Positions 1 through 64,000 of a stretch of 64,000 nt of DNA are shown one piece after another. How positions within the stretch are numbered: the stretch's first letter is position 1; the number at the start of each line of letters is the position of its first letter. Under the pieces are notes generated by a model. The model did no database searches. It saw only the letters and a list, made by a program, of their open reading frames with translations, and was not told the DNA's origin. This DNA is from Acidimicrobiales bacterium (GTDB taxonomy: Bacteria > Actinomycetota > Acidimicrobiia > Acidimicrobiales > JAHWLA01), in assembly GCA_035536915.1 (NCBI GenBank), contig DATLNE010000047.1, positions 62,001-126,000 on the forward strand. The letters are read 5' to 3'. Made by a program: the position numbers and the translations under genes.

Positions 1-224
1 ACGCCCACGCTGGTGAAGCGAGTGTCGTCGGGCAGTGTGCGCAGGAAGAGACGGGGCCACGCCTGTTCCTCGGGCTCGGCCAGGCCGTGGCCCACCGTCT
101 CGCTGGCGCCGACGGCCACGTAGACGATCGGCTCGCGCTCGGGCGCGGTGACGTCGGGCGGGCCGTCGTCGGTACAGGCCGGAAGCAGGACAAGCGTCAT
201 GGCGATCAGGAGGGCGCGCCGCAC
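1..224 (-). CDS. SGNH/GDSL-like hydrolase lipoprotein, N-terminal part (runs off the window edge)
   Basis: Only the first 74 or so residues are visible. A GTG start gives two arginines, a hydrophobic run and a lipobox ending LLPAC, so the product should be exported and lipid-anchored. The mature part contains VYVAVGASETVG, which resembles block I of SGNH/GDSL hydrolases, where the Ser of GxS is the nucleophile. It begins 4 nt after the stop of the upstream polysaccharide deacetylase, so the two are probably one transcript for envelope or extracellular carbohydrate or ester metabolism. An internal ATG at 200 would cut off the basic signal-peptide start and is less likely. Family assignment is moderate because blocks II to V lie outside the window. 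Confidence 0.6.
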   Translation of the reverse strand, partial: MRRALLIAMTLVLLPACTDDGPPDVTAPEREPIVYVAVGASETVGHGLAEPEEQAWPRLFLRTLPDDTRFTSVG

Positions 225-228
225 CCCG

Positions 229-993
229 TCATCTTGCGTCGCGCAGCAGTTCTGTAACCGTCACGACCTCGAAACCCTTCCCCTGCAGGCCCCGAAGGAG
301 GGCGGGGAGTGCTTCGACGGTGCGCTCCCGGTCGGGGATGCCACCGTCGTGGGCCAACACGATGGAGCCCGGCTTCACCCGGGCCAAGGTGGCGGCCACC
401 GCCGTGTCGTTGTCGTCGTGGCGGGCCAGGTACTTCTCCAGGCAGACGTCCCACCCGACGGTGAGGTGCCCCGTGGAGCGCACGGCGTCGGCGGCCTCGC
501 GGTCGAACATGCCGCGAGGCGGGCGGAACAGCGGCACTTCGCTCACGCCCGCGGCACGAATGGCATCCGACGCCCGCTCGACCTCGTCCACCACCTGGTC
601 GTAGTCGAGGGGTGGGAGGTCGGGGTGGCTAAAGGTGTGGTTGGCCACCTCGTGGCCTTCTTCCACCATGCGGCGCACCAGGTCGGGACGGCCGAGGGCG
701 GCGTCGCCTTCCACGAAGAAGGTGGCCTTGGCCCCGGTGGCGCGCAGCAGGTCGAGCACGCGGGGCGTGTCCTCGGGGCCGGGACCGTCGTCGAACGACA
801 GCGCCACCACGGGGCGAGTGGTGCGCACCGAACGGATGAAGTCGGGGCGCGTGCGGCTCCAACGGACCTTGTGGGGGTCGACGGTGGTGCGGGCGGCGTC
901 GGCCGGAGGCGGCGTGTCGGCGGCGACGAAGGAGACGACGACGACTGCCGCGGCGAGCAGCGCTCGCGTCCGCCTCCTCGTCGTCGTCTGCAT
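229..993 (-). CDS. Secreted polysaccharide deacetylase (NodB domain, CE4 family)
   Basis: A 254-residue protein with an N-terminal basic stretch and hydrophobic segment (residues 6-25) that looks like a signal peptide or membrane anchor. The NodB domain follows with the CE4 motifs in order: SFDDGPG (Asp68-Asp69, base and metal ligand), NHTFSH (His119 and His123 metal ligands), RPPRG (157-161) and the C-terminal AHDGG (His215). All catalytic and metal-binding residues are present, so it should be an active metal-dependent N- or O-deacetylase acting on peptidoglycan or another extracellular glycan. Substrate cannot be told from sequence. It is followed 4 nt later by a lipoprotein hydrolase on the same strand. 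Confidence 0.88.
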   Translation of the reverse strand: MQTTTRRRTRALLAAAVVVVSFVAADTPPPADAARTTVDPHKVRWSRTRPDFIRSVRTTRPVVALSFDDGPGPEDTPRVLDLLRATGAKATFFVEGDAALGRPDLVRRMVEEGHEVANHTFSHPDLPPLDYDQVVDEVERASDAIRAAGVSEVPLFRPPRGMFDREAADAVRSTGHLTVGWDVCLEKYLARHDDNDTAVAATLARVKPGSIVLAHDGGIPDRERTVEALPALLRGLQGKGFEVVTVTELLRDAR

Positions 994-1093
994 GCCCGCC
1001 CCCGGGGTGTGTGCCGATGTGTGCCTCTCATCGGCGCGTGCGTGCGTCCCCGAGAGCGTTGTGCGAGGAAATCCTGTCGCCCGCGCATCGGCC

Positions 1094-1122
1094 TTGCCAA
1101 CTTCGCCCGACGATGCGAGGAT
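1094..1122 (+). promoter_or_regulatory. Promoter of the ilvBNC operon
   Basis: TTGCCA, 17 nt, then GAGGAT. The -10-like hexamer ends 8 nt before the ATG of the leader peptide, so transcription should start at or within a base or two of that ATG. The same layout is found before the leuA and leuB leaders. Confidence 0.55.
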
Positions 1123-1130
1123 GGACGGCG

Positions 1131-1169
1131 ATGTCCTGCCGCCGCACCCTCCTCGTAGTTATCACCTAG
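1131..1169 (+). CDS. ilv operon leader peptide (attenuator)
   Basis: A 12-codon ORF, [12 protein letters not shown]-stop. Five consecutive codons specify the three end products of the pathway encoded downstream (Leu, Leu, Val, Val, Ile). Ribosome stalling here when charged Leu, Val or Ile tRNA is short would control the terminator that follows. This is classical translation-coupled transcription attenuation, known for ilv operons of enterobacteria and proposed for actinobacterial ilvB. No good Shine-Dalgarno is present and the promoter places the transcript start next to the ATG. Confidence 0.82.
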
Positions 1170-1195
1170 ACGCACGCCCACCCCGCGCGTGCGTC
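1169..1195 (+). promoter_or_regulatory. ilv leader hairpin abutting the leader stop codon
   Basis: Inverted repeat GACGCACGC / GCGTGCGTC, 9 bp perfect with a 9-nt loop, beginning on the last base of the TAG stop. A ribosome that reaches the stop codon would melt it and a ribosome stalled on the Leu/Val/Ile codons would not, so it is the likely pause or switch hairpin of the attenuator. Confidence 0.65.
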
Positions 1196-1198
1196 CTC

Positions 1199-1229
1199 AC
1201 GACCTCCCAGACGGGAGGTCGTTTCTTTT
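1199..1229 (+). terminator. ilv attenuator terminator
   Basis: Perfect 10-bp stem ACGACCTCCC / GGGAGGTCGT with an AGAC loop, overlapping a T-rich run (TTTCTTTT). It lies between the leader peptide and ilvB and has the form of a rho-independent terminator. It ends 19 nt before the ilvB start. Confidence 0.82.
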
Positions 1230-1248
1230 CCCGGGAGAAAGCCGACCA

Positions 1249-2985
1249 ATGAAACTGACTGGGGCGCAAGCCCTCATCAAGAGCCTGGAGATGGAGGCCG
1301 TGGAGGTCATGTTCGGCCTCCCGGGCGGGGCCATCCTGCCCGTCTACGACCCCATCATCGACTCCACCATCCGCCACATCCTCGTGCGCCACGAGCAAGG
1401 CGCGGGCCACATGGCCGAGGGCTACGCGCACGCCACCGGGCGGCCCGGCGTCGCCATGGTCACCAGCGGCCCGGCGGCCACCAACATCGTCACGCCGTTG
1501 TGCGACGCCTACATGGACTCCGTGCCCATGGTCTGCATCACCGGCCAGGTGCCCTACAGCGCCATCGGCACCGATGCCTTCCAGGAGTGCGACACCACCG
1601 GCATCACCATGTCGGTGACGAAGCACAACTGGCTCGTCACCAACGCGCAGGACATTCCCCGCATCGTGCGCGAGGCGTTCCACATCGCCACCACGGGCCG
1701 GCCCGGCCCCGTGCTCATCGACGTGCCCAAGGACATCAGCAACCAGATGATGGACTGGTACTGGCCGTCCGACGCCGACGTGTCGACCGGCCTTCCCGGC
1801 TACAAGCCGACCACCAAGGGCCACCCCCGCATGATCAAGGAGGCCGCCCGGCTCATCAGCGAGTCGCGGCGCCCGGTCATCTATGCGGGCGGCGGCATCC
1901 TCAAGGCCCGTGCGGCTGAGGCGCTGCGGGAGCTGGCCGAGCTCACCGGCATCCCCGTCGTCACCACCTTGATGGCGCGAGGCGCGTTCCCCGACTCGCA
2001 CGAACTGTGCCTCGGCATGCCCGGCATGCACGGCAACTACACGGCCATCACGTCGCTGCAGAAGGCCGACCTGTTGATCGCATTGGGCTCGCGCTTCGAC
2101 GACCGGGTCACCGGCAAGGTCTCCGCGTTCGCACCCGACGCCAAGATCATCCACGTCGACATCGACCCCGCAGAGTTGGGCAAGGTCCGTCGTCCCGACG
2201 TGCCCATCGTTGGCGACTGCCGGCTGGTCATCGAGGAGATGGTCGCCGCCGTGCGGGCGCTCGACGGCGGTGCGCAGCCCGACCGGTCCGACTGGCTGGG
2301 TGAGATCCGGCGGTGGCAGAAGGAGTTCCCGCTGGCCTACGAGCAGTCGTGGGAGGTCGACGGGCCGCTCAAGCCGCAGTACGTGTTGGAGCAGTTGCGT
2401 GACTCCACGCCCGACGACTGCATCCTCGCCTCGGGCGTGGGGCAGCATCAGATGTGGGCGTCGCAGTACTGGGAGTTCAACCACCCCTACACGTGGATCA
2501 ACTCGGGCGGCTTGGGCACCATGGGCTTTTCCGTGCCCGCCGCCATCGGCGCCAAGGTGGGCCGGCCCGACCGCATGGTGTGGGCTGTCGACGGCGACGG
2601 CTGCTTCCAGATGACGGCCCAGGAGCTCGTCACCGCGTCGGCCGAGCGGGTGCCCGTCAAGGTCGCCATCCTCAACAACGCCTACCTGGGCATGGTGCGG
2701 CAGTGGCAGGAGCTGTTCTACGAGGAGCGGTACTCCGAGGTGTACCTGTCGCCCGACCTGCCCGACTACGTGAAGTGGGCCGAGGCCATGGGCTGCGTGG
2801 GCCTGCGGGTCGAGTCGCCCGAGGAGGTGCAGCCCGCCATCGACAAGGCCAACGAGATCGACGACCGTCCCGTCGTCATCGACTTCCGCACCGACTCGCG
2901 GGAGAAGGTGTACCCGATGGTGGCGGCAGGCACGTCGAACGACGAGGTCATCATGGGGCCGGCACAAGGGGAGGGCGGTCGATGA
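1249..2985 (+). CDS. ilvB: Acetolactate synthase, large (catalytic) subunit
   Basis: 578 residues, the usual size. It condenses two pyruvates to acetolactate, or pyruvate plus 2-oxobutyrate, the first common step of valine/leucine/isoleucine synthesis. Visible motifs: [12 protein letters not shown] near residue 24, [14 protein letters not shown] with the ThDP-activating Glu, a central FAD/ADP region with [10 protein letters not shown], and the ThDP motif GDG...ILNN around residue 447. The ATG at 1249 gives the family-typical MKLTGAQ start. In-frame starts further upstream would run through the attenuator terminator. First gene of ilvBNC, overlapping ilvN by 4 nt (ATGA), and controlled by the upstream leader-peptide attenuator. 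Confidence 0.97.
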
Positions 2986-3518
2986 GCGCCGACCCGATCA
3001 AGCACCATCTGCTGACCGTGCTGGTGGAGAACCGGCCGGGCGTGTTGTCCCGGGTCACCAACCTGTTCTCGCGGCGGGGCTACAACATCTACTCGTTGGC
3101 GGTGGCGCCCACCGACGACGAGCGCTTCTCGCGCATCTCGATCGTCGTCGACGTGGAGTCGTCGCCCCTCGAGCAGATCACCAAGCAGCTCTTCAAGTTG
3201 GTCAACGTGGTGAAGATCAACGAGCTGCACCCGTCCGACTCGGTGGAGCGCGAGCTCGTGCTGCTGACAGTGCGGGCCGAGGGGCCGACGCGGGGGCAGG
3301 TCATCGAGTTGGTGCAGGTGTTCGAAGGCAAGATCGTCGACGTCGGGCACGACTCGCTGACGGTGGCCCTCATGGGCGCGCCGCAGAAGATCGACGACTT
3401 CGAAGAGCTCATGCGTCCCTATGGGATCGTGGAAGTGCAGCGAACCGGGCGGGTTGCGCTGCCCAAGTTGGAGCGGCAGGCACCTCGCCTCCGCACCGTT
3501 ACCGGAAAGGTGGGTTAG
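2982..3518 (+). CDS. ilvN: Acetolactate synthase, small (regulatory) subunit
   Basis: 178 residues. An N-terminal ACT domain (about residues 8-80, [21 protein letters not shown]) is followed by the ALS small-subunit C-terminal domain. It binds IlvB, raises its activity and confers valine feedback inhibition in this family. The ATG overlaps the ilvB stop as ATGA and has GGGAGGGCG upstream inside ilvB, so the two subunits are translationally coupled, fitting their complex. Confidence 0.96.
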
Positions 3519-3522
3519 GCCA

Positions 3523-4551
3523 GTGGCCGCCAAGATTTCGTACGAGAAGGACGCAGACCCGGGGATCATCGCGGGCCGCAAGGTGGCCGTGGTCGGGTAC
3601 GGCTCGCAGGGGCATGCGCACGCGCTGAACCTGCGCGACTCCGGCGTCGACGTGCGGGTCGGGCTGCGGTCCGGTTCGGGCTCGTGGGCCAAGGCCGAGG
3701 AGGCGGGGCTGGCGGTGCGCACGGTCGCCGAGGCGGCGGCGGAAGCCGACGTCATCATGATCCTGCTGCCCGACACCGAGCAGGCGTCGGTGTACGAGGC
3801 CGAGATCGCGCCGGGCCTGTCGTCGGGCGACGCGTTGTTCTTCGCCCACGGGTTCAACATCCGCTTCGGGCTGATCACGCCGCCCGAGGGCGTCGACTGC
3901 GCCATGGTGGCGCCCAAGGGGCCGGGCCACCTGGTGCGCCGCACCTACACCGAGGGCGGCGGCGTGCCTGCGCTCATCGCCGTGTCGCAGGACGCGTCGG
4001 GCAAGGCGCGTGACCTGGCGCTGTCGTACGCGCACGCCGTCGGGGCGACCCGGGCCGGTGTCTTGGACACGACGTTCGAGGAAGAGACCGAGACCGACCT
4101 GTTCGGCGAGCAGGTCGTGCTGTGCGGCGGGCTCACCGCGCTGGTGATGGCGGGCTACGAGACGCTGATCGAGGCGGGCTACCAGCCGGAGTCGGCGTAC
4201 TTCGAGTGCCTGCACGAACTGAAGCTGATCGTCGACCTGATGTACGAGCAGGGCGTGGCGGGCATGCGCTTCTCGATTTCGACCACCGCCGAGTACGGCG
4301 ACCTGACCCGGGGCCCGCGGATCGTCACTGACGAGACCCGGGCCGAGATGCGGCGCATCCTCGACGAGATCAAGTCCGGCAAGTTCGCCGAGGAGTGGAT
4401 CGCCGAGCACCGGGCGGGTGGGCCGCGGTACAAGGCGCTGCAGGAGGCCGGCAAGGACCACCCGATCGAACACGTCGGTGCGGAGCTGCGGGAGATGATG
4501 CCGTTCATCAACGCCGGCAAGTCCCGCCCCCAAGACGTCTCCGGCGGCTAG
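3523..4551 (+). CDS. ilvC: Ketol-acid reductoisomerase (class I)
   Basis: 342 residues, the short class I form. It isomerises and reduces acetolactate to dihydroxyisovalerate with NADPH and Mg2+. The Rossmann motif GYGSQGHA is at residues 25-32, followed by an RSGSGSW loop whose serines suit NADPH phosphate binding. VAPKGPGH carries the catalytic Lys, and the [11 protein letters not shown] segment carries the Mg-binding acidic residues. The GTG start gives the usual [14 protein letters not shown]-terminus, 4 nt after ilvN. Last gene of the operon, closed by a long hairpin. Confidence 0.96.
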
Positions 4552-4560
4552 CGCGCTGCG

Positions 4561-4605
4561 TCCCGAGTACATAGCGCTTCATTCTGAAGCGCTATGTACT
4601 CGGGA
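4561..4605 (+). terminator. Long perfect hairpin after ilvC
   Basis: A 21-bp uninterrupted inverted repeat with a TTC loop: arms 4561-4581 and 4585-4605, core CATAGCGCTTCA / TGAAGCGCTATG. It starts 9 nt after the ilvC stop. There is no long T run, only TTGTTGT, so it may act as a 3'-end stabiliser or a factor-assisted terminator as much as an intrinsic one. Confidence 0.7.
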
Positions 4606-4630
4606 GTTGTTGTCTCACCCTCTCGTTTAG

Positions 4631-5560
4631 ATGGTGGGCGTGACCGATGCCCCCATTGCCGACCTCGCAGCCCGACAGCACGGCCTGTTCTCGCGTTCGC
4701 AGGCTGCTGACCGTGGTGCCACCAACGTCGTCGTGTACCGACGCCTGCAGGCGGCACGCTGGCTCGCCGTGGCGCCGGGGGTGTACTCGCTGCCGGGGTG
4801 GCCGGACTCGTGGCATCGGCGGCTGTGGCTGGCCCACCTCGATGTGGGGCTCCATTCGGTGGTGTCCCACGAGGCGGCGGCTGCCCTCCACCGGCTGACC
4901 ACCTACGCACCTGGCCCGGTCACAGTCACGGTGCCGCACGGCGACCACGAGCGCCCCGCGCCGTACGAGGTGCGCCAGTCGACCGACCTGCGGCCCCACC
5001 ACCTCACGACAGTCGACGGGCTGCCCACGACGACCCCGGCCCGCACGCTGGTCGACCTGGCCGCCCGCCGCCGCCCTGACCGCCTCACCCGGGCGCTCGA
5101 TGACGCCCACCTGACCCGGATGTGCCGGGTCGAGGACGTCCTAGCCGTCTACGACGAGCTCAAGCGCCCCGGCAAGCGAGGCATGCGCCTGCTCGGCCGC
5201 CTCCTCGCCGCACGGGGCCCCGGCTACGTGCCGCCCGAGAGCGTGCTCGAACGGCGCCTGCTCAAGGTGCTCGCCGCGGGCGGCCTGCCCGCCCCCGTGC
5301 GCCAGGCGCCACTGCCGTGGCGCCCGCAGCAGCCCTCGCGGGTCGACCTGCTGTACCCCGCCCAGCGGGTGATCATCGAAGCCGACGGCAGGCGCTGGCA
5401 CAGCCGCACCGACCAGATGGCCGCCGACCGCCGCCGCGACCGTGAGGCACAGATCCACGGCTACGGCGTCTACCGCTTCGTCTGGGAGGAGATCACCAAG
5501 CAGCCCGAGATGGTGTGCGACACCGTTCGCACGGCGCTGGCCCGCAGCGAGGCTGCCTAA
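4631..5560 (+). CDS. AbiEi-like N-terminal domain plus DUF559 nuclease-fold protein
   Basis: 309 residues. The first 60 or so (LAARQHGLFSRSQAADRG, then RLQAARWLAVAPGVY) match the winged-helix domain of AbiEi-type antitoxins and related actinobacterial proteins. The C-terminal third has the DUF559/Vsr-like pattern RVDLLYP...VIIEADGRRWH...RDREAQIHGYGVYRFVWEEI, in which the Asp and Glu would be metal ligands of a PD-(D/E)xK fold. Proteins of this architecture are common, multi-copy and uncharacterised in actinobacteria. No toxin partner is adjacent, so a toxin-antitoxin role is not supported. It overlaps the convergent carboxypeptidase gene by 4 nt. Confidence 0.72.
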   Translation: MVGVTDAPIADLAARQHGLFSRSQAADRGATNVVVYRRLQAARWLAVAPGVYSLPGWPDSWHRRLWLAHLDVGLHSVVSHEAAAALHRLTTYAPGPVTVTVPHGDHERPAPYEVRQSTDLRPHHLTTVDGLPTTTPARTLVDLAARRRPDRLTRALDDAHLTRMCRVEDVLAVYDELKRPGKRGMRLLGRLLAARGPGYVPPESVLERRLLKVLAAGGLPAPVRQAPLPWRPQQPSRVDLLYPAQRVIIEADGRRWHSRTDQMAADRRRDREAQIHGYGVYRFVWEEITKQPEMVCDTVRTALARSEAA

Positions 5561-6639
5561 ATGGGCCAGGCCGTCGTTGCCGCAGTGCGGCTCGTCTTGC
5601 GCCTCCTGATGAGGATCGCCACCGCGGGCGCGCTCCCGGCCAGGAGCACGAGCAGGTCGGTCGGCACCGACGGTGCCCTGCTCCCGGCCGCCACCGCGAC
5701 GGGCGTCGAGACGGGACGAGGCGCCGGCGCCTCGCCGGTGACGGGCTCGAGGGCGTCCCCGAGCGCTACCGGGGGCAGGTGGTCGAGATCGGCTTGGGCG
5801 CTCACGGGAGTGGCGAAGCCGCGGTCGAGGAGGCGGATCACCGACCCGTACGGGTCGGCGGCGCCCAGCACTACGGCCACCATGCGCCGCCCGTCGCGCT
5901 CGGCGGCGCCGATCAGCGTGTGGCCTGCCCGCTTGGTGTACCCCGTCTTCAGCCCGAGGGCCCCGGGATACATCGTGAGGAGCCGGTTGTGGCTGCGTAG
6001 CCGGTGGGGCTCGTTGTCGCCGCCCGTGAAGCGGTACTCCGGCAGGCGGGTGATCGACACCAGTTCCTCGTACGCCAGGAACGCCCGGGCGGCGATGGCG
6101 AGGTCGCGGGCGCTGATGCGGCTGCCGCCGTCGACGGAGAACTCGTCGTCCAATCCGGCCGGGTCCTTCAGGACCGGCGCATCGGCCAAATGCAGGCGCT
6201 CGGCCGTGCGATCGAGCATGCCCCCGAACGCCTCCAGCGACCCCGCCGTGCGCTCGGCCAAGGCCACGGCAGCGTCGTTGGCCGACGCCAACAACAGGGC
6301 GTGGAGCAGGTCGGAGGCCTTCCACACCTCGCCGTTCTTGAGCTGCATCCGACGGGCGGGCATGCCCTCGGCGCGGGCCGATATGGGCACGTCGGCGTCG
6401 AGGGGCAGGTTCTCGATCGTGACCAGGGCGGTGAGGATCTTGAAGACGCTCGCCACCAGCATCGCCTCGCGGTGGCGCCCACCGTCGAGGACGGCGCCGG
6501 TGTCGGCGTCCACCAGCACCCAGGCGCGAGGCGGAGGCGGGGCCGCGGGCGCCGGTTGCTGTGCCCCGGCAGCCGGCGCCGCGAGCGCGCCGAGCAACAG
6601 CGACACAAGCGCGACAACGACAGCAACGCCCCGGGACAC
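5557..6639 (-). CDS. D-alanyl-D-alanine carboxypeptidase (S11, DacA-like)
   Basis: About 360 residues from a GTG start that gives a clean signal peptide (VSRGVAVVVALVSLLLGALAAPAAGA). The penicillin-binding-protein motifs are in order: SVFK (nucleophile Ser and Lys), SAND and KTGYT. It should trim the terminal D-Ala of peptidoglycan stem peptides outside the membrane. A C-terminal hydrophobic segment followed by RRRK suggests a membrane anchor. The start is 17 nt after the serC stop, so it is probably co-transcribed with serC. Longer in-frame versions run into serC and have no signal peptide. Confidence 0.87.
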   Translation of the reverse strand: MSRGVAVVVALVSLLLGALAAPAAGAQQPAPAAPPPPRAWVLVDADTGAVLDGGRHREAMLVASVFKILTALVTIENLPLDADVPISARAEGMPARRMQLKNGEVWKASDLLHALLLASANDAAVALAERTAGSLEAFGGMLDRTAERLHLADAPVLKDPAGLDDEFSVDGGSRISARDLAIAARAFLAYEELVSITRLPEYRFTGGDNEPHRLRSHNRLLTMYPGALGLKTGYTKRAGHTLIGAAERDGRRMVAVVLGAADPYGSVIRLLDRGFATPVSAQADLDHLPPVALGDALEPVTGEAPAPRPVSTPVAVAAGSRAPSVPTDLLVLLAGSAPAVAILIRRRKTSRTAATTAWPI

Positions 6640-6655
6640 GCCGATCAGGGTACGG

Positions 6656-7798
6656 CTACGCCAGCGCGGCGGCGACGTGGTCGATGCACGCGGTGAGGGC
6701 GGCCACGTCGTCGGGCTCGACGGCCGGGAACATGGCAATGCGCAGTTGGTTCCGACCGAGCTTGCGGTACGAGTCGGTGTCGACGATCCCGTTGGCCCGC
6801 AGCACCTTGCTCAGGACCGTGGCGTCGATTGCGGGGTCGAAGTCGATGGTGCCCACGACGTGGCTGCGCTCGTCGGGCTTGGCCACGAACGGGGAGGCGA
6901 AGGGCGACGACTCGGCCCAGCCGTAGAGGATCTCGGCCGAACGGTCGCAGCGCGCCGCCGCCCACTCCAGGCCGCCGCCCGCCAGCATCCACTCGGTCTG
7001 GTCGACGGTCAGGTAGATCGTGGCCAGCGCGGGCGTGTTGTAGGTCTGGTCGAGGCGCGAGTTGTCGAGGGCGATCTTCAAGTCGAGCGAAGCCGGGGAC
7101 CACCGCCCTGAGGCCGATAGCTGCTCGATGCGTTCGATCGCCGCGGGCGAGCAGAGCGCCAGCCACAGCCCGCCGTCGGCGCCGAAGCACTTCTGCGGGG
7201 CGAAGTAGTACACGTCGAACTCGTGGGGGTCGACGCGCAGCCCGCCCGCCGCCGAGGTGGCGTCGACAGCGACCAAGCCGTCGGCGCCCGCCGGGCGTCG
7301 GACCTCCATAGCCACGCCCGTCGACGTCTCGTTGTGGGTGAGGGCGTACAGGTCGATGCCTTGGCGCGCCTCGATTTCTGGGTGCGTCCCCGGTGCCGAC
7401 TCGAACACGACGGGTTCTTCCAGATGGGGCGCGGCGGCCACGGCGGCGGCGAACTTGGAGGAGAACTCGCCGAACGACAGGTGGAGGCTGCGCGCCTCGA
7501 CGAGGCCGAAGGTTGCCGCGTCCCAGAACGAGGTGGTGCCGCCGTTGCCGAGCAAGACCTCGTAGCCGTCGGGCAGCGAGAACAAGTCGCTCAGCCCGGA
7601 CCGCAGCCGCCCGACCACCGACCGGACGGTCGGCTGGCGATGGCTGGTGCCCAGGTACGAGCGGCTCAACCCGTCCAAGGCGGCGACGGCTTCGGGCCGC
7701 ACCTTCGAGGGCCCGGAGCCGAAGCGGCCGTCGGCGGGAAGCAGGTCAGTCGGGATGCGGATTTCAGGCGCAGCGGCATCAGGCACGTGTGACAGCAT
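6656..7798 (-). CDS. serC: Phosphoserine aminotransferase, actinobacterial type
   Basis: About 380 residues. It transfers the amino group from glutamate to 3-phosphohydroxypyruvate, the second step of serine synthesis; serA lies 1.8 kb away. [12 protein letters not shown] near the N-terminus, [14 protein letters not shown], and [14 protein letters not shown] with the PLP-binding Lys identify the actinobacterial SerC branch. The start is uncertain: ATG at 7798 (MLSHVPD), ATG at 7807 or GTG at 7786. All lie within about 20 nt of the divergent aminotransferase start at 7806, leaving no conventional leader for either gene. Confidence 0.9.
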
Positions 7799-7805
7799 GG
7801 CAGGC

Positions 7806-8999
7806 ATGGGTCGCATCTCCACACGTATCGGGGCCGTCGCCGAGTCGGCCACCCTGGCCATCGACGCCAAGGCCAAGGCGCTCAAAGCGGCGGGCGAGAA
7901 CGTCGTCGGCTTCGGCGCGGGCGAGCCCGACTTCCCCACGCCTGCCCACATCGTCGAGGCCGCCGCCGCCGCCTGCGGCGACCCCAAGGCCCACAAGTAC
8001 ACGCCCACGCCCGGCTTGCCCGAGCTCCGGGCCGCCATCGCCGCCAAGACCGCCCGCGACTCCGGCTTCGCCGTCGAGGCCGCCCAGGTGCTGGTGACCA
8101 ACGGGGGCAAGCAGGCCATCTACAACGCCTTCGCCACCCTGCTCGACCCCGGCGACGAGGTCATCGTCCCCGCTCCCTACTGGACCACCTACCCCGAGGC
8201 CATCGCCTTGGCGGGCGGCGTCCCGGTCTACGTCGAGACCGACGAGACCACCGGCTTCCGGGCCACGGTGGACCAGTTGGAAGCGGCGCTGACGCCCCGC
8301 ACCAAGGTGTTGCTGTTCGTGTCGCCGTCGAACCCCACCGGCGCCGTCTACCCCCGTGACGAGATCGAGGCCATCGGTCGCTGGGCCGACGAACGGGGCA
8401 TCTGGGTACTCACCGACGAGATCTACGAGCACCTGGTGTACGGCGACGCCGCCCACCACTCGATGCCCGTCGTCGTGCCCGAGATTGCCGACCGGTGTGT
8501 CGTCGTCAACGGCGTGGCCAAGACCTACGCCATGACCGGCTGGCGGGTGGGGTGGATGATCGGCCCCGCCGACGTCGTGAAGGCGGCCGCCAACCTGCAG
8601 TCGCACGCCACCTCCAACGTCGGCAACGTCTCGCAGTACGCGGCGCTGGCCGCGGTGTCGGGCGACCTGTCGGCCGTGGCCGAGATGCGCGCCACCTACG
8701 ACCGCCGCCGCCAGACCATTCACGCCATGCTCAACGACATCCCCGGCGTCACGTGCATCGAGCCGGAGGGCGCCTTCTACGCCTTCCCGTCGTTCAAGGG
8801 CCTGCTCGGCCGCGACCTCGGGGGACGCACACCGCAGACCACCCTCGACGTGGCCGAGATTGTGCTCGACGAGGTGCGGGTGGCCGTCGTGCCCGGGGAG
8901 GCGTTCGGCGCTCCCGGCTACGCCCGCCTGTCGTATGCCTTGGGCGACGACGACCTGGTGGAAGGCGTCACCCGAATCGGCAAACTCGTCGCGGGCTGA
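7806..8999 (+). CDS. Aspartate (or aromatic) aminotransferase, class I
   Basis: 397 residues of PLP fold type I, subgroup I-gamma (AspC/AspAT of actinobacteria and thermophiles). Motifs: [10 protein letters not shown] near the N-terminus, [11 protein letters not shown] (Asn binding PLP), [10 protein letters not shown] (Asp pairing with the pyridine N), [16 protein letters not shown] (Schiff-base Lys) and RLSYA (carboxylate-binding Arg). It interconverts aspartate and 2-oxoglutarate with oxaloacetate and glutamate. Divergent from serC and overlapped by 1 nt at the stop by the following lipoprotein gene. Confidence 0.9.
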
Positions 9000-9574
9000 T
9001 GCGCCGACGGGGGGCAGCAGCGCTGGCGGCCTTCACGCTCTTGGCGGGCGCCTGCGGTGGCGGGAGTGACGGCGACGACAACGACAACGTCGGCCCGCCT
9101 GACGACGGCATGACAGGCGGATGTGTCGCCGACAGCAACATGGACGTCTACAGCGCCCCCGGCATCGTCCACACCGACGCTCCCGGCTACGCCGGCCCGT
9201 TGGGGGCAGGCCCGGCCCCCACGTACACAGTGAACCCGCCGAGTGGTGGCGACCACCTGGCGCAAGCGGCCCGCCCCGGGGTCTACGCGGGCCTCAACAT
9301 CGTGCCCGACGGCAACCTCGTCCACGCCCTCGAACACGGCTACGTCATCCTCTGGTACCGCTCCGACGTCCCGGTGGCCGAAGTGACAACCGTCCGCGCC
9401 GTTCGCGACACGTACCCCCGCGACACGCTCGTCGTCGAGCGCAAGGACATGCCCGTCCCCATCGCCGCCACGGCGTGGCAGCAGCGCCTGCTCTGCCAGC
9501 GCGCCGATGCCGACGACCTCGGCGACTTCGTGGAAAAGGCCCGTAGCAAGGCGCCGGAAAAGGTCCCGCACTGA
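8999..9574 (+). CDS. DUF3105 lipoprotein
   Basis: 191 residues. A twin-Arg-containing signal peptide ends in a lipobox, TLLAGAC, followed by a Gly/Asp-rich linker. The remainder has the DUF3105 signature: a YTVNPPSGGDH segment, then GVYAGLN, then LVHALEHGYVILWY, with conserved His residues that may bind metal or oxidised sulfur. The family is widespread in actinobacteria and of unknown function. Its ATG overlaps the aminotransferase stop (TGATG), so it is translationally coupled to it. Confidence 0.8.
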   Translation: MRRRGAAALAAFTLLAGACGGGSDGDDNDNVGPPDDGMTGGCVADSNMDVYSAPGIVHTDAPGYAGPLGAGPAPTYTVNPPSGGDHLAQAARPGVYAGLNIVPDGNLVHALEHGYVILWYRSDVPVAEVTTVRAVRDTYPRDTLVVERKDMPVPIAATAWQQRLLCQRADADDLGDFVEKARSKAPEKVPH

Positions 9575-9620
9575 CGCCACGCTTGGCAGCGGGCACAACC
9601 GGTTCGCGAGGATGGGCCAC

Positions 9621-11192
9621 ATGGCCCGCATCCTCGTCTCCGAGCAACTCGCCGAACGCGGCCTGAGCGCCTTGCGGGCGGCGGGCCACGACGTCGACGA
9701 GCAGCTGGGCCTGTCGCCCTCCGACCTGCTCGACGCCGTCAAGGGCGCCCACGCCCTCATCATCCGCTCGGCCACCCAGGTCACCGCCGAGGTGTTGGAA
9801 GCGGGACCCGACCTCGTCGTCGTCGGTCGCGCCGGCATCGGCCTCGACAACGTCGACGTGGCCGCCGCCACCCGGCGCGGCGTGATGGTCGTCAACGCCC
9901 CGCAGTCGAACATCCTCTCGGCCGCCGAGCACACCATGGCCCTGCTTCTCTCCCAGGCCCGCAACGTCCCCCAGGCCCACGCCGCCCTCAAAGCAGGCAA
10001 ATGGGAGCGCTCCAAGTGGGAAGGCGTCGAGCTCCACGGCAAGACGCTCGGCGTCATCGGCCTCGGCCGCATCGGCGCCCTCGTCGCCCAACGCGCCCTG
10101 GCCTTCGGCATGCGCCTCATGGCCTACGACCCCTTCGTCTCGCCCGACCGCGCCCGCCAACTCGGCATCGAGCTGGTGGCCACCATCGACGACCTCGTGG
10201 CCACAGCCGACTTCCTCACCATCCACGTCTCCAAGACGCCCGAGACCATGGGCCTGATCAACAAGGACCTGCTGGCCAAGGCCAAGCCCGGCATCCGCAT
10301 CGTCAACGCCGCCCGCGGCGGCATCATCGACGAGGACGCGCTGGCCGAGGCCGTGCGCAGCGGCCAGGTGGCGGGCGCAGGCCTCGACGTGTTCGCCGCC
10401 GAGCCGACCACCACATCGCCGTTGTTCGAGCTCGATCCCGTCGTCGTCACCCCCCACCTCGGCGCCAGCACGGCCGAGGCCCAGGACAAGGCCGGCATCA
10501 CCATCGCCGAGCAGGTGCTGCTCGCCCTCGCCGGCGACTTCGTCCCCTACGCCGTCAACGTCAGCGCGGGCGAGGCGTCGGAGACCGTTCGCCCCTTCCT
10601 CCCGCTGGCCGAACGCCTGGGCCGCCTGCTCGCCGCCGTCAACAACGGCATGCCCGCCGTCCTCGACATCGAGTACCAGGGCGCCATCGCCGACTACGAC
10701 ACCCGCATCCTCACCCTGTCGGTCCTCAAGGGCCTGTTCTCAGGCACCGACCAGGTCTCGTACGTCAACGCGCCGCAACTGGCTGAGGAGCGTGGCCTCG
10801 AAGTCCGCGAGACCAAGACCTCCACGGCCCACGACTACGTGAACCTGGTCACCCTTCGGGGCGACACCCACGCGGTGGCGGGCACCCTCTCCGCAGGCCG
10901 AGGCGAGCCCCGCCTCGTCATGGTCGACGACCACGACATCGACGTCCCCTTCGCCCGCCACATGCTGCTGGTCCGCAACGACGACCGCCCTGGCGTGGTC
11001 GGCCTCGTCGGCACCGTGCTCGGCGAAGCGGGCGTCAACATCGCCGACATGGCTCTCGGCCGCACCCGCGACAGCGCCACCGCCACCGCGCTCATGGCCA
11101 TCGCCGTGGACCAACCGCTGCCCGACGAGGTCCGCGACCGCCTGGAGTCGTCTGCCGGGATCCTCGACGTCCACTCCGTCGTCGAGCTGTAG
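9621..11192 (+). CDS. serA: D-3-phosphoglycerate dehydrogenase (ACT-domain form)
   Basis: 523 residues, the long form. It oxidises 3-phosphoglycerate to phosphohydroxypyruvate, the committed step of serine synthesis. The catalytic part has GRAGIGLDNVD, the NAD loop GLGRIGALVA, Arg in NAARGGIIDEDAL, Glu in FAAEPTT and His in TPHLGAST. An intervening (ASB) domain and a C-terminal ACT domain (LLVRNDDRPGVVGLVG) complete it, so serine feedback is likely. The ATG at 9621 gives MARILVSEQ; an ATG at 9612 is also in frame. GAGGAT 7 nt upstream looks like a -10 of a leaderless transcript. Confidence 0.95.
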   Translation: MARILVSEQLAERGLSALRAAGHDVDEQLGLSPSDLLDAVKGAHALIIRSATQVTAEVLEAGPDLVVVGRAGIGLDNVDVAAATRRGVMVVNAPQSNILSAAEHTMALLLSQARNVPQAHAALKAGKWERSKWEGVELHGKTLGVIGLGRIGALVAQRALAFGMRLMAYDPFVSPDRARQLGIELVATIDDLVATADFLTIHVSKTPETMGLINKDLLAKAKPGIRIVNAARGGIIDEDALAEAVRSGQVAGAGLDVFAAEPTTTSPLFELDPVVVTPHLGASTAEAQDKAGITIAEQVLLALAGDFVPYAVNVSAGEASETVRPFLPLAERLGRLLAAVNNGMPAVLDIEYQGAIADYDTRILTLSVLKGLFSGTDQVSYVNAPQLAEERGLEVRETKTSTAHDYVNLVTLRGDTHAVAGTLSAGRGEPRLVMVDDHDIDVPFARHMLLVRNDDRPGVVGLVGTVLGEAGVNIADMALGRTRDSATATALMAIAVDQPLPDEVRDRLESSAGILDVHSVVEL

Positions 11193-11208
11193 CCCCGCGC
11201 GTGGCGCT

Positions 11209-11703
11209 TTAGCGCTTGGCCTTCACCAGGCCGTCGCCCTCGGCCGCTTCGGCCGTGGTGTAGCACCGGTCGGGGACGGTGCGGGCATAGGCGAACATGC
11301 CCGGCAGGTGGAACAGCCGGCTCGACAGCTTGGCCTTGACCGGGTGCGACGGCGGGCACACCGAGCCTGTGGGCTCGATCCACGCGGTGGCCACCGCAGG
11401 CGCCGCTGCCTTGCGTGTGCGGGGCGCCGCCTTCTTCTTGGCAGGCGCCTTCTTGGCAGGCGCCTTGCGCACCGGCGCCGCCGTCTCCTGCTCGGCCTGC
11501 ACGGTCGGCACCTCGGCCTCGACCTCGGTCGGGGGCGCCTGGATGGGCGGCCACTCGGTCTCGGGAGCGACCTCTGTCGACGGCGGCGGGGACTCCACCA
11601 CCGGCGACGGCGATCGCCGTGACTGCACGATCTTCGCCACCCCGGCGGCGATGCCGCCGAGCAACCCCACGCGCAGCCCGATGCGGAACGACCGTCGAAT
11701 CAT
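11209..11703 (-). CDS. Membrane-anchored protein with Lys/Ala/Pro-rich linker and C-terminal sunset-like domain
   Basis: 164 residues. An N-terminal MIRRSFRIGLRVGLLGG segment could be a short membrane helix. A low-complexity Pro/Glu/Thr stretch (about 35-90) follows, then a histone H1-like KAPAKKAPAKKKAAPRTRKA segment. The last 50 residues (CPPSHPVKAKLSSRLFHLPG ... DRCYTTAEAAEGDGLVKAKR) resemble the actinobacterial sunset domain, a small domain often placed at the end of such proteins. Function unknown. It lies between serA and leuA on the opposite strand, and its start faces the leuA promoter. Confidence 0.6.
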   Translation of the reverse strand: MIRRSFRIGLRVGLLGGIAAGVAKIVQSRRSPSPVVESPPPSTEVAPETEWPPIQAPPTEVEAEVPTVQAEQETAAPVRKAPAKKAPAKKKAAPRTRKAAAPAVATAWIEPTGSVCPPSHPVKAKLSSRLFHLPGMFAYARTVPDRCYTTAEAAEGDGLVKAKR

Positions 11704-11718
11704 GCAACCCAACGTACC

Positions 11719-11747
11719 TTGACGCCCCACCCCTGTCCTGCAACGAT
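11719..11747 (+). promoter_or_regulatory. leuA promoter
   Basis: TTGACG, 17 nt, AACGAT. The -10 ends 9 nt before the ATG of the leader peptide, giving a leaderless leader ORF as in the ilvB and leuB units. Confidence 0.6.
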
Positions 11748-11756
11748 GAACAGGTC

Positions 11757-11795
11757 ATGCGAGCGGCCCCCGCCTTCGTCCTCCTTCTTACCTAG
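11757..11795 (+). CDS. leuA leader peptide (attenuator)
   Basis: A 12-codon ORF, Met-Arg-Ala-Ala-Pro-Ala-Phe-Val-Leu-Leu-Leu-Thr-stop. Three consecutive Leu codons (CTC CTT CTT), preceded by Val, precede leuA, the first leucine-specific enzyme gene. The same length and the same Thr-stop ending occur in the ilvB leader. It would sense charged Leu-tRNA by ribosome stalling. Confidence 0.82.
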   Translation: MRAAPAFVLLLT

Positions 11796-11796
11796 C

Positions 11797-11822
11797 GGCG
11801 AGCTCCCGTCCGGGAACTCGCC
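11797..11822 (+). promoter_or_regulatory. leuA leader hairpin just after the leader stop codon
   Basis: GGCGAG/CTCGCC and TCCCG/CGGGA stacked with one c/a mismatch and a 2-nt loop, starting one base after the TAG stop. It has the same position as the switch hairpin in the ilvB and leuB leaders. Confidence 0.65.
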
Positions 11823-11826
11823 TTCG

Positions 11827-11857
11827 CCTCCTGTGCCCTCGGGCCAGGAGGTTTTTT
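11827..11857 (+). terminator. leuA attenuator terminator
   Basis: CCTCCTG(T)GCCC / GGGCCAGGAGG stem of 11 bp with one bulged T, followed by six T residues. It is the strongest intrinsic terminator of the three leaders and lies 32 nt before the leuA start codon. Confidence 0.87.
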
Positions 11858-11889
11858 GTTTCTCCCGCAACCAACAAAAGGAACGCCAG

Positions 11890-13437
11890 ATGTCCGAGCG
11901 ACTGATCATTTTCGACACCACCTTGCGAGACGGCGAGCAGTCGCCGGGCATCTCCCTCGACGTGGCCGAGAAGCTCGAGATCGCCGAACAGCTGGCGCGG
12001 CTGGGCGTCGACTACATCGAGGCGGGCTTCCCCGTGGCCAGCCAGGGCGACTTCGAATCCGTGCAGGCCATCGCCCGTTCGGTGCGCGGCCCCGTCATCG
12101 CCGGGCTGTCCCGCACCCATCTGGCCGACGTCGACCGGTGCTGGGAAGCGCTGAAGGATGCCGACCGCGGGCGCATCCACGTGTTCATCTCCACCAGCCC
12201 GCAGCACATGGAGCACATGCTGAAGATGACCGAGCCCCAGGTGCTGGAACAGACCAAGGCCGGCGTCTCTCGCGCCCGTGAGCACACCGACGACGTCGAG
12301 TTCAGCCCGCAGGACGCCACCCGCACCCCGCTCGAATTCATGATGGAAGTCCTGCAGACCGCAGTCGACGCAGGCGCCACCACGCTGAACATCCCCGACA
12401 CCGTCGGCTACGGCATCCCCTGGGACTTCGGCGCGCTGATCCAGTACATCCGTCGCAACATCAAGGGCGACTACATCACCTCGACCCACTGCCACAACGA
12501 CCTGGGGCTGGCCACGGCCAACTCGCTCGCCGGCGTGCAGGCGGGCGCCCGCCAGGTCGAGGTGTGCGTGAACGGCCTGGGCGAGCGGGCGGGCAACGCC
12601 GCTCTGGAAGAGGTCGTCATGGCCATCAAGATCCGGGGCGACCAGTTCCCCGGCATCGAGGTCGGCGTGCACACCGAAGAACTGGCCCGCACCAGCCGGT
12701 TGGTGGCCCGCCTCACCGGCTACCCGGTCCAGTACAACAAGGCGGTGGTGGGGCGGAATGCTTTCGCCCACGAGTCCGGCATCCACCAGCACGGGGTGCT
12801 GGCCCACAGCAGCACCTACGAGATCATCGACGCCGAGTCGGTGGGCCAGGAAGGCCGCCAGATCATCTTGGGCAAGCACTCGGGCCGCCACGCCTTCGCC
12901 GACACGTTGAAGCAGATGGGCCTGCACGTCCAGGGCGACGCCTTGAACGCGGCGTTCACCCGCTTCAAGGAACTGGCCGACCGCAAGGTGCAGATCACCG
13001 AAGCCGACCTTGAGGCCATCGTGGCCGAGGAGATCGGCGGTGTAGCCGACGCACCTGCTTTCGCCTTCGAGTCGCTCGAGGTCAACGGCGGCACGGTGGG
13101 CGTGCCCCGCGCCCGGGTGGTGCTCCTCCGCACGGGCGAGAAGGTGGAGGCCACGGCCGAGGGCGACGGCATGATCGACGCCGCCTGCCAGGCCATCAAG
13201 GCGGCCACCGGCGTCGACGCCAAGCTCACCGACTTCAACGTGTCGTCGGTCACCGGCGGCATCGACGCCCTCGGCGACGTCGTCGTGCAGATCGAAGCGG
13301 ACGGCTTCCGCGTTTCCGGCCGGGGCGTGTCGACCGACGTGGTCGAGGCGTCGGCCCGGGCCTACCTCGGCGCCGTCAACCGGCTCGTCCGGGTGCGCGC
13401 CCGCAACGAGGTGAAGACGCCCGAAGCCACGCCGTAG
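11890..13437 (+). CDS. leuA: 2-isopropylmalate synthase
   Basis: 515 residues, LeuA type 1 (bacterial short form). It condenses acetyl-CoA with 2-oxoisovalerate, the first leucine-specific step. [16 protein letters not shown] at the N-terminus and [15 protein letters not shown] carry the metal and catalytic residues, [15 protein letters not shown] is the second HMGL signature, and the final 130 or so residues form the LeuA dimerisation and leucine-inhibition domain. The ATG gives [24 protein letters not shown] upstream contains a usable ribosome binding site. Regulated by the upstream leucine leader peptide. Confidence 0.96.
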
Positions 13438-13443
13438 TCGAGG

Positions 13444-14418
13444 TCACCTGCCGACTGCTTCGCACGTGAACGTGCGGCGGTACGCGGCAGGGGAGGTGCC
13501 CACGATGCGGGCGAAGTGCTGCCGCAGGTTGGCGGCAGTGCCGAACCCGCATCGGTCGGCGATCAACTCGATGGGCTCGTTGCTCGTCTCCAGCAGGCGC
13601 TGGGCCAGCAATACTCGCTGGCTCAGCAGCCACTGGTGGGGCGTCGTACCCGTTACCGCCCGGAAGCGGCGGGCGAAGTGACGGGGCGACATGGCGGCTC
13701 GGGAGGCGAGGTCCTCGACCGACAGTTGTTCGTCGAGGTGCTCGACCATCCACGCCAGCAGGTCGCCCAACAGGTCGTCGCCCGGCCCCACGGGTATGGG
13801 CTGGTCGACGTACTGGGCCTGGCCGCCGTCGCGATGCGGCGGCACCACCATGCGCCGGGCCACGGCGTTGGCCACCTCGGCCCCGTGGTCGAGGCGGACC
13901 ACATGCAGGCACAGGTCGATGCCGGCAGCGGTACCCGCCGAGGTGAGGATGTCGCCGTCGTCGACGTAGAGCACCTTGGGGTCGACCTTCACGTCGGGGT
14001 AGCGCTCGGCCAGCTCGTCGGCATGCGCCCAGTGGGTGGTGGCCCGGCGCCCGTCGAGCAGCCCCGCCTCGGCCAGGACGAAGGCGCCGCTGCACACCGA
14101 CAGGATTCGTGCGCCCCGGCTGTGCGCCGTTCGCAGCGCGTCCAGCAGCGGCTCCGGAGCGCCGCGGTGCACGCCGACACCGGCCGGGACGATGACGGTG
14201 TCGGCCCGCTCGAGATCCTTCACGCCGTAGGGCGTGTCGATGCTGAAGCCGATCGAGGTGCGCACCGGCGTCGGTCCCACGGCGCAGACCTTGAACCGGT
14301 ACCAGGGCGATACCAGCTCGGAGCGGTCGATCCCGAACACCTCGCAGGGGACAGCCAGTTCGAACGGCGCCACGCCGTCGAACACGGGGACGGCGACCGT
14401 GTGCCGCTTGCGAGCCAT
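13444..14418 (-). CDS. AraC-family regulator with DJ-1/PfpI-like N-terminal domain
   Basis: 324 residues. Residues 1-190 form a glutamine-amidotransferase-like (DJ-1/PfpI) sensor: VAVPVFDGVAPFELAVPCEVFG at the start, split by VFDGV, and LSVCSGAFVLAEAGLLDG containing the Cys elbow. The C-terminal 100 residues carry two helix-turn-helices of the AraC type (LSVEDLASRAAMSPRHFARRF and IADRCGFGTAANLRQHF). The layout is that of FtrA/GlxA-like regulators. The ATG at 14418 gives MARKRHTVAV. No obvious target operon is adjacent. Confidence 0.85.
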   Translation of the reverse strand: MARKRHTVAVPVFDGVAPFELAVPCEVFGIDRSELVSPWYRFKVCAVGPTPVRTSIGFSIDTPYGVKDLERADTVIVPAGVGVHRGAPEPLLDALRTAHSRGARILSVCSGAFVLAEAGLLDGRRATTHWAHADELAERYPDVKVDPKVLYVDDGDILTSAGTAAGIDLCLHVVRLDHGAEVANAVARRMVVPPHRDGGQAQYVDQPIPVGPGDDLLGDLLAWMVEHLDEQLSVEDLASRAAMSPRHFARRFRAVTGTTPHQWLLSQRVLLAQRLLETSNEPIELIADRCGFGTAANLRQHFARIVGTSPAAYRRTFTCEAVGR

Positions 14419-14488
14419 GGCAGGATTATAACGCACGAGGGCGTTTCTGCCACTAGGCAATTTCCTTGCGAAGGTAGAGAATCGTGCC

Positions 14489-14905
14489 ATGGACGCTACC
14501 GAAGCAATCGAACCCCGGCGGTCGCTCCTGCGCACGTGGTCACGACGCAGCCGGCCTCCCACCGACGAACAGCTGGCCGCCGTGAACCGCCAGACATGGC
14601 AGCTCCCCGTGTTGCTCTCGGGCCGGTGGTCGACGGCGATGTCGCTCGGCAACGCCGATGCCGCCATCCGACTCCAAGCCGCCCTCTGGGAACTGGCCGC
14701 CTCCAAGCATGTGCCGGTCGGCCCGCAGGCCACGGTGGCCGAGGTGGCGACCTCACTGGCCGAGCGCGGCGCCCTCGCCCCAGCCGCGGCCTCCGCCGCT
14801 GCCGTGCTCGCCGACGCCCTCGCCGACGACGGGTTCGACGAGACGGCCTCCCGGTTGGTGGGGCGCTTGATCGGCCACCTCGAACTGCGGGCCCGCTACG
14901 GCTGA
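14489..14905 (+). CDS. Hypothetical protein, 138 aa
   Basis: Not recognised. The N-terminus is basic (RRSLLRTWSRRSRPP). The rest is Ala/Leu-rich and predicted helical, without membrane segments or Cys/His motifs. GAGAAT six bases before the ATG could be a -10 of a leaderless transcript. It is divergent from the AraC-type regulator and overlaps the convergent flavin-fold gene by 10 nt. Composition and codon use are typical of the window, which supports it being a real gene. Confidence 0.55.
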   Translation: MDATEAIEPRRSLLRTWSRRSRPPTDEQLAAVNRQTWQLPVLLSGRWSTAMSLGNADAAIRLQAALWELAASKHVPVGPQATVAEVATSLAERGALAPAAASAAAVLADALADDGFDETASRLVGRLIGHLELRARYG

Positions 14906-15483
14906 GCGGGCACGCGCTCGCCCTCGACGAGGCTGACGGGGATGACCCCGGCCCACACGTCGAGGGCCAGGTCGGCCTCGTCGTCGTGCGGGCCGCCGCT
15001 GCGGACTTTGGCCGACGCCTCATTGAGGGGGACGGCGATCACGAGCGTGGCGTCGAGTTCGCGCTGCGTGGGCGGACGGGCCTCGGCGCTGCGCCCGGGC
15101 ACGATGTGGTCGACGAAGGCGTCGAGGACGGCCCGCTTCTCGTCGCCTTCCACCACTCGGCCCCGCCCGAAAGCCACCACCGAGCGGTAGTTCATCGAGT
15201 GGTTGAAGGCGCTCTTGGCCAGCACCAAGCCGTCGAGCAGTGTGACCGTCACGCACACCGGCCTGCCGTCGCCCACCAGTCGCAGCAGGTGGTTGCCCGC
15301 GGCGCCGTGGAGGAGCACCTCGTCGCCGATGCGGACGTAGCCCGTCGGCAACACCACGGGCCCGTCGTCGTCGGCCACGGCCACGTGGCAGACCTTGCCC
15401 TCGTCGAGGATGGCGTCGATGGTGGCCCGGTCGTAGGCACCCCGAGCGCCCCGGCGGCGGACGGTTGTACGAGGCGTCGGCAT
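14896..15483 (-). CDS. Pyridoxamine 5'-phosphate oxidase-family (FMN split-barrel) protein
   Basis: 195 residues. AYDRATIDAILDEGKVCHVA and HSMNYRSVVAFGRGRVVEGD match the split-barrel flavin-binding family (Pyridox_ox_2 type) related to NimA-like proteins. These bind FMN, F420 or haem and usually have unknown substrates. No neighbour suggests a pathway. It overlaps the 3' end of the convergent hypothetical gene. Confidence 0.78.
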   Translation of the reverse strand: MPTPRTTVRRRGARGAYDRATIDAILDEGKVCHVAVADDDGPVVLPTGYVRIGDEVLLHGAAGNHLLRLVGDGRPVCVTVTLLDGLVLAKSAFNHSMNYRSVVAFGRGRVVEGDEKRAVLDAFVDHIVPGRSAEARPPTQRELDATLVIAVPLNEASAKVRSGGPHDDEADLALDVWAGVIPVSLVEGERVPAQP

Positions 15484-15524
15484 GCGCCGACCGTATCGAG
15501 CAGCCGTCGCGACGCGGCGGGAAT

Positions 15525-16127
15525 TTACGCGCTGGTGGTGGGCAGGAGGTCGGACCGCTGCGCTTCGAAGCGGTCGACGGCGGCTTCGTTACGCAGGGTG
15601 AGGCCGATGTCGTCGAGCCCTTCGAGCAGCCGGTAGTGGGTGAAGTCGTCCATGGGGAACGGCGACTCGATGCCCAGTGACGGCACGTAGACCACGCGGG
15701 ATTCGACGTCGACGGTGACCTCCACCGTGGGGTCGGCTTCCACCGCGGCCATGAGCGCCTCGACGACCTCCTCGCCGACCTGCACCGGCACCAGGCCGGC
15801 CTTGGTGCAGTTGTTGCGGAAGATGTCGGCGAACCGCGGGGAGACGACGGCGCGGAAGCCGTAGTCGGTCAGCGCCCACACGGCGTGCTCCCGTGACGAG
15901 CCGGTGCCGAAGTTGGCGCCCGCCAGGAGGATCGAGGCGCCCTGGAACTCGGGGCGGTTCAGCGGGAACGACGGCCCCTCCTTCTGGCGCCAGGCCGAGA
16001 ACAGGCCCTCGCCGAAGCCGGTGCGCTCTACCCGCTTGAGCCACTCGGCCGGGATGATCTGGTCGGTGTCGACGTCGCTGCGCCGCAGGGGGACGGCGGT
16101 GCCGGTGATGACGCGGATGGGCTCCAT
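15525..16127 (-). CDS. leuD: 3-isopropylmalate dehydratase, small subunit
   Basis: 200 residues. It pairs with LeuC to isomerise 2- to 3-isopropylmalate. Swivel-domain motifs: DVDTDQIIPAEWLKR, GANFGTGSSREHAVWAL and a segment RFADIFRNNCTKAGL. The ATG (MEPIRVITG) shares one base with the leuC stop (TGATG), so translation is coupled. A longer in-frame version would run 66 codons into leuC and lacks homology. Confidence 0.95.
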   Translation of the reverse strand: MEPIRVITGTAVPLRRSDVDTDQIIPAEWLKRVERTGFGEGLFSAWRQKEGPSFPLNRPEFQGASILLAGANFGTGSSREHAVWALTDYGFRAVVSPRFADIFRNNCTKAGLVPVQVGEEVVEALMAAVEADPTVEVTVDVESRVVYVPSLGIESPFPMDDFTHYRLLEGLDDIGLTLRNEAAVDRFEAQRSDLLPTTSA

Positions 16128-17527
16128 CAGTCGAGCTCCTCGGGGGTGGCGAAGCGGCCGGCCACGGCGGTGGCGGCGGCGACGGGCGGGGAAACCAGGT
16201 GGGTGCGGCCGCCCGGGCCCTGGCGGCCCTCGAAGTTGCGGTTCGACGTCGATGCCGCCCGCTCGCCCGGTGCCAGCTTGTCGGGGTTCATGGCCAGGCA
16301 CATCGAACAGCCCGCCTCCCGCCATTCGAAGCCCGCGGCCTTGAACACCTCATGTAGCCCCTCGGCTTCGGCTTCGGCCTTCACCAACATGGAACCGGGC
16401 ACCACCATGGCCCGCATGCCCGGCTTGACCCGACGGCCGTCGAGCACTGCGGCCGCTGCCCGCAGGTCCTCGATGCGGGAGTTGGTGCACGACCCGATGA
16501 ACACGGTGTCGACGGGGATCTCCTGCACCGGCGTGCCCGCCTCCAGGCCCATGTACTCCAACGCCCGAGCTGCGGCGTCGCGTTCGGCCGGGTCGAGGAA
16601 GGCGTCGGGCGAGGGGACGGCGCCGTCGATGCGCACCACTTGCGCCGGGTTGGTGCCCCACGAGACGTGCGGACGAAGTTCGGCGGCATCGAGGGTCACC
16701 GACTTGTCGAAGGTGGCGTCGGCATCGGTTGCCAACGAGCGCCACTCGTCGAGCGCCCGCTCCCACGCCGCGCCCTTGGGGGCGTGCCTGCGGCCCTCCA
16801 GGTAGGCGAAGGTCACGTCGTCGGGGGCGACCATGCCCGCCCGGGCGCCGCCTTCGATGCTCATGTTGCAGACGGTCATGCGCCCTTCCATCGACAGCGC
16901 CCGGATGGCCGAGCCCCGGTACTCGATGACCGAGCCGATGCCGCCGCCGGTGCCGATGCGGCCGATGACGGCGAGGATGACGTCCTTGGCCGTTACCCCG
17001 GCGGGAAGGTCGCCCTCGACCTCGACGGCCATGGTGCCGGGACGGCGCTGGGGGAGCGTCTGGGTGGCCAGCACGTGCTCGACCTCGCTGGTGCCGATGC
17101 CGAACGCCAACGCCCCGAAGGCGCCGTGGGTGGCCGTGTGGCTGTCGCCGCACACGATCGTCATGCCCGGCTGGGTCAGGCCCAGCTCCGGGCCGATCAC
17201 GTGGACGATGCCCTGGTTGCGGTGGCCCATGGGGTAGAGGGGGACGCCGAACTCGGCGCAGTTGGCCGCCAGCACCTCCATCTGCTTGCGGGAGATGGGG
17301 TCGGCCACGGGCTGGTCGATGTTCATCGTCGGGACGTTGTGGTCCATGGTCGCCAGCGTTAGGTCGGGACGACGCACCCGCCGGTTCGCCAGGCGCAGCC
17401 CGTCGAAGGCCTGGGGCGAGGTCACCTCGTGCACGAGGTGGAGGTCGATGTAGAGCAGGTCGGGCTCGCCCTCGGCGTGGTGGACCACATGCCGATCCCA
17501 GACCTTCTCACTCAGCGTTTTTCCCAT
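16127..17527 (-). CDS. leuC: 3-isopropylmalate dehydratase, large subunit
   Basis: 466 residues of the aconitase superfamily. The three [4Fe-4S] cysteines are visible in [13 protein letters not shown] and [23 protein letters not shown] and [18 protein letters not shown] are also conserved. The ATG at 17527 ([15 protein letters not shown]) fits the family; an earlier ATG at 17551 adds eight non-conserved residues. Divergent from an IclR-type gene. The intergenic palindromes lie upstream of both, so leuCD is the probable target of that regulator. Confidence 0.95.
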
Positions 17528-17551
17528 TGGCTGTCCCACTCGACTTCTCAC

Positions 17552-17588
17552 TTGACTGTCTCACATAGTGAGATGAGAATCTCATCTC
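17552..17588 (+). promoter_or_regulatory. ndgR promoter with two palindromic operators shared with leuCD
   Basis: TTGACT (17552-17557), 17 nt, GAGAAT (17575-17580), then 8 nt to the ATG. Two perfect palindromes cover the spacer, the -10 and the start: TCTCAC-ATA-GTGAGA (17559-17573) and GAGATGAGA-A-TCTCATCTC (17570-17588), sharing GAGA. A protein bound here would block its own gene and affect divergent leuCD. Confidence 0.78.
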
Positions 17589-18218
17589 ATGGCGAGTGTA
17601 AGCGGGATCGGGGTCATCGACAAGGCCGTCTCCATCCTCGATGCCTTGGAGGGCGGGCCGCGCACGCTCGTCGAGCTGGTCGAGGCCACGGGGCTCAACC
17701 GGGCGACCGCGCACCGGTTGGCCGTGGCCCTGGAGTGCCACCGCCTGGTCGGGCGTGACGACGACGGGCGCTTCGTCATGGGGCCGCGGCTCATCGGCTC
17801 CACGCTCGAGCGCGTGACCCGGCCGATCCTCGAAGACCTGCGCGACCAGACCGGGGAAAGCGTGCAGCTCTACGTGCCCCGCAACGGCGGCCGGGTGTGC
17901 GTGGTGTCGATCGAGTCGCCGCACGGCTTGCGCACGATCGTCCCGGTGGGAGCCGTCCTGCCCATGGACAAGGGCTCCGCCGGCAAGGTCCTGCGGGAAG
18001 ACCCGGCCGTGTTCAAGCGGGGTTACGCCGAGAGCGTGGAGGAGCGGGAAAAAGGCGTGGCGTCGGTGAGCGCCCCCGTCTTGCAGGGCGACGAGGTGGT
18101 GGCTGCCGTCTCGGTGTCGGGGCCGGTCGAGCGCACCACGCGGGCGCCGGGCAAGAAGTACGCACTGGCCGTCATCGAAGCGGCCCATCGCATCGAGCGG
18201 GCCATGGACTGGCTTTGA
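17589..18218 (+). CDS. ndgR: IclR-family regulator, NdgR/LeuR type
   Basis: 209 residues. An N-terminal winged helix (GVIDKAVSILDALEGG, LVEATGLNRATAHRLAVALE) is followed by an IclR effector domain ending GVASVSAPVLQGDEVVAAVS. Streptomyces NdgR and its orthologues sit divergent from leuCD and regulate leucine and other amino-acid genes; position and N-terminal sequence here match. It is shorter than NdgR (about 238 aa) through a smaller central region. The start codon abuts the operator, implying leaderless, autoregulated expression. Confidence 0.85.
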   Translation: MASVSGIGVIDKAVSILDALEGGPRTLVELVEATGLNRATAHRLAVALECHRLVGRDDDGRFVMGPRLIGSTLERVTRPILEDLRDQTGESVQLYVPRNGGRVCVVSIESPHGLRTIVPVGAVLPMDKGSAGKVLREDPAVFKRGYAESVEEREKGVASVSAPVLQGDEVVAAVSVSGPVERTTRAPGKKYALAVIEAAHRIERAMDWL

Positions 18219-19531
18219 CCTCGCGGCTCGACACACGCGACAGGCGCATCATCGCCCTCGCCGTCCCGGCGCTGGGGACCCTCGCCATCGAGCCCTTGTA
18301 CGTGCTCGTCGACACGGCCATCGTCGGTCGGCTGGGCACCGTGCCCCTGGGCGGGCTGGCCGTGGCGTCCGTGGTGTTGGCGGGCCTCCTGCCCGTGTTC
18401 AACTTCCTGTCGTACGGCACCACCGCCCGGGTGGCCTTCCTCACCGGGCGGGGCGACCACCGAGGTGCCGGGGCCGTGGCCGCCCAAGGCCTGTGGCTGT
18501 GCGCCCTCATCGGCATCCCGCTGGCGGCCGTGCTGGCGGGGGCGAGCGGGCCGCTCGTGTCCGCCGTGGGCGGCGAGGGCGAGATCGCAGCGGCCGCCCG
18601 CACCTACCTACGCATCAGCACCGTCGGCATCCCCTTCGTCCTCGTGGCCTTCGTGGCCCACGGCTACCTGCGGGGCGTGGCCGACACCCGCACGCCGCTG
18701 GTCGTCACCTTGGCGGCCAACGTCGTCAACACCGTCTTGGAGTTCGCCCTGGTCTACGGGCTCGACCTCGGCGTGGCGGGCTCGGCCTGGGGCACCGTGG
18801 TGGCCCAGGTGGGCGCCGCCGCCTGGTTCCTCGCCCTGCTGGCGCCCCGTCTCCTGGCGGCCGAGGCAGGGCGCCGTCCCGTGGCCGCCGAGATCCGCCG
18901 CCTCTTGGTGGCGGGCCGCCATTTGTTCCTGCGCACCGCCGCCCTGTTCTCGGCCCTGGCCCTGGCCACGGCGGTGGCGGCCCGGGTGAGCCCGGCCACC
19001 TTGGGAGGGCACCAGATCACCGTCCAGGTCCACTTCTTCCTGGCCTTGGTGCTCGACTCGCTCGCCATCCCCGGCCAGATCCTCGTGGGCACGGCACTGG
19101 GTGCGGGCGACACCGTCGAAGCCCGGGCGGTGTCGGAGCGGCTCTTGCGGGTGGGCGCCCTCGCCGGAGTCGTCGTCGGGCTGGCGCTGGCGGCCGCGTC
19201 GCCCGTCCTGCCGCAGCTGTTCAGCGAAGATCCTTCGGTCGTGGAACGGGCGCGGGTGGCGATGCTCATTGCCGCCGTGGTGCAAGTGCCGGCGGCTATC
19301 GCCTTCGTGCTCGACGGCGTGTTGATCGGCGCATCCGACTTCCGGTTCCTGCAATGGAGCACGGTCATCGGGCTCGTGGTGTTCAGCCCGTTTGCTATTG
19401 CTGTGCTTCTGCACAAGTCGTTGGGCATCGTCGGGCTGTGGGTCGGATTGCTGGCCTGGATGACGGGCCGGGCGCTGGCGAACTGGTTCCGTTACCGCCA
19501 CGATCGGTGGCTCTCGGCGGCCACCGCTTAG
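18215..19531 (+). CDS. MATE-family multidrug efflux transporter (DinF-like)
   Basis: About 438 residues, with about 12 hydrophobic segments in two pseudo-repeats. The opening IIALAVPALGTLAIEPLYVLVDTAIVGRLG, broken by LYVLVD, is typical of DinF-type MATE proteins, with the conserved Pro and Asp of helix 1. It should export cationic compounds using a proton or sodium gradient. A TTG start overlapping the regulator stop (TTTGA) is the first plausible start in frame. It overlaps the next gene by 4 nt. Its place behind ndgR suggests co-transcription, not necessarily function in amino-acid export. Confidence 0.85.
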   Translation: MTSRLDTRDRRIIALAVPALGTLAIEPLYVLVDTAIVGRLGTVPLGGLAVASVVLAGLLPVFNFLSYGTTARVAFLTGRGDHRGAGAVAAQGLWLCALIGIPLAAVLAGASGPLVSAVGGEGEIAAAARTYLRISTVGIPFVLVAFVAHGYLRGVADTRTPLVVTLAANVVNTVLEFALVYGLDLGVAGSAWGTVVAQVGAAAWFLALLAPRLLAAEAGRRPVAAEIRRLLVAGRHLFLRTAALFSALALATAVAARVSPATLGGHQITVQVHFFLALVLDSLAIPGQILVGTALGAGDTVEARAVSERLLRVGALAGVVVGLALAAASPVLPQLFSEDPSVVERARVAMLIAAVVQVPAAIAFVLDGVLIGASDFRFLQWSTVIGLVVFSPFAIAVLLHKSLGIVGLWVGLLAWMTGRALANWFRYRHDRWLSAATA

Positions 19532-19872
19532 CTGTCGAGATGGCGTCGTCGACGGAACTCCTGCCATGCCGCGTCGAGCAGGCGTAAAAGGTCTCGCTCC
19601 GACAGCAGTTCCAGCGCCAGGCTCGACACCGCCGGGAAACTCCCTGCTCGCAGCGACGATGCGCCTGCCGACCCCGCGGCGCGGTGTAGAAGTGCAGGGT
19701 CCAGTTCCAACAAGGAGGCCAACGCAGCGATGCGCGAGGCGCGCGGAACCGTCACACCGGTCTCCCATTTGGAGACCGTCTGTTGGGTTACTCCGAGCTG
19801 GCGCGCCACGTCGCCCTGCTCGAGCCCCTGCTCTTCTCGGCGAGCCCGAAGAATCTCACCGAATCTCCCCAT
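19528..19872 (-). CDS. XRE-family helix-turn-helix protein
   Basis: 114 residues. An HTH_3 domain at residues 5-60 (ILRARREEQGLEQGDVARQL, then QTVSKWETGVTVPRASRIAAL) is followed by a Ser/Ala-rich linker and a short Leu/Arg-rich helix. Likely a DNA-binding repressor. It is transcribed divergently from a soluble histidine-kinase-like gene, and the 134-nt gap between them is AT-rich with two short palindromes that may be its operators. Confidence 0.83.
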   Translation of the reverse strand: MGRFGEILRARREEQGLEQGDVARQLGVTQQTVSKWETGVTVPRASRIAALASLLELDPALLHRAAGSAGASSLRAGSFPAVSSLALELLSERDLLRLLDAAWQEFRRRRHLDS

Positions 19873-20006
19873 GGCCTGCGTTGTAGATGACTCGACACAA
19901 TTTGTGAAGTCGGAGTGGTCATATTCCGCAAAATTAGGCCGGTTTACTCTACGCTTTTACAGTGTGACACACGTCCATACACCTCTCGTTGTCAAACGGA
20001 GTCGGC
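19873..20006. promoter_or_regulatory. AT-rich divergent regulatory region with two short palindromes
   Basis: This gap is clearly richer in A/T than its surroundings. It holds CACAA-T-TTGTG (19896-19906) and GTGTG-A-CACAC (19962-19972), both perfect. They are placed to act as operators for the XRE gene on one side and the kinase-like gene on the other. Exact promoters are not clear by eye. Confidence 0.45.
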
Positions 20007-20753
20007 ATGGTTGACGACAATGAACGACGACAACGGCTCCAAGAGGCGGGCGAGGCGGCCGGCCCCGAGGCCGTTGAACAGCTCACCCGGGTGCTGGTGC
20101 ACGAGCTCGCCAACCCGCTGACGGTCATCCTCGCCGCCTTCGAGGCGCTGCAGACCCCCGACGTCGACGCCGCCTTCGTGGCCGACATCGCCGTGCGAGG
20201 ACAGCGGCAGGCCGAGCACATGGCCGAGCTCCTGCGAGACCTGCGCGAAGGCGGCGGCCTCCGCGGGTCGCTGGTAGCCGACACCCGTCGTCAGCACATC
20301 AACTTGGCGGAGCTCGTCCGCGATACCTGCGAGGCCGTCGGGCCGGTGGCCGCGGGCCGGATCGTGAACGGGGTCCCCGACGACCTCATGGTGTGGACGG
20401 TGCCGTCGCGCCTGCGCCAGATCATGATCAATCTGCTGGCCAATGCGGCCAAGTACGCCACCATCGGACCCATCACCGTGGAGGCCACACTGGAGGAGAC
20501 CGCCTTCACCGTCGACGTGCTCGACCGTGGCCCCGGGGTCCCGCCGGGCGACCCCGAGCAGCTCTTCGAGCTCTTCCGCCAAGGCAACGACCCGGCGCCG
20601 GGCGGCATGGGGGTGGGCCTGCATGTGGTGCGGGAGTTGGCGGCCTCGCTCGGTGGCACGGTGACGTTGCTGCCTCGGCCCGGTGGTGGCACCGTCGCCC
20701 GCGTCGTGCTGGCCCAGCGGCGCGACCGCAGCGGCGGCGCCGCCCCCGCCTGA
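20007..20753 (+). CDS. Soluble histidine-kinase-like protein (HisKA + HATPase, no sensor domain)
   Basis: 248 residues. The HisKA dimerisation motif HELANPLTV near residue 33 contains the phospho-acceptor His. The HATPase_c domain has the N box INLLANAAKYA, G1 DRGPGVP and G2 GMGVGLHVV. There is no transmembrane or PAS/GAF segment, so any signal must come from a partner protein. No response regulator is adjacent. The ATG at 20007 has GGAG five bases upstream; a TTG at 19989 is an alternative. Confidence 0.82.
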   Translation: MVDDNERRQRLQEAGEAAGPEAVEQLTRVLVHELANPLTVILAAFEALQTPDVDAAFVADIAVRGQRQAEHMAELLRDLREGGGLRGSLVADTRRQHINLAELVRDTCEAVGPVAAGRIVNGVPDDLMVWTVPSRLRQIMINLLANAAKYATIGPITVEATLEETAFTVDVLDRGPGVPPGDPEQLFELFRQGNDPAPGGMGVGLHVVRELAASLGGTVTLLPRPGGGTVARVVLAQRRDRSGGAAPA

Positions 20754-20765
20754 GGCCGGCGGGCT

Positions 20766-21776
20766 TCAGCGAGGGCCGACGCCCAGCGCCACGGCGGCGT
20801 CGACCACGTCGAGCTGGCTGCCCACGTCGGGCGGCGGGGCGGTGGCGAAGCCCAGCGACGACAGCGACCCCAGCATGATGTCCATCTGCCCGTGGGCGTC
20901 CTCCCAGCGATGCTGGTCCGCCAGCTCCACCACGCCGGGCTCGTCGTCGTCGACGACTTCCCGTTCGATCTCGATGGCCTCGGCCCGCCACGCGGCCGCC
21001 GCCAGGTCGAGCGGGTTCCGGGCGAACGCCGCCTGGGCCACCAACCGGAGCGCCCGGGCGATGTGCAGCCGCTGCCGGGGACGCTCGGCCTCTCGCCACT
21101 CGTCGGCCCAGCAGTCGACCACCTCGGGCGCCACGTCGCCGTCGAGGGCGCGGGCCACGTCGAGGGCGGCCAGGAGAAGCTCGGGCAACTCCGCCTCGGC
21201 CAGCAGGGCCCGCAGCCGAGAACGCCCCGCGTCGGCGTCCTCGTCGAGCCCCAACGCCGCGTACGTGCGCGTGGCCCGTGCCGTCGCTCCTACGCCGCCG
21301 ACGGGCTGGGCCTTGACCGCCAGCAACGACCGTTCCACCACTGCCCTCCATGCACCGTCGTACGACATGGGCGCCAACCACGACCGCCAGGCCCGTTCGG
21401 TGCGGTCGAGCAGGTCCATGGCCCCGTCGAGCGACAGCCCCTCGTCATCGGGGCCGACCGTCACCACCGTGTGTTCGCCCGCGTCGACAGTGCGCACCAC
21501 GGTGTCGTCGAAGGCGACACCGGCGGAAAAGCGGACAACCCGTGCACCGGGGTTCACCGGCTCCACGTCGAGGTCGAACGGCCCGCTGACGACGCGCATC
21601 ACGCGTCCGTCGGGACGCAGGCTGTCGCCCAGCCACGGCAGGAAGTCGACGACCTCGGCCGCTGGCATGCGGGTGCGCAACACGTTGGTGGCGGGCTCGT
21701 ACGACTGCGCCCCCTCGACCGGCCCGAGCCGGACCACGACGTCGCCCCAGGAGAGGCGGCCGTCGGCGGCCACCAC
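20766..21776 (-). CDS. GH15/trehalase-like protein lacking the catalytic core
   Basis: 336 residues from GTG. The N-terminal half looks like the beta-sandwich domain of bacterial GH15 glucoamylase/trehalase proteins (ATAVVAADGRLSWGD and a closing ...WRSWLAPMSYDGAWR). After VVERSLLAVKAQPVGGVGAT, where GH15 proteins continue with the conserved WDYRYCWLRD active-site region, this sequence goes straight to helical repeats and ends. Both catalytic acids seem absent and the length is about half of GH15. Translation may begin at a CTG (21812) that overlaps the greA stop as CTGA and would restore the family-like SGFVGDTRATAVVA start. Probably a degenerate or repurposed derivative. Confidence 0.6.
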   Translation of the reverse strand: MVAADGRLSWGDVVVRLGPVEGAQSYEPATNVLRTRMPAAEVVDFLPWLGDSLRPDGRVMRVVSGPFDLDVEPVNPGARVVRFSAGVAFDDTVVRTVDAGEHTVVTVGPDDEGLSLDGAMDLLDRTERAWRSWLAPMSYDGAWRAVVERSLLAVKAQPVGGVGATARATRTYAALGLDEDADAGRSRLRALLAEAELPELLLAALDVARALDGDVAPEVVDCWADEWREAERPRQRLHIARALRLVAQAAFARNPLDLAAAAWRAEAIEIEREVVDDDEPGVVELADQHRWEDAHGQMDIMLGSLSSLGFATAPPPDVGSQLDVVDAAVALGVGPR

Positions 21777-21808
21777 GGCGGTGGCCCGCGTGTCGCCGAC
21801 GAACCCGC

Positions 21809-22282
21809 TCAGGCGCCGACCTTGACGAGCTCGACCTTGAGGCGCGCCCCGCTGGGCACGTCGTACTCCACGACTTCGCCCGCCTTGCGGCCCACGAGGG
21901 CCTGCCCCAACGGCGAGCTGGGGGAGATGACGTCGTAGGCCTCGTTCTTCTCCTCGATCGACCCGATCAGGTACTGCTCGGTGTCGTCGTCGCCGTCGTA
22001 GCGGATGGTGACGACCGACCCGGCGCCCACGACGCCCTTAGGCGTGGCCGACTCGTCGACGATGGCGGCGTTGGCCAGCATGTGCTCGAGCTGGCGGATG
22101 CGGGCCTCCATTTTCCCCTGGGAGTCCTTGGCCGCGTGGTAGTCGCCGTTCTCGGAAAGGTCGCCGAGTGTGCGGGCCGCTTCGATGGCTCGGGCGATCT
22201 CGACGCGGCCACGCGTTGTCAGGTCTTCGAGCTCGGCCTGCAGGCGTTCGAAGGCGGCGCGGGAGAGTTGCGTCTCGCTCAT
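21809..22282 (-). CDS. greA: Transcription elongation factor GreA
   Basis: 157 residues, standard length. The N-terminal coiled coil carries the tip loop GDLSENGDYHAAKD with the acidic residues that help RNA polymerase cleave backtracked RNA; the C-terminal FKBP-like domain ends SSPLGQALVGRKAGEVVEYD. TAGCCT ends 7 nt before the ATG, suggesting a leaderless transcript. Its promoter lies back to back with that of the leuB attenuator. Confidence 0.95.
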   Translation of the reverse strand: MSETQLSRAAFERLQAELEDLTTRGRVEIARAIEAARTLGDLSENGDYHAAKDSQGKMEARIRQLEHMLANAAIVDESATPKGVVGAGSVVTIRYDGDDDTEQYLIGSIEEKNEAYDVISPSSPLGQALVGRKAGEVVEYDVPSGARLKVELVKVGA

Positions 22283-22299
22283 CCCGTCGAGGCTATCGG

Positions 22300-22329
22300 T
22301 TGACGAAGGGCGCCTCGACGGGAGACACT
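22300..22329 (+). promoter_or_regulatory. Promoter of leuB-ilvE-cimA
   Basis: TTGACG, 18 nt, GACACT. The -10 ends 9 nt before the leader ATG at 22339, the same geometry as in the ilvB and leuA units. Confidence 0.6.
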
Positions 22330-22338
22330 GGCGGGACC

Positions 22339-22377
22339 ATGTCGCTGTCCAGCACCTTCGTAGTCATTACCACGTAG
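22339..22377 (+). CDS. leuB operon leader peptide (attenuator)
   Basis: A 12-codon ORF, [12 protein letters not shown]-stop. Val-Val-Ile codons precede an operon of leuB, ilvE and cimA, which serve leucine, all three branched-chain amino acids and isoleucine respectively. Length and C-terminal Thr-stop match the two other leaders in the window. It would sense Val/Ile-tRNA charging, and possibly Thr. Confidence 0.78.
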
Positions 22378-22403
22378 CGCTCGCCGGCCCTCCGGTGTGC
22401 GCT
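22376..22403 (+). promoter_or_regulatory. leuB leader hairpin overlapping the leader stop codon
   Basis: AGCGC/GCGCT outer stem and CCGG/CCGG inner stem with an internal loop, beginning inside the TAG stop. It occupies the same place as the switch hairpins of the ilvB and leuA leaders. Confidence 0.6.
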
Positions 22404-22407
22404 GTCG

Positions 22408-22433
22408 ACCGTCCACAGAAGTGGGCGGTTTTT
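22408..22433 (+). terminator. leuB attenuator terminator
   Basis: ACCGTCCAC / GTGGGCGGT, 9 bp including one G-U pair, AGAA loop, closing into TTTTT. Ends 20 nt before the leuB start codon; an AGGAG ribosome binding site follows it. Confidence 0.8.
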
Positions 22434-22453
22434 CATTTCTCAGGAGCTTTTCG

Positions 22454-23431
22454 TTGGCAACCCACAGAGTCGCAGTCATCGCCGGGGACGGGATCGGTAC
22501 GGAGGTCATGGCCGAGGCCCGCAAGGTCGTGCGCGCCGCGGGCGTGACCCTCGACGAGGTCGAGTACGACCTCGGCGGCGCCCGGTACCTCCGCACCGGT
22601 GAGGTGCTGCCCGACACCGTGCTCGACGAGCTGCGGGGCTTCGACGCCGTCCTGCTCGGGGCCGTGGGCACGCCCGACGTGCCCCCTGGGGTGCTCGAGC
22701 GCGGGCTGCTCCTGCGCATGCGCTTCGAGCTCGACCTGTACGTGAACCTGCGGCCCTTCGAGTCCGACCGCCTCAACTGCCAGGTCGTCCGTGAGAACAC
22801 CGAAGGCACCTACGCAGGCGAAGGCGGCTTCTTGCGCAAGGGCACGCCGCACGAGATCGCCACCCAGGGATCGGTCAACACCCGCAGGGGCGTGGAGCGT
22901 TGCATCCGTTACGCCTTCGGGCTGGCCGACGCCGGCGAGCGGCGCCACCTCACGCTGGTGCACAAAACCAACGTCCTCACCTTCGCAGGCGACCTGTGGC
23001 AGCGCACCTTCGACGAGGTGAGCGCCGAGTTCCCCGACGTGCAGACCGCCTACCACCACATCGACGCCGCCTGCATCTACTTCGTGGAGTCGCCCGAGCG
23101 CTACGACGTGGTGGTCACCGACAACCTCTTCGGCGACATCCTCACCGACCTCGGTGGGGCGGTGGCGGGGGGCATCGGCCTGGCCGCCTCTGCCAACCTC
23201 AACCCCGATCGCACCGGCCCGTCGTTGTTCGAGCCGGTGCACGGGTCCGCCCCCGACATCGTGGGGACGGGCAAGGCCAACCCGCTGGCCGCCATCCGGT
23301 CGGCGGCCATGATGCTGGACTTCCTGGGCGAGGGGGACGCCGCCGCCCGGATCACCAAGGCGGTGTCGGAGGCCAAGGGCCTACCCGGCACCACTTCCGA
23401 GCTGGGCGACGCGGTCGCCGGAAGGGTGTAA
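22454..23431 (+). CDS. leuB: 3-isopropylmalate dehydrogenase
   Basis: 325 residues, the actinobacterial LeuB form. It oxidatively decarboxylates 3-isopropylmalate with NAD+. Motifs: [44 protein letters not shown] (catalytic Lys), [16 protein letters not shown] (metal Asp) and [11 protein letters not shown]. The start is a TTG with AGGAG seven bases upstream; upstream ATG/GTG codons in frame would run into the terminator. First gene of leuB-ilvE-cimA. Confidence 0.95.
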
Positions 23432-23433
23432 CC

Positions 23434-24351
23434 ATGCCGATCACCAAGTCGGAGAAGATCTGGATGGACGGGCATCTCGTCGACTGGGACGACGCCAAGA
23501 TCCACATCCTCACCCACTCGCTGCACTACGGCTGCGGCGTGTTCGAGGGCATCCGGGCCTACGCCACGGCGCGAGGCCCCGCCGTCTTCCGGCTGACCGA
23601 TCACATCAACCGCCTGTTCGAGAGCGCCCAGATCTTCATGCTCGACGTCCCGTTCTCGCGGGAGGACCTGATCGAGGCTTGCAAGGAGACGGTGCGGGTC
23701 AACGGCCTGGACTCGTGCTACGTCCGCCCCATCGTCTACCTGGGCTACGGCGAGATGGGGCTCAACACCTTGCCGTGCCCGGTCAACGTCTCCATCGCCG
23801 TGTGGCCGTGGGGCGCCTACCTGGGCGAGGAGGGGCTGCAGCACGGTGTGCGCATGAAGATCAGCTCGTGGCAGCGCCACGACCCCAACGCCATGCCGCC
23901 CGCGGCCAAGGGCACGGGCATGTACATCAACTCCTCGATGGCCAAGATCGAGGCGCTCAAGGCGGGCTACGACGAGGCCATCCTGCTGTCGCCGCAGGGC
24001 TATGTGAGCGAGTGCACCGGTGAGAACATCTTCGTGGTGCGCCACGGCCGCCTCATCACCCCGCCCCTGTCGGCCGGTGCCCTCGAGGGCATCACCCAGA
24101 ACTCGGTGATGAAGATCGCCCGAGACATGGGCCTCGAGTGCGAGGTGGGCAACATCTTGCGCTCCGACCTCTACGTGGCCGAGGAGGCCTTCCTGACGGG
24201 CACGGCGGCCGAGGTCGTGCCCATCCGCTCGGTCGACGACCGCGAGCTCGGCGAGCCCGGCCCCATCACCAAGCAGATCCAAGAGACCTACTTCGCCACC
24301 GTCCGGGGCGAGGTCGACCGCTACAAGGATTGGCTCGAACATGTCCAGTGA
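23434..24351 (+). CDS. ilvE: Branched-chain amino acid aminotransferase
   Basis: 305 residues of PLP fold type IV. It performs the final transamination to Leu, Ile and Val. SLHYGCGVFEGIRAY, the PLP-Lys region AAKGTGMYINS, GYVSECTGENIFVV and FLTGTAAEVVPIRSVD are all conserved. It begins 2 nt after leuB and overlaps cimA by 11 nt, so the three are one translationally coupled operon. Confidence 0.95.
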   Translation: MPITKSEKIWMDGHLVDWDDAKIHILTHSLHYGCGVFEGIRAYATARGPAVFRLTDHINRLFESAQIFMLDVPFSREDLIEACKETVRVNGLDSCYVRPIVYLGYGEMGLNTLPCPVNVSIAVWPWGAYLGEEGLQHGVRMKISSWQRHDPNAMPPAAKGTGMYINSSMAKIEALKAGYDEAILLSPQGYVSECTGENIFVVRHGRLITPPLSAGALEGITQNSVMKIARDMGLECEVGNILRSDLYVAEEAFLTGTAAEVVPIRSVDDRELGEPGPITKQIQETYFATVRGEVDRYKDWLEHVQ

Positions 24352-25936
24352 CGGCCCGGTACGCCGGGCGCTCCCGCAGTCCGTCGAAGTCTTCGACACG
24401 ACGCTTCGCGACGGCAGCCAGCTCGAAGGCATCTCGCTCACGGTCGACGACAAGCTGCGCATCGCCGAGCAGCTCGACCAGCTCGGCCTCCACTACATCG
24501 AGGGCGGCTGGCCCGGCGCCAACCCCAAGGACGAGGAGTTCTTCCGCCGGGCAAAGACCGAGCTGACACTGCAGACCTCGACACTGGTCGCCTTCGGCTC
24601 CACCCGGCGCAAGCTGGGCAAGGTCGACTCCGACGACACCCTGCGCCACTTGGTGGAGGCCGACACCTCGGTCGTGTGCATCGTCGGCAAGTGCTGGGAC
24701 TACCACGTCACCGAAGCGTTGGAGACGACGCTCGACGAGGGCGTCGCCATGGTGGCTGACTCGGTGGAGTTCCTGCGCGGCACCGGACGGCGCGTGCTCT
24801 TCGACGCCGAGCACTTCTTCGACGGCTACAAGCGCAACGCCGAGTTCTCCCTGCGGGTGCTCGAAGCGGCAGCCGAGCGAGGGGCCGACACGTTGGTCCT
24901 CTGCGACACCAACGGCGGGTCGCTGCCCCACGAGGTCGAGCGCATCGTGTCGGAAGTGGTCGAGTACCTCGGCAACGACGTGACCGTGGGCATCCACACC
25001 CACGACGACACCGGCTGCGGCGTGGCCAACGCGGTGGCTGCTGTCTTGGGCGGCGCCCGCCACGTGCAGGGCACCATCAACGGCTACGGCGAGCGCACCG
25101 GCAACTGCAACCTCACCACCACGATCGCCAACCTGTCGCTCAAGCTCGGCGTGGCCACCATCCCCGCCGACCGGCTGGAGCGGCTCACCGCGGTGTCGCA
25201 CCACATCTCCGAGCTGGTGAACATCACGCTCAACCCCCAGGCGGCCTATGTGGGCACCTCGGCCTTCGCCCACAAGGCGGGGCTGCACGTGAGTGCCATC
25301 GCCAAGCGGCCCGACGCCTACGAGCACATCAACCCCGACCTGGTGGGCAACGGCACCCGGTTCCTCGTCAGCGAGCTGGCGGGCAAGTCGGCCTTGCAGA
25401 TCAAGGCGCAGGAGCTCGGTATCGAGGCCGACGGCCCCACACTCAACGAGGTGGTCGACACCCTCAAGCGCTTGGAGCACGAGGGCTTCCACTTCGAGGC
25501 GGCCGACGGTTCGCTGGAGCTGCTCATGCGCCGGGCCGCCGGTTGGGAGCAGCCCTACTTCCGGCTGGAGTCGTTCCGGGTCATCACCGACGAGCGGGAG
25601 GGCGAGCTCACCACTGAAGCCACCATCAAGGTGCACGTCGGCGAGGAGCGCATCGTCACCACGGCGGAAGGCAACGGCCCGGTCAACGCCCTCGACGCCG
25701 CCCTGCGCCTGGCCATCGGGTCGAAGTACCCGGCGCTGGCCCAGGTGCACCTCACCGACTACAAGGTGCGGGTGCTCGACACGGCCAAGGGCACCGGCGC
25801 GGTGACCCGCGTGCTGCTCGACTCCACCGACGGGGAGCGGTCGTGGACCACCATCGGCGTGTCGGAGAACATCATCGAAGCCTCGTGGCAGGCCCTCTCC
25901 GACTCCGTCGTCTACGGCTTGTTGCACAATGCCTGA
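24341..25936 (+). CDS. cimA: Citramalate synthase
   Basis: 531 residues. It belongs to the alpha-isopropylmalate/homocitrate synthase family but to the CimA branch: [49 protein letters not shown] and NGYGERTGNCNL. It condenses pyruvate and acetyl-CoA to citramalate, which LeuC, LeuD and LeuB then convert to 2-oxobutyrate for isoleucine. The C-terminal 130 residues are a LeuA-type regulatory domain, so isoleucine inhibition is likely. Its coupling to ilvE and leuB, which act in the same route, supports the citramalate over the homocitrate assignment. Confidence 0.92.
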   Translation: MSSDGPVRRALPQSVEVFDTTLRDGSQLEGISLTVDDKLRIAEQLDQLGLHYIEGGWPGANPKDEEFFRRAKTELTLQTSTLVAFGSTRRKLGKVDSDDTLRHLVEADTSVVCIVGKCWDYHVTEALETTLDEGVAMVADSVEFLRGTGRRVLFDAEHFFDGYKRNAEFSLRVLEAAAERGADTLVLCDTNGGSLPHEVERIVSEVVEYLGNDVTVGIHTHDDTGCGVANAVAAVLGGARHVQGTINGYGERTGNCNLTTTIANLSLKLGVATIPADRLERLTAVSHHISELVNITLNPQAAYVGTSAFAHKAGLHVSAIAKRPDAYEHINPDLVGNGTRFLVSELAGKSALQIKAQELGIEADGPTLNEVVDTLKRLEHEGFHFEAADGSLELLMRRAAGWEQPYFRLESFRVITDEREGELTTEATIKVHVGEERIVTTAEGNGPVNALDAALRLAIGSKYPALAQVHLTDYKVRVLDTAKGTGAVTRVLLDSTDGERSWTTIGVSENIIEASWQALSDSVVYGLLHNA

Positions 25937-25979
25937 GCAGGTTTGCCGCGGGTAGCCGTGCGTAGGGGATGATGGGGGC

Positions 25980-26492
25980 ATGGCGCAGCCCGACTACGTC
26001 CCCCTCTCGACCGCGGACAAGGTGCGCGCACCGGAACGGCTGCCCGTCCCCGAGGCGTGGCGGCCCGACCGGCCCGCTGAGCTGAAGGGCAACAGCCGTC
26101 CCACCGGCTCCAAGATCGGCACACCCGGCCCCGACCAGGGCTACGCCCTCAAGCTGGCCCGCCACTTCGAGGGCAAGCTCACGCTGGCGCCGGACGAGCA
26201 CGAGGCCGATGCCAGCGCCGGGTGCGTCTGCGTGGCCATGAAACGCGCTGCGCTGTTCGGGCGGGCACCCGTCGTCTACGACTTGGAGCTGGCCTTCACC
26301 CTGTGGGGCTACCTCGGGGACGCCCCGGCCGACCTGGTGGCGTTCCGCACGCCGTTGTTCCAGGCGGCCTCGCACCACTACTGGGACCAGCGGGGCATCG
26401 TCGACCGCGTGCCGGAAGAGACGCTGCGACTGACGCCCGCCCAGGTGCGCGAGCGCATGTCGTCGTGGCGTGAGCTCGTGAAGGTCGACTGA
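25980..26492 (+). CDS. Conserved hypothetical protein, 170 aa
   Basis: Not assigned to a known family. A polar, charged N-terminus (LSTADKVRAPERLPVPEAWRP) is followed by a compact region containing SKIGTPGPDQGYALKLA, a Cys pair in GCVCVAMKRAALFGRAP and a C-terminal SSWRELVKVD. No signal peptide or membrane helix. Its TGA is followed immediately by the GTG of the acyl-CoA dehydrogenase, so the two are probably one transcript. Confidence 0.65.
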   Translation: MAQPDYVPLSTADKVRAPERLPVPEAWRPDRPAELKGNSRPTGSKIGTPGPDQGYALKLARHFEGKLTLAPDEHEADASAGCVCVAMKRAALFGRAPVVYDLELAFTLWGYLGDAPADLVAFRTPLFQAASHHYWDQRGIVDRVPEETLRLTPAQVRERMSSWRELVKVD

Positions 26493-27638
26493 GTGCAGCC
26501 GATCACGTTGACCGACGAGCAGCGCGACTTCCGTCGCGTGCTGCGGCAGTTCTGCGACGACAAGATCGCGCCGCGTGCCGCCGAGGTCGACGAGAAAGCC
26601 GAGTTCCCGTGGGACAGTTACCAGGCCTGCGTGGAGATGGAACTGCCGGCGCTGGGCATCTCTGCCGACTACGGCGGCCACGGGGCCGACCACGTCACCC
26701 AGGCCATCATGGTGGAGGAGGTGTCGCGGGCGTGCGCATCGACCAGCCTGTCGATGCTCATCTCCAAGCTCGGCATGATCCCGGTCATGAACTGGGGGAG
26801 CGACGCCCTCAAGGCCAAGTACCTGCCCCGCATCGCGTCAGGTGAGTGGCAGGGCAGCTACTGCCTGTCGGAGGCCGACGCCGGCTCTGACGTGGCGTCG
26901 ATGAAGACGCGGGCGGTGCGCGACGGCGACTCCTACGTGCTCAACGGCTCGAAGTACTGGATCACCAACGCGGGCATCTCCACCACCTACACGGTGTTCG
27001 CCAAGACCGATCCCGACGCGGGCCACCGCGGCGTGTCGTGCTTCGTGGTCGAGAAGGACATGGGGGTCAAGATCGGCAAGCTCGAGAACAAGATGGGCGT
27101 GCGGGGCAGCCCCACGGGCGAGGTGATCTTCGAGGACGTGCGGGTGCCCGCCGAGAACCTGGTGGGCGAGGAGGGGCAGGGCTTCTACATCGCCATGGGC
27201 ACGCTCGACCGGTCTCGTCCGACGATCGGCGCGCAAGCCGTAGGCATCGCCCAGGCCGCCCTCGACTACGCGGTGGGCTACATGAAGGAGCGCAAGCAGT
27301 TCGGGCGCCCCATCGCCGACTTCCAGGGGCTGCAGTTCATGGTGGCCGACATGGGCATGAAGCTCGAAGCCGCCCGCGCGCTGGTATTCCGGGCGTGCGC
27401 CATGGTCGACGAGGGCGACCCACGTGGTGAGCTGACCCTGGCCGGGGCCATGGCCAAGTGCTTCGCCTCCGACGTGGCCATGGAGGTCACCACCAACGCC
27501 GTGCAGTTGCTGGGCGGCTACGGCTACACCAAGGAGTTCCCGGTCGAGCGCTTCATGCGCGACGCCAAGATCACCCAGATCTACGAAGGCACCAACCAGG
27601 TGCAGCGCGTGGTCATGGCCAAGCGACTGCTGGCCTAG
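26493..27638 (+). CDS. Acyl-CoA dehydrogenase
   Basis: 381 residues, full length for the family. Three-domain flavoprotein: N-terminal helical part, the FAD-binding [18 protein letters not shown] and YWITNAGIS segments, and a C-terminal helical domain with [10 protein letters not shown], where the Glu is the catalytic base of short/medium-chain enzymes. It oxidises an acyl-CoA to the enoyl-CoA and feeds electrons to ETF. Substrate class cannot be fixed. It overlaps gltX by 1 nt, an arrangement without clear functional logic. Confidence 0.9.
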
Positions 27639-29020
27639 TGGGTTCTCCCGTTCGCGTTCGTTTCGCGCCGTCGCCCACCGGCTTCTTCCACGTGGGCAGC
27701 GCCCGCGCTGCGCTGTACAACTGGCTGTTCGCCCGTCAGGTCGGGGGCACGTTCGTCCTGCGCATCGAGGACACCGACGCCGAACGCAACCGGCCCGAGT
27801 GGGTCGAGATGATCCAGACGTCGATGCGCTGGCTCGGCCTCGACTGGGACGAGGGGCCGTACTTCCAGTCGCAGCGGTCCGACCTGTACCGGGCGGCGGT
27901 CGACCGGTTGGTGTCGACCGGCCACGCCTACTACTGCACGTGCACCCGTGAGGACGTCGACGCCCGCACCAAGGGCAGCGCCACACCGGGCTACGACTCG
28001 TTCTGCCGCGACCGAGGGTTGAGCGAGGGCGCGCTGCGCTTCGCCACCCCCGACGAGGGCACGACCGTGGTGCGCGACCTCGTCCGCGGCGAGCCCGCCT
28101 TCGAGAACGTGACCATCGAGGACTTCGTGGTGGCGCGCACGAACGGCACGCCGACGTTCATCCTCGCCAACGTGGTCGACGACCTCGACATGAAGATGAC
28201 GCACGTGGTGCGGGGCGAGGACCACCTGCCCAACACGCCCAAGTACCTCTTGCTGTGGTCGGCGTTGGCCGACGATGCCGAGGTGCCGGTGTTCGCCCAC
28301 CTGCCGTTGCTGGTCAACGAGAAGCGCCAGAAGCTCTCGAAGCGGCGCGACAAGGTGGCGCTGGAGGACTACCGGGAGCAGGGCTACCTGCCGCAGGCCA
28401 TGGTCAACTACCTGGCGTTGCTGGGGTGGGCGCCGGGTGGCGACCGCGAGTTCCTGTCGATCGACGAACTGGTGGCGGAGTTCCGGCTGGAGGAGGTCAA
28501 CAACTCGCCCGCCTTCTTCGACGAGAAGAAGCTGGCGCACTTCAACCAGCAGTACATCGCGGCGATGTCGGTGGACGAGTTCGTGGCCGCGGCGCTGCCG
28601 TTCGTGCCGCCGTCAGGGGAGGAGGCGTTGCGCTCGCTGGCCCCGTTGGTGCAGGAGCGCATCAAGGTGCTGGGTGAGGTGCCCGGCATGATCGACTTCC
28701 TGTTGGTCGACGAGGTGGTGTTCGTCGACGCCACATGGGACAAGCGGGTGGTGCGGGGGGCGCACGCGGCGGAGCTGTTGGCCGCCGCTGCGTCGGAGTA
28801 CGCGACGTGCGAGTGGGAAGTCCAGGCGTTGCACGACCTGACCGCGGCCATCGGCGAGCGCTTCGAGCTCGGGCTCGGCAAGGCGCAGTTCCCCATCCGG
28901 GTGGCGGTCATGGGGCGCGACGTAGGGCCGCCGCTGTTCGAATCGTTGGTGGTGTTGGGGCGCGAGCGCACGTTGGCACGGTTGCAGCGGGCGCAGGAGA
29001 AGCTGGCGGAGGCGCAGTAG
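27638..29020 (+). CDS. gltX: Glutamyl-tRNA synthetase
   Basis: 460 residues of class I. The HIGH motif appears as HVGS in RFAPSPTGFFHVGSARAALY, and KLSKR replaces KMSKS. It charges tRNA-Glu, possibly also tRNA-Gln for GatCAB if no glutaminyl-tRNA synthetase exists. The GTG start overlaps the preceding stop (TAGTG). tRNA-Gln and tRNA-Glu genes lie 680 nt downstream, separated by one membrane-protein gene. Confidence 0.94.
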   Translation: MGSPVRVRFAPSPTGFFHVGSARAALYNWLFARQVGGTFVLRIEDTDAERNRPEWVEMIQTSMRWLGLDWDEGPYFQSQRSDLYRAAVDRLVSTGHAYYCTCTREDVDARTKGSATPGYDSFCRDRGLSEGALRFATPDEGTTVVRDLVRGEPAFENVTIEDFVVARTNGTPTFILANVVDDLDMKMTHVVRGEDHLPNTPKYLLLWSALADDAEVPVFAHLPLLVNEKRQKLSKRRDKVALEDYREQGYLPQAMVNYLALLGWAPGGDREFLSIDELVAEFRLEEVNNSPAFFDEKKLAHFNQQYIAAMSVDEFVAAALPFVPPSGEEALRSLAPLVQERIKVLGEVPGMIDFLLVDEVVFVDATWDKRVVRGAHAAELLAAAASEYATCEWEVQALHDLTAAIGERFELGLGKAQFPIRVAVMGRDVGPPLFESLVVLGRERTLARLQRAQEKLAEAQ

Positions 29021-29650
29021 TTGCTGCGCGTGGCGGTGCGGGTGGTCGCAGTGGCGCTCGTCGCCGTGCTGCTGTTCCTGGGGGTGACGTTCGTGCAGGT
29101 GTGGCAAGCGTCGCGCCGCGACGGCGCCCGCGAGGCCGATGCCATCGTCGTGTTCGGGGCCGCCCAGTACAACGGGCGGCCGTCTGCGGTGTTGCGGGCC
29201 CGGCTCGACCACGCCGTCGACCTGTACGAGCGCAAGCTGGCGCGGGTGGTGGTCGTCACCGGCGGGCGGCAGGCGGGGGATTCGCAGACGGAGGCGGGGG
29301 CGTCGGCTGCCTACCTGCAGGAGAAGGGCGTGCCCGGCTCGGCCATCCTGTGGGAGCCCTACGGGCGCAACTCGTGGCAGCAGTTGGCCTCGGTGGCGGG
29401 GATCCTGCGGCAGCGGAACCTGCCGCGGGTGGTGCTGGTGACGGACCCGTTCCACGCCGAGCGGGTACACGAGATGGCCGGGGAGCTCGGCCTCGACGCC
29501 ACGGTGTCGCCCACCCGCACGTCGCCGATCTCGGGGGCGACGGAGTTACGGCACCTGGTGAAGGAGACCGCCGCGGTGGCCGTCGGCCGGGTCGTGGGGT
29601 TCCGCCGGGCCGTGGGCCTGCGCGACACCGTGGCGGAGCGGCGGACGTGA
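29021..29650 (+). CDS. YdcF/DUF218 family membrane protein
   Basis: 209 residues. An N-terminal membrane helix (VAVRVVAVALVAVLLFLGV) is followed by the DUF218 domain: ADAIVVFGAAQYNGRPSAVL, RVVVVTGGRQ and LVTDPFHAERV. Related proteins (SanA, ElyC, YdcF) act in envelope integrity, with unknown biochemistry. The TTG start directly follows the gltX stop. No ribosome binding site of note beyond the gltX end. Confidence 0.82.
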   Translation: MLRVAVRVVAVALVAVLLFLGVTFVQVWQASRRDGAREADAIVVFGAAQYNGRPSAVLRARLDHAVDLYERKLARVVVVTGGRQAGDSQTEAGASAAYLQEKGVPGSAILWEPYGRNSWQQLASVAGILRQRNLPRVVLVTDPFHAERVHEMAGELGLDATVSPTRTSPISGATELRHLVKETAAVAVGRVVGFRRAVGLRDTVAERRT

Positions 29651-29700
29651 TTCTCGATGCGCGACCCCGAGGCGGGAGCGGCTAATCTGCACCTGCCCGT

Positions 29701-29772
29701 TCGGGGGTGGTGTAATCGGCAACACAACAGGTTCTGGCCCTGTCATTGGGGGTTCGAGTCCTCCCCCCCGAG
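29701..29772 (+). tRNA. tRNA-Gln (CUG)
   Basis: Acceptor stem TCGGGGG/CCCCCGA, anticodon arm ACAGG-TTCTGGC-CCTGT with CTG at positions 34-36, T arm GGGGG-TTCGAGT-CCTCC with one G-U pair. No encoded CCA. The adjacent tRNA is 26 nt away on the same strand. Confidence 0.93.
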
Positions 29773-29798
29773 CTCGCCGCCGGCTCCGGCCGGCGCAA

Positions 29799-29871
29799 GC
29801 CCCCATCGTCTAGTGGCCTAGGACACCACCCTCTCAAGGTGGCGGCACGGGTTCGAATCCCGTTGGGGGTG
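29799..29871 (+). tRNA. tRNA-Glu (CUC)
   Basis: Acceptor GCCCCCA/TGGGGGT with a G-U first pair, anticodon arm CCACC-CTCTCAA-GGTGG with CTC at 34-36, and T loop TTCGAAT. No encoded CCA. Its 3' end (29853-29874) is repeated at 33587-33608, so it is the probable integration site of the adjoining island. Confidence 0.94.
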
Positions 29872-29874
29872 CAG
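29853..29874 (+). repeat. Candidate att site, tRNA-Glu side
   Basis: The 22-nt 3' end of tRNA-Glu plus three downstream bases, matching 33587-33608 at 20 of 22 positions. Many integrases use a tRNA 3' end as attB and leave such direct repeats at both ends of the insertion. Confidence 0.55.
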
Positions 29875-29882
29875 CAGCGAAG

Positions 29883-29908
29883 CCGCAGGCCACAAGGCCT
29901 GCGGTTTT
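29883..29908 (+). terminator. Terminator of the tRNA-Gln/tRNA-Glu unit
   Basis: CCGCAGGCC-ACAA-GGCCTGCGG, 9 bp perfect, followed by TTTT. A degenerate version of the same hairpin follows the att copy at 33616-33639. Confidence 0.85.
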
Positions 29909-29957
29909 GTCGTTTTGCGGCGAAGCGGAGGTGCTGAGCCGGCCGTAGTTTGGGGCA

Positions 29958-30866
29958 GTGGGCTTTCGCGCCATCGGTCATCCGAGCTACCCCAGTCGCA
30001 ACTTCTACCCGCCAGCCGAAGCGGTCGCCCTCGCGCCACCGGGCTACATGGAGGCCGACGGCGCCAGTACCTCAGAGATGCTTCCCAGGCGAAAAGCGGT
30101 TGGGTGGTGCCGACTCTGCGGGGAGACACGAACACTCTCGCGAGAGCACATCCCGCCACGAGGCGCGGGAAACAAGGGGGAGCCGACCGGATACACAATC
30201 GACGACTGGCTGAAACGAGAGACGCTCGAACACCTGCCGGGAGGCCGTCGCTCCGGCGGCGGCATCTGGGGCTACACCCTCTGCCGCGACTGCAACAACG
30301 CCACTGGCGGCGATTACGGCAAAGAGTACGGACGTTGGGCCACGCTCGGTGGCGAGGTACTGGCGCAACTCCCGCTGGCGGAGTTCGCCAGCGGCACTGT
30401 CCCGATGGGGGTCGAGGCGGGCTTCCCTGACGTGGACCCGCCTGCACTCGTTCGGCAGGTGCTTTCGATGATGGCCTCGCTCGCGGGCGACTGGCGACTG
30501 ACCGAACGCGAGCCGGTGCTCCGGTCGATCATCCTCGGCCGAAGCGAGGAACCGCTGCCGACCGGGTGGGAACTCGTGATGAACCTCTACGCCGGCCCGC
30601 GGTCGCGGCTTGCCGGGCCGGCTCTCGTGGTCGACGGTGCTGACGGGGGCTGGGCATGGCTACTTGAGGCCGCGTTCCCTCCGCTGGCGTTCCTCCTCAA
30701 GATCGCGGGGCCGCAGCCGATTGGCCCAGGGGTCGACCTTGCGTCGGCCACGGCCGCATCCCCGGGCAAACCCCGAGATGTGCGCTTCACGTGCCAGGTC
30801 GGGTTCGGCTACTCGCCCTATCCGGGCGACTATCGGTCGCGTGGCGAGATCGAAGCGGCTCGTTAG
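29958..30866 (+). CDS. HNH-like zinc-motif protein of unknown role (island gene)
   Basis: 302 residues. Around residues 50-115 it has CRLCGETRTLSREHIPPRG and TLCRDCNNATGG: CxxC, a central His-Ile-Pro-Pro and a second CxxCN, the zinc-finger HNH pattern of HNH_5-like nucleases. The remaining 180 residues are not recognised. GTG start; no clear ribosome binding site. It is the first gene after tRNA-Glu, and its base composition is visibly less GC-rich than the flanks, with more AT-ending codons, consistent with horizontal origin. Nuclease activity is inferred from the motif only. Confidence 0.68.
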   Translation: MGFRAIGHPSYPSRNFYPPAEAVALAPPGYMEADGASTSEMLPRRKAVGWCRLCGETRTLSREHIPPRGAGNKGEPTGYTIDDWLKRETLEHLPGGRRSGGGIWGYTLCRDCNNATGGDYGKEYGRWATLGGEVLAQLPLAEFASGTVPMGVEAGFPDVDPPALVRQVLSMMASLAGDWRLTEREPVLRSIILGRSEEPLPTGWELVMNLYAGPRSRLAGPALVVDGADGGWAWLLEAAFPPLAFLLKIAGPQPIGPGVDLASATAASPGKPRDVRFTCQVGFGYSPYPGDYRSRGEIEAAR

Positions 30867-30901
30867 AGCGGACGTTCGCAGGCAGCATCGCCCCAAGCGA
30901 G

Positions 30902-31255
30902 TCAGCCGCGTTGGGCGATCAGGTGGTCGATGAAAGCCGCCACGGCTCGTTCCTCGGTCTCGGTGAGGTTGCTACGGGCGAACCGTGTCACGAGAGGGCC
31001 TGCACTACGGCCCACTCGCGCGACTTCGTAACCCGCGAGTTCCATCAGCCGCGCATATTCGAGACCTAGCGCGTCAGCGAGGCGCCTCAGGATCTTCGGG
31101 GAGGGTTCGTCAACCTGTGCCCGCTCAAGCTTCTGGAGGTACGCCGCCGAGATGGCGGCCGCCGCCGCCACTTCGCGGAGAGAACGCTTGGCCGCGAGCC
31201 GTGCTGAGGAGAGCTCCCGCCCGAGGCTCGCCGTGTCCCGCGGCACGTTCGTCAT
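30902..31255 (-). CDS. XRE-family repressor (island gene)
   Basis: 117 residues. HTH_3 domain at about 8-65 (LSSARLAAKRSLREVAAAAA, SAAYLQKLERAQVDEPSPKI), then a Leu/Ala-rich C-terminus. It is divergent from a run of small genes ending in a papain-like protein, and the 82-nt gap holds a near-consensus promoter overlapped by inverted repeats. It is therefore the likely repressor of that operon. The ATG at 31255 starts MTNVPRDTASL. Confidence 0.82.
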   Translation of the reverse strand: MTNVPRDTASLGRELSSARLAAKRSLREVAAAAAISAAYLQKLERAQVDEPSPKILRRLADALGLEYARLMELAGYEVARVGRSAGPLVTRFARSNLTETEERAVAAFIDHLIAQRG

Positions 31256-31276
31256 GGCAGACACTGTACACCGCAG

Positions 31277-31316
31277 TTGACAAAGAGCCAAGACGGTCGT
31301 ACACTCTGGAGTACAG
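31277..31316 (+). promoter_or_regulatory. Promoter and operator of the island operon
   Basis: TTGACA, 17 nt, TACACT is nearly consensus and the best promoter in the window. GTACACTCTGGAGTAC (31299-31314) overlaps the -10 as an imperfect palindrome, and CTGTAC (31264-31269) and GTACAG (31311-31316) form an inverted pair around the promoter. Strong promoter plus flanking operator fits repression by the divergent XRE gene. Confidence 0.72.
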
Positions 31317-31337
31317 AAACTACCAAAGGAGACAACC

Positions 31338-31481
31338 ATGGCAGGAACGAGGAAGACCGGTTCGGCGGCGGCCAAGGCTGCGTCGAAGGTGCTTCGTGAC
31401 GGGCGCACGAGCAAGGCGTCGAAGACAGCCGCTGCGAGCGCCCTCTCGCAGCGCGCGCCCAAGCGCGGTGGGAAGCGGTGA
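31338..31481 (+). CDS. Small basic Lys/Ala/Ser-rich protein, 47 aa (island gene)
   Basis: The start is fixed by AAAGGAG seven bases before the ATG. It begins MAGTRKTGSAAAKAASKVLR and ends RAPKRGGKR; about a third is Lys/Arg and a third Ala/Ser, with no hydrophobic core. Similar short GSAAAxAASKVL...TSKASKTAAASALSQ proteins occur in other bacteria as uncharacterised small proteins. First gene of the operon behind the XRE-controlled promoter. Nucleic-acid binding is possible from charge, not shown. Confidence 0.68.
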   Translation: MAGTRKTGSAAAKAASKVLRDGRTSKASKTAAASALSQRAPKRGGKR

Positions 31482-31509
31482 CGACGAGACGTACCATCCG
31501 GGTACCTGT

Positions 31510-31650
31510 GTGAAAATCCGTACCCGTGTGACGGTGAGCACGCTGAGGTGCTCTGCGTGCGGTTTCGAAGACCTGCCCGTCGCTTTCGTTTCGCCTTCGT
31601 CACCTACGGGAGTGCGGTGCCCTCGATGCGGAAGGAGTCTCCGCCGGTAG
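31510..31650 (+). CDS. Putative small zinc-ribbon protein, 46 aa (island gene)
   Basis: Reading frame with two CxxC knuckles 24 residues apart, LRCSACGFEDLP and VRCPRCGRSLRR, as in minimal zinc ribbons. The GTG start has no clear ribosome binding site; a second in-frame GTG lies six codons later. It sits between two well-supported small genes on the same strand. Coding status rests on the paired CxxC motifs. Confidence 0.5.
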   Translation: MKIRTRVTVSTLRCSACGFEDLPVAFVSPSSPTGVRCPRCGRSLRR

Positions 31651-31699
31651 CGACTGCCCGATCCGATTCCGCGAGCTGCTTGAACAAAGGAGGTACGTT

Positions 31700-31957
31700 G
31701 TGAAAGTGGCGAAGCGCTCGGCATCGACGGGTAAGGCCGTATCTCCGAAAGTGAGCACGAAGGCCGTGAAGGCCGTCCGTGGGGCGTCCGGGAGCGTGTT
31801 GCCAAAGGCCAGCAGCAAGGCCGGGGGCAAGACGATCCGTTCTGTGGACCAGCTCCTGACGCCGAGACAACGCAAGGTCTTGCACAGCGACCTTTCGGAC
31901 ATGGCCCAGCGCCGCCGACAGGCCGAGGCGTCATCAAGCACCCTGAGACTCAGCTAG
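31700..31957 (+). CDS. Small basic Lys-rich protein, 85 aa (island gene)
   Basis: GTG start with a strong AAAGGAGG seven bases upstream. The first 50 residues are Lys/Ser/Ala/Val-rich low complexity (VKVAKRSASTGKAVSPKVS). The C-terminus is a charged helix (LTPRQRKVLHSDLSDMAQRR). Not recognised. It ends 6 nt before the papain-like gene, so the two are probably translated together. The N-terminal half resembles the 47-residue protein in composition only. Confidence 0.65.
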   Translation: MKVAKRSASTGKAVSPKVSTKAVKAVRGASGSVLPKASSKAGGKTIRSVDQLLTPRQRKVLHSDLSDMAQRRRQAEASSSTLRLS

Positions 31958-31963
31958 GACGAC

Positions 31964-33442
31964 GTGGCCTGGGACGACCCGGACCCCGCCGACGTCGTTC
32001 AACTTGTCGCGCCGGGCGACTGGGACCACCTTCGCAGTAGGTACGAACCAAACCTCGTTGGACGGCCACTCGCACGGTGTTTGGAGGTCGCCCGGTCCGG
32101 AGGCGCCCGTACGGTCGTGATCGAGACCCGGTATCTCGACGTTGATTACCGAAGCGAATACTCGGCGTTCTTCTCGAAGACCTTTTCCGAGATCCCCGAT
32201 ACCACGCACCGGCTGCACTTCTTTCAAGGCGACATCGCCGTCGAAGATCTCGTCTCTCTCTCGGCCGAGGCGACCCGTGGTTACCTCGGGTACATGATCC
32301 TCCGACCGAGCCCTCTGGGCCGCGTTGGACGGACGGTACTTGCCCCTCCTCCGGAGTTGCGCGACGCGGTACACGCAGCGGTCACAGACACGGTCAGTCT
32401 TTTCGGTCAGCCCCTGCAGGTGACGGGTGTGCCATTCGCCCAGCAGGACACGCAGTTCGGCCGCTGCGCTCACGTAGCCGCATGGATCTGCCACTACACC
32501 GGCCATCTTCGAGGCGATGTCATGAGGCGTCCAATGGCCGACTTCAGCCTGCTTGCCGATGCGAGCGTCGCCGAAGGCCGCCCCCTTCCGTCTCAAGGTT
32601 TGACGGGTCTGCAACTGAGCAACCTGATGCGCGACTTCGACCTTCCCCCGATTCACTACAGGATGGGGTACCTGCCCGAGTCCGGCCAAGAGCCGCCCGT
32701 GCCCCCGCACGGGCTCAATGACGACCCCGGGACATGGGACACGAGGGCGGTGGCCGTCTTGTGCCGCTTCCTAAACAGCTCCTACCCCGTCCTCGTGGGC
32801 ACGCACGAGCACGCGTTTGTCATCGTCGGCTACCAGAGGACGGATCGCGCCGGCGAGCAGTGGATCAAGTTCGTTCGCCACGACGACCAACGGGGCCCAT
32901 ATCTCGAAGTCGATGACATCCTCAACGACACAGACACGGCCACCGGCGATGCCTACTCGCCGTGGCAGCTTTTGCTTGCTCCTGTGCCGGACAAGCTGTG
33001 GCTTCTTCCCGAGGCCGCCGAGCGTTTCGGGCGGGAGCTGTTGCTCCGGTACGACGCTCTTGAAGGAACCGGAACGTTCGCACCTCTTCGGCAGGCCCAC
33101 TCACTGACCTTCCGCACGACTGCCATGAACGCGTCGCACTTCAAAGAGCGCGCAATAGCCCGCGGGCTGGACGCCGAGTCGATCCGCGAGCTGCGGCTTG
33201 CGAGGCTCTCCCGCCTGGTCTGGGTCGTCGAGGCCGTTGATCGCCAGGCTCGAGATGCCGGGAAACCGTGTGTCGTCGGCGAAGTCGTTTTCGACTCGAC
33301 GTCGAGCGATGCGTCCCCCAACGTGCTGGCGTTGCGAGTGCCGGGCGCGCTCCTGATACATCAGACGGACGGAACGATTCGGTCCCCCCTGCCAGCTACC
33401 GCTAACGCGGTGACGTCTGCCGCGAAGTTCCAGCCCTACTAG
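31964..33442 (+). CDS. Large uncharacterised protein with papain-like cysteine-peptidase features (island gene)
   Basis: 492 residues. The N-terminal domain has YLDVDYRSEYSAFFSKTF, RLHFFQGD and GYLGYMILRPSPLGRVGRT. A second domain begins QQDTQFGRCAHVAAWICHYT (Gln plus Cys at a helix start, like the papain oxyanion Gln and nucleophile), then VGTHEHAFVIVGYQ (His) and IKFVRHDDQRGPY (Asp/Asn). That order Q-C-H-D is the layout of C39/papain-like peptidases. I have no named family for it. Substrate could be a small partner protein; two lie immediately upstream. Last gene of the island operon, with lower GC than the flanks. Confidence 0.65.
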   Translation: MAWDDPDPADVVQLVAPGDWDHLRSRYEPNLVGRPLARCLEVARSGGARTVVIETRYLDVDYRSEYSAFFSKTFSEIPDTTHRLHFFQGDIAVEDLVSLSAEATRGYLGYMILRPSPLGRVGRTVLAPPPELRDAVHAAVTDTVSLFGQPLQVTGVPFAQQDTQFGRCAHVAAWICHYTGHLRGDVMRRPMADFSLLADASVAEGRPLPSQGLTGLQLSNLMRDFDLPPIHYRMGYLPESGQEPPVPPHGLNDDPGTWDTRAVAVLCRFLNSSYPVLVGTHEHAFVIVGYQRTDRAGEQWIKFVRHDDQRGPYLEVDDILNDTDTATGDAYSPWQLLLAPVPDKLWLLPEAAERFGRELLLRYDALEGTGTFAPLRQAHSLTFRTTAMNASHFKERAIARGLDAESIRELRLARLSRLVWVVEAVDRQARDAGKPCVVGEVVFDSTSSDASPNVLALRVPGALLIHQTDGTIRSPLPATANAVTSAAKFQPY

Positions 33443-33586
33443 AGCCAACAAGACACTCTTGGCCGAGAGGGAAGCCGCAGCACGGCAGCACAGGCCACCT
33501 GGTGTCTCGGCGTGACAGGCCGGTAGAGCGATTCGGTCGTGCTCGTTTGTGGTTGCTGTCGGTCCTCAGCTCACTAGGAATTGTTG

Positions 33587-33608
33587 TCGAATCCTGTTGA
33601 GGGTGCAG
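33587..33608 (+). repeat. Candidate att site, far end of the island
   Basis: Differs from the tRNA-Glu 3' end at two positions (C/T and G/A). It is followed, at nearly the same spacing, by CCCGCA...TGCGGG, a decayed relative of the tRNA terminator. The rest of the tRNA is absent, so this is not a second tRNA gene. Confidence 0.55.
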
Positions 33609-33667
33609 GTACGCGCCCGCACGCCACAGGGCCTGCGGGCGGGTGGTTCCCGGGGCGACCCTGATCG

Positions 33668-34255
33668 CTACGGGCGGCGGCCGGTGAACGCGATCAGGCG
33701 GGTCTGGTCGTCCGCTCCCGGCGGTATCTCGACCTTGGCGCCGTAGTGGCCACTGGTTCGCAGGACGTCGTCGATCGGCTCAATCCCGCTGAGCATGCGC
33801 CTGACTTCGTCGGGGTCGAGCCGTTCGTCGAGGCCCGTCGCCCGCGCCAGGTCCCACGTGTGCACGAGGACGTCACCCGTGAAGAACATGTCGACGGCGT
33901 TGCCGAGCGCGTGGCTGCCGGCTCGGGGATGGTTGACCTCACGAGCGATCGCCGCAGGATCGTCGAGCAGAGCCTGGATCCCGTCGCTCATGGTCGTCCA
34001 CGCGCCTACGGGGTCGTCGTCGACCGACGGTCCCTCCGGAAGGGCGGGTCCGCCTGCGGCCGCGAGGAACGCGGGCATCCACTCGACCATGTGGCGCACG
34101 ACATCGCGCGCCACCCAGCCTTCGCACGGCGCTGGTGAGCCCCATGCGTCGTGGGGAACCTCTCTGGCCCGCTGCGTGAAGGTGGCGGCGATGCGTCGGT
34201 AGCGGTCTGCGATCTCGTTGGCGATGGTTTGCACGCTAGTTGTGCAACGCTTCAT
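33668..34255 (-). CDS. TIGR03086-type DinB-fold (mycothiol-dependent enzyme-like) protein
   Basis: 195 residues. TIANEIADRYRRIAATFTQR and CEGWVARDVVRHMVEWMPAF match the actinobacterial family annotated as TIGR03086, related to mycothiol-dependent maleylpyruvate isomerase, a DinB four-helix bundle with metal-binding His residues (HMVEW and VHTWDLARATG). Reaction unknown. The ATG at 34255 or GTG at 34233 could start it; both are close to the divergent NTF2-like gene. Confidence 0.8.
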   Translation of the reverse strand: MKRCTTSVQTIANEIADRYRRIAATFTQRAREVPHDAWGSPAPCEGWVARDVVRHMVEWMPAFLAAAGGPALPEGPSVDDDPVGAWTTMSDGIQALLDDPAAIAREVNHPRAGSHALGNAVDMFFTGDVLVHTWDLARATGLDERLDPDEVRRMLSGIEPIDDVLRTSGHYGAKVEIPPGADDQTRLIAFTGRRP

Positions 34256-34266
34256 TTGTGGCAGGC

Positions 34267-34638
34267 ATGGCAGGTGCCGGGGACGTCGTGGCTCGGTTCT
34301 TCGGAGCGCTCGGGGAGCGCGACTTCGGTGCGGCCCGGCCGTACTGGGCGGATTCAGCGGTGTGGCACGTCGTCGGTACCCACGACCTGGCCGGTGACTA
34401 TGCACCCGACGCGTACCTGGCGATGTTGGCCACGTGGTTCGCCGACCACCCCGACTACGCCGTGGAGTTCACCGACTTCCGTGCCCACGGTGACGAGGGC
34501 GTCGTCGTGCACCTCGAGTCGCGCCACGGCCGAGCAGAAGGACCGGCATCGGGCCTCATGGTCTACCGGGTGGTCGACGGCCTGATCGTGGAGGGGTGGG
34601 GCATCCCCACCTTCGACGACGCGAGACTGCCGTTCTGA
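34267..34638 (+). CDS. NTF2/SnoaL-like protein
   Basis: 123 residues. The pattern VVARFFGALGERDFGAARPY, then WADSAVWHVVGTH and LMVYRVVDGLIVEGWGIP is that of the cone-shaped SnoaL/NTF2-like fold, used by polyketide cyclases, isomerases and many uncharacterised enzymes. Catalytic identity cannot be deduced. GTG at 34258 is an alternative start. It overlaps the following DinB gene by 1 nt (TGATG). Confidence 0.75.
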   Translation: MAGAGDVVARFFGALGERDFGAARPYWADSAVWHVVGTHDLAGDYAPDAYLAMLATWFADHPDYAVEFTDFRAHGDEGVVVHLESRHGRAEGPASGLMVYRVVDGLIVEGWGIPTFDDARLPF

Positions 34639-35180
34639 TGGACGTTCGCACCGATCGCCTGGGGTTGCTGCTCGACCAGTTCGACACCTCCGCGGAGATG
34701 GGGCGTGACCGGCTGCACGGGCTCACCGACGAGGAGTTCCTGTGGGAGCCTGCGCCTGGCGCGTGGTCGATCCGCCAAGGCGCCGCCGGGCGCTGGGAGC
34801 TCCAGGTGGAGCGCCCGCCGCCCGACCCGACCCCGTTGACGACGATCGCTTGGCGGCTGGCCCACTTGCAGCAGGGCTTCGCCGAACGGTGGGAGTGGAC
34901 CTTCGGTGCGTACCGCGACCCCGTGGTCGAACTGGCCCCCACGGCGGCCGAAGGCGTCGAACGGCTGTGGGCCGAGCTGGCTCGTTGGCGCCAGAGCCTG
35001 GGTGGGCTGACCGAGGAGCAGATGGACACGGTCGGCTTCGGCCGCTTCCCCCATGGCTTCGACCCGACACTGCCGTTCATCGCCATCGTGTGGTGGACGA
35101 ACCGCGAGCTCATCCACCATCTGGCCGAGGCAGCGCTGCTGCGTGACCTGTGGCCGAGTACACCTAGCCGGAGCGGCTGA
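34638..35180 (+). CDS. DinB-family protein
   Basis: 180 residues. A four-helix bundle with LTDEEFLWEPAPGAWSIRQG, IAWRLAHLQQGFAERWEW and a C-terminal NRELIHHLAEAALLRD, in which His residues are placed as the metal ligands of DinB/YfiT proteins. Likely a thiol-dependent transferase or hydrolase, substrate unknown. Translationally coupled to the NTF2-like gene and overlapping the convergent coiled-coil gene by 17 nt. Confidence 0.75.
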   Translation: MDVRTDRLGLLLDQFDTSAEMGRDRLHGLTDEEFLWEPAPGAWSIRQGAAGRWELQVERPPPDPTPLTTIAWRLAHLQQGFAERWEWTFGAYRDPVVELAPTAAEGVERLWAELARWRQSLGGLTEEQMDTVGFGRFPHGFDPTLPFIAIVWWTNRELIHHLAEAALLRDLWPSTPSRSG

Positions 35181-35979
35181 CGGCCGACTCGGCGGCAGCC
35201 GCAGCGGCCTCGGCTCGCGCCGCGGCGTCACGGGCCTGCGCCGCTTCTTGGCGTGCCACCGTGAGCGCCTGCTCCAACCGGGCCACCTCGCGTTCGGCCG
35301 TCTCCCACGCCTCGGCGGCCCGCGCCGCCCGGGCTCGGGCCTTGCGCACCTCGGCGGCGTCGAGCACGTGCACACGAGGGGTGCGGCCTCCGCCCGCCCG
35401 CGGCTTGGCGGACGGCGTGCGCTTGGTCGTGTCGTCGCCCATCGACACGACCACGCCTTCCGAGGCACCGAAGCCGATGGGCGCTTCGAGGGCGCGCGTC
35501 AGCCGGCCCGCCAGGACCTTGGTGGCCGCATCGGGGTCGGCGGCCACGGCCTCGAAGGTGGCGGCGATGTCGTCGCGGTGGCTTTCGGAGGCGACGCCGC
35601 GGTCGCGCAGGACGTCGAAGGCGGCGTCGGCCAGCTCGCCGACCAGGCTGCGGCGCTGCGCGCCGAGGTCGCGAAGCCGACTGGATCGCTCGCCCCGGGC
35701 CACGGCCTCGTCTTGTGCCTTCCGCAGCTGATCACCCAGTGCGGCCAGGCGGGCGACGTCGTCGCGCCGCCGTCGGGCGACGTGGTTCACCGCCCACGCG
35801 GCCACGCTGGGGCGCCGGATGGACTTGACCCGCGCGGCGTCCTCCCGTCGCCCGTCGGCTCGCAACTCCTTGGCCAACGCGTCGCGACGGGCGATGAAGT
35901 CGTCGACGACGCCCTCGAACAAGGCATCGAGGGCGTCGTCGAACGCGACGGACTGGCGAGGGGCGGGCCGCCGTGGCAT
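35164..35979 (-). CDS. Coiled-coil protein of unknown function, 271 aa
   Basis: Almost entirely charged and helical: FIARRDALAKELRADGRRED, RRPSVAAWAVNHVARRRRDD in the N-terminal half, a Pro/Lys-rich hinge near residue 190, then a long Ala/Arg/Glu coiled coil to the end (EAWETAEREVARLEQALTVA). The SIRRPSVAAWAVN motif recurs in actinobacterial proteins of unknown role. No signal peptide or membrane segment. Confidence 0.65.
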   Translation of the reverse strand: MPRRPAPRQSVAFDDALDALFEGVVDDFIARRDALAKELRADGRREDAARVKSIRRPSVAAWAVNHVARRRRDDVARLAALGDQLRKAQDEAVARGERSSRLRDLGAQRRSLVGELADAAFDVLRDRGVASESHRDDIAATFEAVAADPDAATKVLAGRLTRALEAPIGFGASEGVVVSMGDDTTKRTPSAKPRAGGGRTPRVHVLDAAEVRKARARAARAAEAWETAEREVARLEQALTVARQEAAQARDAAARAEAAAAAAESAVSRSG

Positions 35980-36022
35980 GCACTCTGCTTACCCGCCACC
36001 TCGCCGATGCAACGCAGAGTCG

Positions 36023-36391
36023 TCAGGAACCTGGCCCGGCGCGGGAGATGACGACGCCGTCGTCGTCGACCTGCCAGCCGACGACGGGCCGGCCGTCGGC
36101 GTCGCCGAGGTGGAAGTAGGGGCCGCTGCGGACGACTTCGCCGACGCCGTCGTCGACGCCGAGTTCCAGCACGGCGTTGCCGTTGCGGTCGAGCCCGAGG
36201 ACGGGGCCGTGGTGGTCGAGGGCCAGCCAGGCGCGTTGGTGGCCGTCGTCGTCGAGCAGGGCGACGCCGAAGACCTCGCCGGGGCGTTCGGGGTTGCCGA
36301 TGTCGCCGAGGACGAGCCGGACACGGCCGCCCGCATCGACGATCTCGATTCGGTTGACGGAGACGGACCGGGTTTCGTGGTTGGTGGTCAT
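36023..36391 (-). CDS. Small beta-repeat protein, 122 aa
   Basis: Repeated short strands with the pattern hydrophobic-D-x-x-G-x-x-R: IEIVDAGGRVRLVLGD, VALLDDDGHQRAWLALD, LGLDRNGNAVLELGVDD. It probably forms a small beta-meander or solenoid. Function unknown. GGAGG six bases before the ATG supports the start. A short upstream reading frame overlaps that ATG. Confidence 0.6.
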   Translation of the reverse strand: MTTNHETRSVSVNRIEIVDAGGRVRLVLGDIGNPERPGEVFGVALLDDDGHQRAWLALDHHGPVLGLDRNGNAVLELGVDDGVGEVVRSGPYFHLGDADGRPVVGWQVDDDGVVISRAGPGS

Positions 36392-36444
36392 GCCCGGCCT
36401 CCGGGGACGGAGGCGGGTCGGGGGTGCATCGCGGTGGGGGTCAT
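36388..36444 (-). CDS. Possible 18-codon upstream ORF coupled to the beta-repeat gene
   Basis: An ATG with AAGGAG six bases upstream opens an 18-codon frame (Met-Thr-Pro-Thr-Ala-Met-His-Pro ... Gly-Arg-Ala) whose TGA overlaps the downstream start as ATGA. No homology visible; it is supported only by its ribosome binding site and coupling geometry. Confidence 0.35.
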   Translation of the reverse strand: MTPTAMHPRPASVPGGRA

Positions 36445-36709
36445 TGCCGCTCCTTGGGGGAAAACGAAGACGCTCTCTCAGATCGGTTTGGCGCCCGAGA
36501 AGCGGGCACGGACCGACGATCCAGGGGCGGGGGCACTCCCCGCGAGCCGCTCGGCGGGCCGGGCCGAGGGCGAATGACACCATTGTAATTAGGGGGTGTG
36601 TCAGCAAAGGAGGGGGAGGTGGTGGCGGGCGTGGCCGCGGCGATACAGGCGCTGTTCCCCCTCCGTTGCATCCTATAAGTCTACAGAGGAAGTGCCGGGG
36701 TTGGCGGCC
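36392..36709. other. Intergenic stretch of 318 nt without a recognised gene
   Basis: Apart from the short upstream ORF, it holds a TACAAT hexamer on the minus strand (36588-36583), a likely -10 for the beta-repeat gene, and a G-rich purine run near 36608-36640. I see no RNA gene, clear repeat or riboswitch. Confidence 0.5.
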
Positions 36710-36904
36710 TCAGGCGCTGACGGTGTCGACCACCTTGTCGAGGCGGCGGCGGGCGGTGTCGAGCAGGCGCTCCACCGCGAAGATCTCCGCCCCGATGTCC
36801 TCCCGGCGGGCGCGCATGAAGCCGTCGGCGAGCCCGGTGAGGCGGGAAGTGAGTTCCTCGAGGGCGGTGGCGAGGGAGGAGAGCTCGGCGGCGGCGGGGT
36901 CCAT
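36710..36904 (-). CDS. Small helical protein, 64 aa
   Basis: MDPAAAELSSLATALEELTS at the start, then LTGLADGFMRARREDIGAEI and LLDTARRRLDKVVDTVSA: an amphipathic helical hairpin with no membrane segment. Not recognised. It is divergent from hisD and uses codons typical of the region, so it is probably real. Confidence 0.55.
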   Translation of the reverse strand: MDPAAAELSSLATALEELTSRLTGLADGFMRARREDIGAEIFAVERLLDTARRRLDKVVDTVSA

Positions 36905-36964
36905 CCCCCGATCATCGCTCGCCCCGGGGCGTCTTCACACCCGGCCTGTAGCATCGAGGGCTCG

Positions 36965-38257
36965 ATGTTGAAGCGTCTCGACCTCCGCGGCATCCCCGCA
37001 GGCGACCTGCGCGCGTCGTTGCCGCGCCCCGAGGCGGCCAAGGAGCCGCCGGTGGCAGCGGTGCAGGCCATCCTCGCCGACGTGCGGGCCCGGGGCGACG
37101 CCGCCCTGCGCGAGTACACCGAGCGCTTCGACGGGGTGACGCCGGCATCGTTCCGCGTCCCCCAGGCCGACCTGGAAGAGGCGCTCGCCGCCATCCCGCC
37201 CCTCCTGCGCGAGGCGCTCGAGGCGGCCCGCGCCTCGATCCTCGCCTACCACCGCGAGCAGCTTCACGAGCCGGTGGCCCATGAGCGCGAGGGCGTCACC
37301 GTGCGCGAGATCCGGGTGCCGGTGGAGCGGGCGGGCCTTTATGTGCCGGGCGGGCGGGCGCTCTATCCGTCGACCGTGCTGATGACCGCCATCCCGGCCC
37401 GGGTGGCGGGCGTCGGGGAAGTCGTCCTGTGCGTGCCGCCGGGCCCCGACGGCACCGTGCCCGCCGCCACCCTGGCCGCTGCCGCCCTGGCGGGCGTCGA
37501 CGAGGTGTACAGCGTGGGCGGCGCCCAGGCCGTGGCCGCCATGGCTTACGGCACCGAGACCATCCGCCCTGTCGACGTCATCGTCGGCCCGGGCAACATC
37601 TACGTGTCGGTGGCCAAGCGGGAGGTCGCCAACGAAGGGCTCGTCGGCGTGCCGTCCGCCTTCGCCGGGCCGTCGGAGGTCGTGGTGGTGGCCGACGAGA
37701 CCACGCCGGTCGATTTCGCCGCCGTCGACGTGATCGTGCAGGCCGAGCACGGCCCTGACGGCCTGGCATGGTTGGTGACGTGGTCGGAGGACGTGGCCGA
37801 CCGCGTGAGCGAGGCCGTGGCCCGCATGGTGGCTGCGTCGCCCCGGCGCCAGGAGATCGAATCGACCTTGTCGGACGGCGGCTACGCGGTAATCGTCGAC
37901 AGCCCCGAGCAGGCCATCGCCGTCTCTAATGCAGTGGCGCCCGAGCACCTCGAACTGCTCGTGGCCGACCCCGAGGCCCTGGTGCCGCTGGTGCGCCACG
38001 CAGGCGCGGTGTTCCTCGGGCACTACGCGCCCGCCAGCGTGGGCGACTACATCGCCGGGCCGAGCCACGTGCTGCCCACCTACGGCTCGGCCCGCTTCGG
38101 CGGTGCCCTGCGGGTCGACGACTTCTGCAAGTACGTACACGTGGTGTCGCTCGACGAACAGACGCTCGCGCGCCTGGCGCCCCACGTCGCGGCCATCGCC
38201 GAGGCCGAAGGACTGGCCGCCCATGCCGAATCGGTGCGCATCCGATGGGCGCCCTGA
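36965..38257 (+). CDS. hisD: Histidinol dehydrogenase
   Basis: 430 residues. It oxidises histidinol to histidine in two NAD+ steps. Zn-ligand and catalytic residues are visible: VIVQAEHGPDG (Gln, His), APEHLEL (Glu, His), SVGDYIAGPSHVLPT (Asp) and the C-terminal AAHAESVRIR (His). TAGCAT nine bases before the ATG suggests that the his operon starts here with a leaderless transcript. First of hisDCBHAF. Confidence 0.96.
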   Translation: MLKRLDLRGIPAGDLRASLPRPEAAKEPPVAAVQAILADVRARGDAALREYTERFDGVTPASFRVPQADLEEALAAIPPLLREALEAARASILAYHREQLHEPVAHEREGVTVREIRVPVERAGLYVPGGRALYPSTVLMTAIPARVAGVGEVVLCVPPGPDGTVPAATLAAAALAGVDEVYSVGGAQAVAAMAYGTETIRPVDVIVGPGNIYVSVAKREVANEGLVGVPSAFAGPSEVVVVADETTPVDFAAVDVIVQAEHGPDGLAWLVTWSEDVADRVSEAVARMVAASPRRQEIESTLSDGGYAVIVDSPEQAIAVSNAVAPEHLELLVADPEALVPLVRHAGAVFLGHYAPASVGDYIAGPSHVLPTYGSARFGGALRVDDFCKYVHVVSLDEQTLARLAPHVAAIAEAEGLAAHAESVRIRWAP

Positions 38258-39306
38258 TCCCCCTGCGCGACGACCTCGGCCTCGGTGAGGGCTACCACTC
38301 CCCGCAAGTCGCCGTCGACGTCCGCCTCAACACCAACGAATCGCCCTACCCGCCGCCCGCCGCCTGGCGCGACGACTTGCGCGAGATGGTGGCGACCATC
38401 CCGTTCCACCGCTACCCCGACCGCTCCGCCCGTGCCTTGCGGGAGGGCCTGGCCGAGCTGCACGACGTACGGCCCGAGCAGGTCTTCGTGGGCAACGGGT
38501 CCAACGAGGTGCTGCAGGCGCTGTTCCTCGCCTTCGGCGGACCTGGCCGGCGCGCTGCGGTGTTCGAGCCCACCTACGCGCTGCACTCCCACATCGCCCG
38601 GGTCACCGCCACCGAGGTGGTCGAGGGCGAGCGCAACCACGACTTCACCCTCGACCTCGACGCCGTGGGTCGCCTGCTCGACGACGCCGCGCCCGAGCTG
38701 ACGTTCCTGTGCTCGCCCAACAACCCCACGGGCCGGGTCGAACCCGAAGCGGTGGTGCGTGAAGTCGTCGAGCGTGCCCCCGGGCTGACCGTGGTCGACG
38801 AGGCCTACGGGCAGTTCGCCAGCTGGTCGGCCCTCGACCTGGTGGCCGACGACTCGCCCGTCGTCGTCGTGCGCACCTTCTCCAAGACGTGGTCGATGGC
38901 CGCCGCCCGCCTCGGCTATGTCGTGGCCCCGGCATCGGTGGTCGAAGGCTTGGAGCGCGTGATCCTGCCCTACCACCTCGACGCCGTGAAGCAAGCGGCA
39001 GGCCGCCTCGCCCTGCGCTACCGCAGCGAGATGGAGGCGCGCGTGAAGGCACTGGTCGACGAGCGCCAACGGGTGGCCGCCGCCTTGGCCGGCCTGCCTG
39101 TCGAGACGTGGCCGTCGGAGGCCAACTTCATCTTGTTCCGCCCCACGACGCGGGCGGGCGGCGACGTGTGGCAAGCGTTGGTCGAGCGCTCCGTGCTCGT
39201 ACGCAACTGTTCGACGTGGCCCCGCCTCGACGGCTGCCTCCGCGTCACCATCGGCACCCCCGAGGAAGACGACGCCTTCCTCGCAGCCCTGAGCGAGGTC
39301 CTGTGA
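38245..39306 (+). CDS. hisC: Histidinol-phosphate aminotransferase
   Basis: 353 residues, PLP fold type I. LNTNESPYPPP at the N-terminus, CSPNNPTGRVEPE, VVDEAYGQFA and RTFSKTWSMAAARLGY (Schiff-base Lys near residue 213) are conserved. It transaminates imidazole acetol phosphate to histidinol phosphate. Overlaps hisD by 13 nt and hisB by 4 nt. Confidence 0.95.
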   Translation: MGALIPLRDDLGLGEGYHSPQVAVDVRLNTNESPYPPPAAWRDDLREMVATIPFHRYPDRSARALREGLAELHDVRPEQVFVGNGSNEVLQALFLAFGGPGRRAAVFEPTYALHSHIARVTATEVVEGERNHDFTLDLDAVGRLLDDAAPELTFLCSPNNPTGRVEPEAVVREVVERAPGLTVVDEAYGQFASWSALDLVADDSPVVVVRTFSKTWSMAAARLGYVVAPASVVEGLERVILPYHLDAVKQAAGRLALRYRSEMEARVKALVDERQRVAAALAGLPVETWPSEANFILFRPTTRAGGDVWQALVERSVLVRNCSTWPRLDGCLRVTIGTPEEDDAFLAALSEVL

Positions 39307-39902
39307 CGAGCCCCCGAGTTGCCAGCCGGTCGCGTGCGACCAAAGAGACCACGATCGACGTCAGCCTCGACCTCGACGGCACCGGCCAAGCGGTGGTCGA
39401 CACCGGGCTGCCGTTCTTCGACCACATGCTCTCGCAGCTCGGTCGGCACGGCGGCTTCGACCTCACGGTGGTCGCCAAGGGCGACCTCGAAGTCGACCAG
39501 CACCACACGGTGGAAGACGTCGCCATCGCCCTGGGCGAGGTGCTGCGCGAAGCGCTGGGCGACAAGGCGGGCATCCGCCGCTTCGCCTCGGTGTCGCTGC
39601 CGCTCGACGAAGCCCTCGTCGACGTGGCCCTCGACCTGTCGGGGCGGCCCTTCATCCACTACGAGGTGGAGCTGCCCGCCGACTCGCGCGACCTGGGCAC
39701 ACCGCCGTTCGACCCGCAGATGGCCGAGCACTTCTGGCAGTCGTTCGCCACGGCGTCGTCGATGACGTTGCACCTGCGCTTGCGCAGCGGGCGCAACACC
39801 CACCACATCCTCGAAGCCTCGTTCAAGGGCGTGGCTCGGGCGCTGCGCGATGCCGTGCGGGTGGAGGGCACCGACATACCGTCGACCAAGGGCACGTTGT
39901 GA
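39303..39902 (+). CDS. hisB: Imidazoleglycerol-phosphate dehydratase
   Basis: 199 residues, the monofunctional form without the phosphatase domain of enterobacterial HisB. The two Mn-binding repeats are visible: [16 protein letters not shown]...[14 protein letters not shown] and [10 protein letters not shown]...[12 protein letters not shown]. The GTG start overlaps the hisC stop as GTGA. A separate histidinol-phosphatase must exist elsewhere. Confidence 0.95.
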
Positions 39903-40501
39903 TCGCCGTCCTCGACTACGGCATCGGCAACCTGCGCTCGGCCGAGAAGGCGCTGCAGAAAGCAGGCGGCGACGCCCGCCTGGTCACCACGGCCGCCGAA
40001 GCCGACGGGGCGAGCGCGGTGGTGCTGCCCGGCGTGGGCGCGTTCGGCCGCTGCATGGAGGCGCTGCGGGCTTCGGGCCTCGACTGCGTGGCCCTCGATG
40101 CCGTCGCTGCGGGCACCCCGTTCCTCGGCATCTGCGTGGGCATGCAGATGCTCTACGAGGCCTCGGAGGAGAACCCCGAGGTGCGCGGCCTGGCCGTGAT
40201 CCCGGCCATGGTGCGGCGCCTGCCCGACGGGGTGAAGCGACCGCAGATGCAGTGGAACGTGCTGCAGCCGGTGGGCGGCGGCTCCAAGCTGATCGACGGG
40301 CTCGGTGCCGAGCCGTGGGCCTACTTCGTCCACTCCTATGCGGCCGACGCCACCGACGACGTGGTGGCCACCTGCGACTACGGCGGCTCGGTGGTGGCCG
40401 CGGTGGAACGCGGCAACGTCATGGCCACGCAGTTCCACCCCGAGAAGTCGGGCGACACCGGCCTGGCCATCCTGCAGAACTTCGTGAAGCTGGCGGCGTA
40501 G
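39899..40501 (+). CDS. hisH: Imidazole glycerol phosphate synthase, glutaminase subunit
   Basis: 200 residues, class I glutamine amidotransferase. The nucleophile Cys is in [12 protein letters not shown], and His and Glu of the triad in [10 protein letters not shown]. It supplies ammonia to HisF, encoded two genes downstream. GTGA overlap with hisB; directly adjacent to hisA. Confidence 0.95.
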
Positions 40502-41239
40502 GTGGACCTGTTCCCGGCCATCGACCTGCGCGACGGCAAGTGCGTGCGCCTGCTGCAGGGCGACTACGCCCGCGAGACCGTCTACGGCGGCGACCCTGTG
40601 GCCATGGCCAAGGAGTTCGAGGCGGCAGGGGCGCCGTGGGTGCACGTCGTCGACCTCGACGCGGCGCGCACGGGCAAGCCCGAGAACCGCGACGTGGTGG
40701 CCGCTATCGCTGCCGCCGTGTCGGTGCCGGTGCAGACGGGCGGCGGCGTGCGCGACGAGTTCTCGGCCGAGGCGTTGCTCGACACCGGCGTGCGGCGAGT
40801 GGTGATCGGCACCGCCGCCCTCGAACAGCCCGCCCTCGTCCGCCGCTTGGCCGGGCGCCACCCGGGTTGCGTCGTGGTGGGGCTCGACGGCCGCGCCGGC
40901 GAGGCCGCACTGCGGGGGTGGACCGAGGGGTCGGGCGTGACGATCCTCGACGCCGTGGCCCAGTTCGAAGACGCAGGCGTGGCCGCCTTCGTGGTCACCG
41001 ACATCGCCCGCGACGGCATGTTGAGCGGCCCCGACGTGCGTGGCCTCACCGAGGTGCTGGCGCGCACGACGGTCGACGTGGTGGCCTCCGGTGGCGTGGG
41101 CTCGCTCGACGACCTGCGGACGCTGGCGGCCGTCTCGGTCGAGGGCCGCCGGCTGGCGGGCGCCATCGTCGGCAAGGCCATCTACGAAGGCGTGTTCGCC
41201 GTGGAGGAGGGGGTGGCCGCGTGCGCTCCGTCCGAGTGA
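40502..41239 (+). CDS. hisA: ProFAR isomerase
   Basis: 245 residues, (beta/alpha)8 barrel. [18 protein letters not shown] carries the catalytic Asp, and [15 protein letters not shown] carries the second. Some actinobacteria use a bifunctional PriA for both this and the TrpF reaction, but a dedicated trpF is present at 48415, so monofunctional HisA is likely. GTG start one base after the hisH stop; overlaps hisF by 19 nt. Confidence 0.93.
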
Positions 41240-41979
41240 TCCCGTGCCTCGACGTCGACGCCGGCCGCGTGGTGAAGGGCGTGAACTTCCTCAACCTGCG
41301 CGACGCGGGCGACACCGTGGAGTTGGCATCCCGGTACAACGACGAAGGTGCAGACGAGATCGTCTTCTACGACATCACGGCATCGTCGAGCGCCCGGGGC
41401 ACGATGGTCGACGTCGTGCGCCGCACCGCTGAAGAGGTGTTCATCCCCCTGACGGTGGGCGGCGGCGTGCGCACCCTCGACGACGCCCGGGAACTGTTGC
41501 GGGTGGGCGCCGACAAGGTGAGCGTCAACACCGCGGCGGTGTCGCGGCCCGAGTTGGTGGCCGAGCTGTCGGCGGAGTTCGGGGCCCAGTGCGTGGTCGT
41601 CGGCATCGACGTGCGCCGCTCGCCGGGCGGCTTCGAAGTCTTCACCCACGGCGGGCGCAAGCCGACCGGGCTCGACGCCGTGTCGTGGGCGGTGGAGTGC
41701 GAGCAGTTGGGCGCGGGGGAGATCGTCCTCAACTCGATGGACCGTGACGGCACCCGTGACGGCTTCGACATCGAGTTGACCCGCACGGTGGCCGAGGCGT
41801 GCAACCTGCCGATCGTGGCCAGCGGCGGCGTCGGCACCCTCGACCACTTGGTCGAGGGTGCCGAAGCAGGCAAAGCGGATGCGGTGCTGGCGGCGTCGAT
41901 CTTCCACTTCGCCGAGTTCACCGTGCGCCAGGCCAAGGAGCACCTGGCGGCCCACGGCGTTACCGTCCGCCCGGCCTAG
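41221..41979 (+). CDS. hisF: Imidazole glycerol phosphate synthase, cyclase subunit
   Basis: 252 residues. [17 protein letters not shown] and [15 protein letters not shown] carry the two catalytic Asp residues of the barrel; the halves repeat each other as usual for HisF. With HisH it makes IGP and AICAR. The GTG start gives [11 protein letters not shown]. Last gene of the his block; hisI lies 2.1 kb further on with trpE, and hisG/hisE are not in the window. Confidence 0.95.
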
Positions 41980-42671
41980 TCGTCGCCGATTGTGTAGGGG
42001 CGGTTGGCGTAGGCCGAGTCGGATGCCCCGACCGACAGCACCATGGATCGGTCTTCGTATGTCGTCGCCGCGCTGATCTCGGTGAGCGTGCTACCGCGCT
42101 GCAACTCGCGGCACTCGGGGCACACATGGGTTACCGATTCGTTGAGGCGAGTCAACGGCACCGTCCAACTGACGGTGTTCGTCGTGTTGTCGAACACGGC
42201 AGTAGCCGGCGTGGTGACCGTCCGGAAGGTCGATCGGTTCGATACCTCGAGGGTGGCGTACGGCGGTTCCTGCCGGAACGTGCGGCTGGCATTCACCTTG
42301 ATCGAGACGTTGCCGGTGACCGCGGTCATCGAGAACGACGTGGCCGAGTCGGGGTGAGCACTGGGGTCGTCGAGGTCGACCACTGTCGTGTCGAACACCA
42401 GGGACGTGCTCTGCAGTGTGATGTCACCCTGCACGATGTCGGCCGACGGCGCCGACGACGTGGGGATCTCGCGGCCACAGCGAGCCTGCAGGCCGAAGAT
42501 GGTGACATTGCTCGGGCAGAAGTAGCCGGTGTCGCCTACCGGGTCGGTGATGAGTGGCGTGTGCGGGGGCGGCGGTGCGCTCGACGCCGCCGCGGGGAGC
42601 AGCATTGCGGCGCCGAGGGCCAAGGCGGCGACCACCTTCGCTATCGGATGTCTCGTGCGGTTCAGGACCAT
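41976..42671 (-). CDS. Secreted protein of unknown function, 231 aa
   Basis: Start chosen by GGAGG seven bases upstream. A signal peptide ([21 protein letters not shown]) is followed by a Thr/Ser/Val-rich beta-type domain with two Cys early ([14 protein letters not shown]) and a CPEC pair late, probably disulfide-bonded outside the cell. Not recognised. It overlaps the hisF stop by 4 nt in convergent orientation. Confidence 0.65.
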
Positions 42672-42783
42672 TCGTTGCCTCCGGGGATAGACGCGCCCGA
42701 GGTGGCCGCGTCGAGGGGTCAACGGGGCGGGAACCCACTGGGGTTGCGCGTTGCCCGCGGGGGAGCGTCGTTAGGCTCGCCCG

Positions 42784-43692
42784 ATGGACTGGCTCGACCG
42801 CATGGCGCAACGGACGCCCACTGTCCCGTTGGCCGACGACGAGACCGGCTGCACGTTGTGGCTGAAGCTGGAGTACACGCTGCCCAGCGGCTCGACCAAG
42901 GACCGGGTGGCCGCGGCCGTTTTGCGTGACGGGTTGGCACGTGGGGCCATCGGCGAGCAGACGACGGTGGTCGAAGCTTCGAGCGGGTCGACGTCGATCG
43001 CGCTGGCCATGGCCTGTGCCGTGCTCGGGCTGCGGTTCGTGGCGGTCATGCCCGACGCGGTGAGCAACGAACGGGTGCTGTTGATCCGCCGCTACGGCGC
43101 CGAGGTCGTGCTGGCCGACGGCATGCTCGGCGCCCTCGACCGCGCCGCCGGCATGGCCAAGGACGACCCCGCCGTGTTCCTGTGCCGGCAGTTCGAGAAC
43201 CCGTTGAACGCCGAGGCCCATCGCCTGGGTACCGCCCCCGAGCTCATGTCCCAAGTCGACGGTCCGATCCACGGCTTCGTGGCCGGCGTCGGCACCGGCG
43301 GCACGTTGATGGGCGTCGGCGCCGCGCTGCGGGAGGCCGGACTCGACACCCGCATCGCCCAGGTGCTGCCCGGCCCCGGCGCGCCGTTCGCGGGCCAACC
43401 CGAGGTCTGCGGCGGCATCCCGGGGATCGTCGAAGGGTTCAGCAGCCTGCTCGACACCGAGAGCATCGGTGCCGACGACGACATCGAGGTAGCCGACGCC
43501 GACTCGGTGGCCACGGCGCGGGAACTGTGCGCCCGCGGCCTCGGCGTCGGCCCGTCGAGCGGGCTCAACGTGGCCGGTGCCCGGGCTATGGCCCGACGGC
43601 TGGGGCCGGGGCACAACGTCGCCACCGTCTTGTGCGACCGCGTGGAGCGGTACTTCTCGACCTCGCTGTTCGACGACCTGCGCGCCGACTGA
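42784..43692 (+). CDS. Cysteine-synthase-like PLP enzyme (fold type II)
   Basis: 302 residues. PSGSTKDRVAAAV carries the PLP Lys, and GVGTGGTLMGVG and GPSSGLNVAGA bind the cofactor phosphate and substrate. The substrate-loop Asn of CysK (SGNTG) is Ser here, EASSGSTSIALA, as in a divergent PLP-dependent cysteine synthase subgroup. It may use an O-activated serine with a non-standard sulfur source, but the substrate is unproven. TAGGCT six bases before the ATG implies a leaderless transcript. Its stop codon lies inside a large palindromic repeat. Confidence 0.83.
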   Translation: MDWLDRMAQRTPTVPLADDETGCTLWLKLEYTLPSGSTKDRVAAAVLRDGLARGAIGEQTTVVEASSGSTSIALAMACAVLGLRFVAVMPDAVSNERVLLIRRYGAEVVLADGMLGALDRAAGMAKDDPAVFLCRQFENPLNAEAHRLGTAPELMSQVDGPIHGFVAGVGTGGTLMGVGAALREAGLDTRIAQVLPGPGAPFAGQPEVCGGIPGIVEGFSSLLDTESIGADDDIEVADADSVATARELCARGLGVGPSSGLNVAGARAMARRLGPGHNVATVLCDRVERYFSTSLFDDLRAD

Positions 43693-43741
43693 AGTTGCGT
43701 AGGGATCGCGCTGGAAAACGGCGCGATTTCTACGCAACTTC
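43691..43741. repeat. Dispersed 51-nt palindromic repeat, copy 1
   Basis: A near-perfect 23-bp stem (outer arms GAAGTTGCGTAG / CTACGCAACTTC, inner ATCGCGC/GCGCGAT) with a GAAAA loop. A second copy with the same loop is at 51034-51084; compensating changes preserve the pairing. It overlaps the stop of the cysteine-synthase-like gene. Confidence 0.85.
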
Positions 43742-43767
43742 GAGATTGGCGGGGCGCTGCCGCTACC

Positions 43768-44103
43768 GTGCCAGGGGTGGCACCTGACGACCTCAAGCAG
43801 CCGATCATCATGCTGGCCGACCGGGTGCTGGTGCAGATCCCGCAAACCGAAGGCGAGCGGCGGTCGCGTGCCGGCATCCTGATCCCCGCCACCGCCCAGG
43901 TGTCGAAGCGCCTGGCGTGGGCCGAGGTGGTGGCCGTGGGGCCGCATGTCCGCAACATCAAGACGGGGGACCGCGTGCTGTTCAATCCCGAAGACCGTTA
44001 CGAGGTCGAGGTGCGAGGCGAGGAGTACCTCATCCTGCGCGAACGCGACATCCACGCGGTGGCCTCGGAACGCATCGAATCAGGCACGGGGCTCTACCTA
44101 TGA
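43768..44103 (+). CDS. GroES-like co-chaperonin (Cpn10 family)
   Basis: 111 residues from GTG (a second GTG three codons later is equally possible). [50 protein letters not shown] and [14 protein letters not shown] follow the Cpn10 beta-barrel pattern throughout, but with Ala-Gly-Ile in the mobile loop and no groEL neighbour. It overlaps hisI by 4 nt (ATGA), an unusual partner. Probably a GroES paralogue; whether it partners a GroEL encoded elsewhere is unknown. Confidence 0.83.
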
Positions 44104-44426
44104 CAGCGATCAAGTACAACGAACAGGGGCTGGTCCCCGCCATCGCCCAGGACAAGGCCACCGGCCAGGTGCTCATGCTGGCGTGGATGAACGAGGCCAC
44201 CCTGCAGGAGACCCTCGACACCGGCCGCATGGTCTATTGGAGCCGGTCGCGCCAGGAGCGCTGGGCCAAGGGCGACACCAGCGGCGACATCCAAAAGGTT
44301 GTCGAAGCCCGCTACGACTGCGACAGCGACGCCCTCCTCTTCCTCGTCGAGCAGGTGGGCGGCGGGGCCTGCCACACCGGCGAGTTCACGTGCTTCTACC
44401 GCGCCTTCGGTGACGAGCCCCAGTAG
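44100..44426 (+). CDS. hisI: Phosphoribosyl-AMP cyclohydrolase
   Basis: 108 residues, the monofunctional form without a HisE domain. [16 protein letters not shown] carries the Mg-binding Asp triplet, and [15 protein letters not shown] the Zn-binding Cys residues. It opens the adenine ring of PR-AMP in histidine synthesis. Coupled to the GroES-like gene upstream and overlapping trpE by 17 nt. Confidence 0.95.
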
Positions 44427-45918
44427 GGAGGAGTTCCGGGCGCTGGCGCGCGACCACACGGTGGTGCCCCTGTGGCGCCACGTGGTGGGCGACCTGACGA
44501 CGCCCGTGTCCGCCTTCCTGCGCACGGTGGGCGACGAGCCCGGCTTCCTGCTGGAGTCGGTGGAGCGCGAACGCTGGAGCCGGTGGTCGTTCGTCGGCCG
44601 CCGCCCGGCGGTGACGTTCACGGCGCGGGGCAACCAGGTGACCGTCGATGCCACGGTCCACCCGTCGATCCCCCTCGACCGCGGCATCCTCGCCACCCTC
44701 GAAGGCGTGCTGGCCCGCTACCGGGCGCCGCAGTTGCCCGAGCTGCCGCCGCTGCACAGCGGCGTGGTCGGCTACCTCGGCTACGACGTGGTGCGCGAGG
44801 TGGAGCGGCTGCCCAACGTGCCGCCCGACGACCGCAACTACCCCGACGCCGTGCTGTCGGTGATCAGCGAGTTGGCGGCCTACGACCACTGGCAACAGCG
44901 GGTGGTGCTGGTGGCCAACGCCTGGATCCCCGACGACGCCACCGAGGCCGACCTCGACCGCGCCTACGACGAGGCCGCGGCCCGGCTCGACGGCTTGGCC
45001 CGCGACGGCGCCCGTCCGCTCGACGAGCCGGTGTTGGAGCCCCCCACCCGGGAGGAGGGGCTGGCCGACGTGCACCGCTGTACCTCGCCCGACGACTACG
45101 CCCGTGCCGTCGAAGCGGCCCGCGAGTACATCCTGGCGGGCGACATCTTCCAGGTGGTGCTGTCGCAGCGCTTCGACCTGCAACTCGACGCCTTGCCGTT
45201 CGACTTCTACCGGGCGCTGCGCCAGGTCAACCCGTCGCCCTACATGTACTTCATGCGCCATCCCGAGCTGTCGGTCATCGGCTCGTCGCCCGAGCCCATG
45301 GTGAAGCTGGTCGACGGCACGGTGATCTCCCGGCCCATCGCGGGCACCCGCCGCCGGGGTCGCACCGAGGAAGACGACCGTCGCATGGCGGCCGAGTTGC
45401 GCGAGCACCCCAAGGAGATCGCCGAGCACGTCATGCTCGTCGACCTGGCCCGCAACGACGTGGGCCGGGTGGTCGAGTTCGGCACCGAGCAGGTCGACGA
45501 GCTCATGACGCTGGAGCACTACAGCCACGTCATGCACATGACCTCGCAGGTGACAGGGCGGTTGCGCCAGGGCCTTGGCCCCATCGACGTCTTGCGGGCC
45601 ACCCTCCCGGCGGGCACCGTCTCGGGTGCGCCCAAGGTGCGGGCCATGGAGATCATCGACGAGCTCGAACCGATGAAACGGGGGCCGTACGCGGGCGTCG
45701 TCGGCTACATCGACTTCTCCGGCAACGTCGACACCGCCATCGCCATCCGCACCATGTTCGTGCGCCCCGACGGCCTGGCCTCGGTGCAGGCGGGCGCCGG
45801 AATCGTGGTCGACAGCGACCCTGCGGCGGAAGACCTGGAGTGCCGCAACAAGGCCGCCGCGTTGCTCGCTGCCGTGCCCGCGGCCCGGCGCATGACCGCA
45901 GCGCGCCACAATCGTTGA
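44410..45918 (+). CDS. trpE: Anthranilate synthase component I
   Basis: 502 residues. It makes anthranilate from chorismate and ammonia. [19 protein letters not shown] holds the LLES motif of the tryptophan inhibitor site. The catalytic C-terminal half has [28 protein letters not shown] and [20 protein letters not shown]. The GTG start lies inside the end of hisI. No trpG is adjacent, so the glutaminase subunit must be encoded elsewhere. No tryptophan-rich leader was seen upstream. Confidence 0.95.
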
Positions 45919-45922
45919 CCTG

Positions 45923-46747
45923 ATGGGCGATTACGAGACGCTCCGGGACGGCACCGGCGCGGTGTGGCTGCCTCGCGACGTGCTGCGGGCCGTCGGACCC
46001 GACGCCGTGTCGTTCCTCCAGGGCCAGTTGAGCCAGGACGTGGCGGCGTTGCCGGTGGGGGGCTCGGCGTGGTCGTTCCTGTTGCAGCCCCAAGGCAAGG
46101 TCGACGCCCTGCTCCGGGTGACCCGCACGGCCGAAGACGAACTGGTCCTCGACGTCGAGGCCGGGCACGGCGAGGCCGTGCTGGCCCGGCTCAACCGGTT
46201 CAAGCTGCGGGTGAAGGCGGAGTTGGAGATGGTGGGCGACTGGCGCTGCCTGGCCGTGCGCGGCACCGAGCCCGAGGGTGCCGTGGTGGCGGTCCCCGCC
46301 TTCGGCACGGGCGGCGACCTCCTGGGGGTCGATATCGCCGTCCCCGACGGCGTGCCGCTGTGCGACCTCGGGGCCTACGAGCGCCTGCGCATCGAGCACG
46401 GCTGGCCCGCCATGGGCGCCGAGCTCACGGAGAAGACGATCCCTGCCGAGGCGGGCATCGTCGACCGCACCGTGAGCTTCACCAAGGGCTGTTACACCGG
46501 CCAGGAGCTGGTGGCCCGCATCGACTCGCGGGGCGGCAACGTGCCGCGTCGCCTGCGCGGCGTGGTCCTCCAAGGACCGGCTGAGCCGGGCGCCACCGTC
46601 GAGGTCGACGGCACCGAAGCCGGCGTGCTCACCAGCGTCGTGGGCACGGTGGCGTTGGCCTACGTCCGTCGCGATGTGGAGCCGCCTGTGGCGGCAACCG
46701 TGGCCGGCAGTCCCGCCGAGGTGCGACCGCTGCCCCTGGTGCCGTGA
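45923..46747 (+). CDS. ygfZ: Folate-binding YgfZ-type protein
   Basis: 274 residues. A GcvT-like fold with FLQGQLSQDVAAL near residue 33 and the YgfZ signature KGCYTGQELVARIDSRG. It assists iron-sulfur cluster assembly or repair in a tetrahydrofolate-dependent way in E. coli. It follows trpE by 4 nt and overlaps the following lipoprotein gene by 4 nt, so all are co-transcribed. Confidence 0.9.
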   Translation: MGDYETLRDGTGAVWLPRDVLRAVGPDAVSFLQGQLSQDVAALPVGGSAWSFLLQPQGKVDALLRVTRTAEDELVLDVEAGHGEAVLARLNRFKLRVKAELEMVGDWRCLAVRGTEPEGAVVAVPAFGTGGDLLGVDIAVPDGVPLCDLGAYERLRIEHGWPAMGAELTEKTIPAEAGIVDRTVSFTKGCYTGQELVARIDSRGGNVPRRLRGVVLQGPAEPGATVEVDGTEAGVLTSVVGTVALAYVRRDVEPPVAATVAGSPAEVRPLPLVP

Positions 46748-47616
46748 AGCGCGCTGCGTTGCTGCTGGCCGTCGCACTGGCGGGCTGCTCGACGGGCGGC
46801 GTCAAGCCCTTGCCTGCCCCGCCCACCACCAAGCCGCGACCGTCGACCACGGCGGTGCCCGACTACAGCGGCGTCATGCTCAAGGAGGTGCCGGGGCGTG
46901 TCACCAGCACCATCCCGCTCACGCCAGGGCGAGCCACCATCAACGGCGTGGTGGCTGCTCCCGACGGTGCCGTGCCCGGCGCCATCGTGCACTTCGAGCG
47001 GCTGGTCGACGACGGAGTTGCTTTCTTCGACTTGCCCACCGCGCCTGACGGCACATTTGCCTTGCCCAACATCAAGGGCGGCCGCTGGCGGGTCCGCGCT
47101 TTCCGGGCGCCCGACCTGGCCCTGGTGAAACCGGAGCTGTTCTTCCTGGAGGAGACAGAGACGAAGACGCTCACCTTGCGGGTTGAGCGCTACCAAGGCG
47201 TGAACGTGGGTTCCGCGCTGGCACCTGACCCGCCGGTGACGGGGGAGCCCGCCAACCTGCTCGTGCAGGTGACGCTGCAATCCGTCGACGCCAAGGGCAT
47301 CGTGCGAGCGGTGCCGGTGCCGGGCGTGCGGGTCGAGCTGGTGGGGCAAGGCGACTGGCGCATCGACGGCAACGCCGTGCAGCTCACCGACTCGGCGGGG
47401 CGGGCGTTGTGGCGGGTGCGCTGCCAACGGGGCGGGCAGCAGCCGTTGTCGGTGTTCGTGGGCGACGACGGCACGTTCCCGTTGAAGCTGCCCGACTGCG
47501 TTGTCCCGCCCCCGACGACCACCTCGTCGTCGACCACGACCACCAAGCCGACCGGCACCACGCGGCCGACCTCGTCGACCAGCTCGTCGTCGCCCACCAC
47601 CGAGCCGGAGGACTGA
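46744..47616 (+). CDS. Carboxypeptidase-regulatory-like (beta-sandwich) lipoprotein
   Basis: 290 residues. The signal peptide VKRAALLLAVALAGC ends in a lipobox. A Pro/Thr linker leads to an Ig/CarboxypepD_reg-like module (INGVVAAPDGAVPGAIVHFE, GTFALPNIKGGRWRVRAF) and a second beta domain (VPGVRVELVGQ, TDSAGRALWRVRCQ). It ends in a low-complexity Thr/Ser tail of about 35 residues, probably a cell-wall spacer. Function unknown; GTGA coupling to ygfZ. Confidence 0.72.
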   Translation: MKRAALLLAVALAGCSTGGVKPLPAPPTTKPRPSTTAVPDYSGVMLKEVPGRVTSTIPLTPGRATINGVVAAPDGAVPGAIVHFERLVDDGVAFFDLPTAPDGTFALPNIKGGRWRVRAFRAPDLALVKPELFFLEETETKTLTLRVERYQGVNVGSALAPDPPVTGEPANLLVQVTLQSVDAKGIVRAVPVPGVRVELVGQGDWRIDGNAVQLTDSAGRALWRVRCQRGGQQPLSVFVGDDGTFPLKLPDCVVPPPTTTSSSTTTTKPTGTTRPTSSTSSSSPTTEPED

Positions 47617-47644
47617 CCGGCGCGGCCGGTAGGCTGCATCTCCC

Positions 47645-48424
47645 GTGTCGACCTACCTCGATCGCATCGTCGCCGCTCACCGCGAGGCTGCCGGGGCCGA
47701 CACGCGCCCCTTGGAGCGACTGATCGACGAGGCCCGGGCCACCGGAGCCGACGTGCGGCCGTTCCGGGGCGCGCTGGCCGGCGAGGGCTTGTCGGTGGTG
47801 GCCGAGGTCAAGCGCCGTTCCCCGTCGAAGGGCGACCTGGCGGTCGACCTGGTGCCGTCGCTGCTGGCCAAGTCGTACGCCGAGGGCGGGGCGGCATGCC
47901 TGTCGGTGCTCACCGATGTCGACTTCTTCGGCGGCTCGCCGGCCGACTTGGGCGAAGCCCGCAGCGCTGTCGACCTGCCGGTGTTGCGCAAGGACTTCAC
48001 CGTCTCCGAACGCGATGTCTGCGACGCCCGCCTCATGGGTGGCGACGCCGTGCTCCTGATCGTGGCCGCCCTCGACGACGCCGAACTGCGAGCGTTCTCC
48101 GAGCTGGCCGCCGAACTGCACCTGAGCGTCTTGGTGGAGACCCACGACGAGCGTGAGGTGGAGCGGGCCTTGGCCACCGGCGCCTCGATCGTGGGCGTGA
48201 ACCAGCGCGACCTGGTCACCTTCGAGGTCGACACCGACCGCGCCGTGCGGGTGGCGAAGGCCATCCCCGACAGCGTGGTCAAGGTGGCCGAGTCGGGCAT
48301 CCGCGACGGGGCCGACGCGGCGCGATTGCGCGATGCGGGCTACGACGCCGTGTTGGTGGGCGAGACGCTGGTGCGCAGCGACGACCCGGCCGCCGCCGTG
48401 CGGAGGTTGCAGTCGTGTTCGTGA
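47645..48424 (+). CDS. trpC: Indole-3-glycerol phosphate synthase
   Basis: 259 residues. AEVKRRSPSKGDL, LRKDFTVSERDV, VETHDEREVERA, GVNQRDLVTFEVD and VAESGIRD mark the barrel active site with its two catalytic Lys and Glu residues. TAGGCT nine bases before the GTG suggests a promoter of its own, so trpCFBA may be a unit separate from trpE. Overlaps trpF by 10 nt. Confidence 0.95.
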   Translation: MSTYLDRIVAAHREAAGADTRPLERLIDEARATGADVRPFRGALAGEGLSVVAEVKRRSPSKGDLAVDLVPSLLAKSYAEGGAACLSVLTDVDFFGGSPADLGEARSAVDLPVLRKDFTVSERDVCDARLMGGDAVLLIVAALDDAELRAFSELAAELHLSVLVETHDEREVERALATGASIVGVNQRDLVTFEVDTDRAVRVAKAIPDSVVKVAESGIRDGADAARLRDAGYDAVLVGETLVRSDDPAAAVRRLQSCS

Positions 48425-49074
48425 AGGTCTGCGGCACGACCAGCGAAGAGGACGCCCTGTTGGCGGTGGCCATGGGGGCCGACGCCGTGGGCTTCGTCTT
48501 CGCCCCGTCCACGCGCCAGATCGCCCCGTCGGTGGCCGCCGACATCGTCAAGCGGCTGCCCCCTGAGGTGGTGACCGTGGGCGTGTTCCGCGACCACGCT
48601 CCCGAGCGGGTGGTGGAGATCGTCAATGCCGCCGGGTTGAAGGGCGCCCAGTTGCACGGGCGTGAGACCGCCGAGCAGTCGAAGTGGATCCGCCGCCGCG
48701 TGCCCATGGTCATCAAGGTGTTCGCAGCGGGAGACGCCGCCGTGCGCGACGCCCTCGACTACGGGGCCGACATCGTGATGCTCGATGCGCCGTCGCCCGG
48801 TTCGGGCCAGGTGTTCGACTGGCGGCTCGCCGAAGGCGTGCCCGACGGCTGCCGCCTGATGCTGGCGGGCGGCCTCACCCCCGACAACGTGGCCGAGGCC
48901 ATCGTGCGCGTACACCCGTGGGGTGTCGACGCCGCGTCGGGGCTCGAGGCCTCGCCGGGGCACAAGGACCCCCGCAAGGTGCGGGCTTTCGTGGCCAATG
49001 CCAAGGCGGCCGAAGCGCCGGCCTACGAAGGCGCGGGCGACGGTCCCTACGACTGGCAGGAGGACTCGCTGTGA
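48415..49074 (+). CDS. trpF: Phosphoribosylanthranilate isomerase
   Basis: 219 residues. [16 protein letters not shown] holds the catalytic Cys, [16 protein letters not shown] the catalytic Asp region, and [15 protein letters not shown] and [20 protein letters not shown] complete the phosphate-binding end. Its presence implies that hisA need not serve both pathways. GTGA overlap with trpB. Confidence 0.95.
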
Positions 49075-50249
49075 CGCTCATGGGCACGCCTGCGGCCGAC
49101 GGGCGCTTCGGCGAGTTCGGCGGGCGCTTCATGCCCGAGTCGCTGGTGCCCGCCTGCCTGGAGCTGGAGGCCGCCTTCACCGAGGCGTGGGCCGACGATG
49201 CCTTTCGCGACGAGTACGCCCGCCTCTTGCGCGACTACGGCGGCCGGCCGACGCCGGTTACCGAGTGCACGCGGTTGTCGGAACGCTTGGGCGTGCGGGT
49301 GCTGCTCAAGCGCGAGGACCTGACCCACACGGGGTCGCACACGATCAACAACGTCATCGGCCAAGCGCTGCTGACCAAGCGCATGGGCAAGACCCGCGTG
49401 GTGGCCGAGACCGGTGCGGGCCAGCACGGCGTGGCCACCGCCACCGCGTGCGCCATGTTCGGGCTCGAATGCGTCGTCTACATGGGTGAAGTCGACATCG
49501 AGCGCCAAGCCCTCAACGTCTTCCGCATGAACTTGCTGGGTGCCGAGGTACGGCCCGCGTCGTCGGGCAGCCGCACCTTGAAGGACGCCATCAACGAGGC
49601 GCTGCGCGACTGGGTGGCGACGGTGGAGACAACCCACTACTGCCTTGGTTCCGTCATGGGGCCGCACCCCTACCCGTGGATGGTGCGCGAGCTCCAGCGG
49701 GTGGTGGGGGAGGAGGCCCGCGAGCAGTGCCGGGCCGTGCTCGACGGCGCCGACCCCGACTACGTGGTGGCGTGCGTGGGCGGCGGGTCGAATGCCGCGG
49801 GCACCTTTGCCGGCTTCGTCGACACCAACGCCAAGCTCATCGGCGTGGAGCCCGAGGGCGGCGCCGCCATCGGCCACGGCGTGCCCGGCGTGGTGCACGG
49901 CTCCAAGTCGTTCCTGTTGCAGGACGAGCACGGCCAGGTCTTGGAGGCGCACTCGATCTCCGCGGGCCTCGACTACCCGGGCGTCGGCCCCGAGCATGCC
50001 CACCTGTCGTCGATCGGGCGGGCCCGCTACGTGGCCGCGGGCGACGCCGAAGTGCTCGACGCCTTGCAGTTGCTGGCCCGCACCGAAGGCATCATCCCCG
50101 CACTGGAATCGGCGCACGCGGTGGCCTGGGTCATCCGGGCCGCGGGCACCGACGAACTGCCCGCGGGCTCGACGGTCATGGTCACCCTGTCGGGCCGGGG
50201 CGACAAGGACGCCGAGCAGGTCATGAAGGTGCTGGACGCCCGCACATGA
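49071..50249 (+). CDS. trpB: Tryptophan synthase beta chain with the PLP lysine replaced
   Basis: 392 residues from a GTG overlapping the trpF stop; ATG at 49080 is an alternative. Overall it is an orthodox Trp[41 protein letters not shown] (catalytic Glu), [24 protein letters not shown] and LSGRGDKD. But the cofactor motif, HTGSHKINN or HTGAHKINN in the family, reads HTGSHTINN: residue 91 is Thr (ACG, 49341-49343), where Lys (AAG) forms the Schiff base with PLP. The segment after GVEPEGG is also some seven residues shorter than usual. Without that Lys normal beta-replacement should be abolished. Sequencing error, inactive gene or altered chemistry are all possible. Confidence 0.9.
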
Positions 50250-51019
50250 AGCTCGAAGCCCACCTGCGGGAGCGGCGTGACGCCGGGCGCAAGCTGTTGG
50301 TCCCCTACGTGACCGGCGGCCTCGGCGACCAGTGGACCGAGGTACTGCGGGCCATGGCCGACGCCGGTGCCGACGCCATCGAAGTAGGCATCCCCTTCTC
50401 CGACCCGGTCATGGACGGCCCCACCATCCAAGAGGCGTCGCAGCGGGCGCTGGAACTGGGCGCCACCCCGGCGGGCATCCTCGGTGAACTGCGGGGCGTC
50501 GACGTCGGCGTCCCCTTGGTGGCCATGACGTACTACAACATCGTCTTCCGTACCGGCCACCGGCGCTTCGCCCGTTCGCTGGCCGACAATGGCGTGTGCG
50601 GGGCGATCGTGCCCGACGTGGCGCTGGAGGAGCTCGACGACTGGGGCCGGGCGGCCGCCGACGCCTCCGTGGAAACGGTGCTGCTGGCCGCCCCGGTCAC
50701 GCCCGACGACCGGCTGGCCGAGCTGTGCCGCCGCTCGCAGGGCTTCGTCTACGCGGTGTCGGTCATGGGCATCACCGGCGAGCGCCAGTCGGTGGCCCAG
50801 TCGGCCGGCGTGCTGGCCAAGCGCATGAAGGCGGTCACCGACAAGCCGGTGATCGTGGGCTTCGGCATCTCCACCCCGGATCAAGCGGTGGAAGCGGCGG
50901 CCGAAGCCGACGGGGTCGTGGTGGCGTCGGCGTTGATGCGGCTGCTGCTCGACGGCGCCGCCCCCGAGCAGATCGGCGACGCAGTGGCGGCCATGCGCCG
51001 AGCGCTCGACGCCGGGTGA
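50246..51019 (+). CDS. trpA: Tryptophan synthase alpha chain
   Basis: 257 residues. It cleaves indole-3-glycerol phosphate to indole, which TrpB uses. [20 protein letters not shown] carries the catalytic Glu and Asp, YYNIVFRTG and the loop-6 region [11 protein letters not shown] follow. ATGA overlap with trpB. The last gene of the unit, followed 14 nt later by a dispersed palindromic repeat. Confidence 0.95.
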
Positions 51020-51033
51020 CCGCCGGCCGTTCT

Positions 51034-51084
51034 GAGGTTGTGTAGGAATCGCGCCGGAAAACGGCGCGATTCCTACGCAACTTC
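51034..51084. repeat. Dispersed 51-nt palindromic repeat, copy 2
   Basis: 23-bp stem with GAAAA loop, inner arms GGAATCGCGCCG / CGGCGCGATTCC. Against copy 1 most substitutions keep base pairing. It lies between the convergent ends of trpA and typA, where it may serve as a two-way transcription stop. Confidence 0.85.
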
Positions 51085-51090
51085 GGGGGG

Positions 51091-52914
51091 TTATTGCTTG
51101 GCGCGTTTGGCGGAGCGGCCGCGGGCGGTCTGGTCGAGCACGACCTTGCGGATGCGCACCGACGTGGGCGTGACCTCCACGCACTCGTCCTCGCGGATGA
51201 ACTCCAGCGCCTGCTCAAGCGACAGCAGCTTGGGCGGGATCAGCCGCACCAACTCGTCGGCCGTGGACGACCGGATGTTGGTGAGCTTCTTCTCCTTGGT
51301 GGGGTTGACGTCCATGTCCTCGGACCTGGCGTTCTCACCCACGATCATGCCCTCGTAGACGTCGACGCCGGGGCTCACGAACAGGGCGCCGCGCTCCTGC
51401 AAGTTCATCAGCGCGTACATGGTGGTGACACCGGTGCGGTCGGCCACCAACGAGCCTGCGGCCCGGGTGCGCAGTTCGCCGTGCCACGGTTCGAAGCGGT
51501 CGAAGACGTGGTGCAGCATGCCGGTGCCCCGCGTCTCGGTGAGGAACTCGGTGCGGAAGCCGATCAACCCCCGGGCGGGCACCAGGTACTCCAACCGCAC
51601 CCAGCCGGTGCCGTGGTTGACCATCTGCTCCATGCGTCCCTTGCGCAGGGCCAGCAACTGGGTGACCACGCCGAGGAAGTCCTCGGGCACGTCAATGGCC
51701 AAGCGCTCCATGGGCTCGTAGACCTTGCCGTCGATCAGCTTGGTGATGACCTGGGGCTTGCCCACCGTGAGCTCGAAGCCCTCACGGCGCATCATCTCCA
51801 CCAGCACGGCCAACTGCAGCTCGCCGCGGCCCTGGACCTCCCACGTGTCGGGTCGCTCGGTCGGCAGCACCTTCAACGACACGTTGCCGATGAGCTCGGC
51901 GTCGAGCCGGGCCTTCAGCAGCCGGGCCGTCAGCTTGTTGCCGTCGCGACCCGCCAGCGGCGAGGTGTTGACGCCGATGGTCATGCCCAGCGAGGGCTCG
52001 TCGACGGCGATGACCGGGAGCGCCACCGGGTCGTCGGGATCGGCCAGCGTCTCGCCGATGGTGACGTCGGGCAGGCCCGCCACGGCGATGATCTCGCCCG
52101 GACCGGCTTCGGCGGCGTCGACCCGCTCCAGCGACTCGGTCACGTACATCTCGGTGACCTTGACCTTCTCGATGCGGCCGTCGACCCGGCACCACGCCAC
52201 CTGCTGGCCCTTGCGGATGGTGCCGTGCATCACCCGGCAGATCGCCAGGCGGCCGACGTAGGGAGAGGCGTCGAGGTTGGTCACCAGCGCCTGCAAGGCG
52301 TGGCCCTCGTCGTATGTGGGCGCCGGGATGGCGGTGAACAGCGTCTGGAACAACGGCTCCAGGTCGGTGCCGACATCGGCGGGGTCGAGCGAGGCCCGGC
52401 CCGCCCTGGCGTTGCAGTAGACGATGGGGAAGTCGATCTGGTGCTCGTCGGCGCCCAGGTCGATGAACAGCTCGTAGACCTCGTCGACCACTTCCTTGAT
52501 GCGGGCGTCGGGGCGGTCGACCTTGTTGACCACCAGGATCACCGGCAGCTTCGACTCCAACGCCTTGCGCAGCACGAAGCGGGTCTGGGGCAGCGGCCCC
52601 TCGGAGGCGTCGACCAGCAACAGCACGCCGTCGACCATCGTCAGCCCTCGTTCGACCTCGCCGCCGAAGTCGGCGTGGCCCGGGGTGTCGATGATGTTGA
52701 TCTTCACGTCGCCGTGGCGCACGGCGGTGTTCTTGGCGAGGATGGTGATGCCCTTCTCGCGCTCGAGGTCCATGGAGTCGAGCACCCGCTCGTTGACGTC
52801 CTGGTTGGCGCGGAAAGCACCGGACTGCCAGAGCATGGCGTCCACCAGGGTGGTCTTTCCGTGGTCGACGTGGGCGACGATCGCCACGTTGCGCAGGTCG
52901 GCGCGCGAAGGCAT
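51091..52914 (-). CDS. typA: Translational GTPase TypA/BipA
   Basis: 607 residues. The G motifs are [15 protein letters not shown] (G1), [16 protein letters not shown] (G3) and [11 protein letters not shown] (G4), followed by EF-G-like domains and the BipA-specific C-terminal domain. It binds the ribosome and helps late 50S assembly or translation under stress. The ATG at 52914 is preceded by AAAGGAAG. Longer in-frame versions extend into non-homologous sequence. Confidence 0.95.
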
Positions 52915-53089
52915 ACAGAACTTCCTTTGGAGGGGTCGTTCGGCAGAAGTGCGCGAACGGGACCAGTGTACCGGGTACCCTGGGAGTGCGAGCAGTCGCA
53001 CGAGGCGACGTTCGCGGGCCCACCTCGGCTTCTTTCGGTTCGATCGGGTGTGAGGCAGGCCCACCCGAAACTGAACAGGAGCAACGTAC

Positions 53090-54271
53090 GTGACCACCAC
53101 CTTCGCCGCGCTCGGCGTCTCGCCCGAGCTTGTGGCGGCGTTGGCCGAACGGGGCATCAACGAACCGTTCGCCATCCAGACCCTCACCATCGCCGATGCC
53201 ATCGACGGCCGTGATGTCTGCGGCAAGGCCCAGACGGGCTCGGGCAAGACCCTGGCCTTCGGCCTCCCCGTCCTCCAGCGCCTGCAGGACGCACCGCCCG
53301 CCAAGCCGGGCCGTCCCCATGCGCTGATCCTCGTCCCCACCCGCGAGCTGGCGGGCCAGGTGTACGAGGTCCTCGCACCTTTGGCCGAGGCTGCGGGCCT
53401 CAAGGTCGCCGCCCTCTACGGCGGCGCCAGCATGGACCGCCAGATCAAGGCCCTCAAGCGGGGCGCCGACATCGTGGTGGCCACCCCCGGCCGCCTCATC
53501 GACCTCGGCGATCGCAACGAGCTCAAGGTCGACAAGGTGCAGTGCCTCGTCCTCGACGAAGCCGACCGCATGGCCGACATGGGCTTCCTGCCCCAGGTCG
53601 AATGGGTGCTGCGGCGCATGACTCACGAGCACCAGACGCTGCTGTTCTCGGCCACCCTCGACGGCGAGATCGACTACCTGGTGAAGAACTACCTCACCAA
53701 CCCGGTGCGCCACGAGCTCGAGTCGCCCAAGCAGACCGTCGAGCAGATGCAGCACCGGTTCCTCAAGGTGCACCAGATGGACAAGCCCAAGGTGGCTGCC
53801 GCCATCGCCCGCTCGCACTTCCGCACCTTGCTGTTCGTGCGCACCAAGCGCGGCGCCGACCGCCTGGTCACACAGCTCCAGCGTGAAGGCGTCAAGGCCG
53901 CCGCCATCCACGGCGACCTGCGCCAGACGCAGCGGGAGCGGGCATTGGCCGATTTCTCCGAGGGCAAGCTGCCCGCCCTGGTGGCCACCGACGTGGCCGC
54001 CCGCGGCATTCACGTCGACGACATCGACGTGGTCGTGCACTTCGACCCGCCCGAGGACCACAAGGCCTACCTGCATCGCTCGGGCCGCACCGCCCGCGCC
54101 GGCCAGGGAGGCGTGGTCGTCACCTTGACGCTGTGGAACCAGGAGATGGAGGTCGAGAAGCTGATGAAGCGGATCGGCGTCCGCCAGCCGATCGTCGAGG
54201 TCTTCTCGAACGACCGCAGGCTCAGTGACCTGGCGTCGTGGGACCCGGCGGCCGAGAGCGCTGTCGCTTAG
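53090..54271 (+). CDS. DEAD-box RNA helicase
   Basis: 393 residues with all core motifs: Q motif [21 protein letters not shown] (I), PTRELA (Ia), [16 protein letters not shown] (II), SAT (III), [13 protein letters not shown] (IV), [15 protein letters not shown] (V) and [11 protein letters not shown] (VI). It lacks a long basic tail such as that of RhlE/DeaD. Likely in RNA remodelling for ribosome assembly or mRNA decay. The GTG is preceded by AGGAG. The last 50 nt overlap the convergent SURF1 gene. Confidence 0.93.
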
Positions 54272-54980
54272 CAGACGCCCGCACCAACAGCACCCAGCCG
54301 CCCGCGGCGATGGTGGCGAACGAGAACCACTGCATGGCGTATGTCAGGTGCGGCCCTTCGCTGAGGTCGGGCTCGGGCAGCGGTGCCGGGAAGCGGTCGG
54401 GGTCGTCGGGATCTTGCAGTTGGACGAAGCCGGGGTACAGGTCGTAGCCGAGCCTTCGTTCCAATTCGGCGACGGTGACGGCGCCGACGACCAGGCGTCC
54501 GTCCGGGCGTTGCTCGGGGCGGAAACGCCCCGCGCCTTCGCCCTCCAACAGGAGTCCGGTCACCGTCACCTCACCCGGCGGCACTGCCGTGTCGGGTCGC
54601 AGGGCGTCGCCCATGTCGAGCGGCAGCCAGCCACGATCGACGAGCACCGCCGTGCGCCCGTTGACCACCAGCGGGGTCAACGCCTCATAACCGGGCAGGC
54701 CGTCGCGGATGCGGAAGCGCACCAACGCTTCGGTGCCCGCGTCGAAGCGCCCTGTGACCCGCACCCGACGGAAGACGGCGTCGTCGGGCACGTTGTCGGG
54801 GGATGCCACCTGGTCGAGGGCCACCGTCGTCTCCGACCGGCGGCGGAACTGTTCGTTGAACGCCTTGCGCTCGTCGAGGCGGCCCAGTTGCCAGAAACCG
54901 AGGCCGGCCAGGCCCACCACCAACGCCAGCGCCACGACGTGGCCGACGAGCCAACGGGGGCGGAGGGCGAAGCGGTACAT
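54222..54980 (-). CDS. SURF1-family cytochrome oxidase assembly protein
   Basis: 252 residues. Two membrane segments flank a periplasmic domain: residues 10-30 (VGHVVALALVVGLAGLGFWQ with the family FWQLGRLDERK) and a C-terminal one (FSFATIAAGGWVLLVR). Conserved pieces include RRVRVTGRFD, VLVDRGWLPLD and HLTYAMQWFSFA. It assists haem insertion into cytochrome c oxidase subunit I. The ATG at 54980 gives MYRFALRPRWL. Confidence 0.9.
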   Translation of the reverse strand: MYRFALRPRWLVGHVVALALVVGLAGLGFWQLGRLDERKAFNEQFRRRSETTVALDQVASPDNVPDDAVFRRVRVTGRFDAGTEALVRFRIRDGLPGYEALTPLVVNGRTAVLVDRGWLPLDMGDALRPDTAVPPGEVTVTGLLLEGEGAGRFRPEQRPDGRLVVGAVTVAELERRLGYDLYPGFVQLQDPDDPDRFPAPLPEPDLSEGPHLTYAMQWFSFATIAAGGWVLLVRASAKRQRSRPPGPTTPGH

Positions 54981-55149
54981 GCGAGCGGGCACGGTAGCCG
55001 GGGAGCCCGGTGCCGGCGCTCCTTCGTCACAAGCGTGCACAATTCGGACACCGCCGCCGGCACATGTCGGTGATTTTCGAGGGAGTCGGCGCCGTGTTGT
55101 CGAAGTACGCCACCGTGAACAGCAAGCCGGCGGACCGGGGGGAGTGGGC

Positions 55150-57123
55150 GTGAGCGCGCCGCGCCCCGTTTCGGCACCGGAGGCCATCGCCGGGCTCGAA
55201 GACCTGTTCGAGGCGCTGCCCGCGCTGGTGGCCTACCTCGAAGGCCCCGACCACGTGTTCCGCTTCGCCAACCAGCGGTATCTGGAGACCGTCGGCGGCC
55301 GGCCCACGCTGGGGCGCTCGGTCATCGAGTCGATCCCCGAAGCCGAAGGCCAAGGCTTCGTCGCCCTGCTCGACGAGGTGCGCGAAACCGGTCGCCCGTA
55401 TGTGGGGCGCGAGGTGCGCGTGGCCCTCGAACGGGGGCCCTCGGGCGGGCCCGAGGAACGCTTCGTCGACTTCACCTACCAGCCGGTGCCCGGACCGTCC
55501 GGCGACGTGGTGGGCATCCTCGTGCACGCCGTCGACGTGACGGAGGCCGTCCAGGCTCGCGAGGCGTTGCAGCAAGCCGCCGACGAGATCCGGGCCCTGG
55601 AGATCGAGGCGCAGGAAGACCGCTTCCGCCAAGCCATCGACAACATGCTCGAGTCGGTGATGATGTGCTCGCCGGTGCGCGACGCAAGGGGACGCGTGGT
55701 CGACCTCCACATCGACTACGTCAACCGGGCGGTGGAGGAGATCGGCGGACGCCCCCCGGAAGAACTCAAGGGCCGGCTGATGTCGGGGGCGTGGCCCATG
55801 CTGGCCGAGAGCACGCTCTTCGAGCAGTACCTGCGCATCGCCGACACGGGCGAGCCTTTGGTGCTCGAACACCTGGAGTACGAAGACGTCATCGAGGGCA
55901 CACGCCTGTGGGGCGTCTTCGACATCCGGGCCTCGCGCATCGCCGACCGATTGTTCTTGGTGTGGCGTGACGTCACCGAGCGAGCCGTGCGCGAGCGCGA
56001 GTTGCTGGAGCACCAAGAGGCGTTGGCCGAGGCACAGCGCATCGCCCATGTCGGCAGTTGGCGCTGGGACGCCGACGACGACACCGTCACATGGTCGGAG
56101 GAGTTCTACCGGATCTGCGGCTTCGGCCCCGAGGTGGGCCCGGAGCGCACGCGGTTCCTGTCGCTGTTGTCGCCCGAGGGCGTGGAGCTGGTGCAGGCAG
56201 CCTTCGACGAGGCGGCCTCGACCGGCACGGCCTTCCAGATCGAGCAGACGATCACCCGTCCCGACGGCGAGCAGCGCACGGTGGTGATCACCGGCGAGGC
56301 CAACAAGGGGCGTGACGGTTCGATCACGTCCACCCGCGGCACCGTGCAGGACGTCACCGACCAGCGGTTGGTGGAACGGGCGCTGCACCGCAGCGAGCAA
56401 CGACTGCAGGAAGAGCACGAGACCGTGAAGATCCTGCAGGCCGCCATCATCCCCAAGGAGTTGCCGGAGTTGCCGGGCACGGCGCTGTCGGCCCACTACC
56501 TGGCGGCGTCGGAGAACGTCGGCGTGGGCGGCGACTGGTACGACGTGTTCCCGCTCGACGGCGGGTTGGTGTTGCTGACGGTGGGCGACGTGGCGGGCAA
56601 GGGCGTGCAGGCGGCCGAAGCGGTGGGGCAGCTGCGCAACAGCATGCGCATGTGCGCAGTGGTCGACCCTCGGCCCATGGCCGTCATCGCGGCGATGCAC
56701 CGATTGGTGGCGCTGGGCTTCTCGGCCCCGTTCGCCACCGCGGTGGTGGCGATCTACGAGCCCGCCACCGGCAGGCTGGAGTGGGCCAGTGCCGGGCATC
56801 CGCCGCTCATCCACCGGCGGGCGTCGGGCGAGGCGGCGCTGCCGGGGCCGTTGCCGACGCACCCGCCGTTGGGGGTGTCGGACCTCCAGCTGCACGAGCC
56901 GTACTCGGTGACGCTGGCTGCAGGCGATTCGGTGGTCCTGTTCACCGACGGGTTGGTCGAACGCCGCGACGAGCCGCTGTCCCAGGGACTCGACCGGTTG
57001 GTGGCCACAGTGGGGGGCGAGGCCACCACGGCCGACGCCATCAGCCAGGCGTTGCTCGACGCCAACCTTGACCCGGCGGGCCGCCAGGACGACGTCTGCC
57101 TTTTTGTGCTCAGCCGCGAGTAG
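55150..57123 (+). CDS. PAS-domain SpoIIE-type serine phosphatase
   Basis: 657 residues. Three PAS-like modules (about 18-135, 155-275 and 300-410), the last with the typical HVGSWRWDADDDTVTWSEEFYRICG split by DDDTV, precede a PP2C/SpoIIE domain (about 430-655). The phosphatase has VGGDWYDVF (metal Asp), TVGDVAGKG, FATAVVAIYEP, SAGHPPLIH and VLFTDGLVERRDE. It is expected to dephosphorylate an anti-anti-sigma (STAS) protein in response to a sensed ligand. An RsbW-like kinase gene follows on the other strand. GTG start with GGAG upstream. Confidence 0.9.
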   Translation: MSAPRPVSAPEAIAGLEDLFEALPALVAYLEGPDHVFRFANQRYLETVGGRPTLGRSVIESIPEAEGQGFVALLDEVRETGRPYVGREVRVALERGPSGGPEERFVDFTYQPVPGPSGDVVGILVHAVDVTEAVQAREALQQAADEIRALEIEAQEDRFRQAIDNMLESVMMCSPVRDARGRVVDLHIDYVNRAVEEIGGRPPEELKGRLMSGAWPMLAESTLFEQYLRIADTGEPLVLEHLEYEDVIEGTRLWGVFDIRASRIADRLFLVWRDVTERAVRERELLEHQEALAEAQRIAHVGSWRWDADDDTVTWSEEFYRICGFGPEVGPERTRFLSLLSPEGVELVQAAFDEAASTGTAFQIEQTITRPDGEQRTVVITGEANKGRDGSITSTRGTVQDVTDQRLVERALHRSEQRLQEEHETVKILQAAIIPKELPELPGTALSAHYLAASENVGVGGDWYDVFPLDGGLVLLTVGDVAGKGVQAAEAVGQLRNSMRMCAVVDPRPMAVIAAMHRLVALGFSAPFATAVVAIYEPATGRLEWASAGHPPLIHRRASGEAALPGPLPTHPPLGVSDLQLHEPYSVTLAAGDSVVLFTDGLVERRDEPLSQGLDRLVATVGGEATTADAISQALLDANLDPAGRQDDVCLFVLSRE

Positions 57124-57210
57124 AGCTCGCCGCGCTCGGGTACGTGGCTTGCGATCCGATGTCGTGAAGCGCGATGTCGGTGGAGCGAAGCGACCTGCTG
57201 ACGGCGGTGA

Positions 57211-57246
57211 TCGGGAGGGCGGCAGCGAGTGCGGCCGGCCTCCCGA
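57211..57246. terminator. Possible two-way terminator hairpin between convergent genes
   Basis: TCGGGAGG / CCTCCCGA, 8 bp perfect, around a 20-nt GC-rich loop, placed between the ends of the SpoIIE and RsbW-like genes. No T run on either side. Confidence 0.4.
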
Positions 57247-57255
57247 CCACAGCGC

Positions 57256-57627
57256 TCACGCCGTCCGCATCTCGAACCAGGTGACCTTCCCGGTCCCGGT
57301 GCCGGACCTCGTGGCGTCGCTGCCCCACGCCGACGCCAGTGCCTCCACGATGTCGAGCCCCCGTCCGCTGAGGGTGTCGGCGGTGACAGGCCGCCGCCGA
57401 CGCACCGTGCCGTCGCCCGCGTCGCAGACCGAGATGCGCACGCCCGGGCCGTCGACGGCCACCACGAGCTCGATGGGCGGGCGGCCGTGGAGCACGGCGT
57501 TGGTCACCAACTCGGAGGTGCACAGCATCAACGAGTCGAGGTCGACGGCCAGGCCCTTGCACGCGGTGCGGACGGCCTCGCGAGCGAGGCCTGCACTGGT
57601 CGGGTCGGCGGGGAGTTCGATCCTCAT
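57256..57627 (-). CDS. RsbW-like ATP-binding protein (anti-sigma/serine kinase type)
   Basis: 123 residues. A lone GHKL ATPase domain: MLCTSELVTNAVLHG (N box), VCDAGDG (G1) and SGRGLDIVEALAS (G2). Such small proteins act as switch kinases on STAS proteins or as anti-sigma factors. It faces the PAS-SpoIIE phosphatase gene, its logical opponent, but neither a STAS gene nor a sigma gene is nearby. ATG at 57627 (MRIELPADP). Confidence 0.85.
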   Translation of the reverse strand: MRIELPADPTSAGLAREAVRTACKGLAVDLDSLMLCTSELVTNAVLHGRPPIELVVAVDGPGVRISVCDAGDGTVRRRRPVTADTLSGRGLDIVEALASAWGSDATRSGTGTGKVTWFEMRTA

Positions 57628-57638
57628 CGGCGGTGTGG

Positions 57639-58169
57639 TCAGTCGAAGCGCAGCACGTACGCCAGTCCCCACGGGGGGTCGTCGGGGTCGGCGTCACCGT
57701 AATGGGCGGCGGGGGAGAAATCGTGGTCCGGGGCTCGCACGAACCCTGCCCGTTCGTAGATGCGCCGGGCCGCCGTCATGACCGGAGCGGTGTGGAGGCC
57801 GACGAAGGCGGCGCCGAGGGCACGGGCACGGTCGACGCAGGTCTCGGTGAGCCGCCTGCCGAGCTGTCGGCCTGCGTGGTTCGGCGCCACGGCGAGGAAC
57901 CGAATCACCGCGCCGTTCGGCGGCCACGGGTGGCCGTCGTGGCCGGCGTCGGTGACCAGGCTGACGGTGCCGACGACCTCGCCGTCGAGGTCGGCGACGT
58001 AGGTCTCGGCACCTGACAGCCGTCCGGCGATGCGCACGATCTCGTCGCGGTAGCCCGCGGCGATGGTGGGCGGAAAGGCGGCGAGGTTCTCGGCGTTGGC
58101 GTGCACGACCAGCGCGGCCACGTCGTCGGCCTCCTCGACACGCATCAACCTGATGTCGGCGGACTGCAC
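57639..58169 (-). CDS. GNAT-family acetyltransferase
   Basis: 176 residues. IRLMRVEEADDVAALVVHAN at the N-terminus, VVGTVSLVTDAG (beta-4), VIRFLAVAPNHAGRQLGRRL (acetyl-CoA pyrophosphate loop) and AARRIYERAGFVRAP near the end match the GNAT fold. Acceptor unknown. It ends 12 nt before the RsbW-like gene starts, so these two are probably one transcript. Confidence 0.85.
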   Translation of the reverse strand: MQSADIRLMRVEEADDVAALVVHANAENLAAFPPTIAAGYRDEIVRIAGRLSGAETYVADLDGEVVGTVSLVTDAGHDGHPWPPNGAVIRFLAVAPNHAGRQLGRRLTETCVDRARALGAAFVGLHTAPVMTAARRIYERAGFVRAPDHDFSPAAHYGDADPDDPPWGLAYVLRFD

Positions 58170-58186
58170 GCGCCTATCGTCTCCGT

Positions 58187-58612
58187 GTGGCCGGAAGCGT
58201 GCGCATCGACGACGTGCCGGTGCGGCTGTTCCTGGAATCGCAGGACCACCAGGACGACCTCATCCGCGAGCTCAAGCTCATCGAGATCAGCGACCACTCC
58301 GACGGGTCCACCGCAGAGGTCTCGCATCGGCTGGCGCGGCTCATCGGCGACATCCTCTCGCGGTACCAGCCGGTCCGCCGCATCACCCGCGAGCAGGCCA
58401 TGGCCGCCCTCGACCGGGGCGACGACGTCGTCTCGCTCGACGTGCCGGTGTTCCCTGGCATGGCCGACGCGCTGCGGGAGTGGCTGCGGTTGCTGGAGGA
58501 GGCCGACGCCGTGTGCGGGCACGGGGAGCTGCTGTTGTTGGCCACGCGGCCGGAGGTGCGCGACCTGCGGCGGCGGTACGTGGCGGAGTTGGTGAAGCGA
58601 CTGGAGGCGTAG
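58187..58612 (+). CDS. Conserved actinobacterial protein often found with SpoIIE/RsbW genes
   Basis: 141 residues. VRIDDVPVRLFLESQDHQDD, then LKLIEISDHSDGS and LLEEADAVCGHGELLLLATR: a helical protein without catalytic motifs. From memory of the family, similar proteins with VPVRLFL...QDH..DL lie beside SpoIIE-type phosphatases and RsbW kinases, as here, so a place in the same switch is likely. TATCGT six bases before the GTG indicates a leaderless transcript. Confidence 0.65.
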   Translation: MAGSVRIDDVPVRLFLESQDHQDDLIRELKLIEISDHSDGSTAEVSHRLARLIGDILSRYQPVRRITREQAMAALDRGDDVVSLDVPVFPGMADALREWLRLLEEADAVCGHGELLLLATRPEVRDLRRRYVAELVKRLEA

Positions 58613-58621
58613 GGTCGGGGC

Positions 58622-59092
58622 GTGCAGAAGATCATCCCGTCCTTGTGGTTCGACGGCCAGGCAGAAGAGGCCGCCGAGTTGTACGTCTCGTTGTTCCCCA
58701 ACTCCCGGGTCAACGACGTGGTCAGGTACGGGCCGGACTCTCCGGGACCGGAGGGCACGGTGATGACTGTGAGCTTCGAGCTCGACGGCCAGCAGTTCCT
58801 CGGCATCAACGGCGGGCCGCAATTCCCGTTCACCGAGGCAGTGTCGTTCCAGATCGCCTGCGCCGACCAGGACGAGGTCGACCACTACTGGGACGCGCTG
58901 GTCGAGGGCGGTGAGGTGAGCACATGCGGCTGGCTCAAGGACCGCTTCGGCCTGTCGTGGCAGGTGATCCCCACCCGCTTGCACGAGCTGCTCGGTGACC
59001 CCGACCCCGATCGCTCGTATCGGGCCACGCAGGCCATGTTGCAGATGAAGAAGATCGACATCGCCGCGCTGGAGGCCGCCGCCGCGGGCTGA
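58622..59092 (+). CDS. VOC-family protein (PhnB/3-demethylubiquinone methyltransferase-like)
   Basis: 156 residues. KIIPSLWFDGQAEEAAELYV, FPNSRVNDVVRYG, FLGINGGPQFPFTEAVSFQI and CGWLKDRFGLSWQVIPTRLH are characteristic of the PhnB-like glyoxalase/bleomycin-resistance fold. The historical methyltransferase label is misleading; biochemical role is unknown. It starts 9 nt after the preceding gene. Confidence 0.85.
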   Translation: MQKIIPSLWFDGQAEEAAELYVSLFPNSRVNDVVRYGPDSPGPEGTVMTVSFELDGQQFLGINGGPQFPFTEAVSFQIACADQDEVDHYWDALVEGGEVSTCGWLKDRFGLSWQVIPTRLHELLGDPDPDRSYRATQAMLQMKKIDIAALEAAAAG

Positions 59093-59157
59093 GGCGTGCC
59101 GTTCCCGACGCAATACTTCTGACCCGCCACGAAACGGCGGCCGCTTAGCGTGGGTGC

Positions 59158-59982
59158 ATGGAGCCCAACGTTGTTCTCCACACCGCCGCTCGGCGCTATC
59201 TGATCGATCGTCGTCGCGATTGGATCGAGGCGTACGAGCGACTTCCAAACCAGGGCCGGGCAGAGGATGGCTACCACTACAGGGAGGATGCCAAGGACGT
59301 CTTCCCTCGATACAACGTGCTCGACGCGATCCGAGTCGAAGTCGAGCGATTGGATCCCGAGGAGTTGCCTCCTGTCCAACAGCTCGTCGATGCGCTGGTC
59401 CACGCCGGTTACAACGCGGACGACCTGTTCACCACAGGGGAGGCCGGCGATGTAGAGGGGCGCGCCATCGATGACGAGCGCGCCCGCTTCGTCGAGTGGG
59501 TCAAGCAGATCACCCTCCGGCTCCCCGATTCGGTGCTGCCGCTCGCGTACCGCCGGACGCTCACGTCGGAGGAAAGCCTGCGTTGGCGGACCGAGGTCGA
59601 GCGTCGATGGCCGATCGAGCACGGCGGCTGGTGGGAACCGATCAACTCCAAGGCGCGAGACGAAGCGCTGGCCCTGGACGGGGATGCGTTCTGTGCCGGT
59701 GATGAGGACGGCCCAGCCACGCTTGCCGTTCGGAGAGCTCTTGGAGAACTGGGCGTGCGGCGCGCCGTCGAACTCCGTGAGTACGGGCCGGACTTCGAGG
59801 TCGCCGTCGACGACCTCTCGCCCGTCTATAACGGCGCGGAGGGCATCTTCACGTCTGACGGCGCAAGGTGGCTCCTCTTCGCGTCACACGAGGGCGCCAC
59901 CGCGGTCGGGGGCACTCTCGTCGAACCCTTGAAGCGAGTGTGGCCGTCGTGGGCGGACGCGCTCTGGACGGGATGGGACTGA
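59158..59982 (+). CDS. Hypothetical protein, 274 aa
   Basis: Not recognised. Soluble and acidic, with LHTAARRYLIDRRRDWIEAY at the N-terminus, then a Trp/Tyr-rich C-terminal half (RWPIEHGGWWEPINSKARDE, FTSDGARWLLFASHEGATAV, WPSWADALWTGWD). GC content and codon use are a little lower than in neighbours, hinting at recent acquisition. TAGCGT six bases before the ATG suggests a leaderless transcript. Possibly an immunity or sensor-type protein, but nothing specific supports that. Confidence 0.62.
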   Translation: MEPNVVLHTAARRYLIDRRRDWIEAYERLPNQGRAEDGYHYREDAKDVFPRYNVLDAIRVEVERLDPEELPPVQQLVDALVHAGYNADDLFTTGEAGDVEGRAIDDERARFVEWVKQITLRLPDSVLPLAYRRTLTSEESLRWRTEVERRWPIEHGGWWEPINSKARDEALALDGDAFCAGDEDGPATLAVRRALGELGVRRAVELREYGPDFEVAVDDLSPVYNGAEGIFTSDGARWLLFASHEGATAVGGTLVEPLKRVWPSWADALWTGWD

Positions 59983-60034
59983 TCGGAGCGATCCGTGCTC
60001 GAAGCTCGTCGTGTCTGCCATCTAGCGTGGGCTC

Positions 60035-60496
60035 ATGCCGCTACAGCCAGGTGACAAGGCTCCCGACTTCACGCTGCTCGACCAGTCCGAGAACAAGGTG
60101 AAGCTGTCGAGCTTCAAGGGCCGCAAGGTGCTCGTGTACTTCTACCCCAAGGCCGACACGCCCGGGTGTACGACGCAATCGTGCGGGCTGCGCGACATCG
60201 CAGGCGAGGTGGGCGACACCGTGATCCTGGGGATCAGCCCCGACAAGCCCGCCAAGCAGAAGAAGTTCGACGAGAAGTACAGCCTGGGTTTCCCCCTGCT
60301 GGCCGACGAGGACCATGCGGTGGCCGAGGCCTACGGCGTGTGGGCGGAGAAGAGCATGTACGGCCGCAAGTACTGGGGCATCGTGCGCTCGGCCTTCCTG
60401 ATCGACGAGAAGGGCAAGATCGCCGAGGCTTGGTACAAGGTCAGCCCGGGCGACACGCCGAAGAACCTGCTGAAGGCTCTGGGCGCGGCCGCGTAG
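60035..60496 (+). CDS. bcp: Thiol peroxidase/peroxiredoxin (Bcp, PrxQ type)
   Basis: 153 residues. APDFTLLDQSENKVKLSSFK, then YPKADTPGCTTQSCGLRD with the peroxidatic Cys and the resolving Cys five residues later, the PrxQ arrangement. It reduces peroxides using thioredoxin. TAGCGT six bases before the ATG, identical to the hexamer before the preceding gene, implies leaderless expression. Confidence 0.94.
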   Translation: MPLQPGDKAPDFTLLDQSENKVKLSSFKGRKVLVYFYPKADTPGCTTQSCGLRDIAGEVGDTVILGISPDKPAKQKKFDEKYSLGFPLLADEDHAVAEAYGVWAEKSMYGRKYWGIVRSAFLIDEKGKIAEAWYKVSPGDTPKNLLKALGAAA

Positions 60497-60506
60497 GCGC
60501 CTGAAT

Positions 60507-60529
60507 TCCCTTTATTTACAAGGGATTTT
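60507..60529 (+). terminator. Terminator after bcp
   Basis: TCCCTT / AAGGGA with a TATTTAC loop and a TTTT tail, 11 nt after the bcp stop. Confidence 0.7.
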
Positions 60530-60532
60530 CCC

Positions 60533-60561
60533 TTGCGGCGGCAATCGAACGTGTGTACGAT
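60533..60561 (+). promoter_or_regulatory. Promoter of the DUF222-HNH gene
   Basis: TTGCGG, 17 nt, TACGAT, ending six bases before the GTG start at 60568. The spacing supports a leaderless transcript and argues against the GTG at 60553, which would overlap the -10. Confidence 0.55.
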
Positions 60562-60567
60562 GAGGGC

Positions 60568-61695
60568 GTGATCGCCGCACTACGCGAGGCCGTCGAAGCA
60601 CCGGACGTTCCGCTCGACGGCGACGCCTTGGCCGAGGTCCTGAAGCTGGTCGACCTGCTGAACGCCAAGGTGTCGCGGGTGATCGGCGAGTTCGACGCCG
60701 AGGCCCTGTGGGAGCTCGACGGAGCCACGTCGATGACGGCCTGGCTCCGGCACCACGCAGGCATGACGGCGAGCAACGCCAAAGCGATCGCCTCGACGGC
60801 GAAGAAGCTGCGGACACTGCCGATGACCGCCGAGTGCTGGCTGTCCGGCAGTTTGTCCGGCGGCCAGGTGCAGGCCATTGTGCGCAACGCCACGCCGGAG
60901 TTCAGCGACCACGAAGCGACGGTGGTGCCGGCGCTGGTCGACCTGTCGGTGGCCGACACCGCGCTGGCCATGCAGCAGTGGAAGGCCATGCTCGACATCG
61001 AACCGAAGTTCGAGAAGGGCGTCCACCTGTCGCAGACGCTTGACGGCCAGTGGGAACTCACGGGCTCGCTCGACCCGCTGGGCGGCGAGACGGTGGCGAC
61101 GGCGTTGCGATTGGCGATGGTCGACGACCCCGATGTCTTGCCGTCGCAGCGGCGGGCGGACGCACTGGTCGACGTGTGCAGGTTCTTCCTCGACCACCAG
61201 TCAGGCCGACGCGGTGGCAGGCATCGCCCGCACCTCAACGTGGTCGTCGACTACGACGCCCTGCGCGCCGGCAAGGGCGGCACCTTCGTCGGCGGTGGCC
61301 TGCTCGACGGTGCGTCGATCCAGGCGCTGGCGTGCGACGCAGCGATCCACCGAGTGGTGACCGACGGCCGCAGCACGATCCTCGACTACGGCACCTCGAC
61401 CCGCACCATCCCGGCCCCGCTGTGGTCGGCGTTGGTGTTGCGGGATCGGCACTGCCGGTTCGAGGGCTGCGACCGGCCGTCGCAGTGGTGCGAGGCCCAC
61501 CACGTGGTCGCGTGGCACGACGGCGGTACCACGAGCCTCGACAACCTCGTGCTCAAGTGCAGCCGCCACCACCACCTCGGCCATCAACCGGGATGGTCGG
61601 AGAAGCTGAAGCCCGACGGCACGCTGGTCGTTACCGACCCAAGAGGGCGCACCCGCGCGACCCGACCACCGGGGTCACTTCAACTCGCCGCCTGA
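60568..61695 (+). CDS. DUF222 / HNH endonuclease-domain protein
   Basis: 375 residues. The N-terminal DUF222 region (LDGATSMTAWLRHHAGMTAS, ECWLSGSLSGGQVQAIVRNA) leads to a C-terminal HNH domain: DRHCRFEGCDRPSQWCEAHH, VAWHDGGTTSLDNLVLKC and SRHHHLGH, with Cys, His and Asn in place for zinc and catalysis. This is the 13E12-repeat-like family, multi-copy in actinobacteria. Nuclease function has not been settled; it behaves more like a mobile or repeated gene family than a restriction enzyme. Confidence 0.88.
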   Translation: MIAALREAVEAPDVPLDGDALAEVLKLVDLLNAKVSRVIGEFDAEALWELDGATSMTAWLRHHAGMTASNAKAIASTAKKLRTLPMTAECWLSGSLSGGQVQAIVRNATPEFSDHEATVVPALVDLSVADTALAMQQWKAMLDIEPKFEKGVHLSQTLDGQWELTGSLDPLGGETVATALRLAMVDDPDVLPSQRRADALVDVCRFFLDHQSGRRGGRHRPHLNVVVDYDALRAGKGGTFVGGGLLDGASIQALACDAAIHRVVTDGRSTILDYGTSTRTIPAPLWSALVLRDRHCRFEGCDRPSQWCEAHHVVAWHDGGTTSLDNLVLKCSRHHHLGHQPGWSEKLKPDGTLVVTDPRGRTRATRPPGSLQLAA

Positions 61696-61708
61696 ATCGC
61701 CGGCCGTC

Positions 61709-61813
61709 CTAGTTGGTGCGGCGCTGGTTCTCGGCCAGCTTCTTCTCCCGCCACCACCGCACGGCAGCACCGAGGGCCCCCAGGACGAACAGCTTGCGCA
61801 GACGTCGTGCCAT
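61709..61813 (-). CDS. Very small basic membrane-type protein, 34 aa
   Basis: MARRLRKLFVLGALGAAVRW then WREKKLAENQRRTN: a basic start, a 12-residue hydrophobic segment and a positively charged tail. It resembles the tiny actinobacterial single-helix proteins of the DLW-39 kind in size and layout, but lacks the DLW motif. The ATG is 37 nt upstream of tRNA-Leu on the opposite strand. Confidence 0.5.
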   Translation of the reverse strand: MARRLRKLFVLGALGAAVRWWREKKLAENQRRTN

Positions 61814-61850
61814 GGGCCCGATGCTACGCCGATAGATTGTGGCGACCGTC

Positions 61851-61933
61851 GCCCGAGTGGCGGAATGGCAGACGCGGAGGACTCAAAATCCTTTGCCCGC
61901 AAGGGCGTGTGGGTTCAAATCCCACCTCGGGCA
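61851..61933 (+). tRNA. tRNA-Leu (CAA)
   Basis: Class II tRNA with a long variable arm. Acceptor GCCCGAG/CTCGGGC, anticodon loop CTCAAAA giving CAA, T loop TTCAAAT, discriminator A, no encoded CCA. Its 3' end overlaps the end of the metallo-beta-lactamase gene on the opposite strand. Confidence 0.93.
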
Positions 61934-62607
61934 CGTTGTTGGAACTCGAGCAGGAACGGATTGAACCGCCGTTCCTGCCCGATGGTGGTGACCCCGCCGT
62001 GGCCGGGGAGCACGTTCACCTCGTCGGGCATCGGGAGGATCTTCTCGATCATCGACTGGGCCAGCTCCTCGAACGACCCGCCGGGCAGGTCGGTGCGCCC
62101 GATCGATCCCTGGAACAGGTGGTCGCCGCTGAACAGGACGGGCGGCTGTCCCTCGACCTCCAGCAGGAAGCACATGGAGCCCTTGGTGTGGCCTGGCGTG
62201 TGCATGGCCGTGAACGTCATGCCCGCCCCCGACACCTTCTGGCCGTCGTCGAGCCCGTAGAGCAGCTCGGGCGGGCGCAGGTCGAGCTCGGCCTGGGCCA
62301 GGTAGGCGCCGAACCCCCCGCTGGTGCCCACGGGGTCGAGCAGCATGTGCCGGTCGCCGTCGTGGATGTGCACGGCGATGTCGTGGTCGTGCGCGTGCAC
62401 GACCGTGCCGATGCCGCCCACGTGGTCGACGTGGCCGTGCGTGCTGAGCAGCGCCACCAGCCGCAGCCCGTGGTGCGCCAGCCGGTCGAGGATCGCCTGC
62501 GGATCGGGCGGCGCGTCGATGAGCACGCATTCCCCGCCAGGCCCTGACGGCGCCACGATCCAGGCGTTGGTGTCGGCCAGCCAGAGCGGCATCCCTTCGA
62601 TCAACAT
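61915..62607 (-). CDS. Metallo-beta-lactamase-fold hydrolase (glyoxalase II-like)
   Basis: 230 residues. Zn ligands STHGHVDHVGG (HxHxDH), MHTPGHTKGSMCF (His), LFSGDHLFQGSIGRTDLPGG (Asp) and LPGHGG (His) are complete. The family includes hydroxyacylglutathione hydrolases and mycothiol/bacillithiol-linked thioesterases. The last six codons lie within the tRNA-Leu gene on the other strand, so the C-terminus ...QQRARGGI is dictated partly by tRNA sequence. Confidence 0.88.
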   Translation of the reverse strand: MLIEGMPLWLADTNAWIVAPSGPGGECVLIDAPPDPQAILDRLAHHGLRLVALLSTHGHVDHVGGIGTVVHAHDHDIAVHIHDGDRHMLLDPVGTSGGFGAYLAQAELDLRPPELLYGLDDGQKVSGAGMTFTAMHTPGHTKGSMCFLLEVEGQPPVLFSGDHLFQGSIGRTDLPGGSFEELAQSMIEKILPMPDEVNVLPGHGGVTTIGQERRFNPFLLEFQQRARGGI

Positions 62608-62617
62608 GCGGCGAAAG

Positions 62618-62866
62618 CTATACGGGTGAGCGGGGGAGCCCTACGAGCAACTCCGAGGCATCGACCTCCAACGCTTTGGCCAGTCGAAGGATGTTGAGCA
62701 GGCTGACGTTTCGCCGCCCCCGCTCGATCTGGCCTACGTAGGTCCAGTGCAGCTCGCAGCGGTCCGCTAACGCCTCCTGGCTCAGCCCGAGGACGGCGCG
62801 GCGCGCTCGAATGCGCCCCCCGAAGGCGACGAGTTCTGGTCGTCCGGCCTGCGGGGATTCGCCCAT
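62618..62866 (-). CDS. XRE-family helix-turn-helix protein
   Basis: 82 residues from ATG. A single HTH_3 domain: IRARRAVLGLSQEALADRCE, LHWTYVGQIERGRRNVSLLN, ILRLAKALEVDASELL. Likely a repressor. It is divergent from the HicB-HicA-like gene with a perfect palindrome between them, so it may supply the DNA-binding function for that unit. It lies 10 nt upstream of the metallo-beta-lactamase gene on the same strand. Confidence 0.83.
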   Translation of the reverse strand: MGESPQAGRPELVAFGGRIRARRAVLGLSQEALADRCELHWTYVGQIERGRRNVSLLNILRLAKALEVDASELLVGLPRSPV

Positions 62867-62910
62867 TGTGGGCAAGCATCGAAATCGAGTGATGACTATG
62901 AGCACCAGAG

Positions 62911-62923
62911 CCGATAGTATCGG
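62911..62923. promoter_or_regulatory. Palindromic operator candidate between the XRE and HicB-HicA genes
   Basis: CCGATA-G-TATCGG, a perfect 6+1+6 palindrome midway in the 74-nt divergent gap, 17 nt before the fusion-gene start. Confidence 0.5.
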
Positions 62924-62940
62924 GACCTATCATCTTCGAG

Positions 62941-63348
62941 TTGGCCAACGTCGCCCGGGTCGGTGAGTGGTGGATCGCCCGGACGCAGTGGAGCGACGTG
63001 ACGGCCCAGGGCGCGTCTCTGGAGCAGGCCGTGGACCGCCTGCGCGAAGCGGCCCTGCTGCGGCAGGCGCCAGTGCCACGGGAACAAGTGGTCGTCGCCG
63101 TCGAAGTCGTCGACCGACCGTTCCCGACGGTCGGTGCCTTGCGGGCATCGGGCGCGGAGGTGCAGCGGGTGTTGGAGCGAGCCGGCTTTGTGCTCCAGGG
63201 ACGAACGCATCGTCACGTGCTCCTCTACGAGGAGCGCACGGGCGCTCGGGTCGTCGTGCCTCTGGAGGTCGAACTGGCCGAACCCACGCTCACCGACATC
63301 TTGCGCCGGGCGGCATTGCGCCGCGACGAACTGCGGGCGTTGCTCTAG
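62941..63348 (+). CDS. HicB-HicA-like single-chain toxin-antitoxin protein
   Basis: 135 residues from TTG. The first 50 (VGEWWIARTQWSDVTAQGAS, LEQAVDRLREAALL) match the small HicB antitoxin fold, a degraded RNase-H-like half with EEAl...eA pattern. Residues 70-135 match HicA: SGAEVQRVLERAGFVLQGRT, HRHVLLYEERTGARVVVPLE and PTLTDILRRAALRRDEL, a dsRBD-like fold whose toxin His lies in GRTHRH (usually GSH). Thus both partners appear in one chain, antitoxin first. HicA toxins cleave mRNA; whether the fused one does is unknown. The start is uncertain and the frame is open for a dozen codons upstream. Overlaps glpK by 4 nt. Confidence 0.62.
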   Translation: MANVARVGEWWIARTQWSDVTAQGASLEQAVDRLREAALLRQAPVPREQVVVAVEVVDRPFPTVGALRASGAEVQRVLERAGFVLQGRTHRHVLLYEERTGARVVVPLEVELAEPTLTDILRRAALRRDELRALL

Positions 63349-64000
63349 AAGTCGAGGGCGCTGAGCTCGGGCACGGCCTGCCGGGCTCGTTCGACGGCCT
63401 TGCGCCACCGGTCACGGTCGGGGCGCCGCCCAGGCTCGACCGTCTGGCGGGGCGACCACGCCGCGGCGATGTCGTGCTCGCCCGCCCACACGCCGACGGC
63501 CATGCCCGCCAGGTAGGCGGCGCCCAGGGTGGTGGCTTCCAGGACGGGGGAGACCTCGACGGGCCGTTGGGTGGCGTCGGCCAGCGCTTGCAGGAACGTC
63601 TGGTTGGCGCTCATGCCGCCGTCGACCCGCAGCGTCTCGATCTTCACGTCGCCGTCCGCTTCGGCCGCCTCCACCAAGTCGGCGCCGCGATGGGCGATGC
63701 CTTCGAGCACGGCTCGCACGACCTCGGCCCGGCCCGTGCCTCGGGTGAGGCCGAGCAGGGTGCCGCGGGCGCCGAAGTCCCATGTGGGGGTGCCCAGGCC
63801 GAGCAAGGCGGGCACGAACCACACGTCGCCGGTGGTGGCGACCGACGCCGCCACCTCGTCGGACTCGGCCGAGCTGGTCAGCAGGCCCATGTCGTCGCGC
63901 AGCCACTCCACGCACGAGCCGGCCGACAGCATCACCGCTTCGATGCCCCAGGTGTCGACGCCGCCCTTGCGCCAGGCCACGATGGGAAAGCAGCCCCCCT
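63345..64000 (-). CDS. glpK: Glycerol kinase-like FGGY carbohydrate kinase, C-terminal part (runs off the window)
   Basis: About 218 C-terminal residues. FGGY_C features: VAWRKGGVDTWGIEAVMLSA then GSCVEWLRDDMGL, FVPALLGLGTPTWDFGARGT, GLTRGTGRAEVVRAVLEGIA and the signature LRVDGGMSANQTFLQALAD. These match glycerol kinase better than xylulokinase, but the N-terminal half is outside the window. It phosphorylates glycerol (or a related polyol) with ATP in the cytoplasm. Confidence 0.82.
   Translation of the reverse strand, partial: GGCFPIVAWRKGGVDTWGIEAVMLSAGSCVEWLRDDMGLLTSSAESDEVAASVATTGDVWFVPALLGLGTPTWDFGARGTLLGLTRGTGRAEVVRAVLEGIAHRGADLVEAAEADGDVKIETLRVDGGMSANQTFLQALADATQRPVEVSPVLEATTLGAAYLAGMAVGVWAGEHDIAAAWSPRQTVEPGRRPDRDRWRKAVERARQAVPELSALDF

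What the first reader, a model, noticed from the sequence alone, without database searches (positions are those of the whole stretch)
30902..33442. Candidate undescribed system: XRE-repressed operon of three tiny proteins and a papain-like protein
A near-consensus promoter with operator repeats drives a 47-aa Lys/Ala-rich protein, a 46-aa putative zinc ribbon, an 85-aa basic protein and a 492-aa protein with a Gln-Cys-His-Asp order like papain-fold peptidases. The tiny proteins could be substrates, activators or nucleic-acid-binding partners of the peptidase. Tight repression, island location and small toxic-looking partners resemble defence or toxin modules, but I know of no named system with this set.
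Basis: inference. Interest (0 to 1): 0.75.

Follow-up and report, generated by a model that had tools for sequence, protein, structure and literature searches.

The report
Papain-like protease with tail-bearing partner
A small mobile island in an actinobacterium carries an unnamed, widely shared two-gene module - a papain-fold cysteine protease and a tiny partner protein with a conserved C-terminal tail - which turns up across Bacteria and Archaea in mobile and immune-type neighbourhoods and is probably a switchable protease weapon.

Summary
An AlphaFold2 model of the 492-aa protein (pLDDT 89, pTM 0.91) matches staphopain, C39 peptidases and UfSP2/ZUFSP (Z 11-14). Cys168, His283 and Asp307 are invariant, and Gln161 is at least 90% conserved, in 68 relatives from many bacterial and archaeal phyla. 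No Pfam, NCBIfam or PADLOC model hits the window protein.

The conserved core is two genes, not five. A small ORF sits just upstream of the peptidase in 77 of 81 loci, against 122 of 425 control genes. It is helical/charged in 76 of 81 against 21 of 425. Its C-terminus ends at the stop in a hydrophobic-[ST]-hydrophobic tail in 33 of 81 against 1 of 425. In the window this partner is the 85-aa protein. The 47-aa protein (phrog_5079) and the zinc ribbon are true genes under purifying selection, but accessory.

Relatives are repeatedly linked to ubiquitin-like conjugation operons (E1 beside about 19 of 81 loci, at least 8 tree changes), CapH/CapP-type regulators, restriction systems and caspases.

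I read it as a repressed protease effector module whose partner probably restrains or gates the enzyme through its tail. That last step is untested; a fused-chain fold was inconclusive. I found no published description.

The parts
29799..29872 (+). tRNA-Glu (CTC), target site of the island
   Evidence: ARAGORN; the gene order YdcF-like / tRNA-Gln / tRNA-Glu is kept in several relatives of the order
29853..29904 (+). left att-like direct repeat: tRNA-Glu 3' end plus the following hairpin
   Evidence: the repeat finder D1, 52 nt, 81% identical to the right copy
29958..30866 (+). 302-aa ORF with a weak HNH endonuclease match (island cargo, not part of the core module)
   Evidence: Pfam HNH_5 E 5.9e-4, below the curated cut-off
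30902..31255 (-). 117-aa XRE/HTH_31 repressor, CapH-like
   Evidence: Pfam HTH_31 9.3e-10, above cut-off; PADLOC capH 3.6e-8; homologous XRE beside the peptidase in L012, L015 and L016
31266..31314 (.). operator region: GTAC at 31266-31269 and GTACACTCTGGAGTAC at 31299-31314
   Evidence: aligned with L015 and L016, GTAC motifs invariant
31277..31305 (+). promoter TTGACA - 17 nt - TACACT
   Evidence: invariant hexamers
31338..31481 (+). 47-aa Lys/Ala-rich protein, phrog_5079 family (accessory)
   Evidence: PHROGs 1.4e-14; dN 0.17 against dS 1-4
31510..31650 (+). 46-aa zinc ribbon, two CxxC pairs (accessory)
   Evidence: Pfam Zn_ribbon_8 8.6e-5, below cut-off; dN 0.10, dS saturated against L016; absent from L015
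31700..31957 (+). 85-aa cognate partner: basic N-terminus, charged helix, tail ...EASSSTLRLS-COOH
   Evidence: small upstream ORF in 77/81 family loci, helical type in 76/81
31964..33442 (+). 492-aa papain-like cysteine peptidase (Gln161, Cys168, His283, Asp307)
33587..33638 (+). right att-like direct repeat

Best explanation
The core is a two-gene effector module: a papain-fold cysteine peptidase and, just upstream, a small helical partner whose C-terminal tail is the conserved part. SHOWN (computed): fold, catalytic residues, operon, operators, island boundaries, near-universal pairing, tail motif, and recurrent neighbours (E1/multi-ubiquitin, CapH/CapP-type, type I restriction, caspase). 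INFERRED: a CapH-like XRE protein keeps the operon off until stress or infection relieves it; the partner is the cognate regulator, most likely a toxin-antitoxin-like inhibitor or gate whose free C-terminal tail lies in the papain-type cleft like a product peptide; removing or displacing it frees the peptidase to cut cell or phage proteins. In the window the module works without a ubiquitin-like system; in several relatives it sits beside one and may be coupled to it.
For: AF2 model and VIA/Foldseek matches to staphopain, C39, UfSP2 and ZUFSP. Invariant C/H/D in 68 members. Peptidase_C39_2 matches 28/68 members, best 5.6e-7. Partner pairing: 77/81 against 122/425 controls, tail 33/81 against 1/425, helical type 76/81 against 21/425. 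The partner is kept even where it lies on the other strand (L018, L020). The partner is under purifying selection. Conserved promoter/operators with divergent XRE. XRE-ImmA/IrrE (CapH/CapP-like) beside relatives; CapP cleaves CapH upon ssDNA binding and 219/544 Bub operons carry CapW or CapH+CapP (PMC13373217). Neighbour E1, BilD, type I RM, caspase. Sporadic, mobile distribution: 4/396 in the phylum, 7/198 in the order, 4 plasmids, tRNA island.
Against: No activity, toxicity or phage data. The read-through fold of partner plus enzyme from L070 gave a confident partner helix (about 82) but a tail with pLDDT mostly under 50, so docking is not shown. A tail conserved up to the carboxylate fits a substrate as well as an inhibitor. 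The window island has no CapP, so what lifts repression is unknown. The window's own tail (LRLS) is a clade variant of the general motif. Neighbours of the window itself are housekeeping genes apart from the HNH-like ORF.
Confidence: 0.45

Rival explanations
1. It is a ubiquitin-like-pathway peptidase: a papain-fold deconjugase or maturation enzyme (functionally like UfSP/ZUFSP) of Bub/6e/Bil-type operons, with the small protein as adaptor or substrate; members without a neighbouring E1, like the window's, act on another modifier or are orphans.
For: Best Foldseek hits are UfSPs; ZUFSP and UfSP2 Z 11-12.7. E1 lies within 3 kb of 14-15 loci plus 4 with a divergent ThiF. The E1 label needs at least 8 changes on the tree, fewer than in any of 500 shuffles. 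2 of 4 peptidase plasmids carry multiubiquitin against 162 of 72,556 overall. Nocardioides YR527 has a full Ubl-E2-JAB-E1 set divergent from XRE-ImmA-partner-peptidase.
Against: About three quarters of members have no E1 nearby; 160 of 162 multiubiquitin plasmids lack the peptidase; the window's genome has no such E1, only a partial ThiF/MoeB-like hit; those operons often carry their own JAB; papain-type order Cys-His-Asp, not UfSP's Cys-Asp-His.
Confidence: 0.22
2. The small protein is a substrate: the peptidase processes or transpeptidates its C-terminal tail to make a signal or to attach it to other molecules (Pup-like tag, sortase-like chemistry).
For: The tail is conserved up to the carboxylate; papain-fold phytochelatin synthase, a transpeptidase, is among the matches, Z 12.4; the partner is helical and possibly disordered like Pup.
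Against: No ligase, export gene or acceptor is shared by the loci; the tail ends in hydrophobic residues rather than Gly or Glu; no known ATP-free conjugation of this kind.
Confidence: 0.15
3. It is an ordinary addiction (toxin-antitoxin) module that stabilises mobile elements, with no role against phages.
For: Small gene first, toxin-like enzyme second, repressor, plasmid and island location.
Against: Repeated company of restriction, CapH/CapP-type and Ubl systems; a separate XRE rather than antitoxin autoregulation.
Confidence: 0.13

Closest known systems
Staphopain / C39-type papain-fold peptidases (Pfam Peptidase_C39_2)
   Same: Same core fold over residues ~131-344 and Gln-Cys-His-Asp order; 28/68 members match the Pfam model weakly
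   Different: Extra conserved domains before and after the core, no ABC transporter or GG-leader substrate, intracellular operon with a small helical partner
UfSP2 / ZUFSP (Ubl-specific papain-fold proteases)
   Same: Fold (Z 11-12.7) and, in a subset of loci, genetic link to ubiquitin-like conjugation genes
   Different: Order of catalytic residues differs (UfSP Cys-Asp-His, from established knowledge); most members have no Ubl genes nearby
Staphopain-staphostatin and SpeB-Spi type protease/inhibitor pairs
   Same: Papain-fold peptidase encoded beside a small protein that could inhibit it
   Different: Partner here is upstream, about 50-90 aa, helical with a conserved free C-terminal tail; no sequence relation seen
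Bub / 6e / Bil ubiquitin-like operons with CapH+CapP
   Same: Neighbours of part of the family, with the same regulator type (PMC13373217, PMC1779556)
   Different: The peptidase-partner pair is rarely part of those operons and usually stands alone; no such peptidase found in the texts read

Membership tests
Papain-like (clan CA) cysteine peptidase | Gln-Cys-His-Asn/Asp order conserved | tested here: met
   C168, H283, D307 invariant and Q161 at least 90% in 68 members
Papain-like (clan CA) cysteine peptidase | papain fold | tested here: met
   AF2 pLDDT 89; staphopain C Z 13.9 over 160 residues, rmsd 3.4; PCAT1 Z 12.8, rmsd 2.1
Papain-like (clan CA) cysteine peptidase | Cys-dependent proteolysis | not testable with these tools
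   needs protein
Pfam Peptidase_C39_2 | match above the curated cut-off | tested here: inconclusive
   window 0 hits; 28/68 members E<=0.1, best 5.6e-7
C39 bacteriocin-leader peptidase | fused or linked ABC transporter and double-Gly leader substrate | tested here: not met
   no ABC domain in the protein, no ABC exporter among the recurrent neighbour families, no GG leader in the partners
UfSP (C78) protease | Cys-Asp-His order (from established knowledge) | tested here: not met
   order here is Cys168-His283-Asp307
Bub/6e/Bil ubiquitin-like system | E1, Ubl and E2/JAB genes in the locus | tested here: not met
   none in the window and no such E1 in its genome; met in about 19 of 81 relatives
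CapH+CapP regulated immune operon | CapH-like XRE repressor | tested here: inconclusive
   PADLOC capH 3.6e-8, but XRE proteins are alike; 22 HTH_31 matches in the genome
CapH+CapP regulated immune operon | CapP (ImmA/IrrE) protease gene | tested here: not met
   none in the window island; present in L012 and L019
Toxin-antitoxin module | enzyme toxic alone, neutralised by the partner | not testable with these tools
   only gene order and pairing tested

The most novel reading that the evidence does not exclude
The pair is an ATP-independent peptide-tagging or peptide-signal system: the papain-fold enzyme forms an acyl-enzyme on the conserved tail of the tiny helical partner and transfers it to targets, a non-beta-grasp counterpart that in some lineages is coupled to bacterial ubiquitin-like conjugation.
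Probability: 0.08. Interest if true: 0.92.

Novelty: new variant of a known kind. Interest (0 to 1): 0.66.

Why it matters
A protease family spread over Bacteria and Archaea, with a nearly universal, never-named tiny partner and repeated links to ubiquitin-like and CapH/CapP-controlled immune loci, has no annotation in Pfam, NCBIfam or PADLOC for the window protein. If the partner's tail controls the enzyme, it is a compact protease switch that could be moved and tested. It would also add a cysteine peptidase to prokaryotic ubiquitin-like pathways, where Iyer et al. 2006 (PMC1779556) saw no evidence for a functional link of papain-like peptidases. The tail motif makes the hypothesis directly testable by truncation.

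Tried and rejected
Core unit of three tiny proteins: rejected, because the zinc ribbon is absent from L015 and the 47-aa protein is found elsewhere without the peptidase. Phage records: no match with two different members. PDB by sequence: nothing real. BFVD fold search: nothing below 0.01. Partner docking by folding L070 partner and enzyme read through their stops: helix confident, tail not, inconclusive. The peptidase as a standard component of multiubiquitin operons: rejected (2 of 162 plasmids). 47-aa protein on plasmids: no match. Literature searches gave no description; the library lacks most subscription papers and preprints, including Gong 2025, and Ye 2026 was not found in it. The tail motif was defined after looking at the data; 19 of the 33 matches lie outside Pseudomonas relatives and the control rate is 1/425, but many loci are related, so counts are not independent. 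Fold comparison of the N-terminal (1-130) and C-terminal (345-480) domains was not done separately.

Full report
What is there. The window (Actinomycetota; nearest relatives of its peptidase are Acidimicrobiia) holds gltX, a YdcF-like gene, tRNA-Gln and tRNA-Glu, then a 3.7-kb insert before an unrelated gene. The insert is bounded by a 52-nt direct repeat, 29853-29904 and 33587-33638, 81% identical, made of the tRNA-Glu 3' end and its hairpin. No integrase lies inside it. The YdcF/tRNA-Gln/tRNA-Glu order is kept in several relatives, and the one among them that has the peptidase (G420) has it on another contig.

Are the small genes real? Compared with two Acidimicrobiia relatives (L015, L016; L015 peptidase 75% identical), the 47-aa, zinc ribbon and 85-aa ORFs show dN 0.10-0.26 against dS of about 1 or more. 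The promoter hexamers and the operators are invariant in the three loci. L015 lacks the zinc ribbon.

The large protein. The window protein has no Pfam, NCBIfam or PADLOC match, but 28 of 68 relatives match Peptidase_C39_2, best 5.6e-7. An AlphaFold2 model from 68 sequences has pLDDT 89 and pTM 0.91. Structural comparison puts residues ~131-344 in the papain fold: staphopain C Z 13.9, PCAT1 C39 peptidase Z 12.8 at 2.1 A, UfSP2 Z 12.7, phytochelatin synthase Z 12.4, ZUFSP Z 11.4. Across the 68 members Cys168, His283, His306-Asp307-Asp308 are invariant and Gln161 is at least 90% conserved, so catalysis is very likely kept. Domains 1-130 and 345-480 are family-specific and were not searched alone.

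Spread. One scan of GTDB genomes returned the best 80 of 90 relatives in Actinomycetota, Pseudomonadota, Planctomycetota, Cyanobacteriota, Bacteroidota, Chloroflexota, Acidobacteriota, several candidate phyla, and methanogen-related and Thermoplasmatota Archaea. Frequency is low: 4 of 396 genomes in the phylum and 7 of 198 in the order. Four plasmids and two viral contigs carry it; no phage record does.

The partner. In 77 of 81 loci a 44-105 aa ORF lies just upstream on the same strand, against 122 of 425 control genes of the same loci. With a simple helix/charge score it is 76 of 81 against 21 of 425. The tail [LIVMFYWC][ST][LIVF] at the stop codon occurs in 33 of 81 against 1 of 425; 19 of the 33 are outside Pseudomonas relatives. 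Typical ends are ELLAKTCSL, LSRSYSL, LLTRFTI, LNRIMTV, VPFSL; Leu at -7 and Lys/Arg at -5 are common. The window's clade has [SA]xLR[LM][SA]-like ends (window LRLS, L015 LRLS, L012 and L019 LRLA). In L018 and L020 the partner is nearby on the opposite strand. The motif was chosen after seeing the data and loci are related, so these are strong enrichments, not exact probabilities.

Accessory genes. The 47-aa protein belongs to phrog_5079 (1.4e-14), found in 5 of 99 genomes of the order, the other four with no peptidase match in these searches, once beside a tyrosine integrase. It looks like a mobile-element gene.

Company. E1/ThiF of the multiubiquitin type lies close to 14-15 loci, with four more divergent ThiF proteins (E 0.001 for the one tested). 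On the tree the label needs at least 8 changes, fewer than in any of 500 shuffles. Two of four peptidase plasmids carry multiubiquitin, against 162 of 72,556, yet 160 of those 162 lack the peptidase, so it is an optional companion. In Nocardioides YR527 a Ubl-E2-JAB-E1 set diverges from XRE-ImmA/IrrE-partner-peptidase. XRE-ImmA/IrrE proteins of CapH/CapP type, type I restriction genes, caspases, DUF6527 and BilD are other neighbours. CapP cleaves CapH when it binds ssDNA, and 219 of 544 Bub operons carry CapW or CapH+CapP (PMC13373217). The window's genome lacks a Bub-type E1.

How it most likely works. I infer a repressed, mobile effector module: XRE keeps the operon off; the partner binds the peptidase and, by its free C-terminal tail, holds or gates the cleft; loss of that control lets the enzyme cut proteins. 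A fused-chain fold of L070 did not place the tail, so this step is a proposal. The main rival is a Ubl-pathway peptidase; the next is the partner as substrate.

Novelty. The fold is known and protease/small-inhibitor pairs are a known kind; this pair, its tail, its breadth and its Ubl link were not found described in the searched library, which is incomplete. Hence new variant of a known kind, interest 0.66.

Noticed in passing
window 29958-30866 (+): 302-aa ORF in the same island with a CxxC...H...CxxCN pattern and a sub-threshold HNH_5 match; perhaps an independent nuclease cargo gene.
   Followed up: partly
window 29853-29904 and 33587-33638: The island is flanked by a diverged tRNA-Glu 3'-end duplication that includes the following hairpin, but contains no integrase, so it is either a relic or was moved in trans.
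   Followed up: partly
L016 8483-8556, L014 8121-9855, L012 9456-10946, L044 8720-10023: Several relatives carry broken copies of the peptidase (premature stop, apparent frame change, IS-like interruption), while the partner ORF often persists.
   Followed up: no
L018 7173-7976 and L020 4631-5401: A 256-267 aa protein without Pfam match (tested for L018) directly precedes the peptidase in two actinobacterial loci in which the tail partner lies on the opposite strand, with a further ~74-aa ORF.
   Followed up: partly
L125 1697-2878; L124: phrog_5079 (47-aa Lys/Ala-rich) relatives sit beside a tyrosine integrase or a sigma-factor-like gene in other genomes of the order; the family has no known function.
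   Followed up: partly
L009, L010, L034, L047, L061, L086-L092: Pseudomonas/Shewanella-type members are about 700-760 aa, with an extra C-terminal region of ~200 aa that the window protein lacks.
   Followed up: no

Follow-up and report, generated by a model that had tools for sequence, protein, structure and literature searches.

According to the review PMC9512447, βLys87 of tryptophan synthase is essential for aldimine formation and acts as the acid-base catalyst of proton transfers, and structures of Salmonella βK87T represent external aldimines in the R (closed) state. Natural β chains (TrpB) without this Lys were not found in the literature searched, the search being by title and start of abstract with subscription journals mostly outside its scope. 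Salmonella βK87T was reportedly studied by Rhee in 1997 and by Banik in 1995, and PDB entries 1ubs, 2trs, 2tsy and 2tys are, we assume, structures of this protein. Chains from these four entries outscored other Salmonella chains (430.9 versus at most 428.2 bits, and 41.1 versus at most 38.7), as expected if they carry Thr.

The trpB gene considered here is located in a 64,000-nucleotide stretch of an Acidimicrobiales genome (the window). A preliminary description of this DNA noted that the PLP-binding Lys of TrpB is replaced by Thr and offered three readings, i.e., sequencing error, an inactive copy accompanied by another trpB elsewhere, or altered chemistry.

Results

Codon 91 of the open reading frame that starts with GTG at 49071 is ACG (Thr), giving HTGSHTINN as the cofactor motif of the window TrpB, with Thr where the PLP-binding Lys is expected. 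The frame is open as far as the TGA at 50247-50249, and the GGGSNA and SISAGLD motifs are both present in the 392-residue product. The codon and motif, as well as the intact remainder of the gene including its catalytic Glu, were thus as first described. The protein scored 548.2 bits against the TrpB1 profile (TIGR00263, cut-off 392.45) in a match that spanned TrpB residues 11-387 and profile positions 1-384 of 385, whereas its score against the TrpB2 profile (TIGR01415) was 175.9 bits and below the cut-off of 518.85. Among other features of TrpB1, the catalytic Glu (Glu113, with Glu also in 92/92 relatives) and an adjoining trpA in a trp cluster were found, and the Lys of HTG(S/A)HK was replaced by Thr91. 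Glu113 presumably corresponds to Salmonella Glu109.

Table 1. Positions in the window of trpB, of sites within it and of other trp genes.
Feature	Position	Strand	Remarks
trpE, anthranilate synthase component I	44299..45918 (longest-frame start)	+	TIGR00564, 524.4 bits, cut-off 517.7
trpC, indole-3-glycerol phosphate synthase	47645..48424	+	NF001377, 271.7 bits, cut-off 260
trpF, phosphoribosylanthranilate isomerase	48415..49074	+	Top five NCBIfam matches all to this enzyme, all under the cut-offs of their models
trpB, tryptophan synthase beta chain	49071..50249	+	392 aa; GTG start overlaps trpF stop; TIGR00263
CACACG-GGGTCG-CACACG	49326..49343	+	Changed codon completes second CACACG; only two CACACG on coding strand of gene
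Codon 91, ACG (Thr) replacing PLP-binding Lys	49341..49343	+	Lys in 92/92 full-length relative TrpBs
Shortened loop	49842..49922	+	8 residues shorter than TrpB of 5ey5 (alignment)
trpA, tryptophan synthase alpha chain	50246..51019	+	TIGR00262, 222.8 bits, cut-off 102.35; start overlaps trpB stop (ATGA)

The genes adjoining trpB are in the order trpC-trpF-trpB-trpA, with trpE two open reading frames upstream of trpC. Genes trpD and trpG were also found in the genome, and the frames of trpE, trpC, trpF, trpA, trpD and trpG were all open. In stretches fetched from seven relatives, matches to trpC, trpF, trpB and trpA were close together in each case (7/7). A separate observation concerned TrpA of the window, which has Ser141 where 28 relatives carry Gly; to our knowledge, this is not a catalytic position.

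The uniqueness of the changed codon was evident from a search of 98 relatives, comprising a single genome from the genus and 97 from the order. The count of Lys was restricted to the 92 with a full-length TrpB match (G002, G025, G046, G062, G063 and G077 gave weak or partial matches only), and Lys was noted at the Thr91 column in all 92, the window assembly being the sole exception. The nearest relative, G001, which is of the same genus and together with the window genome provides the only two genomes of the family in the collection, encodes a TrpB 89% identical to that of the window and keeps the Lys as AAG, in agreement with the single A-to-C change from AAG that had been suggested. The preliminary description had held that Lys throughout the lineage, with this assembly alone departing, would speak against a real change; this pattern was found in those 92 of the 98 relatives, and sequencing error fits best among its readings. 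Moreover, 114 of the 392 TrpB positions are invariant among the 92 relatives, and the window TrpB departs from these only once, at Thr91, which counts for an error. Departures at one to three otherwise invariant columns in 15 of the 92 relatives count against an error, though none of these departures was at the Lys. A different change in the same motif, i.e., Gly for the Thr of HTG (aligned column 87), was noted in TrpB of one other genome (L061 of G065) and was unique among 93 sequences.

Other TrpB proteins without the Lys were rare. A species-level collection of 84,980 genomes, in which the window genome itself was possibly not included, was scanned for the motif E-(D/E)-L-x-HTG-x-H-x-INN in which the second base of the Lys codon was other than A, a pattern that Lys to Glu, Gln or Asn changes and HKLNN motifs would escape. 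Two loci were found, both in MAGs and both with Lys to Met (HTGAHMINN), one in a Calditrichaeota genome (L033, 5514-5552) and the other in a Caulobacteraceae genome (L034, 6919-6957), where the codon is 87 bases from a contig end. The comparison for L033 comprised 25 loci, including the genome itself and one locus without coverage of the site, and Lys was present in 23/23 relatives that covered it. Thus, with two loci in the scan and Lys kept by the relatives of L033, a clade of Lys-less TrpBs elsewhere was not found. Of 396 genomes from the phylum of the window, 232 contained the matching Lys pattern; if this share held across the collection, a rough assumption based on a single phylum, two cases would correspond to approximately 4 in 100,000 sites, a rate that in our judgement could be explained by errors in the consensus or by rare mutations private to one genome. 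Isolated occurrence is predicted by both consensus error and private mutation, and the rarity and isolation of Lys-less TrpBs in the scan were taken to count for an error.

The remainder of trpB shows no sign of decay. In comparison with G001, dN for trpB was 0.071 and dS 0.553, and this dN was the lowest among the seven genes compared. When six more distant outgroup relatives were used to place changes on branches, amino-acid changes in trpB numbered 12 on the window branch and 13 on the G001 branch, and synonymous changes 37 and 33, respectively. Corresponding numbers of amino-acid changes were 10 and 10 for trpC, 9 and 9 for trpA and 5 and 13 for trpF. At columns invariant in 29, 28 and 23 relatives, window TrpF, TrpA and TrpC showed 0, 1 and 1 departures, respectively, while window TrpB showed 1 departure against 29 relatives, for which the others averaged 1.03; all of these values were inside the range of other genomes. 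Thus, no relaxed selection on trpB was seen in branch counts or in dN and dS against G001, pseudogene decay was rejected on these grounds as well as on that of invariant-column departures, and the Lys change, in a gene without decay, must be very young if it is real at all.

A stretch after GVEPEGG had also been described as about seven residues short. The gap is real, amounting to 8 residues relative to 5ey5, but is not an oddity of this gene, since among 93 sequences aligned from the order (the window included) 92 have a loop of identical length and the remaining one has a loop one residue longer. A loop deletion as damage to the gene was therefore rejected, and the short loop, being common to the order, is unconnected with the Lys change. 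The loop immediately precedes the segment lining the indole tunnel of the Salmonella enzyme and is a possible lineage marker.

Several features of the site count against an error and in favor of a real, very recent mutation, which would have killed the β reaction in a cell that takes up tryptophan and in which the α subunit and pathway have not yet decayed. Thus, trpB is in mid-contig (C47:111071-112246, with more than 25 kb of contig beyond), no N occurs within the window, and the neighboring trp genes are without other signs of error. The failure to find a second TrpB (see below) is also in keeping with such a mutation. In addition, the two CACACG copies (49326-49331 and 49338-49343), with starts 12 bases apart, form a direct repeat that could template the change, and slippage between them might yield A-to-C either in the cell or in PCR. 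However, this repeat was spotted post hoc, and 8 relatives that share the upstream ACG codon nevertheless keep Lys. The entire tryptophan gene set, moreover, is present and conserved, and loss of the gene by a stop or frameshift should be commoner than a change at precisely the catalytic codon. On balance, a recent mutation is considered rather unlikely, although more probable than the other alternatives.

The suggestion of an inactive copy, tolerated thanks to a second β chain (TrpB1 or TrpB2) elsewhere in the genome, was not borne out. The window trpB was the only match to TrpB in the genome (3.2 Mb in 54 contigs, with completeness given as 99.49%), in which no protein scored above the TIGR01415 cut-off; the other matches from the TrpB search read as threonine dehydratase, threonine synthase or cysteine synthase, all of which have a Lys of their own. 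In spite of the stated completeness, no match to rpoB or rpoC was obtained in the contigs of this genome, which was one of two without rpoB among the 40 genomes searched (38/40 matched), and use of rpoB as a yardstick of error rate consequently failed. The assembly thus seems to have gaps, and the genome is probably incomplete, so that a second gene could be missing and the absence of a second TrpB is weak evidence; these gaps were also counted for an error. A second β chain is not without precedent in a Lys-less case, since the Calditrichaeota genome that contains L033 (G099) also has a second TrpB-like gene, 36% identical. On the other hand, G001, G008, G011, G030, G055 and G038 had, among the matches listed, no second match better than approximately 1e-7, many other relatives do have a second match that is 33-40% identical, and an idle copy should drift, which the window trpB does not. 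Tolerance through a second β chain is therefore regarded as improbable. Rescue by tryptophanase gained no clear support from a search with the Beta_elim_lyase profile (PF01212); there were three matches, of which the best (L116, 300.8 bits, a 337-aa ORF) read as threonine aldolase, another (L117) scored 27.8 against a cut-off of 27, and the third was below the cut-off.

Discussion

The most likely explanation of the Thr91 codon is a consensus error in an ordinary TrpB of an intact trp set, followed in rank by a very recent null mutation. For the former, a probability of roughly 0.63 seems appropriate. One base of the assembly would then be C where the lineage has A, due either to a base-call or assembly error in the consensus or to a minority-strain base that entered it, and the enzyme in the cell would be a normal TrpB, with PLP bound to Lys91, that condenses serine with indole. 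Sequencing error, as proposed in the preliminary description, thus fits best with Lys in 92/92 relatives and with a well-kept gene, although the error itself is something that we infer. The state of the pathway also counts for an error, since no other TrpB was found and an organism with Thr91 would be left without the last step of a pathway whose other steps stay under selection. Such an organism would need external tryptophan, which is a poor fit with a conserved and intact pathway.

Altered chemistry, the remaining suggestion, met with no positive evidence, as the change was absent from the relatives examined and no other invariant column had moved. One form that it might take is a β chain on which PLP and serine are bound but not turned over and which activates the α subunit, with release of indole from the complex. 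Such a function would be in keeping with the presence of an intact α partner, with retention of the other invariant β columns and with the closed-state external aldimines of engineered Salmonella βK87T, as given in PMC9512447. It would also have arisen in none of the other relatives examined and without companion changes at invariant columns, and would cost the cell tryptophan synthesis, given that no other β chain was found; it is accordingly judged very unlikely. By analogy with the Salmonella variant, a natural Thr91 enzyme should bind PLP and serine yet hardly turn over. Were the base real and fixed in the species, which is scarcely to be expected, the protein would be a natural counterpart of βK87T, in which serine-bound β drives indole release by TrpA and no tryptophan is made. 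A naturally occurring tryptophan synthase would then lack the very residue that its chemistry requires. As matters stand, the main lesson is that read support is needed where a draft genome shows a single-base oddity at a catalytic residue; the two further isolated cases from the scan, both from MAGs, are of this kind.

In sequence, length and loop length, and in clustering with trpC, trpF and trpA as seen in the seven relatives compared, the window TrpB is like TrpB1 (TIGR00263) of the same order, from which it differs in having Thr rather than Lys at codon 91. The same Lys is lost in the K90A form of an ancestral TrpB1 (PDB 9vgk, HTGAHAINN in the alignment), which differs from the window TrpB in that the replacement is Ala, is engineered and is in an ancestral sequence. 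The replacement of Lys91 by Thr is the very exchange of Salmonella βK87T, at the equivalent site; in Salmonella the exchange was engineered, whereas Thr91 of the window is one reading in one assembly, known from sequence alone.
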